Of a stretch of DNA of 44,162 nucleotides, positions 1 through 44,162 are shown in pieces (position 1 is the stretch's first letter; each line of letters opens with the position of its first letter). Origin of the DNA: Endomicrobium sp. (GTDB lineage Bacteria > Elusimicrobiota > Endomicrobiia > Endomicrobiales > Endomicrobiaceae); NCBI GenBank assembly GCA_031272265.1, contig JAISUD010000015.1, positions 1-44,162 on the forward strand, in the 5' to 3' direction. The notes below the pieces were generated by a model. The model did no database searches, was not told the origin of the DNA, and worked only from the letters and a program-made list of their open reading frames with translations. The position numbers were made by a program, and so were the translations under genes.

Positions 1-98
1 ATCATCACCCATCAATGGACAAAATTATATATCAAGTAATAATAATTGTCTATATAGTAATATCAGTGATATAACATCACTTCAAATAATCCACAAAT

Positions 99-112
99 TG
101 TAAATTGTAAAC
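99..112 (+). repeat. TGTAAATTGTAAAC motif, copy 1
   Basis: This is an exact copy of the 14-mer also found at 41679-41692 and 42851-42864. Related forms lie at 796-809 (TGTAAAGTGTAAAC), 41983-41996 (degenerate) and, inverted, at 461-474 and 2937-2950. All known copies lie beside members of the lipoprotein family. The function is unknown. Confidence 0.6.
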
Positions 113-197
113 TGAATCAGCAACAATTCCTAATCCAGTCCAAAAACTAATTCTCTTGTCCTCTCAAAACAAGACTTCATAAATCAAAGAAAGCCAT

Positions 198-225
198 CTA
201 AAACTCCTTATCTAAAGAGTTTTAG
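198..225. repeat. Inverted repeat, 9-bp arms
   Basis: CTAAAACTC (198-206) and GAGTTTTAG (217-225) form a perfect 9-bp stem with a 10-nt loop. It resembles a factor-independent terminator but lacks a downstream T run. A second, weaker palindrome (tctactc..gagttaga) follows at about 262-280. It may end a transcript from left of the window. Confidence 0.4.
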
Positions 226-281
226 TACACAATTTACTCATACAAAATATATACTAAATTTTCTACTCTAAAGAGTTAGAA

Positions 282-365
282 TCAGAGGCGCACCACTACT
301 TTAATATTCACTTCGTCCTGCTTCGCAAGATTTAGTTCGTTTTAAGTAGGGATGGCCACCTCTGA
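282..365. repeat. Imperfect long inverted repeat
   Basis: TCAGAGG at 282-288 pairs with CCTCTGA at 359-365. The inner flanks continue to pair imperfectly (caccactacttt against aagtagggatgg), giving one long possible hairpin of about 84 nt with a roughly 40-nt apical part. It could be a structured RNA, a remnant of a miniature mobile element, or chance. No family was recognised. Confidence 0.3.
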
Positions 366-780
366 CTCAAACAGATTAACAAATTTTTTAAAGTTTTAAA
401 AGAACTAAAGAGCTAAAGAACTAAAGAACAGATTTTCATTAGAAACAACGGAATAGAAAAGTTTGCAGTTTACACTTTTATCACAATCTTGTCGTCTATG
501 AGTCCACTTGTGTATATATAATCAAGTCTATAGTATGTATACCAAACAACATCACAACATCGCATTTTCAAAGGCGAAAATGCGATAATTGCGACTGATT
601 TTAAGTTGTTTAAGGAACAATATCTACTTTGGGGAAATGGGGAAATAAAGAATAATCGGCAATAAGCAAAAAATTGACAAAAAATAATGGAAATAATATT
701 ATCATGAATCATGAATAAAGATTGCCAAAGGCTATGCAGAGATAGAAGTAAAAAATAAAACAAACAATGAAAAAAATTAA

Positions 781-814
781 CACTTTACAAGATTCTGTAA
801 AGTGTAAACGTTTA
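781..814 (+). promoter_or_regulatory. Hairpin and palindrome just upstream of lipoprotein gene
   Basis: CACTTTACA (781-789) and TGTAAAGTG (796-804) are perfect 9-bp arms around a 6-nt loop. They are followed at once by the palindrome TAAACGTTTA (805-814), 14 bases before the ATG at 828. The right arm is part of the TGTAAA-N-TGTAAAC repeat. The position suits an operator or a leader hairpin. The same region of the paralogue at 42016 (ttacaaaattctgtgaaagtg) is a degraded version. The role is inferred from position only. Confidence 0.45.
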
Positions 815-827
815 AATAAGAATAAGA

Positions 828-1616
828 ATGAGAAAAATCGCACTAGTATTAATATTATTTCAACTCATCGGCTGTGCGAAGCAACCAGGCGTCATCACCC
901 ATCCTGAGAATAAGCGAGAGCAAGAAACACTTCAACACGACACTCCTCAAGCACCTAAAACTAACTACCTGAAAATAGGAGCATACATCGGAGGCGTCAT
1001 TCTTGTCAGTCTTGCCATCGTTGGGATCATCATAGCCTACTGCTGCACACGAAAAGGGAAGAAGAGTGTGACACCCATTGACAAGAAGGAGCAAGCTAAA
1101 AAGAGAGCGGAGGAGAGAGCGCAGCAGGACGCGCAGGATGTAGACAGGATCGTGCAGAAATCCTCCCAGTACATACGGGGCAATTGTTCTGATTCTGATA
1201 TCGAGGACAACATTCTCAAGACATATACCAACCACCCGATATATAACGGCAACGTGGAACTAGAAGCGATATTAAAGTGGTTCCTCCTACTGCCCATGCC
1301 CAAAAGGATGCTTGGCGCGGCACCAGGTGAGACTTACCTCAGCCGTCAGAGAAAGTACACGAAGGCGGAGTTAAATAAGGAAGTCGAGCGAGAACGCAAG
1401 GCAAATCCGAAGATGCCTATGTCAGAACTATTGGCAAAGATAGAGAGTCGCAGGTGGTGTTTTATAAACGATACCAAGGCAAGCCTGCTGAGCACCAAAA
1501 GAAAGCTGAGAACCTCAGGGGAGTACGGCAAGACGTTGGCGCCGTTTTTGATGACTAACATAACACGCATTGTATACTATTATGAGTTTAAGGAAGCTTT
1601 ACTCAGGAGTAAATAA
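828..1616 (+). CDS. Lipoprotein-family membrane protein, intact paralogue 1
   Basis: 262 aa. The N-terminus is a short lipoprotein signal peptide ending in the lipobox LIGC, with Cys16 as the lipidation site. After a polar linker comes a hydrophobic helix at about residues 49-72 that ends in YCC and a basic stretch (CCTRKGKK). The positive-inside rule then puts the C-terminus in the cytoplasm. A charged, probably helical region (about 85-110) follows, then a basic domain with no recognised fold. Spacing from lipobox to helix matches the paralogue at 2119. Its GC content is clearly higher than the rest of the cluster: two 60-base lines inside it have 57% and 52% G+C by hand count. That suggests different selection or recent transfer. 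The stop overlaps the next paralogue's start (TAATG). Function unknown. Confidence 0.8.
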   Translation: MRKIALVLILFQLIGCAKQPGVITHPENKREQETLQHDTPQAPKTNYLKIGAYIGGVILVSLAIVGIIIAYCCTRKGKKSVTPIDKKEQAKKRAEERAQQDAQDVDRIVQKSSQYIRGNCSDSDIEDNILKTYTNHPIYNGNVELEAILKWFLLLPMPKRMLGAAPGETYLSRQRKYTKAELNKEVERERKANPKMPMSELLAKIESRRWCFINDTKASLLSTKRKLRTSGEYGKTLAPFLMTNITRIVYYYEFKEALLRSK

Positions 1617-2118
1617 TGAGAAAGATAGCGATAGCATTAATCTTGTTTCAGCTAATCAGCTGTGCGAAGCAACCAGCAATAGTTACAAATCAGACTGAAA
1701 TAAACAGACTAAAAGCTGAAGCAGAAAAAACTATGAAGAAGCAATTTTTTGGAATGTAGTAGCAGTAGGAATGTGTGCAATCCTTGCATTTGGTCTCAGC
1801 ATATTCATACACGAAACAGCTAAAATGAAACAAAGCAAAATAACCTTAGAAAAAAAGTAGAAGAGGCAGAAAAAAAATAGAAGAGATAGAGCAACACACA
1901 ATAAACTCACAAGTAAGATTAACAGTAGCAGAAAAAAAAGCAGAAGAGATGAAAGATGAAACAAGCCCAGTCGAAACACGAAGAACACCGTATTGAAGCA
2001 TGAAGTAAGAAAATTAAAAGTCCAACAACAACAAGACCAACAAGACCTAAACGAATTGCAAGACGAACCACCCCCCCCATTGGAAGTCAAAAACAAACCA
2101 GAAGAAGATGCAAATGAA
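1616..2118 (+). pseudogene. Broken lipoprotein-family paralogue
   Basis: An SD (AGGAG, 1605-1609) precedes ATG 1616, which overlaps the previous stop as TAATG. The first 47 codons give MRKIAIALILFQLISC plus linker and end at TAG 1757. Adding one A to the A6 tract at 1725-1730 opens a frame with FWNVVAVGM and a transmembrane helix. The A7 (1850-1856) and A8 (1870-1877) tracts each also need one more A to continue into a Glu/Lys-rich coiled coil. The tail (QQQQDQQDLNELQD, then a proline run) is in yet another frame and reads straight into the next paralogue without a stop. The layout matches the broken genes at 42016 and 43325. It is either a decayed gene or one whose reading depends on slippage. 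Confidence 0.75.
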
Positions 2119-2724
2119 ATGAAAAGAATCGCAACGGTATTAATATTATTTCAGCTAATAGGATGTACTAAGCAACCTATTATAATCAAACAACCAGGAA
2201 AAATAATAGAAGAGACAACAACAGAACCAGTAAACAGAATATCTTTTTGGGAATCTCTCTCAAAAACCCAAATTATAGTTGGTGTTAGTATACTCGGACT
2301 TGCAATAGCATTAGTAACAATAATATATTGCTGCGATATTTGCAAAACCAAAGAACAAAAAATCAAGAAACCAGTACTAAACGAGATACTAGACTCAATA
2401 TTAAAAACAAGACTATATATAATAGAAACACTCGAATACAAGGGAGTACAAGAAGTAGTAGAAAGCAATGAACTAAGAAATATGCTAGACACCATAAATG
2501 CACAAAGTGACGAATCTGTTGTAGAAAAGTGGATTGTTTTGTATAACGATCAAATTGAATCTTTTCAAAAATTATTTACTGTTGAAAAAGTAACAGAAGG
2601 AAATAGAGAAGACAAAATAGTCGCCGCCAACACCTTACTTCAAGCACTAATATTAAAACCATTTTTTGAATACAAGCAATACCTTCTAAAGACAGGTGGA
2701 AACGAAACAATAACTTTTGAGTAA
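2119..2724 (+). CDS. Lipoprotein-family membrane protein, intact paralogue 2
   Basis: The ORF track starts this frame at 1993, but residues before MKRIATVLIL are the tail of the upstream broken paralogue, so I place the start at ATG 2119 (201 aa). The lipobox LIGC gives Cys16. A transmembrane helix spans about residues 51-70 and is followed by YCCDIC, three cysteines at the presumed cytoplasmic edge. The rest is a mostly helical acidic/basic domain of about 125 aa without recognised family features. No clear SD is visible. Translation may depend on the upstream gene, whose alternative frame would stop at TGA 2120-2122, forming ATGA with this start. Function unknown. Confidence 0.75.
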   Translation: MKRIATVLILFQLIGCTKQPIIIKQPGKIIEETTTEPVNRISFWESLSKTQIIVGVSILGLAIALVTIIYCCDICKTKEQKIKKPVLNEILDSILKTRLYIIETLEYKGVQEVVESNELRNMLDTINAQSDESVVEKWIVLYNDQIESFQKLFTVEKVTEGNREDKIVAANTLLQALILKPFFEYKQYLLKTGGNETITFE

Positions 2725-3480
2725 CTTATTGTAAACTTATAAAATTCTTATCCTGACTAAGGACTATTACATCTCAAGTATAATGCGATAGATTAAAATT
2801 AAAACCATCGCAATCGTCAAACCATTCACAATAAATGCGACGATAATGTTCGCATGTGATAAGTATTAATATACAAGCAGTAACCTAACTACACCGAAAC
2901 ATGTCAATTTCTCTTGATTTTATCTTTTCCATAAAAGTTTGCAATTTACATTTTTGTCGTCAATATTTAGTTTATTTTTAGACTTTTGCTAAGATGTGAA
3001 TAGTAAGCGTTTGCTGTCTCTGTCTGTCTGTAGTCTATTTATAACTTTTTAAGAAAAAGAAAAAAAATCCCTTATACATTCCTCTTCCTCTGTTTCTTAG
3101 AGAAAGAAAAAAGTTTCGTCAAAATTGGAACAGAGGTGTTTGCTATTTTCAGCTCAAAATGACGATAACGCCGGTGGTTTATTTTAAATTAGCAAAGTAA
3201 ACGAGTGGAGAATCTTTGAAAAAATTGCTGAGACTTGCTGTTTAGCGTATTTTTTGCTGAAAATGTCGTATATTGCTTTAAAACTAAAAGAAATTTTGAA
3301 GAGGGTTTTCTAAAAATCGTGGAGATATATGGAAGTTTTACGTAGGAGAAAGTAAATGATTCGCATATTTGTTAAAATATTGCACGTATGTATAATTAAT
3401 TTATAAAGTGGAACATATGGAGTTTAAATCTGAGGAAACTTTTTCGGTTTCTATTGAAAATGTTGTAATAGGAATTAGCA
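2725..3480. other. Intergenic region, no gene seen
   Basis: About 750 bases with stops in all frames. It contains an inverted TGTAAATTGCAAAC-type repeat at 2937-2950 and a short TCTG repeat near 3015-3033. A 23-codon ORF (3417-3488, starts MEFKSEETF) overlaps the nadD start by 8 bases. It could be a leader peptide or the remnant of an upstream gene, but nothing identifies it. Confidence 0.5.
2937..2963 (-). repeat. Left copy of inverted pair flanking the core segment
   Basis: The reverse complement reads gacgacaaaaatgtaaattg then caaac. Almost the same sequence with one extra G and few mismatches lies on the plus strand at 41667-41695. A shorter form of the core is at 461-474. The two long copies face each other across the 38.7-kb segment that carries all the housekeeping genes. 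Confidence 0.55.
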
Positions 3481-4059
3481 GTGGGTAAGATAGCAGTTTT
3501 TGGAGGATCTTTTGATCCAGTTCATAAATCGCATATTCAAATTGCAGAACTTGCACTTAAGTTTTTTGATTTAAAAAAGTTAATTTTTGTCGTCGCTTAT
3601 GCTCCGCCTCATAAGACAAGACAATACGCAAGTGTTGAAGACAGGATTTCAATGTTAAAACTTGTAACATGCAATATGCAGAAAACCAGTATTAGTTGTT
3701 ATGAAGCTCAAAAGCGGGAATCTGTATATTCATACCAGACTTTAGATCATTTTCAGAGTTTGTACTCTTCAGATGAAATATATATGGTTATAGGTTCGGA
3801 TTCTCTTTTGAATCTGTCTACTTGGAAAAATATAGACTATATTGTAACGCACTATAAATTTATAGTTGCCAAAAGACCTAATATTAGAATAAATGGCGAG
3901 ACTAAGTACCTGGACAGGTGTGATTTTATAGATAAAGAGACGGAAGATATTTCTTCTGAGGAAATAAGGAAATTTATTAAGTTAAATTACAAAAGGGTGG
4001 TTCCCTTGCTTGACAGAAAAGTTTATGACTATATAATTCAGAATAGGTTATACAGGTGA
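3481..4059 (+). CDS. nadD: Nicotinate-nucleotide adenylyltransferase
   Basis: 192 aa, a normal length for NadD, which adenylylates nicotinate mononucleotide to deamido-NAD in the cytoplasm. The nucleotidyltransferase signature GGSFDPVHKSH lies at residues 8-18, and the second signature ISSEEIR at about 157-163 replaces the common ISST.IR form. The start is GTG 3481, with AGGA about 10 bases upstream. yqeK follows on the same strand, a common bacterial pairing. nadK, the next enzyme of NADP synthesis, lies at 13634. Confidence 0.93.
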   Translation: MGKIAVFGGSFDPVHKSHIQIAELALKFFDLKKLIFVVAYAPPHKTRQYASVEDRISMLKLVTCNMQKTSISCYEAQKRESVYSYQTLDHFQSLYSSDEIYMVIGSDSLLNLSTWKNIDYIVTHYKFIVAKRPNIRINGETKYLDRCDFIDKETEDISSEEIRKFIKLNYKRVVPLLDRKVYDYIIQNRLYR

Positions 4060-4242
4060 AAATCTTTTATTTGTTGTGCCGGGGTTAGACGTCAGCGGGT
4101 ATGGAAGAGTTTTAAGGCCTCCGTAAAAACGTAAACATTATGCCGTTGCAAACGCTGAATTTGGCTGATTTTTAAAGCGTTTTTTATCTTTTTGTCCAAG
4201 GGCGGCGATATAAAGTATGACATAGTAAAAATAATAAAACGT

Positions 4243-4836
4243 ATGCATAAAGGCATTGAAAAGCAAATATTTGACTATTTGGCTAAGCATTTAAAACCTG
4301 AAAGATTAGAACATTCTTATAATGTAGCTATACTTGCGGTAGATCTTGCGTCAATATATAACGTAAACATATTAAAAGCTCAAATTGCAGGACTTTTGCA
4401 CGATTGTGCGAAGTATATGACTAATAAAGAGCTTGTTAATTTTTTTAAAAAGAACAATAAAACTTTGGGGTATTTTGACGAATTAATTAAGTTTTCACCG
4501 TATATTTTACATTCTTTCGCAGGTGAAATTATTGCAAGAAAAAAATTTGAAATAAAAGACAGAGATATTTTAAATGCAGTTAGAAATCATACACTTGGAA
4601 GAAAAGATATGAGCGTTCTTGAAAAAATAATTTTCGTTGCAGATTCTGTTTCATATGATAGAAAGTGGAAAAACGTAAAAAGAGTGCGAGATTCGGCGAG
4701 AAAAGATTTGGATAAAACTTTTTTAAAAGTGCTTGCAGGTAAAATAGGATATGTTATTAATAACGGCATGTTTTTATATTCTCAGACTGTAGAAACTTGG
4801 AATTGGTATGTTTTAAATAATAAGAAAGATAGTTAA
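4243..4836 (+). CDS. yqeK: YqeK-type HD-domain nucleotide hydrolase
   Basis: This matches the YqeK family of HD hydrolases, which cleave diadenosine tetraphosphate symmetrically. HD-domain landmarks are visible: the His of LEHSYNV, the HD pair in LLHDCAKY, and the later His residues of ILHSFAGE and VRNHTLG. The ORF track begins at TTG 4192. ATG 4243 gives 197 aa, starts MHKGIEKQIF and better fits the family length, so I prefer it, although neither start has a clear SD. The stop region overlaps the beginning of the broken LCP gene, suggesting they were once co-transcribed. Confidence 0.85.
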   Translation: MHKGIEKQIFDYLAKHLKPERLEHSYNVAILAVDLASIYNVNILKAQIAGLLHDCAKYMTNKELVNFFKKNNKTLGYFDELIKFSPYILHSFAGEIIARKKFEIKDRDILNAVRNHTLGRKDMSVLEKIIFVADSVSYDRKWKNVKRVRDSARKDLDKTFLKVLAGKIGYVINNGMFLYSQTVETWNWYVLNNKKDS

Positions 4837-5897
4837 AGCGTCAATTTTTATTGTTCTCATTTTTACGACGGTGTGCTTGTATTCGTACAATTATATTGTT
4901 AAAAATAACGTAGTGATAAAAAAGCTTAGAGATAGAGGATATATCAGTTTTTCAGTTCTATTATACGACGCGGAAAAATGTTTCAAGAGCGGCTTAATGC
5001 GTATATCTTTTTGTATGATAAAAGGACCGGCATTTTAAAAAATTTGTCTATAAATTCTGATGTTGTTGTTTTTGAGAAAAAGGGAAAATCAAAAAGTTTA
5101 AAGCTACATTTCATTGAAAATTCAAAAAAAAGATATAAATACCGCTGTAAAAGGTTTTTAATTCTGATTTACGAAAAATCATAGGAAATGTCACTGTGAC
5201 TGATTTTTATATTAATATAAGTTTTGAAGCGTTTAATATCATAATGGGGCATGATAAAAAACTTAGATTGATTCTTTCAAAAAATAATTTTGAAGATAGA
5301 AATTTAGAATCTTTAAATTGCTTTGAAGCGTTAGAGCATATTTTGCATCTAATGTCTTATAAAATAATAAATGTTATTATAAACTATAATTTTTTTGATA
5401 CAAATGTTTCAAAAATGTCTTTTGTATTGTCGCTTCTAGGATTTAAGTATTTGAAACCGGCACTTATGTTTTGTGAAATGCCTGTAAAATATGCGAATAG
5501 AAGGATTAAGTCTAATAAGCGCAATATAGGGGAATTTTTAATGTGCCAATTCAGTTTCGCAAATAAATGCAGCTGATGTGTTGATTGATGTTAAAAACGC
5601 TTCGCAGAAGCCGCGTATAACAGAGAAAACGGCTTGGCTTTTAAGAAAAAATAATTTTGACGTTTTAGATTGGAGCAATTTTTCCGGAAATTATGATAAA
5701 ACTTTGATAAAAGACTATAAGGGAAATTTTGCGCAGGCTTTGAAAATTGCAGAGATTTTGGGAGCGGGTAAAATAATATTTCGTATAGCGATAAGATTTA
5801 TTCTGATATAAGCGTATTCATAAGCAAAGATTTAAAAGATTTAAAATGGGCAAAAATCTTAAAAAAACGAAGCCGGAGGGGGTATGATTTTCCTTAA
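4817..5897 (+). pseudogene. LytR-CpsA-Psr family protein with LytR_C domain, decayed
   Basis: Joined across frames, the translation gives an N-terminal membrane anchor (IFIVLIFTTVCLYSYNY), an LCP-like core (NAYIFLYDKRTG then LKNLSINSD, as in the SD-hydrophobic-SIPRD region; later TDFYINISFEAF), and a C-terminal LytR_C-like domain (LIDVKNASQKPRITEKTAW... YDKTLIKDY). LCP proteins attach glycopolymers to the cell wall or act on related lipid-linked substrates. The breaks at A5 4974-4978, T5 5155-5159, T5 5535-5539, an A3 near 5565 and a T3 near 5780 could each be repaired by adding one base to the run. No normal start codon precedes the anchor. The ORF-track pieces at 4978, 5196 and 5578 are parts of this one gene. 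Confidence 0.8.
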
Positions 5898-6024
5898 TTA
5901 GTTGTTAAATTGGTGAAAATGGAAGATAGTAAGAAATTAGGTGGGATAAAGGCAACTTAGAGATTGTTTTGTTGTGACTGCCGAAAAATCTGTTTAAACA
6001 TTTAAGTATAATATTAACGTTATA

Positions 6025-6567
6025 ATGAATATTATGGTAGATAGTAGAGCTGATAATAAAACAATGGTAGATTTTACAAACGCATTAGTGAGATTAGATA
6101 TTTTTTGTAGCAGTAGAGATAGTAAAAACAATATGTCTAAAAGGGAACAATATATGCCTGTTTATGCGTAAGAATGGAATAGATTGTCTTGCTGAATTAA
6201 AAGAATCTCATGATGAGAATCTCTCAGTTCTTGTTAGAATTTATTAGATGTAACTAAGCTGACGAATAACCTAAAACTGGAGAGAATATCAGACTATCTG
6301 TTTAATATTGCCAGAATAACCGGCAGACAAGTTGATTATTGCGATAGTTGCAAATTCCATAAGAAATCTGAGTATACCGTAAAAAACGGTTATCAGATTA
6401 AATGACAACAAAATTTTTTAGCAGGCCAAAGCAGAAACTGTATATATTGTCTTTATCATCTGCTGAATAAAAGAATTGAAGGAGGTATATTAAACTCCTC
6501 CGAAAAAATAATGAAAATAATGAAGTGTGATAAGGTGAAAATAGAAAAAGACGATAACGAAAATTAA
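6025..6567 (+). pseudogene. Unidentified decayed gene with paired CxxC motifs
   Basis: A readable protein of about 180 aa can be followed through two frameshifts (near 6165 and 6242) and one in-frame TGA (6403-6405). It starts MNIMVDSRADNKTMVDF, continues MRKNGIDCLAELKESHDENL, then LDVTKLTNNLKLERISDYLF. It has a CDSC pair before the TGA and a CIYC pair after it, a spacing that could form a zinc ribbon. The last part has AAGGAGGTATAT-like sequence inside it by chance. I do not recognise the family. Accessory or phage origin is possible but unsupported. Confidence 0.55.
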
Positions 6568-7566
6568 AAACGGTAGCTCCAATCGCCCTGACGCCTAATA
6601 AGGAACAAGAGAAAAAAGAAGCTACAATCTTTTTTATTCACTTTTTCCTTTTACACTTATATTTATCATAATGATTGTCTTTTGTGTATATTTGTTATAT
6701 GTTTATTTCGTTGTAGTTTTGTCTTTTTACGCCTCATCGCTGACTCATTTGTCGCTAACGGCGAAGCTTATTAACGGTAAATAACGACAACAACTTTAAA
6801 ATCAGTTACGTTTTTTGTCTTTGAAAGTTTTGACAACTTCAAAATTCTAAATATTAATGTTAAAAAGCAAGTTATGACCATTTTCAACACCTAAATAACT
6901 ATAACTTCTTTAAGTTTTCTTTTCAAATAAAGAAATGGTAGTTTTTTTCTTTTGGAACTTTTCTTTTAGAAATTGAGGGAAGGGATTTTTTGTGGAGATA
7001 TAGAGATATATTATAATATTCTTTATTCCTCTGACGTATAAGAAAAATTATTTACAGGATTATCATATTTACTTTTCCACCGGTTTTTTGAGGGGGGGGG
7101 GTACTGTATATCCGGTGACTGTTTATTCACTGGGGTTCATGATTCTTACCGCATTAGTTGACGGTATTGCACCGTGATAACGAAAAATAATATAAACAAT
7201 TAAGTCCGTCCAAAAGTCTGAAAAATAACGCTTTTCTAAATGTTGCATTATGCAGCGTTGAGAGCGGTTTTTATGGTGCAATGGAGATAGACTTTGCTAT
7301 GAATGTTGCATCATATGACGATAAAGAATATAATGATTAATGAACATTTTTTGAGTTTGAAATAGTTCCGTCAATGTGTTTTGTGGTGGTGTTTACGTAA
7401 AGTATTTAGTGAAGATTCTTTTGAAAGCTCAATTTGAAAGCTCAAGCGGTAGATGAAGGAAAAAGTGAGCGTTAAATGAGACAGAAGTTCGCAGATGCTT
7501 ACAGGGCGCTGCACCTGTCGGTATGACAAATAATATGGTTAATAAAATGTGGGAAAAATTTGGGAA
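6568..7566. other. Gene-poor region
   Basis: About 1 kb with frequent stops in all frames and no recognised RNA gene. Notable points are a G10 tract at 7092-7101, a direct repeat of tttgaaagctcaa near 7420-7446, and scattered short hairpins. It may be the remains of genes that have fully decayed, since it follows two clear pseudogenes. I could not identify any former product. Confidence 0.5.
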
Positions 7567-9504
7567 ATGAGCAGGAATGTTTTACTTGTTGAGCCTAATC
7601 ATAAAAATAAATATCCACCTATTGGACTGATGAAGTTGTCTACATATCACAAAATGATAGGTGACAAAGTAGTTTTTTTTAAAGGAGAGCTTTCTGAATT
7701 AGTATTAGAGGATATATATCAGGCGCTGTTAAAACAATTATATTTAAATGACGATAAGATTTTTTGGGAAAAATATAAACTGCAATTATGTGAGTACATA
7801 AAGAATGGCGACGATTATCTACTTGCTGAAATACCTATTGTCTCTGAAAACTTAATTGTAAGAGGGTTGTTCAATTATTACAGGCATTATTTTAAAAGTA
7901 AGGAATATTTTAAGCCTGAAAATAGAAAGTGGGATAGAGTTTGTGTATCTACTCTATTTACTTTCTATTGGAACATTACTGTTAATACTATAAATTTCGT
8001 GAAGAGGCTTTGTAAATACGAAACGGAGGTTAAAGTAGGTGGAATTATTGCAACTGTTCTCAATAATGAGTTGAAGGAAAAAACTGGGATTAAACCTATG
8101 TCAGGCCTGCTGGACAAACCGGGAATGCTTGATGATAATAGCATAATAATAGATACTCTTCCATTGGATTATTCTATTTTAGAAGAGATTGACTATGAGT
8201 ACCCTGCTGCAAATTCTTATTTTGCTTATACGACGCGTGGTTGTACAAATAGGTGTAAATTTTGTGCAGTGCCGAAATTAGAACCAAGATATAAAAGCTA
8301 TATATCAATTTCTAGACAAAAAAATGGCACTGATAAACAACTTAAACGCTCCGGGAGTCTGAAAAATAGCGCGTTACTTGCGAATATTGAAAATACTGAT
8401 AAACGATTTGGCTTAAAAAAAACTCTTTTGCTTCTGGATAATAATGTTTTGGCTTCTAGTAAATTTGAAAAAATTGTTGAAGAAATCAAAATGGCCGGAT
8501 TTGCTAGAGACAATAAATTTAATCCGCCGAATTTATTTGAGATTGCAATTGACAATTTACGTAAAGGGTATAATGAGAGAGGATATATTAGAAGTATTGT
8601 AAGACAGTATCATAATTTACTTAATTACTGTGACTCAAATGAGAGGCAGGACGTTTACAATTTGCTTAAAGCAAATTTTCTTTTAGACTCGTACACTGCT
8701 AAAAAAGAGTCTATTTTTGCCACATATGAATATTTTAAAGACTTGTTTGAGAAGCTTTATAGAAAAACGTCCCTAATGCGTTATGTTGATTTTAATCAGG
8801 GCATTGACGCTAGGTTAGTTAATGACGAAAATATGGAAAAGCTTTTTGAGATTTCTATTCGTCCTCTAAGAATAGCGTTTGATAGCTGGGGAGAAAGTAC
8901 GCGTAAAGCATATGAAAAAGCTGTTAGAACTGCTGTCAAGCACGGGCATAAAAATTTATCAAGTTATATACTGTATAATTATGAAAAAGATAAACCAATT
9001 GAACTTTATGAACGTTTAAAGCTTAATGTTGAATTGAGCGAGGAGTTAGGGGTAAGCATATATTCTTTCCCTATGAAGTATCATCCTATTAGCGGCGCCG
9101 AATTTTTTGACAACAGGGATTATGTCGGCACTTATTGGAAGAAAAAATTTATCAGGACGGTACAAGCTGTTTTAAATTCTACGAAGGGTAAAATAGGCAG
9201 AGGAAAATCGTTTTTTTACGAAGCTTTTGGCTCTAATGAAAGCGAGTTTAATAAATTGCTTTATATGCCGGAAACGATGATTATTTATAGGATGTTTTTT
9301 AAGAATAGCGGAATAACTGATATATGGTGGAACAGTTTTAATGAATTAAATCCGCAGCAAAAAAAAGTTATAGAGCCGATTATACATAGCAATAATTTTA
9401 ATAATGTTGAGTCATTAACGTGCGACGGCGAGATTTTAAATGTTTTGAGTTATTATAAAATAAAAAGAGCCGATGTTGAAAAACGATTGCAAAAGAAAGT
9501 TTAA
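7567..9504 (+). CDS. Radical SAM protein with B12-binding-like N-terminus
   Basis: 645 aa from ATG 7567; the track start GTG 7549 adds six residues. The N-terminus (NVLLVEPNHKNKYPPIGL) matches the first strand and PPIGL element of cobalamin-binding-type radical SAM proteins, but the DxHxxG cobalamin ligand is not visible. The [4Fe-4S] motif is CTNRCKFC (Cys 232, 236 and 239 in track numbering), placed after GYTTRG-like YTTRG. Later segments (VDFNQGIDARL, RIAFDSWGE, SSYILYNYEKD) fit the strands of a radical SAM barrel. Substrate unknown. It stands alone between decayed regions, yet is fully open over 1.9 kb, which suggests it is still under selection. Confidence 0.8.
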   Translation: MSRNVLLVEPNHKNKYPPIGLMKLSTYHKMIGDKVVFFKGELSELVLEDIYQALLKQLYLNDDKIFWEKYKLQLCEYIKNGDDYLLAEIPIVSENLIVRGLFNYYRHYFKSKEYFKPENRKWDRVCVSTLFTFYWNITVNTINFVKRLCKYETEVKVGGIIATVLNNELKEKTGIKPMSGLLDKPGMLDDNSIIIDTLPLDYSILEEIDYEYPAANSYFAYTTRGCTNRCKFCAVPKLEPRYKSYISISRQKNGTDKQLKRSGSLKNSALLANIENTDKRFGLKKTLLLLDNNVLASSKFEKIVEEIKMAGFARDNKFNPPNLFEIAIDNLRKGYNERGYIRSIVRQYHNLLNYCDSNERQDVYNLLKANFLLDSYTAKKESIFATYEYFKDLFEKLYRKTSLMRYVDFNQGIDARLVNDENMEKLFEISIRPLRIAFDSWGESTRKAYEKAVRTAVKHGHKNLSSYILYNYEKDKPIELYERLKLNVELSEELGVSIYSFPMKYHPISGAEFFDNRDYVGTYWKKKFIRTVQAVLNSTKGKIGRGKSFFYEAFGSNESEFNKLLYMPETMIIYRMFFKNSGITDIWWNSFNELNPQQKKVIEPIIHSNNFNNVESLTCDGEILNVLSYYKIKRADVEKRLQKKV

Positions 9505-9527
9505 CGCGTTAACGCTGTATTTGCGTT
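9501..9527. terminator. Possible weak terminator between convergent genes
   Basis: The stop codon of the radical SAM gene is inside the perfect palindrome TTAACGCGTTAA (9501-9512). An AACGC-7 nt-GCGTT hairpin (9511-9527) follows, with only a short T stretch. The site lies between two convergent genes, which suits termination, but the hairpin is weak. Confidence 0.3.
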
Positions 9528-9645
9528 TAGTTCCGTAGTATCTCAGCGCTTTGAAGATTAAAAATATCACGTCTCCTGACACGGTTGTATGATAGAAAAT
9601 TAAAGAGAATTAAAATGAAAAGTGCGTTATTATTAATGACCGAAT

Positions 9646-10308
9646 TTAACGTCTGTTAATATTTTCTTCTGCCCACGAACGGCGTATATAGAGGGGGCTT
9701 ATTTTTGAATAATCTGTGCTTTTTAAAGAGTGATAAGCTACTTCTGCTAAAACGTTTGCTTTAGGCATATGCGTAGTATAAGGCAGAGAAACGCTGTATG
9801 CACCTAGTCCTTTGCGGAATTTTTCTCTATAAGATATTACAGCATTGCCTATAAGAAGTAAATTATTTTTATATTTTTTTAGCTCTTTTATAAATAAATC
9901 TGTATTTTTTATAACAATTTTTTTACCGTTTTTAACGTAAACTTCACCTCTTAAAGCGTCTATAACGGGGATTAGTTTTACTTCCTTAGCTTTTTTTATA
10001 AAAGATTTTTCCAAGATTGACAAAGCATCAATGGCAACGACAGGTTTGTTTAGCGCTTGCGCAAATGTTTTTACCGCGGTCATACCGATTCTTATGCCGG
10101 TGAAGCTTCCGGGACCTACGGATACTGCGAACTGGTCTATATTTTGTAAATTGTTTCCGCTGTCTTTTAATAATCTCTCTATAGCCGAAATAATCAATTC
10201 AGAATGTATTTGTCCGCAATCATAATAGAGTGAAGCAGTGTCCCTTCCATTTTCGTTTATAGCTAAACTGAATGTTTTTCCAGAAGTTTCTATAGCTAAA
10301 GTTTTCAT
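9646..10308 (-). CDS. tsaB: tRNA t6A threonylcarbamoyl transfer subunit TsaB
   Basis: 220 aa. TsaB is the inactive ASKHA-fold paralogue that partners TsaD and TsaE to make t6A37 in ANN-decoding tRNAs. The N-terminus MKTLAIETSGKTFSLAI and the signature SVGPGSFTGIRIGM are typical. The ATG overlaps the tsaE stop as ATGA (10305-10308), so the two are translationally coupled. It is the last gene of the minus-strand thiL-tsaE-tsaB run. tsaD and tsaC are not in this window. Confidence 0.93.
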   Translation of the reverse strand: MKTLAIETSGKTFSLAINENGRDTASLYYDCGQIHSELIISAIERLLKDSGNNLQNIDQFAVSVGPGSFTGIRIGMTAVKTFAQALNKPVVAIDALSILEKSFIKKAKEVKLIPVIDALRGEVYVKNGKKIVIKNTDLFIKELKKYKNNLLLIGNAVISYREKFRKGLGAYSVSLPYTTHMPKANVLAEVAYHSLKSTDYSKISPLYIRRSWAEENINRR

Positions 10309-10769
10309 TTTTTATTCTCTATTTTTATCTTCCTTTTTAAATTTATATTTTCAATTTCAACGTTCCAGTTATTGTCATCTTCAACTCCTATAAGTCTGTC
10401 TGCCCATTCAACGACTGAGATATTTTTACTGTAAAGATATTCTTCTATTCCTATATCCCAGACGTTTAAAGGCTTAAGTCTGTATAAATCTATGTGGAAG
10501 AGTTTTAAGTCGTTTGCGTCATATTCGTTTACAAGCATAAAACTTGAACTTCTAGCAAAACTTTTGTTGCCAAAAGCTTTCACGATTCCTTGCGTAAAAG
10601 TTGTTTTTCCGCTTCCCAAATCGCCTTTTAAGAAGACAATATCGCCGCTCTTTAATACAGAAGCAAACTTTTTTCCTAAATTCCTTGTTTCTTGTGGAGT
10701 TTTGGTAATGAAAATATTTTTGTTAAAAATGCTTATATCCGCAGTATTTGATTTCTTGTTCCTTGCCAT
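10305..10769 (-). CDS. tsaE: tRNA t6A biosynthesis ATPase TsaE
   Basis: 154 aa. It carries the P-loop GDLGSGKTT (residues 49-57) followed by FTQGI. Later it has the family's LYRLKPLNVWDIGIEEYL and VVEWADRL motifs. TsaE's ATPase activity resets the TsaB-TsaD complex. The ATG at 10769 lies 47 bases inside the thiL coding region and has no good SD, so translation is probably coupled. The first 20 residues are not conserved in the family as I know it, so the true start could be a rare codon further in. Confidence 0.92.
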   Translation of the reverse strand: MARNKKSNTADISIFNKNIFITKTPQETRNLGKKFASVLKSGDIVFLKGDLGSGKTTFTQGIVKAFGNKSFARSSSFMLVNEYDANDLKLFHIDLYRLKPLNVWDIGIEEYLYSKNISVVEWADRLIGVEDDNNWNVEIENINLKRKIKIENKK

Positions 10770-11712
10770 TATAAAAATATTTTACTTTATTTGAAGAGTT
10801 AACTGCACCTATATATGAGATCTCAGGGATTAATTTTTTTAGAAGATCTGCTTTTAAACGGGGAACTGTAAAGACGAGCTCGTAATCTTCTGCTCCAAAC
10901 AGTGCAAAATCTAACTGTTTTTTATTTTCCTTAAAAACTTTTTTTAAATTTGGCGAAATTGGAATCTTGTCCATATGAATTTCTGCACCTTTCCCTGAAT
11001 CTTTTGTAAGCAGATTAACGGAAATGTACAATCCGTCGGAAGCGTCCGTTAAAGAAGTTAGATGTTTTGATATTTTCCACACCTCTTTGAGTCTTGCTTT
11101 AGGGTTATTTTGTTTTGAAATCAAATAACGCTCGGCTTTATTATATTTGTAGTTTATTCCGTGCTTATATAAAAGAGCGATTCCTGCTCCGGCGTCTCCA
11201 AAAGTATTTGTTACGCCGATTAAATCTCCTATGTTCGCGCCGTTTCTTTTGACTATTTTTTCTTTCCCTATACCAATAACCGTAACAGAGATTATGATTT
11301 TATCAGATCTTACAATATCGCCTCCCGCTATCGTCATTTTATATTTATCGCAGATTTTTTTAAAACCTTTATATAAATTTCTGACAAATGTTTCTGGCGT
11401 TTTCGCTGGAAAGCCCAAACCTATAAATGCGTATTTGGGTTTTATATTTCCCATCGCGGCTATATCGCATACGTTTACTTCAATTGATTTCTTGCCTAGA
11501 TTCTGAGGGGTTATCCATTCTTTTTTGAAATGAACTTCCTCAACTAACATGTCTTTTGTTATGCAGATGCTGTTTTTACCTGATTTGAAACAAAAACTGT
11601 CGTCACCTATATTTGCAATGATGTTTTTATCACTGCTTGCGTTCGTAAATTGATTTTTTATTATCTCTATCAGTCCAAACTCGCCGATTTTTGAAATATT
11701 TTTTTCTCTCAT
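10723..11712 (-). CDS. thiL: Thiamine-monophosphate kinase
   Basis: 329 aa. ThiL phosphorylates thiamine monophosphate to the active diphosphate. Motifs seen: IGEFGLIEII at the N-terminus, NIGDDSFCF (metal/nucleotide aspartates), MAGNIKP-like AAMGNIKP, TIAGGDIVRS, LTDASDGL and FGAEDYELVF, all in family order. It is the first gene of the minus-strand run and its end overlaps tsaE. Its start is only 33 bases from the divergent comEC start, and the sequence TATAATG overlaps its ATG. Promoter and start are therefore unusually close, and the real start may be slightly downstream. Confidence 0.93.
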   Translation of the reverse strand: MREKNISKIGEFGLIEIIKNQFTNASSDKNIIANIGDDSFCFKSGKNSICITKDMLVEEVHFKKEWITPQNLGKKSIEVNVCDIAAMGNIKPKYAFIGLGFPAKTPETFVRNLYKGFKKICDKYKMTIAGGDIVRSDKIIISVTVIGIGKEKIVKRNGANIGDLIGVTNTFGDAGAGIALLYKHGINYKYNKAERYLISKQNNPKARLKEVWKISKHLTSLTDASDGLYISVNLLTKDSGKGAEIHMDKIPISPNLKKVFKENKKQLDFALFGAEDYELVFTVPRLKADLLKKLIPEISYIGAVNSSNKVKYFYNGKEQEIKYCGYKHF

Positions 11713-11718
11713 TATACG

Positions 11719-11740
11719 ATTATATCAATTTTGATATAAT
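11719..11740. promoter_or_regulatory. Perfect palindrome in the 33-bp thiL/comEC divergent gap
   Basis: ATTATATCAA-TT-TTGATATAAT has perfect 10-bp arms and fills most of the gap between two divergent starts. TATAAT lies at 11735-11740, six bases before comEC ATG 11746. On the other strand TATAAT (11711-11716) abuts thiL ATG. It could be a shared operator or a symmetric promoter core. There is no room for normal leaders, so leaderless transcripts or internal starts would be expected. Confidence 0.45.
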
Positions 11741-11745
11741 AAAAA

Positions 11746-13170
11746 ATGCTTATGAATTGCTCTACGGTGAGATTACTATTTAAGAGACCAATTGTAGCAG
11801 TTTTTACAGTTTATGTTTTTACTTTGATTTTATTAGACGTTTCCGGGTATTTTTCCTGTGAGAAACGAAGCTCCCTTTATAAATTAAAATTAGTTGATAA
11901 TAGTAGTGTTGTTTCTGCTGAGGGTAGAGTTATTTCTGCGCCGCAGGCAGTCAAAAATGTCAAAAGATTTATACTAAAAACCAGTGCTGTGAATGGAAAT
12001 GCAGTAAATGAAAAAATTATAGTAAACTCACCGATAGCCTATTCTGTATCATACGGAGATATAATAAATATTGAAGGAGAACTAAAATCTCCTTTTTCAG
12101 TCAGTTTTCCTCTTGTATTTGACTATCAAAAATATCTTGCGAGAAACGAAATATACGCTATTTTAAACATATCCTCATTTGAATATGTAAAGTCAAGTCC
12201 CAATGCTGTCAAAAAATTTGCTCTTGCATTCCGGAATGATATTCTAGAAAAAATTGACGCTTGCTTTAAGCTGCCTTATTCCAGTATTTTAAAATCTTTA
12301 GTTATAGGTGACAAAAGTGCGCTTTCGCAGGATATTAAAGACTGTTTTTCAAATTCTGGGATAATGCATATTTTGGTTGTAAGCGGACTTCACGTAGGCT
12401 TTATAAGCGCTGTGATTCTTTTGTTTTTGAAGCTTTTAGGGTTTTCTTTGAGAAAAGCTTTGCTACTGAGTATTCCTTTCATGTTTTTATATGTTATTGC
12501 AACAGGTGCTGATCCTCCAGCGCTGAGGTCAGCAATAATGTTTTCGTGCATGATTTTCTCTTTATGTTTAGGAAGAGAGCCTTTAATATACAATTCTCTC
12601 GCTTTATCCGCTTTGATTATACTTATATTTGAACCGCAACAACTCTTTACGGCGTCTTTTCAAATGTCTTACGGCGCGACACTGGGAATCGTCTATTTTC
12701 ATAGAGATATTTTAGCGTTATTTAAAAATGTGAAAAACGAAATACTGCGTTTTTTCTGCGGGATATTATCAGTTACAGCTTCAGCTCAGCTTGCCTTAAT
12801 ACCACTTTGTATGTACTATTTCGGCAAAATTTCATTAATATCTTTTCTTGCAAATGTAATAGTTGTGCCTCTTACCGGAATTATTCTTTATCTTGGAATT
12901 ATTTTTTATATTTTAACTTTTGTATCTCAATATGCTGCACTACTGTGTTCTCTCATTGTTTCATTGCTTCTTAAAATTGTTTTATCAATAACATTGTTTT
13001 TAGGGAATTTTAGATTTGCTTCTATGTTAGTGGCGAAACCAACAATTGCGCATCTTCTGTTATTTTTCCTTTTTTTATTTTCCATATTCGGGAATAAGAA
13101 AAAATTTATTTTTCCGGGAATTGTTTTAATATTAAGTTTTATATATTTTGTTTTTTTATGCAGTGTATAA
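11746..13170 (+). CDS. comEC: ComEC/Rec2-type DNA-uptake channel, membrane part
   Basis: 474 aa. ComEC forms the inner-membrane channel for transforming single-stranded DNA. An N-terminal membrane segment and an OB-like DUF4131 region (SAEGRVISAP, YGDIINIEGELKSP) precede the multi-helix Competence domain with the hallmark HILVVSGLHVGF and ADPPALRSAIM. The protein stops just after the last helix. Standard ComEC carries a further C-terminal soluble domain. Here a T7 tract (13151-13157) sits 11 bases before the stop, and one more T would join the frame to the next ORF. Either a short functional ComEC or a frameshifted gene. Confidence 0.88.
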   Translation: MLMNCSTVRLLFKRPIVAVFTVYVFTLILLDVSGYFSCEKRSSLYKLKLVDNSSVVSAEGRVISAPQAVKNVKRFILKTSAVNGNAVNEKIIVNSPIAYSVSYGDIINIEGELKSPFSVSFPLVFDYQKYLARNEIYAILNISSFEYVKSSPNAVKKFALAFRNDILEKIDACFKLPYSSILKSLVIGDKSALSQDIKDCFSNSGIMHILVVSGLHVGFISAVILLFLKLLGFSLRKALLLSIPFMFLYVIATGADPPALRSAIMFSCMIFSLCLGREPLIYNSLALSALIILIFEPQQLFTASFQMSYGATLGIVYFHRDILALFKNVKNEILRFFCGILSVTASAQLALIPLCMYYFGKISLISFLANVIVVPLTGIILYLGIIFYILTFVSQYAALLCSLIVSLLLKIVLSITLFLGNFRFASMLVAKPTIAHLLLFFLFLFSIFGNKKKFIFPGIVLILSFIYFVFLCSV

Positions 13171-13567
13171 TAAAAATAAGATATTTTTTGATGTGTATCA
13201 AAATAACAATATAATTACTTTAAAGATGAAAAATAATTCTGCAAATGCATTTATTATTTATAATAAGAATAAATATTATGATAAATATTATATTAATTCA
13301 TTTAAGCAGTTTATGTCTTTTTCTGGAATAAAAAACGCTGACGTGAAGGTTGTAGGTTTTAATAAAGAAAAGATATTGTCTGACTTATTAAATTTTGATA
13401 TTGATATAGTTGAAGATACAGAAACAAAAGTTTTTGATTTTTATTTCAGCGGTAATCTTATGTCCATTGACGTTTGCGTAAGAAAGCTTTATATTGATAA
13501 AGCTGAAATTGACTTTGAAAAAAGAATTTCTTTTTACTATGACACCAAAAGGAAAATGTTTAAATAA
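13148..13567 (+). CDS. Probable out-of-frame C-terminal part of ComEC
   Basis: The track ORF (139 aa) overlaps the comEC end in another frame and has no SD before its TTG. After YNKNKIFFDVYQNNN it reads as a soluble alpha/beta segment (NAFIIYNKNKYYDKYY). This sits where many ComEC proteins have an FFDVGQGD-type metallo-beta-lactamase-like start or, in short versions, a small tail with a VYN opening. The catalytic DVGQGD residues are not kept (DVYQNN), so hydrolase activity is unlikely. One extra T in the T7 tract would make a single protein of about 610 aa. A separate gene by re-initiation is the alternative. Confidence 0.5.
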   Translation: MFFYAVYNKNKIFFDVYQNNNIITLKMKNNSANAFIIYNKNKYYDKYYINSFKQFMSFSGIKNADVKVVGFNKEKILSDLLNFDIDIVEDTETKVFDFYFSGNLMSIDVCVRKLYIDKAEIDFEKRISFYYDTKRKMFK

Positions 13568-13633
13568 ATGTTTTTTACCGAGTTGTCACTGTTGTCATTT
13601 TTTATATGGCAAATGCGGTAAACGGAAAAGGTT

Positions 13634-14455
13634 ATGAAATACAACATCGGGGTTATTTATAATAATTCAAAAACAGACGCGAAAAAACTTGCACTTGAAA
13701 TCGCTTTTTGGCTTAAACAGAATAAATGTAGAGTGTTTGTGAGCGATTCTCTGTCTCTTAAAGCTAGAAAAGTTGACTTTGTTTTATCAATAGGCGGTGA
13801 CGGGACAATGCTTAAAGTTATAAGAACGTTTTCGCCTTTGTCAGTTCCTGTAAAGGGTGTAAATCTTGGCTCTCTTGGATTTTTAACGGATACGGATACA
13901 AATGAAATATTTGTGATTTTAAAGAATATTTTTTCTTCAGGTTTTATAATTGAAAAGAGGATTCTGCTTTGCGCAGAGTTTGAATTCAAAAACAGAAAAA
14001 TGAAACTGATAGCTGCAAATGACTGTGTGCTGCGTTCTCTATCAGGCGGGAAACTTATTACGGTAGACGTCAATATAGGTGAAAACTTTACGGCTGAATA
14101 TAAATGCGACGGGATGATTGTTGCGACGCCTACGGGTTCAACTGCGTATTCTCTCGCCGCTTCAGGACCCATAGTGTATCCGAATCTTCCAGTGTTGATT
14201 CTTACTCCTATTTCTCCTCATACATTAACGCAGAGACCAATGATATTGTCCGATAAAAGCAATATTTCGTTCGTTACAAAAAATAAAGATAACAACGGAA
14301 AAATTATGATATCAATAGATGGTCAGGATGATTATGCTCTTCCTAACGGAACAAAAGTGAAATTTTCTTTATATAAAAAACAGCTTAAACTTATAAAAAA
14401 TTGTAGTAAATCTTATTTTGAAACTTTAAGGACAAAATTGCATTGGAGCGTTTAA
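13634..14455 (+). CDS. nadK: NAD kinase
   Basis: 273 aa. NadK phosphorylates NAD to NADP. The diagnostic GGDGT is at residues 54-58 (SIGGDGTMLKV). It is followed by NLGSLGFL, an ND motif in AANDCVL, and CDGMIVATPTGSTAYSLAASGP, all in the usual order. AAAAGG is 5-10 bases before the ATG. Length is normal. The gene lies between the comEC tail and the small-ORF array and is the last recognisable housekeeping gene before that array. Confidence 0.95.
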   Translation: MKYNIGVIYNNSKTDAKKLALEIAFWLKQNKCRVFVSDSLSLKARKVDFVLSIGGDGTMLKVIRTFSPLSVPVKGVNLGSLGFLTDTDTNEIFVILKNIFSSGFIIEKRILLCAEFEFKNRKMKLIAANDCVLRSLSGGKLITVDVNIGENFTAEYKCDGMIVATPTGSTAYSLAASGPIVYPNLPVLILTPISPHTLTQRPMILSDKSNISFVTKNKDNNGKIMISIDGQDDYALPNGTKVKFSLYKKQLKLIKNCSKSYFETLRTKLHWSV

Positions 14456-14562
14456 CACTTATGTTTCTAATGAGTTTATAGAACGCATAGAAGGTTGTTG
14501 TATGTAGGGAACGGGTAGTGCGGGGGCTTTTTTGCAAATTTTGTTATTGTAACCGTTGGATA

Positions 14563-14778
14563 ATGTCTTATTATATTGTGTTCGGTGTAATTGTAAAAAT
14601 TTTAAAAAGAAAAAAAAGAGTAAAAGATTTTATAGGGTGTTTAGTTTTTATTTTTTTGCTACTACTGGACTTAGGTTTAGTTTTTGAAACTCACTCTTTA
14701 TTAGGAGTGATATTGGCGGTTTGCTGTTGTTATGATTGTTCAGTATATTTGGAGACTAAAAAGACGGGAAAAATATGA
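14563..14778 (+). CDS. Small membrane protein ORF, array unit A
   Basis: 71 aa from ATG 14563 (MSYYIVFGVIVKIL). The track start at 14518 is GC-richer and less likely. Two hydrophobic helices (about 25-42 and 47-57) enclose a short loop, with the Cys-rich stretch CCCYDC in the second helix and a basic tail. The stop overlaps the next ATG as ATGA (14775-14778). No family recognised. It opens the small-ORF array between nadK and tRNA-Gln. Confidence 0.5.
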   Translation: MSYYIVFGVIVKILKRKKRVKDFIGCLVFIFLLLLDLGLVFETHSLLGVILAVCCCYDCSVYLETKKTGKI

Positions 14779-15053
14779 TTTTTTTGCTTTGGTTTGGTTG
14801 CATTTTTTGCTAGTGGGTTTTTGAGGTGTTATTAGAAAAAGGGGCAAAAAAAAGTGTTTGAGAATGTGATTGTGGATTTTTTAGTGTCGTTTTGTTTCCA
14901 CTGATGTTAATTGCGTGGGTTATCCTTGTGCTGATAGACTGGTGGAAACACTTGCAGCAAGACAGACTTGATGTTGTGAGATGGCGTATGCATGTTTGCA
15001 ACGAAGCAAGTATAGACTCAAACGCGTGCATTATAAAACTTAGGAGGAAATGA
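14775..15053 (+). pseudogene. Small membrane protein with charged tail, broken, array unit B
   Basis: One reading frame of 92 codons starts at ATG 14775 in an ATGA overlap with unit A. It is broken by an in-frame TAG (codon 13) and TGA near codon 29. Beyond these come a helix (VLFPLMLIAWVILVLIDWW) and a charged tail KHLQQDRLDVVRW... VCNEAS, ending LRRK. The tail resembles unit D (DRKDWEEFKVCN). Its end overlaps the next ATG as ATGA (15050-15053), with AGGAGG just before. Product unknown. Confidence 0.5.
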
Positions 15054-15225
15054 CGAAAAAAGTGGAGGAAGAGAGAGGAAAAAGACGAAAAAATTGAAGC
15101 AAAAAAAATGAAAAATATCTGAGTTGTTTATCGGCGCTATAATTGTAAAATTCGCATTAATCGGTTTCTTCTTTGTTTTTAAAACGACGTTTTTTTTGAG
15201 GGGGAGGGGGGGTATAGTTTCCTAG
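15050..15225 (+). pseudogene. Small membrane protein remnant, array unit C
   Basis: AGGAGG precedes ATG 15050 (MTKKVEEERGKRRKN-stop). In another frame, reached across an A-rich tract near 15100, the sequence reads ISELFIGAIIVKFALIGFFF, a clear membrane helix, and ends at TAG 15223 after a G-rich stretch. Probably one small membrane protein broken by a frameshift. Confidence 0.4.
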
Positions 15226-15323
15226 AAAAAGCTACTGATTTTTATGTGGATTTTTTGAACGATGAGATTAATTTAATGACGTTTTGTATATCGTCGGCAA
15301 AATTTAAAAAAGGGGAGAAGAAA

Positions 15324-15602
15324 GTGGAAACTTTTACAAGATTTTTGGTTTTATTTTTGATTTTAGTGGTGGCTGTTGTTACCGGTAATTTTGTCTGGTG
15401 GCTTTTAACACATATACGCAAATGGCGATAAGATAGAAAAGATTGGGAAGAGTTCAAAGTTTGCAATCCAAACTGGAGAGAGCTAGGCGGAAGAGAGAGA
15501 GAAAAACCCAATGCATTAGAGAAGGAACTGTTGAGCCGTTCCGATGAACGAACCGACAAGCAAAAAGAGAAGAAAAAGAAAGATGAAAAAGAAATTCCTT
15601 AA
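15324..15602 (+). pseudogene. Small membrane protein with charged tail, stop-interrupted, array unit D
   Basis: GTG 15324 is preceded by GGGGAG at good spacing. The first 35 codons encode a helix (FLVLFLILVVAVVTGNFVWW) and end at TAA 15429. The same frame continues for 57 open codons: DRKDWEEFKVCNPNWREL, then a highly charged NALEKELLSR and Lys/Glu-rich end, to TAA 15600. The tail is like units B (VCN motif) and E (HALRKEF). It is therefore probably one 92-residue gene with an ochre mutation. The alternative is a 35-aa functional peptide. Confidence 0.5.
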
Positions 15603-15774
15603 AAGTGCCTATATTAAAATGTCAAACTAGAGAAATATCATTGCAGATAACGTTATAGTTACGAAGGAAGCGAGTATTATGGGAGCAGTTGAAAAAAAAC
15701 GTTAATGAGGAGTAAAAATGGAAAGAAGAGGATATTGTTGTTATCGTCGCTAAAATTTGAAAAAATAGGGAAAA

Positions 15775-15867
15775 ATGGAGAATTTTTTGGGATTTTTAAT
15801 TTTTGTAGCGGCAGTTTTTTTAACGACTGTTATAAAATTACTATTAGAGTTTTGGCTGAAAGAGTGA
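15775..15867 (+). CDS. Tiny single-helix membrane peptide, array unit E
   Basis: 30 aa: MENFLGFLIFVAAVFLTTVI and a short amphipathic end. An AGGG lies 5 bases upstream. The DNA upstream (tcgtcgctaaaatttgaaaa) is close to that upstream of unit D (tcgtcggcaaaatttaaaaa), so D and E look like a tandem duplication. Downstream, in another frame, lies a basic tail (HALRKEFRRKNKKKK) that matches the tail of unit D. Hence E may be a frameshifted paralogue rather than a complete gene. Confidence 0.4.
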   Translation: MENFLGFLIFVAAVFLTTVIKLLLEFWLKE

Positions 15868-15976
15868 AAAACAAAAGAGCACACAAAAGCTAAGTATAGG
15901 TAAGGTATATGAACACGCATTGAGAAAGGAATTTAGGAGAAAGAACAAAAAGAAGAAAAGAAAAAGGAGAAAAAGG

Positions 15977-16066
15977 ATGATTGAGAGAGAATTTATTTCT
16001 CTGATATTAAACCTTGCTATTTTAATTCTTGTATTGAGTTTTCCTTTGAGGAAGTTGATAAGATGA
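15977..16066 (+). CDS. Tiny single-helix membrane peptide, array unit F
   Basis: 29 aa: MIEREFISLILNLAILILVL plus a short basic end (FPLRKLIR). AAGGAG stands about 8 bases before ATG, a better SD than most genes here. The stop overlaps the next ORF as ATGA. The size and layout resemble small phage lysis or toxin-type peptides, but nothing more specific supports that. Confidence 0.4.
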   Translation: MIEREFISLILNLAILILVLSFPLRKLIR

Positions 16067-16215
16067 CTATCATCTTTTTTCTCCGCGTCCAGAACGAAAA
16101 AGGTGAATTAAAAGGACGTTTTAGTTTGCGCGGATATGCCGCAGCTGACGGAAATACAAAGAAGATGAATTGCCAAAAAGAAATTGCGGTAATAAATGGG
16201 ATAAAAGAATTATGA
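16063..16215 (+). CDS. Small ORF coupled to unit F
   Basis: 50 aa starting MTIIFFLRVQNEKGELKG, beginning in an ATGA overlap with unit F. It is polar after the first eight residues and lacks a membrane helix. No family recognised. It ends about 70 bases before the convergent tRNA-Gln. The ATGA junction is the main support for it. Confidence 0.35.
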   Translation: MTIIFFLRVQNEKGELKGRFSLRGYAAADGNTKKMNCQKEIAVINGIKEL

Positions 16216-16283
16216 TAACATGTGGTACGGTACGTTTGGGTGACTACGAAGGCTAGTTTCAATTAGTTTGAAGAAGCAATTTA

Positions 16284-16354
16284 CTCCGGGACTAGGATTC
16301 GAACCTAGACAAAGGGATCCAAAATCCCTTGTGCTACCGTTACACAATCCCGGA
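16284..16354 (-). tRNA. tRNA-Gln (anticodon TTG)
   Basis: On the minus strand a full cloverleaf can be drawn: acceptor TCCGGGA/TCCCGGA with discriminator G, anticodon stem AGGGA/TCCCT around loop TTTTGGA (anticodon TTG), and T arm CTAGG-TTCGAAT-CCTAG. The 3' CCA is not encoded. The 5' end overlaps the last 15 bases of ispE, including its stop codon. Confidence 0.95.
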
Positions 16355-17218
16355 ATCAAAGGGTGTATTTACTGTGTTAACGAACCACGTTCTCCAATTG
16401 TATTTACTAAGCTCGGATCTGAGTTTTTCAGTTTCAATTTCGCTGTCGTATACGCCAAAAACTGTTGAACCGGAGCCTGACATAAGACTTGCGCAACCTA
16501 ATCCATTTAGAACTTTTTTGATTTTTGCTATTTCAGGATAACCCGGGAAAACAAATTCCTCAAATCTGTTAAAACAATTGCTGAAAACTTCTTTTTTATT
16601 AAGAGATCCACTTCTGATAACAGAGATGATTTTATTAACTTTAACTTGATTTGTCAATGGAAATTTGATTTTTTTATATATATCTTTAGTATTAATTCCA
16701 AAGTCTGGATTTACAAGGACTATATTTAATTTTCCAATGCCTTTCAGCGGAGTGACAATTTCTCCTATTCCTTCGCATAAAGCTGTTGCGCCTGTTAGAA
16801 AAAAAGGGACATCGGCACCGAGTTTTGCGGCAATTTGCTCCAGCTCCTCTTTTGACATTTTTATATTCCACAATTTAACTAAGGCTTTAAGCGTTGAAGC
16901 GGCGTCTGAAGAACCACCTCCCAGTCCAGCTTTTATAGGAATTTCTTTTTTTAATCGTATTTTTACACCTTTTTCTGCGTAATGACGCTTTTTAAGCGTT
17001 TGCGCCGCTTTATAAACAATATTTTCTTTAGTGGGGGGTAATAAATGCTTATTTTTACATTCAAGTAGAATTTTACTTTCCGTAAGTTCAAAAAAAAGTT
17101 CGTCATATAAACTTACAGTTTGCATAACGCTCTTTAAGTTATGGTATCCGTCAATTCTTTTATTTTCAATTTCTAGAAAAAAATTAATTTTTGCCGGCGC
17201 TTTTATGTATAATTTCAT
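16340..17218 (-). CDS. ispE: 4-diphosphocytidyl-2-C-methyl-D-erythritol kinase
   Basis: 292 aa. This GHMP kinase performs the ATP-dependent step of the MEP isoprenoid pathway. Lys10 in APAKINFFL, the glycine-rich loop KAGLGGGSSDAAS (about 97-108), Asp136 in LGADVPFF and the C-terminal SGSGSTVFG are all present. The protein end (VNTVNT then PFDSGIV) extends past the usual end of the family. Its TAA (16340-16342) lies inside tRNA-Gln on the same strand, so tRNA processing would remove the stop codon from the mRNA. The start ATG 17218 has no strong SD. Confidence 0.94.
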   Translation of the reverse strand: MKLYIKAPAKINFFLEIENKRIDGYHNLKSVMQTVSLYDELFFELTESKILLECKNKHLLPPTKENIVYKAAQTLKKRHYAEKGVKIRLKKEIPIKAGLGGGSSDAASTLKALVKLWNIKMSKEELEQIAAKLGADVPFFLTGATALCEGIGEIVTPLKGIGKLNIVLVNPDFGINTKDIYKKIKFPLTNQVKVNKIISVIRSGSLNKKEVFSNCFNRFEEFVFPGYPEIAKIKKVLNGLGCASLMSGSGSTVFGVYDSEIETEKLRSELSKYNWRTWFVNTVNTPFDSGIV

Positions 17219-17472
17219 TTTTTGAATGCTTTAAAAAAGAAACTTTTATTATTTCCGGTATTATAATCGTTTATTGTATTACTAGGTTTGTAGAAATTTA
17301 AAAAATTTTGAATAAATGTTATTTGTAAGCGACTATTTTATTATTACAGCAAAAATAATAAATAGTAAATTAAATATACGTTAGACGTATTTATTTTTTA
17401 AAATTGCTGGGATATAGAAATTATTTTAAACGAACGGAGATATTTTAGATTAATAGAGATAGTTTTTTTCTA

Positions 17473-18390
17473 TCAAATGTTTGTATTGCGCGCCGCATAT
17501 AATATTGCTTCTTTCATTGCACTCGCATCTGCTTTATTTTTGCCTGCGATATCGAAAGCTGTTCCATGTCCCGGGGATGTTCTTAGAAAAGGAAGGCCTA
17601 TTGTAACGTTTACTATTTTTGCGGCGTCAATGCATTTTAAAGCTATCATCACCTGATCATGATACATTGAGCATATCAAATCGTATTGTCCGTTTTTTGT
17701 TTTCAACCAAGCGGAATCCACCGCTATAGGTTTTGTTATGTTAATTCCCGATTTTTTTAATATTTTATACGCTGGGAATATAAACTTTTTTTCTTCAAGA
17801 CCTAAAATTGAGTTGTCACCGGCATGCGGATTTAGACCGCACAAAGCAACTTTTATGTTTTCATTTCCTGTTTTTTTTAGAAAATTTACGCTTAAATTCA
17901 CCGTTTCGACTATATCTTTTATTTTTATATTTTTAGATATTTTTGCAACAGGAATATGTCTTGTGACCATGACGCTGTGTATATTTCCGCAAACCATCAT
18001 CATTGCAATTTTTGGGCTTTTTGTAAGAGCGGCAAGCAATTCTGTATGCCCTGGGTATTTTATTCCTGCCATTTTTAATGATTCTTTTGAAACTGGAGCT
18101 GTAACGAGAGCTGAAGTTTTTCCATCTTTACAATGGTTTACGGCTTTATAAATCGCAGCGACTGCCACCGCGCCAGCTTTTTTTGACGGATATCCTATTT
18201 TTAAAGAGCTGCCCATATTAGAAGACGAAATAAATTCAGTATTTTTAAAATAATCAGAAAAAACGCTGTCGCCGAATATAATGGGACTGCACACTCTTTT
18301 TACAGCAGAAAAACTTATAGCCCTCCGCACTACTTCCCAGCCTATACCTGCAGGGTCGCCCAAAGTAATCGCTAAACGCGGTTTAATCAT
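17473..18390 (-). CDS. pdxA: 4-hydroxythreonine-4-phosphate dehydrogenase
   Basis: 305 aa. PdxA oxidises 4-phosphohydroxy-threonine in the DXP-dependent pyridoxal phosphate pathway. It has RLAITLGDPAGIGWEVV at the start, and the metal-binding histidines in YPGHTELLA, GLNPHAGD and MYHDQVMIALK, then VTIGLPFLRTSPGHGTAFDIAG near the end. It is slightly shorter than E. coli PdxA but complete. It sits downstream of the SurA-like gene on the same strand; in E. coli surA and pdxA are also neighbours. Confidence 0.95.
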   Translation of the reverse strand: MIKPRLAITLGDPAGIGWEVVRRAISFSAVKRVCSPIIFGDSVFSDYFKNTEFISSSNMGSSLKIGYPSKKAGAVAVAAIYKAVNHCKDGKTSALVTAPVSKESLKMAGIKYPGHTELLAALTKSPKIAMMMVCGNIHSVMVTRHIPVAKISKNIKIKDIVETVNLSVNFLKKTGNENIKVALCGLNPHAGDNSILGLEEKKFIFPAYKILKKSGINITKPIAVDSAWLKTKNGQYDLICSMYHDQVMIALKCIDAAKIVNVTIGLPFLRTSPGHGTAFDIAGKNKADASAMKEAILYAARNTNI

Positions 18391-18436
18391 AAAGTTATAC
18401 GTTATCTAAAATCTTACTACGTTCTCCGTCACCTTT

Positions 18437-19546
18437 TTACCAAGTCTTATTTATTTTAATGTTTGCTTTTGCACTTAAATTGTCAATATATTCTTTCAAA
18501 GCTTTCAATTGTAATAGAGTTTGTGACATTTCAGATATATCGCTTTTGACTTTAGGATTGTTAAGTGTTATTTCTGTGCTTGCGCGTCTTTCTTCAACTT
18601 TTATGAAATGGTATCCTTTTTCTGTTTTTACGGGTTCTTTATTATAATTGCCGACGTTAGTGTCAAAAATGATTTTATGCAAACCCGGGAAAATTTTATC
18701 AATTTCTTCTACCGTTATTAATCCTGAGTCGCTATTTGACTTATCAGAAGGGTCATCGGAATACTGTTTTGCAACATCTGCAAAAGTCTTTTTCTGAAGT
18801 TCTATTTTAACAGTCTCAACTTTTTCTCGTGCCGCTTTTATATCAGAAGCGGTTGCATTTTTAGGACAACTAATAAGAATATGTTTTATTCTTACGCGAT
18901 TGCCAAACTTTTTCTTAATTATATCGGCGCAAAGTGTAGTAAAAGTGTCTTCGTCTGGAATATTATTGAATGGAGTTAATGGGTTTAAAGTATCTGTAAT
19001 GCTTATAGGAGCTGTATTTTTATTTTTTGTTTTTGTAATGATTTTATCGTAGAAACTTTTTAACTCGAGTTCCGTAGGCATTCTTACGTTTGAGAATACT
19101 ACTTTTTGTAAAAGTTCGCCAATTATATATCTTTCTTCAAACATTTTTTCAAAATCTGCAAGTGTCATATTTAAGTCTTTAAGAAGAAGTGAATTAAATT
19201 CAGCTTCATTTTTAAATGATTTTTTGATATTATTAATTTCATCTTGAATTTTCTTTTTTGAAATTTGTATTTTTTGTTTTTTTGCTTCTTTTATCAAAAG
19301 AAACTCTTTAGTTCTTTCAGCTAAAAAAGAATTCTTAAGTGCTTTAATTTGTTGTTCTGAGATTTGTTCAGCAGGTACATATTTTTTATATAAATTCATG
19401 CTCTGGTTAAAATACTTGTTGAATTGCGAGGCAAAAATAGGCTCACCGTTTACTGTAGCCAAAACTTCATCTACGACTTCCGGTGCTGCAAAAGTGTTTA
19501 GGGTTATAAAAGTAATTGTAGTTAATACTGCGAAAAGTCTCTTCAT
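18437..19546 (-). CDS. SurA/PpiC-type periplasmic peptidyl-prolyl isomerase
   Basis: 369 aa. A Sec signal peptide (MKRLFAVLTTITFITLNTFAA) precedes a SurA_N-like chaperone region (VDEVLATVNGEPIFASQFN... Lys-rich helices) and one parvulin domain at about residues 215-335 (RIKHILISCPKN, FADVAKQYSDDPS, GYHFIKVEERR). Such proteins help fold outer-membrane and secreted proteins, which supports a Gram-negative envelope. AGAGG lies upstream of the ATG. SurA has two parvulin domains; only one is visible here, so PrsA/PpiC-like is an equal label. Confidence 0.85.
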   Translation of the reverse strand: MKRLFAVLTTITFITLNTFAAPEVVDEVLATVNGEPIFASQFNKYFNQSMNLYKKYVPAEQISEQQIKALKNSFLAERTKEFLLIKEAKKQKIQISKKKIQDEINNIKKSFKNEAEFNSLLLKDLNMTLADFEKMFEERYIIGELLQKVVFSNVRMPTELELKSFYDKIITKTKNKNTAPISITDTLNPLTPFNNIPDEDTFTTLCADIIKKKFGNRVRIKHILISCPKNATASDIKAAREKVETVKIELQKKTFADVAKQYSDDPSDKSNSDSGLITVEEIDKIFPGLHKIIFDTNVGNYNKEPVKTEKGYHFIKVEERRASTEITLNNPKVKSDISEMSQTLLQLKALKEYIDNLSAKANIKINKTW

Positions 19547-19956
19547 TTTTTAATTCCTCTTTAATTTATTTTAAATTTAGCTGAAAAATCCTTTTTTATT
19601 TTCAATCGCGTAAGTATCCTAATTTTTGTTAAAGGTGGCAAATCAAACTTTATATAATCGCAAGTCGCTTTCTTTGATATTTTAATGTATTCTACAAATT
19701 TTAGTTCTGTTAATCAATTCAATTATACGTGTTGTAAACATGTCATCTAAAATACTCTAAATTAAAACTGCCGCTTAATTTATTCGTATTCGTACTTACT
19801 TAAAGTAGAAGAGATTATTAAAATAGACAGTCTGCTTTAAAGCATCGAGTTAAACTAAACGATAATCTAAAAAACTGTTGATATTCAAAAAAGTTAATTG
19901 TAAAATACTCGGCATAATTTAACATAATCAAAATTAAAAATTGCGTTATTGTAAAT
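19547..19956. other. Intergenic region, nothing recognised
   Basis: 410 bases upstream of the SurA-like gene and downstream of ychF. AT-rich with stops in all frames. I see no RNA gene or strong terminator. It may hold the promoter of the SurA-like gene and pdxA. Confidence 0.5.
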
Positions 19957-21048
19957 TTATACGTTAAAACGAAACTCTATTATATCTCCATCTTTAACTA
20001 AATATTCTTTTCCTTCACTTTTTAGCAGTCCGGCATCTTTTACGGCTTTTGGACTGCCTAGTCGGAATAAATCGTCAAAATTCATAACTTCAGCCCTTAT
20101 AAAACCCCTCTCAAAATCAGAATGTATCACACCAGCCGCCTGTGGAGCTAATACTCCTTTTTTTATAGTCCACGCTTTTACTTCATCCTCTCCTGCGGTG
20201 AAAAATGTCGCAAGGCCGAGTAAGTCGTATCCTGATTTTATTAAGCGACTAAGAGCGGACTCTTTTAATCCTAGGTCTTTTAAAAGAGTTTTTTGGTCGT
20301 TTTCAGAAAGCTCGGAAAGCTCTGCTTCAATTTTTGAACATATAGTTATTGCTTGAGAGTGATTCTTTTTGGAATTTTCTTTTACGATTTCCGTGTATTT
20401 GTTTTCCGTCGCGGGTAAATCTTTTTCTGAGATATTGCAAACATATAAAACGGGTTTTGCAGTTATTAAAAAAAAATCTTTTAGAATTGTTTTTTCGTGG
20501 AAGTCAAGTTCAAGGGTTCTTGCGGGATTTCCTCTATCAAGGTAATTTTTTATCTTTATCGCAAGGTGTTTTTCCTCAAGTATTTGTTTATCGTTAAACT
20601 TAGCAGCTTTTTCAAGCCTTTCAAGTTTTTTTGAAATAGACTCTATGTCAGCTAAAATAAGCTCGGTTTCTATAATGTCTATATCTCTTAAAGGATCAAT
20701 ATCTCCCATAACGTGACTAATGTTTTTATCTTCAAAACATCTTATTACGTGAACTGTAGCGACGGTTTTTCTTATATGATCCAAAAATTGGTTGCCTAGC
20801 CCTTCCCCACGCGAAGCGCCTTTTACAAGTCCTGCGATATCTACAAATTCTACTGCCGCGTGAAGTTTTCGCTTAGGTTTATAAAGCTCTTCAAGAAAAT
20901 CTAAGCGTTTATCTGGCACGATAACCACTCCTAGATTTGGACTGATAGTACAAAAAGGGTAGTTTGCTACCTGAGCGCAAGCTTTTGTTATAGCATTAAA
21001 CAATGTTGATTTCCCTACGTTGGGAAGACCGATAATTCCGAGTTTCAT
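19957..21048 (-). CDS. ychF: Ribosome-associated ATPase YchF
   Basis: 363 aa from ATG 21048, exactly the usual YchF length. The track start is TTG 21075 and adds nine residues (MSSPIIKDY) with no family counterpart. The OBG-fold G domain has GLPNVGKSTLFNAIT near residue 7 and a DIAGLVKGASRGEGLGN switch region. The G4 element is CNISEKD rather than NKxD, which fits YchF's known preference for ATP. A C-terminal TGS domain (TFFTAGEDEVKAWTI, GVIHSDFERGFIRAEV) completes it. YchF acts in translation and stress control. Confidence 0.94.
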   Translation of the reverse strand: MKLGIIGLPNVGKSTLFNAITKACAQVANYPFCTISPNLGVVIVPDKRLDFLEELYKPKRKLHAAVEFVDIAGLVKGASRGEGLGNQFLDHIRKTVATVHVIRCFEDKNISHVMGDIDPLRDIDIIETELILADIESISKKLERLEKAAKFNDKQILEEKHLAIKIKNYLDRGNPARTLELDFHEKTILKDFFLITAKPVLYVCNISEKDLPATENKYTEIVKENSKKNHSQAITICSKIEAELSELSENDQKTLLKDLGLKESALSRLIKSGYDLLGLATFFTAGEDEVKAWTIKKGVLAPQAAGVIHSDFERGFIRAEVMNFDDLFRLGSPKAVKDAGLLKSEGKEYLVKDGDIIEFRFNV

Positions 21049-21088
21049 ATAATCTTTTATTATGGGTGACGACAAAATATTTGTTAAG

Positions 21089-22354
21089 TTAATTTCTTAT
21101 TGTGCCGTTGCCTTTTGCTATATATTTAGTAGTGGTAAGCTCTTTAATTCCCATGGCGCCCCGCGCATGAAGTTTTTGCGTTGAAATGCCTATTTCGCAG
21201 CCTAAGCCAAAAATGCTGCCGTCATGGAGTCTGGTAGAAGCGTTTATAAAAACAGCAGCGGCATCTACTTCTGCAGCAAATTTATTTGCAGTTTCTTCGT
21301 TATTTGTGATGATAGACTCGGAGTGCATTGAACCGTACTTATTTATATGAGATATTGCTTCTTCTAAAGAATTTACTATTTTAATTGAGAGTTTAAGATC
21401 GTGGTATTCTGTATTCCAGTCTTCTTCGCTTGCAGATTTCATTGAGTTTATTATGTTTTTTGAGATATTACACCCTCGCAATTCAACGTTAGCTTCGGTG
21501 TAGAGCTTATGGAGTTTAGGCAAAATTGCGTAAGCTATGTCTTTATGAATTAGCAATGTTTCCATTGCATTGCATACGGCGGGCCTTTGGCATTTTGCAT
21601 TTACAGAAATTTTTACAGCCATATCAATATCGGCGTCTTTATCTACATATGTATGACATAAACCTTTGCCATGCGATAGAACAGGTATCAAAGAATGATT
21701 TTTTATGAATTTAACAAGTTCTTCGCTGCCTCTTGGTATTAGCATATCAATAAAATTGTCAAGCTTCAAAATTTCTTGTACGGCTGCTCTATCTGTGGTG
21801 TCTATAAATTGTATTGCCCCGGCAGGCATACCCGCTTTTACTCCAGCTTCTCGTATTATTTTCACAAGGATTTTATTTGAGTTTATGGCTTCCGAACCAC
21901 CTTTTAAGATAACTGCGTTCCCGGCTTTCAAACATAAGGTGGCAGCGTCAACAGTGACGTTAGGACGCGCTTCGTAAATCATTGCTATAACACCTAGTGG
22001 TACTCTTATTTTTTTAACATTAAGATCAGCAGTTGGATTAGTTTCTTCAATTACTGTTCCCACAGGATCGCACAAAGAAATAACGTCTTTTATGCCTTTT
22101 ATCATACTCTCAACGCGTTCTTTTGTCAGGGTCAGTCTATCTATAAGAGACAGAGTTATTCTTGCTTCTTTTGCGGCTTTAATGTCTGTCTCATTATAAG
22201 AAAGTATTTCTTTTGTATTTTGCTGCAAGGCCTCAGACATTGCAGATAGTATATTATTTTTCTGGTTTGCATCCATCAAAGAAAGCACCCTCGAGGCTTC
22301 CTTTGCCAATATGGCTTTTAGTAATACCGTCTGTTTTATTTCACCGTTTTCCAT
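21089..22354 (-). CDS. proA: Gamma-glutamyl phosphate reductase
   Basis: 421 aa from ATG 22354, which has AAGGA about 8 bases upstream; the track's longer start (22387) has none. ProA reduces gamma-glutamyl phosphate to the semialdehyde in proline synthesis. It belongs to the aldehyde dehydrogenase superfamily. The catalytic Cys lies in QRPAVCNAMETLL. Other family segments are VPLGVIAMIYEARPNVTVDA, LCLKAGNAVILKGGSEA, LIPRGSEELV and ARGAMGIKELTTTKY. proB, its kinase partner, is not in the window. The aconitase upstream may feed glutamate for it. Confidence 0.94.
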   Translation of the reverse strand: MENGEIKQTVLLKAILAKEASRVLSLMDANQKNNILSAMSEALQQNTKEILSYNETDIKAAKEARITLSLIDRLTLTKERVESMIKGIKDVISLCDPVGTVIEETNPTADLNVKKIRVPLGVIAMIYEARPNVTVDAATLCLKAGNAVILKGGSEAINSNKILVKIIREAGVKAGMPAGAIQFIDTTDRAAVQEILKLDNFIDMLIPRGSEELVKFIKNHSLIPVLSHGKGLCHTYVDKDADIDMAVKISVNAKCQRPAVCNAMETLLIHKDIAYAILPKLHKLYTEANVELRGCNISKNIINSMKSASEEDWNTEYHDLKLSIKIVNSLEEAISHINKYGSMHSESIITNNEETANKFAAEVDAAAVFINASTRLHDGSIFGLGCEIGISTQKLHARGAMGIKELTTTKYIAKGNGTIRN

Positions 22355-22495
22355 GTTTTGATTCCTTATCTTTTGAATACATTTCAAAAATGCAGATTAA
22401 TTTTCAATTAAAGTATTTTCAAGATACATTTTCTCGGGAACTTTACAATTATATTAAAGTTAAACTGGGAAACTAACTTGCATAAGAATTGTATT

Positions 22496-24415
22496 TTAGT
22501 TAGCTGTTTTTTTAATCCAATTTAGAAGTCCGCCGGCGAAGATAATATCTTTTTGTCTTTGTGTTAAATTGTAATTTACTTTTATTTTACTGTTCTTGGC
22601 TTTTGCGTAAACAGTTTTGTTTTCTCTGATGATATTTTTAATGTCTTCAAATTCAATTTCGTTGCCGAGTTCAATTTTGTTGTAATCTGACAAGTCGTCA
22701 AATGTTAATGGCAGTATGCCGAAATTTATAAGATTTGCAAGATGTATCCTTGCAAAAGATTTTACTAGAACTATTCTTATACCTAAATATCGCGGAGCAA
22801 GTGCGGCATGTTCTCTTGAAGAACCTTGTCCATAGTTTTCGCCGCCTATTATAATCCCGTTTGACGTTGATTTTGCTCTTGAAGCGAACTCTTTATCAAC
22901 TGCCGCGAAAACGTATTCCGATATTGCAGGAAGATTGGATCTCAATGGCAGAATTTTTGCTCCCGCCGGAAGTATGTGGTCAGTTGATATATTATCGCCC
23001 ACTTTTAAGACTATCTTTCCGTTTAAACTATTGTCTAACGGTACAAATTCGTTTAGCGATTTAATATTAGGTCCTTTTATAACTTCTACATTTGAGCCGT
23101 CTACTGGCGGCAGTTGGAAATGTGCGTCATCAATTAAAAACTTTTCCGGCATTTCTATTAACGGTTTTTTATTAAAATAGTTCGTCGGATCAGTGATCTC
23201 TCCCGTTAAAGCTGCGGCAAGAGCGACTTCCGGAGAACATAGATATATTTGGGCGTTTTTTGTTCCGCTTCTGCCTTCAAAATTTCTGTTAAAAGTTCTA
23301 AGAGACACTGCACCGCTTTTAGGAGCTTGTCCCATTCCTATGCACGGACCGCACGCGCTTTCAAGGATTCTGGCACCGCTTTCTATAATGTGAAATAATG
23401 CGTCTGAATTAGCAAGCGTGGCGAGGACTTGTCTTGAACCGGGTGAGATGACAAAACTTACATTTTTATTTATTTTTTTGCCTTTTAAAGTTTCTGCCGT
23501 CAAAAGCATATCTGCAAGCGACGAATTTGTACACGAACCAATACCTACCTGATCTACTTTTATACCTTTTAGATCTTTGACTTTTTTTACCTTATCAGGC
23601 ATGTGCGGGGCAGCAATCAGCGGCTCTAAAGTATTTAAATTTATTTCAATTTCTTCATCGTAAGTCGCATTTTCGTCAGGTTCAATTCTTACCCAACTTG
23701 CTTTTCTGTCTTGTTTTTCTAGGAAATTTCTTGTTATGTCATCGGACGGGAAAATACTTGTAGTTGCGCCAAGCTCAGTTCCCATATTTGTAATTGTTGC
23801 TCTTTCCGGCACAGATAAAGTTTTAACCCCTTCGCCTGAGAATTCGTATATTTTTCCTCTGCCGCCTTTAACGCTTTGAAGTCTTAAAAGTTCAAGAATT
23901 ATGTCTTTTGCGCTTACCCAGTCTCCCAATTTGCCTTTAAGATTTACTTTAACTATTTTAGGCATAATTATGTAAAAAGGCTGGCCCGCCATAGCGCAGG
24001 CGACATCAAGTCCACCGGCTCCGAAAGCAAGCATGCCTATTCCTCCACCTGTTGGTGTGTGAGAGTCTGAACCTGTCAAAGTCATTCCGGGAACGCCGAA
24101 TCTTTCAAGGTGCACCTGATGGCATATACCGTTGCCAGCAGGCGAAAAAATTATTCCGTACTTTGCTGCTATAGTTTGTAAAAATTTATGATCATCAGCG
24201 TTTTCAAATCCTGATTGTAAAGTGTTGTGGTCCACGTAACTTACCGAAAGTTTTGTTTTTACTTTTGGAACGCCCATAGCTTCAAATTGTAAATACGCCA
24301 TAGTGCCTGTGGCGTCTTGCGTTAAAGTCTGGTCTATTCTGAGTCCGATTTCATGTCCTATTTCCATTTTTCCGCTTAATAGATGTTGAGAGATAATTTT
24401 TTTTGCAACGTTCAT
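22496..24415 (-). CDS. Aconitate hydratase
   Basis: 639 aa, the short single-chain bacterial form. It isomerises citrate and isocitrate with a [4Fe-4S] cluster. The three cluster cysteines are in VGIGSCTNSS and SACGPCIGMGQ. SDSHTPTGGGIGMLAFGAGG and the C-terminal swivel motif GGENYGQGSSREHAALAPRYLG are present. In an organism with a partial TCA cycle this would serve citrate to 2-oxoglutarate and glutamate synthesis, which fits the adjacent proA. It begins the minus-strand run ending at tRNA-Gln. acnA/acnB-type symbol left open. Confidence 0.92.
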   Translation of the reverse strand: MNVAKKIISQHLLSGKMEIGHEIGLRIDQTLTQDATGTMAYLQFEAMGVPKVKTKLSVSYVDHNTLQSGFENADDHKFLQTIAAKYGIIFSPAGNGICHQVHLERFGVPGMTLTGSDSHTPTGGGIGMLAFGAGGLDVACAMAGQPFYIIMPKIVKVNLKGKLGDWVSAKDIILELLRLQSVKGGRGKIYEFSGEGVKTLSVPERATITNMGTELGATTSIFPSDDITRNFLEKQDRKASWVRIEPDENATYDEEIEINLNTLEPLIAAPHMPDKVKKVKDLKGIKVDQVGIGSCTNSSLADMLLTAETLKGKKINKNVSFVISPGSRQVLATLANSDALFHIIESGARILESACGPCIGMGQAPKSGAVSLRTFNRNFEGRSGTKNAQIYLCSPEVALAAALTGEITDPTNYFNKKPLIEMPEKFLIDDAHFQLPPVDGSNVEVIKGPNIKSLNEFVPLDNSLNGKIVLKVGDNISTDHILPAGAKILPLRSNLPAISEYVFAAVDKEFASRAKSTSNGIIIGGENYGQGSSREHAALAPRYLGIRIVLVKSFARIHLANLINFGILPLTFDDLSDYNKIELGNEIEFEDIKNIIRENKTVYAKAKNSKIKVNYNLTQRQKDIIFAGGLLNWIKKTAN

Positions 24416-25768
<1,353 letters not shown>

Positions 25769-25927
25769 TTTAGAACCAAATAATATTGATAACTGTTGAT
25801 AAATAAATGTTTGCGGTATTAAAGCGATAAATCCCAGTTTTATTGAGAGAGTAAACTGTAAAAGCACCCATGTGGAAAGTTTTTTGCAGTGCGGTTTTTT
25901 CAGTTTTAACTTTTGATGAGGTAAAAA

Positions 25928-27175
25928 ATGAAAAAGACACTTAGCGATATTGATGTGAAAGAGAAGAAAGTCTTAGTTCGCGTTGACTATAATGTTCCTC
26001 TTGATGCAAATCTTAAAATAACAAACGATAAAAGAATAGTCTCAACTCTTCCAACTTTGAAATATCTTTTAAATGAAAATGCCGCGATAATTCTTATGGC
26101 TCATCTAGGAAGACCAAAAGGAAAAATTGTTTCTGAAATGAGTTTGAAACCTGTTTCAACTCGTTTAAGTGAGCTTTTGGATAAACCAGTTAAGTTTATA
26201 GGTGGCGATTGTGTAAGTGTACAATCCCGAAAAGCAGCAGCTGATTTAAGGCCGGGCGAAGTGCTTTTATTAGAGAATCTCAGATTTCATCCTGAAGAAG
26301 AAGGTAGATCTATATCAGGTGAAAAAGATAAAAATGCAATGGAAGCGTTTGCGAAAGAGCTTGCTTCAATGGGTGAAATTTTTATTCAAGACGCTTTTGG
26401 TACGCTGCACAGGTCTCATGCTTCAACGGCAGGTATTGTAAAATATGTTAAAGGCGCGGGAGTAGGATTTCTTGTTGAGAAAGAGTTAAAATTTTTAGGA
26501 GAGGCACTTGAAGATGCAAGAAAACCTTTTTTGGCGATTCTTGGCGGAGCGAAAGTATCGGATAAGATAAGCGTTATAGAAAATCTTTTGAATAAAGTTG
26601 ATGCAATTATAGTCGGCGGAGCAATGGCTTATACTTTCTTGAAATCGCGTGGGATTAATATCGGATCTTCTTTAGTTGAAAACGATAAGCTTGATTTATC
26701 CGTTGAGCTTTTTAAGAAAGCTAAAGATAGAAGAGTTGATTTTTTGCTTCCCCTTGATCATATAGTTACAAATAAAGTGGATTTTGAGAGTAAGCAAGTT
26801 CCGTGTGAGGCAATTGTGAAAGTTACTGTTGACGAAGCGATATCTGAAGGATTTATGGGAGTTGACATAGGAATAAAGTCAATAAATAAGTTCTCGGAAA
26901 TAATTAAGTCTGCAAAAACTATACTCTGGAATGGGCCGCTTGGAATATTTGAGATAAATGAATTTTCTAAAGGAACGGTTGAAATCGCAAAACTTGTGGC
27001 GGAAGCAACTGACAAAGGGGCAATATCTGTGGTCGGTGGAGGAGATTCTGTAGCGGCGGTTAAGAAAGCAGGAGTAGATAAAAGAATAAGCCATATTTCT
27101 ACGGGCGGCGGTGCTTCTTTGGAATTCCTTGAAGGCAAAGAGCTTCCGGGAATTGCTGCTATACCTGACAGATAG
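25928..27175 (+). CDS. pgk: Phosphoglycerate kinase
   Basis: 415 aa. It makes ATP from 1,3-bisphosphoglycerate. VRVDYNVPLD at the N-terminus, MAHLGRPKG, LLLENLRFHPEE, FGTLHRSHASTAG, ILGGAKVSDKI, the nucleotide-binding WNGPLGIFE and SVVGGGDSVAAV are present in order. A GAGG stands 6-9 bases before ATG. The 160 bases between gap and pgk contain GCAC..GTGC complementarity and two T runs but no convincing terminator, so co-transcription is likely. Confidence 0.97.
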   Translation: MKKTLSDIDVKEKKVLVRVDYNVPLDANLKITNDKRIVSTLPTLKYLLNENAAIILMAHLGRPKGKIVSEMSLKPVSTRLSELLDKPVKFIGGDCVSVQSRKAAADLRPGEVLLLENLRFHPEEEGRSISGEKDKNAMEAFAKELASMGEIFIQDAFGTLHRSHASTAGIVKYVKGAGVGFLVEKELKFLGEALEDARKPFLAILGGAKVSDKISVIENLLNKVDAIIVGGAMAYTFLKSRGINIGSSLVENDKLDLSVELFKKAKDRRVDFLLPLDHIVTNKVDFESKQVPCEAIVKVTVDEAISEGFMGVDIGIKSINKFSEIIKSAKTILWNGPLGIFEINEFSKGTVEIAKLVAEATDKGAISVVGGGDSVAAVKKAGVDKRISHISTGGGASLEFLEGKELPGIAAIPDR

Positions 27176-27281
27176 ACGAAACTTTATCGGCGATGAAACA
27201 TTAGTAATACTTAGTTTATTAAACTAAAATCCTTATTGTAAAATAATAAATTTGGTGTTTCTTTTTTATAACTTTAAAACT

Positions 27282-27602
27282 ATGAGTGTGTTATTTTTTG
27301 CTTTAAAATTTTTTCATTATGTGGTATGCGTTGGCTTGATTATTATAGTTATTCTTCAAGCGGGAAAAGGTGGAATTGTGAGCGGACGGGGTATTTTTGT
27401 AAGCGGTGGTGGCTCGGATCAAATTTTTAATGCTCCTTCTGGAATGGCTTTTATAAATAAAGTGACTATTTTTATGCTCTGCGTATTTTTCTGTACATCT
27501 TTACTCCTTGCAAGATTCTCTGCGAATATAAATGAAGACTCAGTTGTTAGAAGCATATCAGATGTTCCTGTAAGAGTTTCAGCGGAATCTGCAAACAGTT
27601 AA
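27282..27602 (+). CDS. secG: Protein translocase subunit SecG
   Basis: 106 aa from ATG 27282; the track start at 27252 adds ten residues without support. SecG is the auxiliary membrane subunit of SecYEG. Two helices (FFHYVVCVGLIIIVILQAG and INKVTIFMLCVFFCTSLLL) flank the conserved cytoplasmic loop with GKGG. It follows pgk, as in the common gap-pgk-tpiA-secG order, but tpiA is missing between them. Two tRNA genes follow directly. Confidence 0.92.
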   Translation: MSVLFFALKFFHYVVCVGLIIIVILQAGKGGIVSGRGIFVSGGGSDQIFNAPSGMAFINKVTIFMLCVFFCTSLLLARFSANINEDSVVRSISDVPVRVSAESANS

Positions 27603-27623
27603 AGTATGACGTGATGTTGATTT

Positions 27624-27705
27624 GCTGGGGTGGCGGAACTGGCATACGCGCACGTTTGAGGGGCGTGTCCTTAACCGGATGCGGGTTCAATTCCCGCCCT
27701 CAGCA
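27624..27705 (+). tRNA. tRNA-Leu (anticodon GAG)
   Basis: Acceptor GCTGGGG/CCTCAGC with one G-T pair and discriminator A; anticodon stem CACGT/GCGTG around TTGAGGG (GAG); a variable arm (TCCTTAACCGGA) as in class II tRNAs; and T arm GCGGG-TTCAATT-CCCGC. CCA is not encoded. It lies 21 bases after secG. Confidence 0.95.
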
Positions 27706-27791
27706 TTATATATAATAGACATATTTCAGAGGGCGCCAATTCACCAGCGTTAATATACATAGATGCATTTTAGTGTGACTGATGAACTTTC

Positions 27792-27863
27792 GCGGGTGTA
27801 GTTCAGTGGTAGAACGTCTCGTTGCCAACGAGAAGGTCGTGGGTTCAAGTCCCATCGCCCGCT
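27792..27863 (+). tRNA. tRNA-Gly (anticodon GCC)
   Basis: Acceptor GCGGGTG/CGCCCGC with discriminator T; anticodon stem CTCGT/ACGAG around TGCCA-type loop (anticodon GCC); T arm GTGGG-TTCAAGT-CCCAT. CCA is not encoded. A T run (cttttttg) follows directly. The defence-type island begins immediately downstream of this tRNA. Confidence 0.95.
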
Positions 27864-27881
27864 TTTTTGATCAGACAAGTT

Positions 27882-29390
27882 TTACGATATATCAGGATAT
27901 TCTTTAAAGACAGCTTTATTGATTTGTTCTAAGGGAGTTCTCCAAATCTTTAAGTCTTTTCTAATACGTTCACACTCTATTTGTTGTTTATCAGTCCATT
28001 GTGAACAATCTATAAGCAATGCTGAAATTATATATGTAGTTTGAATGTTTAACAACGGCTCCAGTGCAATGCCTATTACTCTTTTTATATTCATTTCAGG
28101 TTTTTCAGAAACAAATTTTGATTTTAAACACATTCCATACTTTTCTAAACAAAATTTAATTTTGTATCTATAGACTTCATATGGCTCAGCTGATTGTTTT
28201 TGCAACTGTAAAAAAAAGTAAATTTGTTCATTGTTATTATCTATTAGTCCAAGCGTTTCATAAATCTTTAAATTATCAGTTATCGTGGGGGGGGTTATTG
28301 TTGGGTATGGATATGAATTAATTGCGTCTTCTATTCCTTTGGACAAAACTCTCCTCGCTGTTCTGTTTTCTAAAGCCATATATCTAATCGCACCTTCGTG
28401 CGTGCTAAGATCGGGCTCTAAAATTGCAGTTCCATTTAGTATGTTTTTTGCTGTTCCTCGTATTAATTTATCCCATATATAACTAATTTTATTAGCTTGT
28501 TTTTTTGCCAGATATTCAGGACTTTTTTTAAATTCTTCCCAATCTTCTTCTGCAAACATAAGCGTATCAGAATTTTTAAACTTCTCGTATTCGTCCATAT
28601 TTAAAAAAGTGTGCCTATTCCTCTCTTTGTCAAAATTTTTGACATAATTATATAATAAATCTTCCTCGCCTGTATAAATTAAAGTTGATTTAAATTTTCT
28701 AATAAATACTTCCTTTTCTTCAAGATAGTCAACGAAATCTCTCAATGTATCTAATTCTCTTGAAATAAAAGTGAAGGAAAAGTTGTCAAATACATGGGCG
28801 AATGTTTTGCTTTTATCATAATCGGTGGTAAAAAACAATGATTCCCCCATCATAGATTCATATTCATAAAGATCTGTTGAAAATTGCAGACTGCTTGTGC
28901 ATTTACCTCCGAAAAATTTCTTGCAAGCTTCTGTTGCCCCGTTAGCTATACAAATCAGGTGAATTTTCATATTTTTACTAGAGGGAATAGATATAGGCAG
29001 CTTTTGAGTGCACTTTGGATCTAAAAAAATCTCGTTTGGGAAGTTTCTAATTCTATATTCGGCTCCTCTTAATTGCTTTATAGATTTTAAAATTGCTTTT
29101 TTATGCCATCTTTCCCAAGCTAGACTTAAATCTTTTGGAATATCAAGTTTTGGTCCTTTGTCTGAAAGTTTTATGCATTTCAAAGGTATTACTTTTGAAT
29201 CGTCAAATTTTATTTTTTTGTCTGAAAATATTAAAATATGATTGTCGCAGACAACTAGTAAATCAGTTAATTCTTTTCCTTTTTCATAATATACATTCGG
29301 ATAACTCCACAACTTGAGAAAGATATTTTTTCCTAATCGCGCTAGTTTCCTTTCGCTTTTATTTGTTCCTTCTGATTTTTTTATTTCCAT
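27882..29390 (-). CDS. Unrecognised 502-aa protein, nuclease-like N-terminus
   Basis: A near-perfect SD (AAGGAGGTG) precedes the ATG, and the 1.5-kb frame is open. The N-terminal part reads FLKLWSYPNVYYEKGKELTDLLVVCDNHILIFSDKKI. The order Glu40, Asp43, hydrophobic strand, Asp57-x-Lys59 could be a PD-(D/E)xK nuclease core, and the KELTDLLVV...ILIFSDK pattern recalls a widespread uncharacterised bacterial family. The middle is acidic and helical (EEDWEEFKKSPEYLAKKQ), and the end has no known motif. No signal peptide. It lies beside an adenine methylase and a broken restriction gene, so a defence role is possible but unproven. Confidence 0.7.
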   Translation of the reverse strand: MEIKKSEGTNKSERKLARLGKNIFLKLWSYPNVYYEKGKELTDLLVVCDNHILIFSDKKIKFDDSKVIPLKCIKLSDKGPKLDIPKDLSLAWERWHKKAILKSIKQLRGAEYRIRNFPNEIFLDPKCTQKLPISIPSSKNMKIHLICIANGATEACKKFFGGKCTSSLQFSTDLYEYESMMGESLFFTTDYDKSKTFAHVFDNFSFTFISRELDTLRDFVDYLEEKEVFIRKFKSTLIYTGEEDLLYNYVKNFDKERNRHTFLNMDEYEKFKNSDTLMFAEEDWEEFKKSPEYLAKKQANKISYIWDKLIRGTAKNILNGTAILEPDLSTHEGAIRYMALENRTARRVLSKGIEDAINSYPYPTITPPTITDNLKIYETLGLIDNNNEQIYFFLQLQKQSAEPYEVYRYKIKFCLEKYGMCLKSKFVSEKPEMNIKRVIGIALEPLLNIQTTYIISALLIDCSQWTDKQQIECERIRKDLKIWRTPLEQINKAVFKEYPDIS

Positions 29391-29777
29391 AACACCTCCT
29401 TTTACAGAATGATTTTGATTCTATCATATTTCATTTTTCATTGTTCAAGAGTTATTTATTTTATAATATATGTATTTATATTATAAAAGCGGTTTTAGTG
29501 TGAAAACTTCACATTATTTAAGTTAAAAGCTAGTCGGTTTTAAGAACGACTGGTTTACGGTGCTTTACTCATTTATAGCGATTTTTATGCAACTAAATAT
29601 AAATATTTAATTTGTTTCATAATGATTTAATGGTTTTGTAGATTTTATATTTTTGTATTATTAATAAATTGGGATATTATATATCAACGAGATTTGTACT
29701 AAAATTAAATATGTATTTTTTGACAATCATCGCTGATTCAGTTTCCCGACAACAATGTATAGATAAAGCTTAAAGTT
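29391..29777. other. Regulatory-looking gap before the methylase
   Basis: 387 bases between divergent genes. TGTGAA-AAC-TTCACA (29499-29513) is a perfect small operator-like palindrome. AGTCG-gttttaagaa-CGACT (29532-29551) is a second hairpin. Restriction-modification genes are often controlled by such operators, but no controller (C) protein is seen. No gene is supported here. Confidence 0.45.
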
Positions 29778-30743
29778 ATGGGGTTTGAATATATGACGGG
29801 CAGGTTAGCTGAGAAAGAATTTAATGCATGTTCTTTTAGAAAGAATATTTTTTTGAATTCGCTGAAAAATTCCAGCGGTAAAATTAAATATAGAAGATAT
29901 TTAGGTTCCCCTTTGAGGTATCCGGGAGGCAAAAGTCTTGCAGTAGGTCTGGTAGTTGAATTAATACCTGATAATATTAAAAAACTTGTTTCCCCATTTT
30001 TTGGCGGAGGTTCTATTGAAATCGCTTGCAGCAAAGAGCTGGAAATGGAAGTTATAGGCTATGATGTTTTTGATATTTTGATTAATTATTGGCAGGTACA
30101 GATACATAAACCGCGGAAATTATATAAAAAATTGAGTAAACTTAGTCCTACAAAAGAGAACTATTTAAGAATAAAAGAAACGTTAAAAAAATATTGGAAT
30201 AAAGAAGTCGTTTTAAATAGTTTGGATTTGGCAAGCTTCTATTTTTTTAATTATAATTTGTCTTACGGGCCTGGTTTTCTTGGTTGGATGTCTTCTATTT
30301 ATCAAGATGAGAAAAAATATAAGACTACGCTTGACAAGGTTAAAAATTTTGCTCCTAAGAATCTAGCTGTCTTTTGTGATACGTTTGAAAATACTATACC
30401 AAAGCATAAGAACGATTTTCTATATTGCGACCCGCCGTATTTTTTAGAAGGTGACAGCAAAATGTTTAAAGGTATTTATCCGCAGAGAAATTTTCCCGTG
30501 CACCATAAAGGTTTTAATCATGATTTATTATGTGAGTTATTGAAAAGTCATAAGGGCGGTTTTATTTTATCTTATAATGATTGTAGCGACATTAGAGAGA
30601 TGTATAGGGATTATGAAATCGTTAAGGTACAATGGCAGTATACGTTAGGACAGGGCGAAAAAAGGATAGGGAAAAATAGAATAAAAAGTGGGACGAACAG
30701 CAATATTAAAAGATCACATGAAATATTAATTTTGGGAGTATGA
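29778..30743 (+). CDS. D12-class N6-adenine DNA methyltransferase
   Basis: 321 aa. The order is that of the alpha/D12 (Dam-like) class: SPLRYPGGKS (about 44-53), the SAM-binding FFGGGSIEIA (about 74-83) with an acidic GYDVFD, and catalytic DPPY at 218-221. It also has the C-terminal LSYNDCSDIREMY. The 40 residues before SPLRYPGG are extra for the class and weakly supported by the start context, so a later start is possible. The stop abuts the ATG of a broken restriction endonuclease, so this was a type II system. Now it is an orphan methylase. Confidence 0.88.
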   Translation: MGFEYMTGRLAEKEFNACSFRKNIFLNSLKNSSGKIKYRRYLGSPLRYPGGKSLAVGLVVELIPDNIKKLVSPFFGGGSIEIACSKELEMEVIGYDVFDILINYWQVQIHKPRKLYKKLSKLSPTKENYLRIKETLKKYWNKEVVLNSLDLASFYFFNYNLSYGPGFLGWMSSIYQDEKKYKTTLDKVKNFAPKNLAVFCDTFENTIPKHKNDFLYCDPPYFLEGDSKMFKGIYPQRNFPVHHKGFNHDLLCELLKSHKGGFILSYNDCSDIREMYRDYEIVKVQWQYTLGQGEKRIGKNRIKSGTNSNIKRSHEILILGV

Positions 30744-31521
30744 ATGATATATAAAAAACGGGCGATGACGACTGAAAAAGCAAGAAAATGTCAGAAAGCA
30801 GGGTAATGACGACGCAAAAGAATTCGCGCGTTTGATAGGTTTAAAAGGTGATTACAGGAATGATTTAAAAGCAAAGAAAGATGTAGTTGATTTTAATGGT
30901 GATGCACATTCTATAAAAAGTGGGCAAAGTTATTGGCAAATATTTTTATACAGTGGCAGCAGATTTGAAACTGATAGTAGTTTTAAAACTATGAATGGCA
31001 TAGGTCAAATTATTTTAGATTGCATAAATGCAATTCCAAGTGATAGAACACAGTATTAACAAAGCAAGATTGATTGTAAAAATAAAATAGCGGTTTTTAT
31101 GGTGAAACTGAGAGAAAAATTGCAAGACAAGTATAGATTTGAAACATTTTTAAGAAAGGCTATTTTTGAAGGTACGCAGGTTAGTTATTTGACAGTAAAA
31201 CAAAATGGTAAATTTCACGTGTTTTGGCATGACGAAGTTATAAAAGTATTTTTAAATAAATTTGTGGTTACAAATTCTGGAAGCGTTAAAGGGTCAATTC
31301 CAAATCAAAAAGTTTTGTTTAAAATTGACGGGAAAAATTGCGGCGAAATTGAAATGAGAAACGGCGAACGCCACCATCATAAAGAAATGAAGTTTAGGCT
31401 TCATAAAAATAAGATATTCAATCTGCTAGTTTGTAATATAAAAGATACGAAAGATTATAATGCGGATAAAAAAATAGTTGTCTATGGAAAAGCGATTAAA
31501 AAAATTATCAAAAAGAATTAG
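30744..31521 (+). pseudogene. Type II restriction endonuclease, broken
   Basis: ATG 30744 follows the methylase stop directly. The frame MIYKKRAMTTEKARKCQKAG ends at TAA 30804; removing one T joins it to NDDAKEFARLIGLKG. That frame runs to an in-frame TAA (31057-31059) and is then open again to 31521. The stretch DVVDFNGDAHSIKSGQSYW resembles the PD-(D/S)xK nuclease core seen in restriction enzymes, with WQIFLYSGSR after it. With both a frameshift and a nonsense codon it is probably dead. The specificity is unknown. Track ORFs 30832 and 31099 are its pieces. Confidence 0.75.
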
Positions 31522-31606
31522 GATGAAGTATATGATCACTTCTCTTTTTTTTTATTGTACGTTTTATAAAAATTTATAGATTAAAAATTTTTGAAAAAGG
31601 TTATTT

Positions 31607-32929
31607 ATGTTGCCAAAAGTTGTTATAGTAGGCAGGCCTAATGTAGGTAAATCTACTCTTTTCAACAGGTTTATAGGTAAAAGAAAAAATATTGTTCACG
31701 AAATGTCCGGCACTACAAGGGATAGGAACGATTATGAAGTTCTTTGGAAGGATAAGAAGTTTATTATTACCGATACTGCAGGCTGGAGCGCAGATGTTTC
31801 GTCACTTTCAAAGAATATGTCTCGCCAGATAGATATTGCTATTGAAGAGGCAAATATAGTATTGTTTGTTGTGGACGGCAAGGCGGGCGTTCATCCGGTG
31901 GATTTTCAAATTGCCCGCAGACTTAGGCTTAGTCAAAAAAAAATAATTCTTGTTGTAAATAAAATAGATGGCCAGGCGGAAGAAGTAAAAGGATATGAAT
32001 TTTATGAACTCGGCTTTAAGAATATAATTTTCGTCTCTGCAAACCACGGCAGATGCATACATGACTTGTTAAATGAAATCTGGGAAAATATAGAATGTGA
32101 TAGAGAAACGAAAGAGACAGGAGAAATATTGAAAATTATTATTGTCGGAAGACCGAATGCAGGAAAATCCTCTTTTATTAATACTGTTGCTAAGGAAGAG
32201 AGAAGTATTGTTCACGATATTCCCGGTACGACAAGGGACTCGGTGGCGGTACATGTCCAAGTTGAAGATAGAGATTATATTTTAATAGATACTGCCGGAC
32301 TCCGCGGAGGTGGTAAGACTAAAGACGATATGGAATATTTGTCGTCTTTGAATACGAGTTATGCTATTGAAGATGCCGATGTTGCTGTTTTGTTTGCGGA
32401 CGCTTCGCAGGGTATAGGAGACAATGATATTAAAATCGCAAGACTTTTGCTTGAAAAAAAGAAGCCGGTCGTTATAGCTATTAATAAATGGGATATAATG
32501 GAAGGAAAAGAAGAAACCGCGAAGCGTTTCACGGGGCAAATAAGAAAAAGAGTAAAATTTATGAGTTGGGCGGATATTATTTTTATATCCGCGAAAACAG
32601 GGCAGAGATTAAATAAAGTGTTTAAAAAAGCAGAAGCGGTTTTTGAACAATATTCAAGGAGACTGAAACAAGACGAACTCAATGGCGTCATAAAAGATGT
32701 TGCAGGAAGAAAACCTTATGTAAGTAAAGGTAAAACTCTAAAACTTAAAGAGTGCTCTCAGGTGGCTTCAGAACCGCCTGTGTTTATTTTTTCAGTGAAT
32801 GATATAGCGCTTGTACATTTCTCTTATAAAAGATTCCTTGAAAACTCTTTAAGAGATAAATTCGGCTTTTGCGGCACTCCTATAATCTTAAAATTCAAAA
32901 GGTATTATAAAAAGGTAGGGATAAATTAA
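31607..32929 (+). CDS. der: Ribosome-assembly GTPase Der (EngA)
   Basis: 440 aa. Two tandem GTPase domains: G1 motifs GRPNVGKSTLFN (about residue 8) and GRPNAGKSSFIN (about 182), DTAGW and DTAGLRG switch regions, and NKID/NKWD specificity motifs. A C-terminal KH-like domain follows (PPVFIFSVNDIALVHFSYKRFLEN). Der is essential for 50S maturation. The stop is one base before the plsY start, so they form an operon. AAAGG precedes ATG. Confidence 0.96.
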   Translation: MLPKVVIVGRPNVGKSTLFNRFIGKRKNIVHEMSGTTRDRNDYEVLWKDKKFIITDTAGWSADVSSLSKNMSRQIDIAIEEANIVLFVVDGKAGVHPVDFQIARRLRLSQKKIILVVNKIDGQAEEVKGYEFYELGFKNIIFVSANHGRCIHDLLNEIWENIECDRETKETGEILKIIIVGRPNAGKSSFINTVAKEERSIVHDIPGTTRDSVAVHVQVEDRDYILIDTAGLRGGGKTKDDMEYLSSLNTSYAIEDADVAVLFADASQGIGDNDIKIARLLLEKKKPVVIAINKWDIMEGKEETAKRFTGQIRKRVKFMSWADIIFISAKTGQRLNKVFKKAEAVFEQYSRRLKQDELNGVIKDVAGRKPYVSKGKTLKLKECSQVASEPPVFIFSVNDIALVHFSYKRFLENSLRDKFGFCGTPIILKFKRYYKKVGIN

Positions 32930-32930
32930 A

Positions 32931-33545
32931 ATGTTGATAAAAATCTTATATGTTATTCTTGCGTACTTGTGCGGTTCAATTCCCTTTGCATATATTATTG
33001 CAAAGGTAGTTGGTAAAATTGACATACGCGAATTTGGTTCGGGCAATTCAGGAGCTACAAATATTTTCAGAGCATTAGGGAAAGGCCCGGCGATTTTAAC
33101 GTTTATAGCCGACACTCTAAAAGGTTTTGTTCCTGTATATTTTGCAAAGTTTATAGATGAGCGTTCTTTTTATATTTTAATTGTTGCCACCGGTATGATT
33201 ATAGGACATATATTTACGGTATTTTTGAAATTTAAAGGTGGCAAAGGCATTGCTGTAGGAGGAGGAGCGCTTTTAGCTTTCATGCCTCCTATAGGATCCC
33301 TGATAATATATCTGATTTTTGTTTTAGTGTTTGTGTCTTCAGGCTATGTCTCTTTAGGTTCAATATGCGCGGCTTTAATTTTTCCTTTAGTGTCTTATTT
33401 CTTAGGATATACTGAATTAAAGTGTGTGATCTTTACCTTCATTATAGCTCTTTTGATTGTTTATGCGCACAGAACAAATATCAAGAGATTGAAGGAAGGC
33501 TGTGAGAATAGGTTTGAAATATTTAAGAAGAAAAAATCGCGCTGA
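32931..33545 (+). CDS. plsY: Acyl-phosphate glycerol-3-phosphate acyltransferase
   Basis: 204 aa, integral membrane enzyme that acylates glycerol 3-phosphate with acyl-phosphate, the first step of phospholipid synthesis. The motifs GSGNSGATNIFRALGK, FKGGKGIAVGGG and the late RTNIKRLKEGCENRF are diagnostic. Five or so membrane helices are visible. The neighbour order der-plsY is widely conserved. Confidence 0.95.
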   Translation: MLIKILYVILAYLCGSIPFAYIIAKVVGKIDIREFGSGNSGATNIFRALGKGPAILTFIADTLKGFVPVYFAKFIDERSFYILIVATGMIIGHIFTVFLKFKGGKGIAVGGGALLAFMPPIGSLIIYLIFVLVFVSSGYVSLGSICAALIFPLVSYFLGYTELKCVIFTFIIALLIVYAHRTNIKRLKEGCENRFEIFKKKKSR

Positions 33546-33573
33546 AATTTGCGTTTTATATTTATAAAAGTTT

Positions 33574-33813
33574 ATGGGATCAAATCATCTCACTCTTTTT
33601 TTTGGGGAAGACGGTTTTTCTTTGGTAAATGTATGTATAGATAATAGTTCAAGAGTGGTCACGTTGAATTTGTATATGACAGATAAATTGGACGCTTTTA
33701 TGTAGGACGGGAAGATCTGCTTGAAACTGCCGGCCACTGATAGTACACAAACACGTATTTTAAATTGGATTCAAAAAATATACGCTCGCGTTGTTTTATA
33801 TTTTCAGCTCTAA
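33574..33813 (+). pseudogene. Short remnant with in-frame stop
   Basis: ATG 33574 opens MGSNHLTLFFGEDGFSLVNV; an in-frame TAG (33703-33705) interrupts, and the frame then continues 36 codons to TAA 33811. I do not recognise the product. It lies between plsY and the HU gene and may be the remains of a larger gene. Confidence 0.35.
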
Positions 33814-33843
33814 AATTCTAAAAGTGTAATTATAGGTGGATTA

Positions 33844-34116
33844 ATGACAAAAAATGATATAGTAGCAGCATTGTCAAAAGTTTTGAGCTCAAAGAAAGAG
33901 GCGCATAAGGCAGTAAATAAAGTTTTTGAGGAGATAACAAATTCCTTGAAGAATGGCGGTAAAGTTGTTATAACCGGTTTTGGGAGTTTCAATGTATTTG
34001 AGACAAAAATAAAAAAAGGAAGAAATCCTAAAACAGGCGAGAAACTTTTTATCGCTCCTATGAAAAGAGTAAGATTTAGACAATCTAAGAATTTTTTAAC
34101 TGATATTAAGAGATAG
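33844..34116 (+). CDS. HU/IHF-family DNA-binding protein
   Basis: 90 aa, typical length. MTKNDIVAALSKVLSSKKEAHKAVNKVFEEI forms the helical part. GKVVITGFGSFNVFETKIKKGRNPKTGE matches the beta-arm region with the RNPKTGE signature, and it ends KRVRFRQSKNF. AGGTGG lies 6 bases before ATG. It packages and bends DNA. HU and IHF cannot be told apart by sequence alone here. The MerR gene follows after three bases. Confidence 0.93.
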   Translation: MTKNDIVAALSKVLSSKKEAHKAVNKVFEEITNSLKNGGKVVITGFGSFNVFETKIKKGRNPKTGEKLFIAPMKRVRFRQSKNFLTDIKR

Positions 34117-34119
34117 CAA

Positions 34120-34494
34120 ATGCTTGAAGTTCCGCCGCTGCCTGATAAGGAGTATTTTACCATAGGTGAAGTCTCTCAGATAACGTTTGTTCCAAAGTAT
34201 ACTTTAAGGTATTGGGAAAGCGAGTTTAATCTGCTGCGTCCTGTTAGAAAAAGTTCAGGTCAAAGAAGGTATAGCGCACAAGAAGTAGAGTTAGTTTTTA
34301 AGATTAAGGATTTGCTATATAATAAAAAATATACGATTAAAGGCGTTAAAAAATATCTGACAGGCGGTAAGCGTAAAAAACTAGTAGACTTACAGACAAA
34401 TTTAGGTTTAGATTTGGAACATATGCCGGATTCTAAATTTTTAAGAGATATAAAACATGAGCTTAAACATGTTTTAAAGCTTTTAAAAGTGTAA
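34120..34494 (+). CDS. MerR-family transcriptional regulator
   Basis: 124 aa. The N-terminal winged-helix domain (YFTIGEVSQITFVPKYTLRYWESEFNLLRPVRKSSGQRRYSAQEVELVFKI) is typical of MerR. The C-terminal part is short, with no Cys pair for metal and no drug-binding domain. This resembles the short MerR-type regulators often found beside HU/IHF genes and upstream of a tRNA-Pro. The target is unknown. Confidence 0.9.
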   Translation: MLEVPPLPDKEYFTIGEVSQITFVPKYTLRYWESEFNLLRPVRKSSGQRRYSAQEVELVFKIKDLLYNKKYTIKGVKKYLTGGKRKKLVDLQTNLGLDLEHMPDSKFLRDIKHELKHVLKLLKV

Positions 34495-34561
34495 ATATGA
34501 GGATATTAACGCGCCATTGATGTTGTTAGATTGTTATTATGGTGTTGATTTTATTTCTTGT

Positions 34562-34635
34562 CGGGGTGTAGCGCAGGTGGCTAGCGCACTCCCTTGGGGT
34601 GGGAGAGGTCGCTGGTTCAAATCCAGTCGCCCCGA
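34562..34635 (+). tRNA. tRNA-Pro (anticodon GGG)
   Basis: Acceptor CGGGGTG/CGCCCCG with discriminator A; anticodon stem CTCCC/GGGAG around TTGGGGT (anticodon GGG); D arm with GCGCAGGTGGCTAGCGC; T arm CTGG-TTCAAAT-CCAG. CCA is not encoded. Confidence 0.96.
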
Positions 34636-34681
34636 TTTTGAAATAATATTGTGATTTAAATGAGAGAGGCAATGACTAGTT

Positions 34682-35473
34682 TTGGCGCTTTTGCCTAAGA
34701 GAAATTATTTTGAATTTATATTAAGATATTTAAAATTTTTACTAGTTTTTATTGTACTTTCTATAATTCCGTTGTTATTTATTTTAAGTGTCAATCTCAC
34801 CTAAATGATATGAATAAAAAAGCTCAGAAAGTTGTAAAAGAGTGGATTGAAGAAAGACTGGATATTTCAGAAGTAAAAAAGTAAATTGAAGAAGAAAGGG
34901 TAGATATTTTAAAAGAAGTACTGAAAGTAATAAATTCTGAGCGCTTACAGAAATGGATTGAAGAGGAAGGGAAAAGACTGAAAGGACTAGATGTAAAAGA
35001 ATTGTTGTCAAAAATCATTCAAAATGTAACCGCTGAGGATTTTTGTATTTATATTATGGAGCATGAAGATAGTTCAACTAAAATTTATGCGTCTTTTGAA
35101 AGGATTTTGGATCGTATTAACAATTTAAATAAATGCAAGTTATATACTTGGTTGTTAATAAAGGTTACATTTCTTGCAGTATTTATTTGTTTATGTGCTT
35201 TCTTTTCTTGCAATTTTCAACAGATTTTTATTATTGTTATCTTTTAATATAGGATTGTTAATAACTTTTATACTATCATCTATTTTGATTTTGTCGTGAT
35301 CTATTTTACTAGCAGACGGTATATATTATCTGACGTCATATTTTATGGGATATTATTACCCTAAAATTTTACTGGCAATTGTTGTGGCAGGTATAGAAGG
35401 TTTTATATCTTTGTTGGTAAACATATTTAAGAAGATTCCTAGGGAGAATATTATTATTGAATATTCTGTGTAG
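34682..35473 (+). pseudogene. Membrane protein with coiled-coil domain, decayed
   Basis: From TTG 34682 the sequence reads a membrane anchor (FLLVFIVLSIIPLLFILSV) to TAA 34802. In the next frame, MNKKAQKVVKEWIEERLDIS begins a repetitive helical region with a stop at 34882. It continues IEEERVDILKEVLKVINSERLQKWIEEEGKRL, then AEDFCIYIMEHEDSSTKIY, and a second helix (LIKVTFLAVFICLCAFF). A third frame gives more helices (GLLITFILSSILIL, KILLAIVVAGIEGFISLLV), ending at TAG 35471. WIEE.R/WIEEEGKR is repeated. I do not recognise the family. Probably one gene of about 260 aa with three breaks. Confidence 0.55.
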
Positions 35474-35761
35474 GAAAAAGTGAGGATTTTGATTCTATTC
35501 GTTTATTAGTTTATCAACATTCTGTTGAGTAAAATTTATATGGCGTTGTTGATGTACAGCGTGGGGCTTATTTGCGCACCAGTGCTAATGAGATAATGAA
35601 CATAAATATGGTGATATAAATATAGGGATTGATAAAAACGGCGCAGGAGATCTGCCTCAGACTTGCAGAAAGGGCAGCGGATAAAAGCCGAAGCGAATGT
35701 ATAGAGATTAAAATTATTGAATGAGATAAAGTGAGTGTTCGGCGTTTGAGAGTTATTACGA
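35474..35761. other. Intergenic region before radA
   Basis: About 290 bases. A short stretch reads VVDVQRGAYLRTSANEIMN before stops and may be the last trace of a gene. Nothing else is recognisable. Confidence 0.4.
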
Positions 35762-37132
35762 ATGAAAAAACAGAGAATTAAGTTTTTATGTCGACAGTGC
35801 GGATACGATTGTGCTCAATGGCTCGGCAGATGCCCGTCTTGCGGAGCATGGAACAGTTTTACGGAAGAAAAGTTTTCAGAACCTGCCGGGAAGACGCATT
35901 TTGTTTCTAAACAGCTTGCCGGTTTTTCGTCTGAAGTTTTAAAGTTAAAAGAGATTTCAATTAAAGATTTTTCAAGGTACAGGACCGCAATAAAGGAATT
36001 TGACAATGTAATAGGTGGGGGAATTGTTCCCGGTTCTTTAATACTTTTAGGAGGAGCCCCGGGAATTGGCAAGTCTACACTTATGCTGCATATATCAAAT
36101 GCTTTGGGCAGCAAAAACAAAATTCTTTACGTATCGGGCGAAGAGTCTCTTTCTCAGGTTAAATCGCGCGCTGAACGCCTTAAAATAGAAAAAGATAATA
36201 TTTTTCTATTTTCTGAAACAAATCTTCAAAATATTATAACCGCTGTAGATAAAATACAGCCCAACTTTTTAGTTGTGGATTCAATCCAAACGACTTATCA
36301 TCCTGAGATTTCAAGCGCTCCCGGCACGGTTGTGCAGGTTCGTGAAACGGCAGCGGAGTTTTTAAGAATCGCCAAATCAAAAGATATTGCTGTGTTTCTT
36401 TTAGGACATATTACAAAAGAAGGCGATTTGGCAGGTCCTAGGGTTTTAGAGCATATTGTTGATACTGTATTGTATTTTGAAAATGAGCGGGCGCATAAAT
36501 ATAGAATCTTGAGGGCTTTCAAAAACAGATTTGGACCTACAAGCGAGATTGGAATTTTTGAGATGAACTCTTGGGGACTGTCCGAAATTTCAAATCCGTC
36601 TCTTGTTTTTTTAGGAGAACGTGCTTTAAACTCCGCTGGAAATGCCATAACCGTCTCAATGGAAGGAACAAGACCTTTTCTTTTGGAAGTGCAGGCTTTA
36701 ACTTCAAGAACTGCTTTCGGCTTGCCGCGCAGAATGGTATCAGGTTATGACGCAAACCGTGTTACGATTCTTATAGCAGTTTTGGAAAAGAAACTGAATA
36801 TGCCTTTTGGAATGCAGGACGTTTTTGTGAATATAGCAGGCGGGGTAAAGATTAAAGAAACTTCCGCGGATTTGTCAGTCGCTTGCGCCATAATGTCTGC
36901 AAGTGTAGGTTTTATTTGTCCCAGAGATATAATAGTTTTTGGGGAAGTCGGTCTTTCCGGTGAAGTTCGTTCTGTGTCTTTTGCTATGGAACGGATATGT
37001 GAAGCGGAAAAACTTGGTTTTAAAAAAGCGATAATACCGAAAGGCAATTTAAAGAATTTATCGTATAAAGGTGCAATGGAAGTAATCGGGACTGAGACTA
37101 TTGACTCCGCAGTTAAATTTTTAAGAGCTTAA
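35762..37132 (+). CDS. radA: DNA repair/recombination ATPase RadA
   Basis: 456 aa. RadA is a DnaB-like, RecA-related motor that drives branch migration and helps integrate single strands during transformation. An N-terminal zinc finger (Cys 10, 13, 24, 27 in FLCRQCGYDCAQWLGRCPSCGAW) precedes the Walker A GGAPGIGKST, the RadA-specific AFKNRFGPTSEIG, and a Lon-like C-terminal domain (FVNIAGGVKIKETSADLSVACAI, FGEVGLSGEVRSV). No clear SD. With comEC it keeps part of a DNA-uptake route in the genome. Confidence 0.96.
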   Translation: MKKQRIKFLCRQCGYDCAQWLGRCPSCGAWNSFTEEKFSEPAGKTHFVSKQLAGFSSEVLKLKEISIKDFSRYRTAIKEFDNVIGGGIVPGSLILLGGAPGIGKSTLMLHISNALGSKNKILYVSGEESLSQVKSRAERLKIEKDNIFLFSETNLQNIITAVDKIQPNFLVVDSIQTTYHPEISSAPGTVVQVRETAAEFLRIAKSKDIAVFLLGHITKEGDLAGPRVLEHIVDTVLYFENERAHKYRILRAFKNRFGPTSEIGIFEMNSWGLSEISNPSLVFLGERALNSAGNAITVSMEGTRPFLLEVQALTSRTAFGLPRRMVSGYDANRVTILIAVLEKKLNMPFGMQDVFVNIAGGVKIKETSADLSVACAIMSASVGFICPRDIIVFGEVGLSGEVRSVSFAMERICEAEKLGFKKAIIPKGNLKNLSYKGAMEVIGTETIDSAVKFLRA

Positions 37133-37140
37133 TAGTCATC

Positions 37141-37319
37141 GTGAAAAAATACCGTTCTTTTTTGCAGAAAAGATAAAACGCCTAAAGCAAGACACAACTA
37201 TAGCAGAGAAATTGTTTCTTATTGTTATTGGAGGTGCAGTTTATGTTAGCGGCGTTATGAATATGCTTAGTCAATTTGTGCCGAAAAATTTTATTTTTTA
37301 TTTCGGACAGTCTGGTTAA
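37141..37319 (+). pseudogene. Small membrane protein, probable frameshift
   Basis: GTG 37141 opens VKKYRSFF. One more T in the T6 tract (37158-37163) would join it to AEKIKRLKQDTTIAEKLFLIVIGGAVYVSGVMNML and SQFVPKNFIFYFGQSG, stop at 37317. The result is a peptide of about 60 aa with one membrane helix. Unrecognised. It is too short for the ORF track. Confidence 0.35.
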
Positions 37320-37349
37320 TATATTTTTGTCGCGTCGCCTATCTTAACG

Positions 37350-38699
37350 TTATTTTCCAAAAATATGTTTAGAAAGAAAATTAGTGCTAACGCCGCCGCT
37401 TTGAAATTTTTCATTCGCCATAATTTTACTGTGGAGGGAAGAAGTATTTTTAATACCCTCTATTTCAACTTCTCCTAAAGCTCTTTGCATTTTTATAATG
37501 GCTTCTTTTCTGTCTTTCCCAAAAGCGATAATCTTTGCGATTAAACTGTCGTAAAAAGGCGGTATTGTATAACCTGAATAAACATGCGTGTCCAGTCTTA
37601 TTCCGGGACCCCCCGGCAAAAATAATTTGCCGATTTTTCCCGGTGAAGGAATGAAGTCTCTGTCGGGATCCTCGGCATTTATTCTGCACTCTATGGCGTG
37701 ACCTTGAATTTTGATTTTCTCAGAGTCAATAGAGAGTTTTTCTCCTGCTGCGAGTTTTATTTGCTCTTTTACCAGATCTATGTCTGTAAGCATTTCAGTA
37801 ACAGGATGCTCTACTTGAATTCTGGTGTTCATCTCCATAAAGTAAAAATTGCCTTTCTTATCCACTAGAAACTCTATCGTTCCCACAGTGGAGTATTTTA
37901 TGGCCGCTGCGGCATTTTTTGCCGCTTTGCCCATTTTCTTCCTCAAAGCTTCACTGATTATAGGAGAGGGACTTTCTTCAACGAGTTTCTGATGTCGTCT
38001 TTGTATGGAGCAGTCTCTTTCCGGAAGATAAATGCTTTTTCCGTACTTATCCGCAACTATTTGAAATTCTATGTGATGGGGTTCTTCTATATATTTTTCC
38101 ATGTACACTTCGGGATTTCCAAAAGCAGCTTTTGCTTCTGTTTGAGCCGTGATTATAGAATTTTGCAGAGTTTCTTCGGAGATGACTATTCTCATGCCTT
38201 TCCCACCGCCGCCCGCAGTTGCTTTGATAATGACGGGATATCCTATTTTTTTTGCCATACTGAAAATTTCAGGGTCATTGACATTAATGGGATTTTCCGA
38301 ACCGGAAAGTATGGGAATACCTGAATCTTTCATCAGTTTTATAGCGGTAATTTTGTCGCCCATTTGTTCTATTGCTTTTGTTGAAGGGCCTATGAATTTG
38401 AGCCCGCAAGTTTCGCAGACTTCCGCAAAATAGGTGTTTTCAGCTAGGAATCCGTATCCGGGATGAATTGCGTCTGCACCTGAAATTTCTGCAGCCGCTA
38501 TAATACTTGGTATATTTAGATAGCTTTCAGAAGCGCTTGTGCTGCCGACACATATAGCTTTGTCAGCAAGTTTTACGTGCATGCTTTCTCTGTCAACTTC
38601 TGAATGTATAGCTACGGTTTTGATAGCCAGCTCTCTGCACGCTCTTATGATTCTGCAGGCTATTTCTCCTCTATTTGCAATCAGGATTTTTTCAAACAT
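37350..38699 (-). CDS. accC: Biotin carboxylase subunit of acetyl-CoA carboxylase
   Basis: 449 aa from ATG 38699, which has AGGAG upstream and gives the exact usual AccC length; the track start at 38774 adds 25 non-homologous residues. It carboxylates biotin on AccB using ATP and bicarbonate. MFEKILIANRGEIACRIIRAC, HPGYGFLAEN, the ATP-grasp KATAGGGGKGMRIV, YMEKYIEEPHHIEFQI, RDCSIQRRHQKLVEESP and EMNTRIQVEHPVTEM are all present. The last gene of pepP-efp-accB-accC. Confidence 0.97.
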   Translation of the reverse strand: MFEKILIANRGEIACRIIRACRELAIKTVAIHSEVDRESMHVKLADKAICVGSTSASESYLNIPSIIAAAEISGADAIHPGYGFLAENTYFAEVCETCGLKFIGPSTKAIEQMGDKITAIKLMKDSGIPILSGSENPINVNDPEIFSMAKKIGYPVIIKATAGGGGKGMRIVISEETLQNSIITAQTEAKAAFGNPEVYMEKYIEEPHHIEFQIVADKYGKSIYLPERDCSIQRRHQKLVEESPSPIISEALRKKMGKAAKNAAAAIKYSTVGTIEFLVDKKGNFYFMEMNTRIQVEHPVTEMLTDIDLVKEQIKLAAGEKLSIDSEKIKIQGHAIECRINAEDPDRDFIPSPGKIGKLFLPGGPGIRLDTHVYSGYTIPPFYDSLIAKIIAFGKDRKEAIIKMQRALGEVEIEGIKNTSSLHSKIMANEKFQSGGVSTNFLSKHIFGK

Positions 38700-38784
38700 C
38701 TTATCTCCTATTTTTAAGCACGATTTGAAATTCCAGTAAAATATTAGAGCCGCGCACATGGCGCAGCCCTGCATTGTATTTATA

Positions 38785-39255
38785 TTAACTGTTGTTATCT
38801 GCGTCGCCGTCCGCGTTATCTACTAAGAACAATTCTTGTCCGTACTCTACCGCTTGACCGTTTGAGACTAAAACTTTTAATATTTTGCCTTTAGCGTTAG
38901 AATGCACATCTTTAATGATTTTCATAGCTTCTATTTGTCCTATTTTTTGCCCGACAGTTATATTATCTCCTTCTTTAACAAATGGATACTTGTCATTGTT
39001 TTGAACGCTGATAAAAGTACCTACCATTGGTGACTTAATATAAGTGGGCGGTAATTTCTCTTCTTCTTTTTTGTCTTCCTTTTTCTCTTCTTTATCTTTG
39101 TCTATAATGACTGTCTCACTTGCTTTATCTGTTGCTGTCATAGTCGCGTCACTTTTTTTAAAGTATATATAGTATTTGTCGTTTTGATAGCGCATTTCCT
39201 CAATGTCCGTATTTTTTGTTGATTTTAAAAATTCTTTAATTTCCTGCAGATCCAT
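38785..39255 (-). CDS. accB: Biotin carboxyl carrier protein
   Basis: 156 aa. The C-terminal biotinyl domain has SPMVGTFISV, VGQKIGQIEAMKII with the biotin-acceptor Lys112, and GQAVEYGQELFLV. The middle is a charged linker (KDKEEKKEDKKEEE). The N-terminus is the usual helical AccB region. The protein carries CO2 between AccC and the carboxyltransferase. It lies directly upstream of accC, as in most bacteria. Confidence 0.96.
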   Translation of the reverse strand: MDLQEIKEFLKSTKNTDIEEMRYQNDKYYIYFKKSDATMTATDKASETVIIDKDKEEKKEDKKEEEKLPPTYIKSPMVGTFISVQNNDKYPFVKEGDNITVGQKIGQIEAMKIIKDVHSNAKGKILKVLVSNGQAVEYGQELFLVDNADGDADNNS

Positions 39256-39325
39256 TTTAGCCTCGTTATTGTTGCTTTTGCGGACAGCATTTAAAATCGG
39301 ATAATCTGTCCGATTCCAGAATTAT

Positions 39326-39892
39326 TTATGCTCTTTCCACGTATTCCCCAGTTCTTGTGTCAACTTTTATTTTATCGCCTTCTTTAATAAAGAGAGGCAC
39401 GCGGATATTCGCGCCGGTCTCAAGTTTGGCTGTTTTCGTCATATTGGAAACGGAATCGCCCTTGATTCCCGGTTCTGCCTGCGCTATTGTCATTTCCATG
39501 ATTATAGGCAGCTCTATGTTTATAAGTTCGTTTTCCAGATATATTGCCTCAATTTCTAGATTTTCTTTGAGAAAGTTTATTGTTTCTCCTAAAATTTCTT
39601 TTGGAACTGTTATTTGTTCGTAAGTGTCCATATCCATAAAATTGAAGTTTTTACCGTCCTTATATAAAAATTGCTTTTTGCGTTTTGTAATATTTAATGT
39701 TTCAAATTTTTCGCCCGACTTGAATGTACGTTCAATAATACAGCCTTTTTTAAGATGCCTGAGTTTTACGCGCATAACGGCGCCGCCTTTGCCAGGTTTA
39801 TGATTTTGAAACCATGCAATCTGATAAGGTTCTCCGTCCACTAAAATATTAAGTCCGTTTCTAAAGTCCGACGTTGATAACGTTGATAACAT
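39326..39892 (-). CDS. efp: Translation elongation factor P
   Basis: 188 aa. EF-P relieves stalling at polyproline. The KOW-like N-domain reads MLSTLSTSDFRNGLNILVDGEPYQI; the tip loop HKPGKGGAV carries the modifiable Lys35. The C-terminus TGEYVERA is typical. GGAGA precedes ATG. Several lipoprotein paralogues in the window contain proline runs, which makes EF-P relevant to them. The Lys-modifying enzymes are not in the window. Confidence 0.96.
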   Translation of the reverse strand: MLSTLSTSDFRNGLNILVDGEPYQIAWFQNHKPGKGGAVMRVKLRHLKKGCIIERTFKSGEKFETLNITKRKKQFLYKDGKNFNFMDMDTYEQITVPKEILGETINFLKENLEIEAIYLENELINIELPIIMEMTIAQAEPGIKGDSVSNMTKTAKLETGANIRVPLFIKEGDKIKVDTRTGEYVERA

Positions 39893-39905
39893 TTTTATCT
39901 CCGAA

Positions 39906-40973
39906 TCAGTACTCTGCTGAAGTCAAGACTTTGCAGTCGTTTTCTTTTATTAGTACTGTGTCTTCAATTCTTACGCCAAATTCACCCTTGATGTATATGC
40001 CAGGCTCCACCGTGACCACCATATGCGTTAAAAAAACACCTCCAGCTGTTGATGATAAAGTAGGCGTTTCGTGAATTTCTATGCCTACTCCGTGTCCAGT
40101 AGTGTGAATAAAATTCTCTTTGTATCCGGCTGTTTCTATAATATTTCTTGCTGTTTTATCTGCCCACGATATAGGCAGTCCTGCTTTTATTTCTTTTAAA
40201 ACGGCGTTTTGAGAGTTTTTTACAATATCCCAGACTTTTTTATAGTTACTGTTTTCAGATTTTCCTAAGAAATAGGTGCGCGTTAAGTCAGAACAATAGC
40301 CGTTGTATGTGCAGCCTATGTCTATGATTATTATATCGTTTTCGGCTATTTTGCGTTTTGAACTAATATGATGAGGGTTGGCAGAATTGTCGCCTGAAGC
40401 GATTATAGGTGTAAAGCTCTGCATCACTTTGTTTTTGGCAAATAATTCAAGTATCCTGTAATGTACGTCAAGTTCGCTTAGACCCGGTTTCACCTCGTGC
40501 TTAATTGTACTGCATATTTCGGAAGTAATTTGACAGGCTTTCTTTAAATTTTTAATTTCATTTGTGTCTTTTATAAGTCGTAAGTCGTCTAAAACGCCTA
40601 TTTTTTTTATAACGTTGGTTCTTTCAGATTTTAGATTTTCGTTTATTAAAATAAAGTCCAGTGCGTTTGTATGTTTTGGATCTATTAACAAAGCGTCTGT
40701 TTTATTTTGTTTTAAAATCTCAATAAGCGTTTTATGAAAGGACGACTCCGCCTGTATAATATTAATATGGATATGCGCGTCTTGCTTGCCGAAATATTCT
40801 TTTATCTGGTTTTCAATCATTTTCTGGCATATAGCATATGTTTTATCTTTTAAAACTAAAAGCCAAAATCCGCCGAATCCCGCGCCACTAAGATAGAAAA
40901 TCTCTTCAGTATTTGTAAAAAGAACACCGTCTGTTTTGTATTTAGCGAATATTTTTGATATTTTATCTTTCAT
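39906..40973 (-). CDS. Xaa-Pro aminopeptidase family (M24) peptidase
   Basis: 355 aa from ATG 40973, with AGGA at good spacing; the track start 41018 is unsupported. The dinuclear-metal ligands of the pita-bread fold are in order: Asp in IDIGCTYNGYCSD, second Asp in SDLTRTY, His in TTGHGVGIEIHETP, Glu in VEPGIYI and Glu in GVRIEDTVL. The N-terminal creatinase-like domain is present. pepP/pepQ-type, cleaving bonds next to proline. It is the first gene of the efp-accBC run, a widespread arrangement. Confidence 0.92.
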   Translation of the reverse strand: MKDKISKIFAKYKTDGVLFTNTEEIFYLSGAGFGGFWLLVLKDKTYAICQKMIENQIKEYFGKQDAHIHINIIQAESSFHKTLIEILKQNKTDALLIDPKHTNALDFILINENLKSERTNVIKKIGVLDDLRLIKDTNEIKNLKKACQITSEICSTIKHEVKPGLSELDVHYRILELFAKNKVMQSFTPIIASGDNSANPHHISSKRKIAENDIIIIDIGCTYNGYCSDLTRTYFLGKSENSNYKKVWDIVKNSQNAVLKEIKAGLPISWADKTARNIIETAGYKENFIHTTGHGVGIEIHETPTLSSTAGGVFLTHMVVTVEPGIYIKGEFGVRIEDTVLIKENDCKVLTSAEY

Positions 40974-41018
40974 ATTTTCCTGCTGTTTTACTACGGCTCT
41001 TTGATTGTTAAATAACAC

Positions 41019-41047
41019 TTGACACTGAATAGCTATTTTACTATAAT
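41019..41047 (+). promoter_or_regulatory. Consensus sigma-70 promoter of the cold-shock gene
   Basis: TTGACA (41019-41024), exactly 17 bases, then TATAAT (41042-41047): a perfect match to the housekeeping consensus. The transcript would carry a 5' leader of about 65-70 bases before the ATG. A long leader is common for cold-shock mRNAs, which fold differently at low temperature. Confidence 0.85.
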
Positions 41048-41121
41048 ACTACCACAATCACAAGAGGTGATTGAAGTTTAGTTGTCCGCGGAGCGGATAG
41101 GAAAATAAGGAGTTGTAAGCA

Positions 41122-41325
41122 ATGGCACAAGGTAAAGTAAAGTGGTTTAACGATCAGAAAGGTTATGGATTTATTTCTAACGACGACGGATCAGGCGATG
41201 TTTTCGCGCATTATTCAGCTATTCAATCTGAAGGTTTTAAATCGTTAGCGGAAGGCGACAGCGTTGAATTTGAAGTTGTAAACTCGGACAAGGGACCTAA
41301 AGCAACAAACATAAAAAAGATTTAG
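41122..41325 (+). CDS. Cold-shock domain RNA chaperone
   Basis: 67 aa, the standard CspA size. RNP1 KGYGFI and RNP2 VFAHYSAI lie in the order [28 protein letters not shown], and the end reads [10 protein letters not shown]. It binds single-stranded nucleic acid and melts RNA structure. AAGGAG is 8 bases before ATG, and with the perfect promoter this predicts strong expression. Single gene with its own terminator. Confidence 0.96.
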
Positions 41326-41350
41326 ACTATAATCAATCAGTTTTAAATTA

Positions 41351-41386
41351 AAAAGACCTTAGGGGAGTTTTCCTTGAGGTCTTTTT
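41351..41386 (+). terminator. Intrinsic terminator of the cold-shock gene
   Basis: AAAAGACCT (41351-41359) pairs with AGGTCTTTT (41377-41385), with further TAGG/CCTT pairing inside, and the stem ends in a T run. It is 25 bases after the stop codon. Strong and typical. Confidence 0.85.
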
Positions 41387-41666
41387 AACTTTGTTATATT
41401 GAAAAAATACGAATTTTGAAAGTCTTTAACAAATGCGTGTTAAAGAAAAATCGTTGTTAAAATTAGAAAATGTAATTGGCGGCAGATAAAAAGTTATAAA
41501 CAAAGCCTGACAAACAACAAGGCGGCAAACGATGAAAAACAAACTGCGTTGCTATTTATTAATAAGTCTTGTCTCGTCGGAATTAAGTGTATGCGCACGG
41601 ATTGTAATATATGCGCTTATAAATGACTTGATACCTTTGAGTGTTATCTAATACAAGCAAAAGAAT

Positions 41667-41695
41667 GATGACGAAAAATGTAAATTGTAAACTTT
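41667..41695 (+). repeat. Right copy of inverted pair, with TGTAAATTGTAAAC
   Basis: gatgacgaaaaatgtaaatt then gtaaacttt is nearly the reverse complement of 2937-2963, with one extra base and few mismatches. The core 14-mer at 41679-41692 is identical to 99-112 and 42851-42864. Confidence 0.6.
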
Positions 41696-41717
41696 AAAGC
41701 TATTGATGTTATATCAG

Positions 41718-41746
41718 AAGCCATTAATTTAAGATGGCTTTTTTTA
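41718..41746 (+). terminator. Terminator-like hairpin
   Basis: AAGCCAT and ATGGCTT form the stem around a 9-nt loop, followed by T7. No gene lies just upstream on this strand, so it may end a short RNA that includes the 41667-41695 repeat, or act as a barrier before the lipoprotein cluster. Confidence 0.55.
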
Positions 41747-42015
41747 ATATTTTTTGATATGATTTATTAAGCTTGATAACTTTTCTTTTTTAAATCACGG
41801 AGGGAAGTGGAGTTTTTAATCAACAAGTTATCAAGAATAAGATCTGAAGTTATCAATGATCAAAAAGAATAGTTTAAAGGATCTATTTTATTTAGATGTA
41901 ATTGACAACATGCAAAGAGAAGGAGTAAAATATTGTTAGAAAGAACAAGGAAAATGACAATGACTAACAATTTACAAAATTCTGTGAAAGTGTAAGTGTT
42001 CTAAGAAAGGTGAAA

Positions 42016-42845
42016 ATGAGAAAAATTGCAATAGTATTAATATTATTCCACATTAATCGGCTGCGCTAAACAACCAGAAATAACCACAAACCAGAACGGA
42101 AACGAAATAAACAAACTAAAAGCCGGAATAGAAAGAATAGAGAGAAATTATAAAAGCGAAATTTTTTGGAACAGAATGGGGATGGGAATAATAACGCTAA
42201 CAGGAATAATAGTAATTACAATACTTGCAATAAATAACTGCAAATTAACAAACAAAATAGACCAAACAAAAACAGGCATTAGCGAATCCCAACAAGATCA
42301 ACAAGATATATTCAGAAATAAAAAAACAGATAGAAAACTTATACCACAAAGCCGATGAAGTAGAAGAAACACTTCAGGAGGCACTCAATGAAGCAAGAGA
42401 AAAACCTGAATCAATAAGAGAAGAAATGAAAATATGCAACGAAAAAACAGAAAGCAAAATTGGAGGATTACAAAATAACCTACAAGAACTAACACAAGAA
42501 ACATCAAGAATAAAAGAGGAATTTAAAGAAGAAATAAAATAAATAAGAGAAAAAGTAACCGAAATAGAATCATCAGAACAAAAAGAATCAGAAAGAACAA
42601 GAGAAGACATAGACCAAATGAAAACAGACATTAGAGAACTCCAAGAACGACAGAGCGATCTAACAACAACAATGGAAGAAAAGAATGAAGACACAAAAAG
42701 AGAAACAGAAACTCTATCAAAAGGAGAAGAAGTAATACACCAAGAAATAATAGAAATAAGGGAAACAATGGAACAAATAAGAAAGGAAATAAACCAAATA
42801 AAACAACCAAGAATAGAAGCAGAAACACAAACAGATGAAAAGTAG
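42016..42845 (+). pseudogene. Coiled-coil lipoprotein-family paralogue, broken
   Basis: AAGGTG precedes ATG 42016. One extra base in attccacattaat disrupts FQLIGC. The next frame gives KQPEITTNQN, SEIFWNRMGMGIITLTGIIVITILAINN (membrane helix) and Cys. A second shift near 42330 leads to a long Glu/Lys/Gln-rich coiled coil (IEEIEQ-like heptads), with an in-frame TAA at 42539-42541. It then continues to EAETQTDEK and TAG 42843. Repaired, it would be about 275 aa. Track ORFs 42176 and 42618 are its pieces. Layout is the same as 1616-2118 and 43325 onward. Confidence 0.75.
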
Positions 42846-42850
42846 AATTC

Positions 42851-42864
42851 TGTAAATTGTAAAC
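42851..42864 (+). repeat. TGTAAATTGTAAAC motif, copy 3
   Basis: Exact 14-mer, 32 bases before the ATG of the next paralogue and preceded by GAATTC, as at 791-795 (GATTC) and 41978-41982 (AATTC). The shared layout (ATTC-TGTAAA-N-TGTAA, then ..TAAG, ATG) suggests a common upstream element for the family. Confidence 0.6.
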
Positions 42865-42895
42865 ATTTTAGAAATAAGCATTTTAGAAAATAAAA

Positions 42896-43315
42896 ATGAA
42901 AAAAGCTGCAATAGTATTAATCGTGTTTCAACTAATCGGCTGCACTGGAAAACCTGATACTGTTATTATCGACAGACACCAAACAGGAGAAGAAGGAAAG
43001 CCTATTATTATTATCACCGGACAATCAACAGGAGGGGAACAACCACATACTACTATTATTAACAACAGATGCCCAACATCAACAAAAACACCTGAACCAG
43101 TACAAACATCACCACCAGTACAAACATCACCACCAGCACAAACATAAATACCAACAAAAATGGGAACAACAGAAAAAATAGTAGCCACCACCATCGTACT
43201 ATTTCTATCAGCAATAGCCATATACAACTTATGCAAGTGTTGCAGTCAGGAACAGGGAATAACTACTGATAAAAAGGAAAAACGACAAATTATACTTATG
43301 CCGAACCAACCATAA
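42896..43315 (+). pseudogene. Lipoprotein-family paralogue with in-frame stop before the membrane helix
   Basis: The first 83 codons give MKKAAIVLIVFQLIGC (Cys16), a periplasmic part rich in Ile/Thr (PIIIITGQS) and a repeat PVQTSPP-PVQTSPP-like end, then TAA 43145. The same frame then continues open for 55 codons: MGTTEKIVATTIVLFLSAIAIYNLCKCC and a basic end, to TAA 43313. The helix with Cys pair matches the other family members, so the natural gene was probably 139 codons. The short form would be a normal soluble-tail lipoprotein without the helix. The ATG of MGTTEK could also re-initiate translation. Confidence 0.65.
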
Positions 43316-43324
43316 TTAAGATAA

Positions 43325-44162
43325 ATGAGAAGAATCGCAATAATACTAATTTTATTTCAACTAATCGGATGTATACAGCAGCCAGCAATAACTACAAACC
43401 AAAATGCAAAAGAAATAAACGAACTAAAAACTGCCATTGAAACAATAAAAAAAGGAAGAGAACATGATAAACAACAAATAGAAAGGTATGAAAGCGAAAT
43501 TTTTTGTAACAGAGTATAGGCAGCAGTAGGAATAGGAATTGGAGTAATAGCAATAATAGCGATTGGAGTAGTTGTAAAAAATAACCTTGAATTAAAAAAC
43601 AAAATAGAAGAAGGAAAAAACAACTAGAAAAAACCCGAGATGGAACGCAAGGAAGTATAACCTCATTATTAAACAGAGTAGAACAACCAAAACGGAAAGC
43701 TGATAAAGCAGAAAAAGATATAGAAGAGCTAAAACAAAACGTAACCAATTTGCAAGAGGCACACGCAAACGACATATCTGCACTACAGCAGCAAGCTACT
43801 AGACTAGAGGACAATATAAAAGCAACAGAACAAAGAGTAACCGACACCCACGCGGGGGATTAAGAGACGAAATAAGAAAAGGAGAACAGACAAATAATGC
43901 GAACGCAGAAGCTATAAAAAAAACAAACGAAAGGATAACCAATATAAACAAAGAACTCAATGAAAAGACGGACGATGCAGTCGACGAATTAACAGCAAAA
44001 TTAGACGAGGTGCAAAAGACATTAACCTCTAAACAAACGCAACAGGAAGAACAGCGCAGACGTCAAGAGGAAGAACAGCGCAAGCTATCACAACAACCAA
44101 CACGCGAGGCAGTCCCACTCGACGAACCACCAGACCACCCAAAAAAAGCAGACCCATGTGGC
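43325..44162 (+). pseudogene. Coiled-coil lipoprotein-family paralogue, broken, runs off the window
   Basis: ATG 43325 opens MRRIAIILILFQLIGC (Cys16), QNAKEINELKTAIETI and YESEIFCNRV, then in-frame TAG 43517. The same frame continues AAVGIGIGVIAIIAIGVVV (helix) to a further TAG. Another frame carries a coiled coil (KADKAEKDIEELKQNVTNLQ..LEDNIKATEQRV) to TAA after a G5 tract near 43855. A third frame continues IRKGEQTNNANAEAI...ELTAKLDEVQKTL, EEQRRRQEEEQRKL and a proline-rich end still open at 44162. In the paralogues FWN stands where this has FCN. At least 280 aa when joined. Confidence 0.7.

Follow-up and report, generated by a model that had tools for sequence, protein, structure and literature searches.

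A large family of lipobox proteins with a second membrane helix in an Endomicrobium genome, and its probable association with small plasmids

Six genes sharing a lipoprotein head on a single Endomicrobium contig appear, from their sequences, to be members of a large lineage-specific paralogous family. The reading that we favour, with moderate confidence, is that these genes, two of them intact and four broken, belong to a plasmid-associated family of inner-membrane proteins with two anchors and a cytoplasmic body that changes fast, a family multiplied by duplication and 5' recombination and now decaying in this genome. The window, i.e. the whole stretch of DNA that was analysed, is the entire contig C15 (44,162 bases) of the source genome, hereafter G000, whose assembly comprises 30 contigs and 698,591 bases and is 60.5% complete. 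G024 designates a second species of the same genus. The 16S gene carries the exact site of the Endomicrobia-specific primer 16S-Endo-1502f and the corresponding 23S primer site is found with one mismatch, both primers being published (PMC4356469). The GC content of 34% and the sizes of congeners fit Endomicrobiellum, the genus to which the endosymbionts known from flagellates of termite guts belong (PMC11257099); G000 is probably a member of it, and probably has a protist host. The features of the window are the following:

772..813, + strand: inverted repeat ahead of the 828 gene, with its core palindrome at 784-801
828..1616, + strand: intact member, 262 aa
1616..1759, + strand: broken member, head and linker, stop after 47 aa
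2119..2724, + strand: intact member, 201 aa, with head, linker, transmembrane helix ending in YCC (about residue 70) and body
41971..41988, + strand: near-copy of the upstream palindrome with 1 mismatch, preceding the 42016 copy
42016..42845, + strand: broken member, head frameshifted, hydrophobic segment and coiled-coil-like body fragmented
42896..43147, + strand: member with head and proline-rich body, 83 aa, in-frame TAA before any helix
43160..43315, + strand: short frame with a helix ending in LCKCC, past the stop of the 42896 gene
43325..43519, + strand: broken member, 64 aa, TAG ahead of the helix

The 828 gene displays, in this order, the head (residues 1-16, with the lipobox LIGC), a linker, a helix at about residues 48-71 ending in YCC, and a body that is first basic and then helical. 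The first-pass annotation had reported the second helix ending in YCC for both 828 and 2119, which is indeed the case, and these two are the only genes among the six in which the full layout is intact, the other four being broken before or within the helix. In the 1616 copy, the hydrophobic stretch runs on in a different frame to about 1860; in the 43325 copy, the helix and a coiled-coil-like body persist in pieces up to the contig end. The LCKCC helix that had been assigned to the 42896 gene exists, but an in-frame TAA separates it from that gene and it lies in its own short frame, a probable 3' part of the gene cut off by the stop. The palindrome TTTACAnnATTCyGTAAA (at most 1 mismatch) is found in G000 only 25-27 bases upstream of four family genes, namely 828, 42016 and two located elsewhere in the genome.

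The six heads are all present, at 828, 1616, 2119, 42016, 42896 and 43325, that of 42016 being frameshifted inside the head. They had been described as almost identical over 16 codons. The likeness holds at the protein level (pairwise identities of 69-81% over 16 residues for the five unbroken heads of the window), but the codons differ (window mean pS 0.56, pN 0.14). Among 26 copies of G000 the mean head identity is 67%, compared with 20% for unrelated lipoprotein heads taken as controls from congeners and from G071. For the same 26 heads pS reaches 0.63, so that synonymous sites are near saturation, with a pN of 0.16; the heads are thus old and constrained at the protein level. They combine the positive n-region, short hydrophobic core and lipobox (LIGC type) of lipoprotein signals, with the Cys present in 25 of 26. 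Since such composition is common to signal peptides, ordinary lipoprotein signals could in principle resemble each other by chance, a case that the first-pass annotation had itself singled out as fatal to the family. The difference between 67% and 20% identity refutes it for the heads of G000, as do profile E-values down to 1e-33 and the conservation in all 26 heads of a polar residue, Q12, inside the hydrophobic core, where generic signal peptides do not require a glutamine; chance likeness is practically untenable. In addition, 5 matches to a DNA pattern of the head occur in the window, where 0.23 would be expected.

Searching G000 with the head as a profile, as had been proposed, yielded 49 matches (profile built from 14 heads, match threshold E<=0.1). 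Many of them have no start codon or contain internal stops. The copies often form tandem arrays (C22, C29, C10), many at contig ends, and most of them are decayed. For instance, the first 20 kb of C29 contain just three frames of at least 150 aa among at least 7 family matches. The presence of copies at both ends of the window, correct as to the positions, has little meaning of its own because the window is a whole contig, and it probably reflects assembly breaks at repeats. The genes flanking the arrays, which were named by eye from their sequences, resemble ordinary chromosomal genes. The small contigs examined are thus pieces of the chromosome, and the idea that they could be plasmids was rejected. 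Two AbiLi/AbiLii-like gene pairs, which are anti-phage candidates, were also observed on G000 contigs with family members (L062:956-2956 and L059:286-2138).

The layout was counted in lipobox frames using a mechanical rule, a helix located 12-140 residues after the Cys. It was found in 11 of 16 frames in G000, 50 of 69 in G024 and 8 of 17 on plasmids. The controls had it less often: other congeners in 2 of 12 frames and G071 (a single contig of 1,588,979 bp) in 2 of 14. The enrichment in G000 and G024 over both controls is significant (Fisher p=4e-7); the regions of these two genomes were partly picked because they contain members, which biases the densities but leaves the fractions meaningful. 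The first-pass annotation had pictured a lipid anchor outside and a helix passing inward, and the cytoplasmic body that follows from it is the more likely topology: past the helix, the net charge is higher in 31 of the 43 proteins that show a difference (31 vs 12; sign test p=0.005), a moderate bias that may fail for individual members. The suggestion of a contact with the host cell finds no support here, given that a body lying in the cytoplasm, as predicted, could not touch the host and that the plasmid association described below points elsewhere.

Such a contact would be expected if the family consisted of variable surface lipoproteins with bodies outside the cell, diversifying at the interface with the protist host. 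The Vsp proteins of M. bovis provide a precedent, being paralogs with a conserved N-terminal lipoprotein module, variable bodies and many genes per locus (PMC10504702), and our family shares with them the conserved lipoprotein head followed by a variable and sometimes repetitive body. The intracellular life of the group (PMC11257099) and the pN/pS values above 1 in G024 bodies also fit this explanation. However, Vsp bodies are surface-exposed tandem repeats without a second helix, whereas here the second helix and its basic C-terminal flank predict a cytoplasmic body, and layout genes are plasmid-borne. Tandem-repeat bodies are absent from the intact 828 and 2119 and were seen only in some plasmid and G024 proteins, and the mostly decayed copies of G000 do not suggest a needed host interface. 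We therefore regard surface variation of this kind as unlikely.

The same order of elements would also suit a trans-envelope tether with its lipid in the outer membrane, its helix in the inner membrane and its linker bridging the periplasm, spanin-like with a cytoplasmic tail and perhaps replacing lost outer-membrane links. The linkers of about 60 residues in G024 could cross the periplasm, G024 encodes LolA, OmpA and TolB are missing in many relatives (PMC11257099), and 828 has a weak match to Rz-like spanins (E=0.008). On the other hand, the G000 linkers are short (28-39 residues), in G024 about one half of the layout proteins have the Cys followed by Asp, the inner-membrane retention signal of E. 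coli (G000 proteins mostly have A, T or S there), and a structural tether has no need for tens of divergent bodies. A tether is, in our opinion, rather improbable, and we retain the inner membrane for both anchors. Lgt and LspA were detected in 34 of the 37 genomes searched, side by side in congeners, and LolA above cut-off in 23 of 42 genomes. In 18 of 42 genomes of the genus, a set with many incomplete assemblies, no LolA was detected. Lgt, LspA and LolA were not found in the 60%-complete G000 assembly. In Ca. E. trichonymphae a lolA sequence below cut-off contains two stops (G067:C1:254919-255224), and the lgt of one congener is split by stop codons (G011:C65:8090-8823), which bears on the ability of that congener to make lipoproteins.

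The G000 head profile had been proposed as a probe for relatives too, where it performed less well: 34 of 35 congeners gave no match and G024 only two weak ones. The loci of these two matches show the lipobox-linker-helix layout again, with heads of other sequence. A profile built from the G024 heads detected at least 65 copies in G024 itself, most of which lie in open frames; in the 77 family genomes scanned, it also matched G000, G006 and G067 weakly. The layout is common to G000 and G024, and their profiles are alignable only across the 16-residue signal peptide, which means that the layout may have more than one origin. Samples of the nearest relatives G014, G064, G025 and G065, chosen by a single housekeeping protein, contained essentially no layout genes, and a sample of the Ca. 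E. trichonymphae chromosome contained none. At one G024 locus (L147; G024:C2:46862 and 49159), a head of the same kind is followed by bodies with KYGYDRDGYD-type repeats and no helix.

The link with plasmids emerged from the layout and from the profile of the G024 heads; it did not come from 828, whose protein retrieved no relatives from plasmid and phage records. The three matches in G067, which is a Ca. E. trichonymphae genome, lie on three small contigs matching plasmids pRSTT1-3, to which plasmids pTGRD1-3 are related. Each of the six Ca. Endomicrobium trichonymphae plasmids that have been sequenced (pTGRD1-3 and pRSTT1-3) carries layout genes with other heads, and every CDS listed for them is annotated as a hypothetical protein. 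Apart from a protein of about 420 aa found on 4 of the 6, the products of these plasmids are mainly lipobox proteins. Several of these have a linker rich in TP or NGD and then a helix, and on pTGRD3 and pRSTT3 they contain two or more hydrophobic segments. The protein of about 420 aa has no Pfam match; its first 70 residues match a protein of about 454 aa present about once per genome, presumably DnaA, and it is itself a presumed replication protein. A relative of it (E=1e-89) lies at G024:C23:40067, on a 57-kb contig, within an array in which members at 38753 and 44539 flank it; none was found in the 60%-complete G000. Similarly, the chromosome record of Ca. E. trichonymphae opens with two copies of the replication-like gene and fragments of lipobox genes (L162, G067:C1:1-16000), and the start of this record is likely an integrated plasmid. 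In some other congeners, contigs with the replication-like gene carry lipoproteins mostly devoid of the helix.

This plasmid link, together with the patchy distribution and the many broken copies of G000, would also be expected from a selfish or passive expansion, in which plasmid genes without cell function were integrated, duplicated and left to decay. Such an expansion does not readily account for heads that stay constrained despite near-saturated synonymous divergence, nor for the mostly intact copies of G024, and it seems improbable to us.

A constant head with variable bodies had been noted for the window, and the comparison of paralogs bears this out for the heads of G000 and for a subfamily of G024. 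In the latter, synonymous divergence amounts to 0.15 for the head and falls to 0.08-0.09 for the linker; it then rises to 0.21-0.27 for the helix region and to 0.27-0.40 for the body. Outside the head, pN/pS exceeds 1, a value that for the body may partly stem from loose alignment. The 5' part is homogenised while the bodies diverge; this gradient is the pattern expected of a 5' module renewed by recombination, to which loose body alignment may contribute. Two G024 genes, L083:839 and L142:4557, have a second lipobox-like motif (SISGCAKQPAG, containing SGCAKQP) after the linker and are probably chimeric. A long coiled coil had also been anticipated: it is not shown for either intact window gene, but the broken copies 42016 and 43325 have coiled-coil-like bodies. 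The AlphaFold model of 828 is mostly helical with low confidence (mean pLDDT 53). In that of the G024 subfamily, the linker (21-68) is disordered, a long helix (69-98) comes next, and the C-terminal part folds into a beta domain (pLDDT of about 91); Foldseek gave no match to this model at E<=0.001 in PDB and viral libraries.

Some known systems resemble the family in part. The Mlp and Erp lipoproteins of Borrelia are multicopy, have conserved leaders and are encoded on small cp32 plasmids. Compared by description and not by sequence, they share these three properties with our family, but they are located at the outer surface, have no second helix and belong to another phylum. One-component spanins (phage T1 gp11 type) have a lipobox at one end and a C-terminal helix, and are single phage lysis genes. 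In our family, a transmembrane helix similarly comes later in the chain, but it is followed by a body tens to hundreds of residues long and copies are counted in tens; the arrays sit among housekeeping genes and not beside a phage lysis cassette. Chlamydial Inc proteins, secreted and with paired helices, are likewise many divergent helix-anchored proteins of an intracellular bacterium, but they have no lipobox.

The first-pass annotation knew of no described family with this layout. Consistently, none was found in Pfam, NCBIfam, PHROGs, PADLOC, PDB and viral folds, viral contigs, plasmid and phage records (with 828) or GTDB genomes. Members gave only weak or sub-threshold matches in Pfam, NCBIfam, PHROGs and PADLOC, with the exception of LPAM_1, above cut-off in one G024 layout protein; for instance, one G024 body matched FAP206 weakly (1e-4, below cut-off). 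Profile and protein scans of the genome contig and viral contig collections retrieved no relatives, and lipoproteins are not mentioned in PMC11257099 or PMC8809381. The layout and its plasmid link are undescribed as far as the databases and literature searched go, subscription papers being mostly outside the search.

A possible course of events can be proposed. The 16-residue head would act as a lipoprotein signal and its Cys, once lipidated, would become the new N-terminus on the periplasmic side. The flexible linker would run through the periplasm and the second helix would re-enter the membrane, leaving the variable body in the cytoplasm. The family would travel on small plasmids and then integrate, the integrated genes multiplying by tandem duplication. 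Their 5' module would be renewed by recombination while the bodies diversify, most likely in an intracellular conflict with phages or other plasmids, and the copies would finally decay in a shrinking genome. A role in such a conflict is a guess, which we rank above contact with the host on account of the topology predicted here and of the carriage of layout genes on plasmids.

A more specific version can be put forward tentatively. Intracellular Endomicrobia would possess a plasmid-borne class of doubly anchored proteins, with swappable 5' anchors and fast-changing cytoplasmic bodies directed against competing plasmids or phages, and in G024 a repeat would tune the length of the signal peptide and hence the amount of protein reaching the membrane. 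Reduced symbiont genomes are expected to shed redundant genes, yet G024 keeps at least 65 members and G000 is a graveyard of them. The plasmids of Ca. Endomicrobium trichonymphae receive here a first coherent description, as carriers of layout proteins, and a shaping of protist-symbiont envelopes by plasmids becomes testable. The repeat in question, (ATATGT)n, is an in-frame hexanucleotide with n=1-9 in the signal peptides of related G024 genes (L083:839, L079:18799, L141:3400 and others), and it alters signal-peptide length by Ile-Cys pairs.
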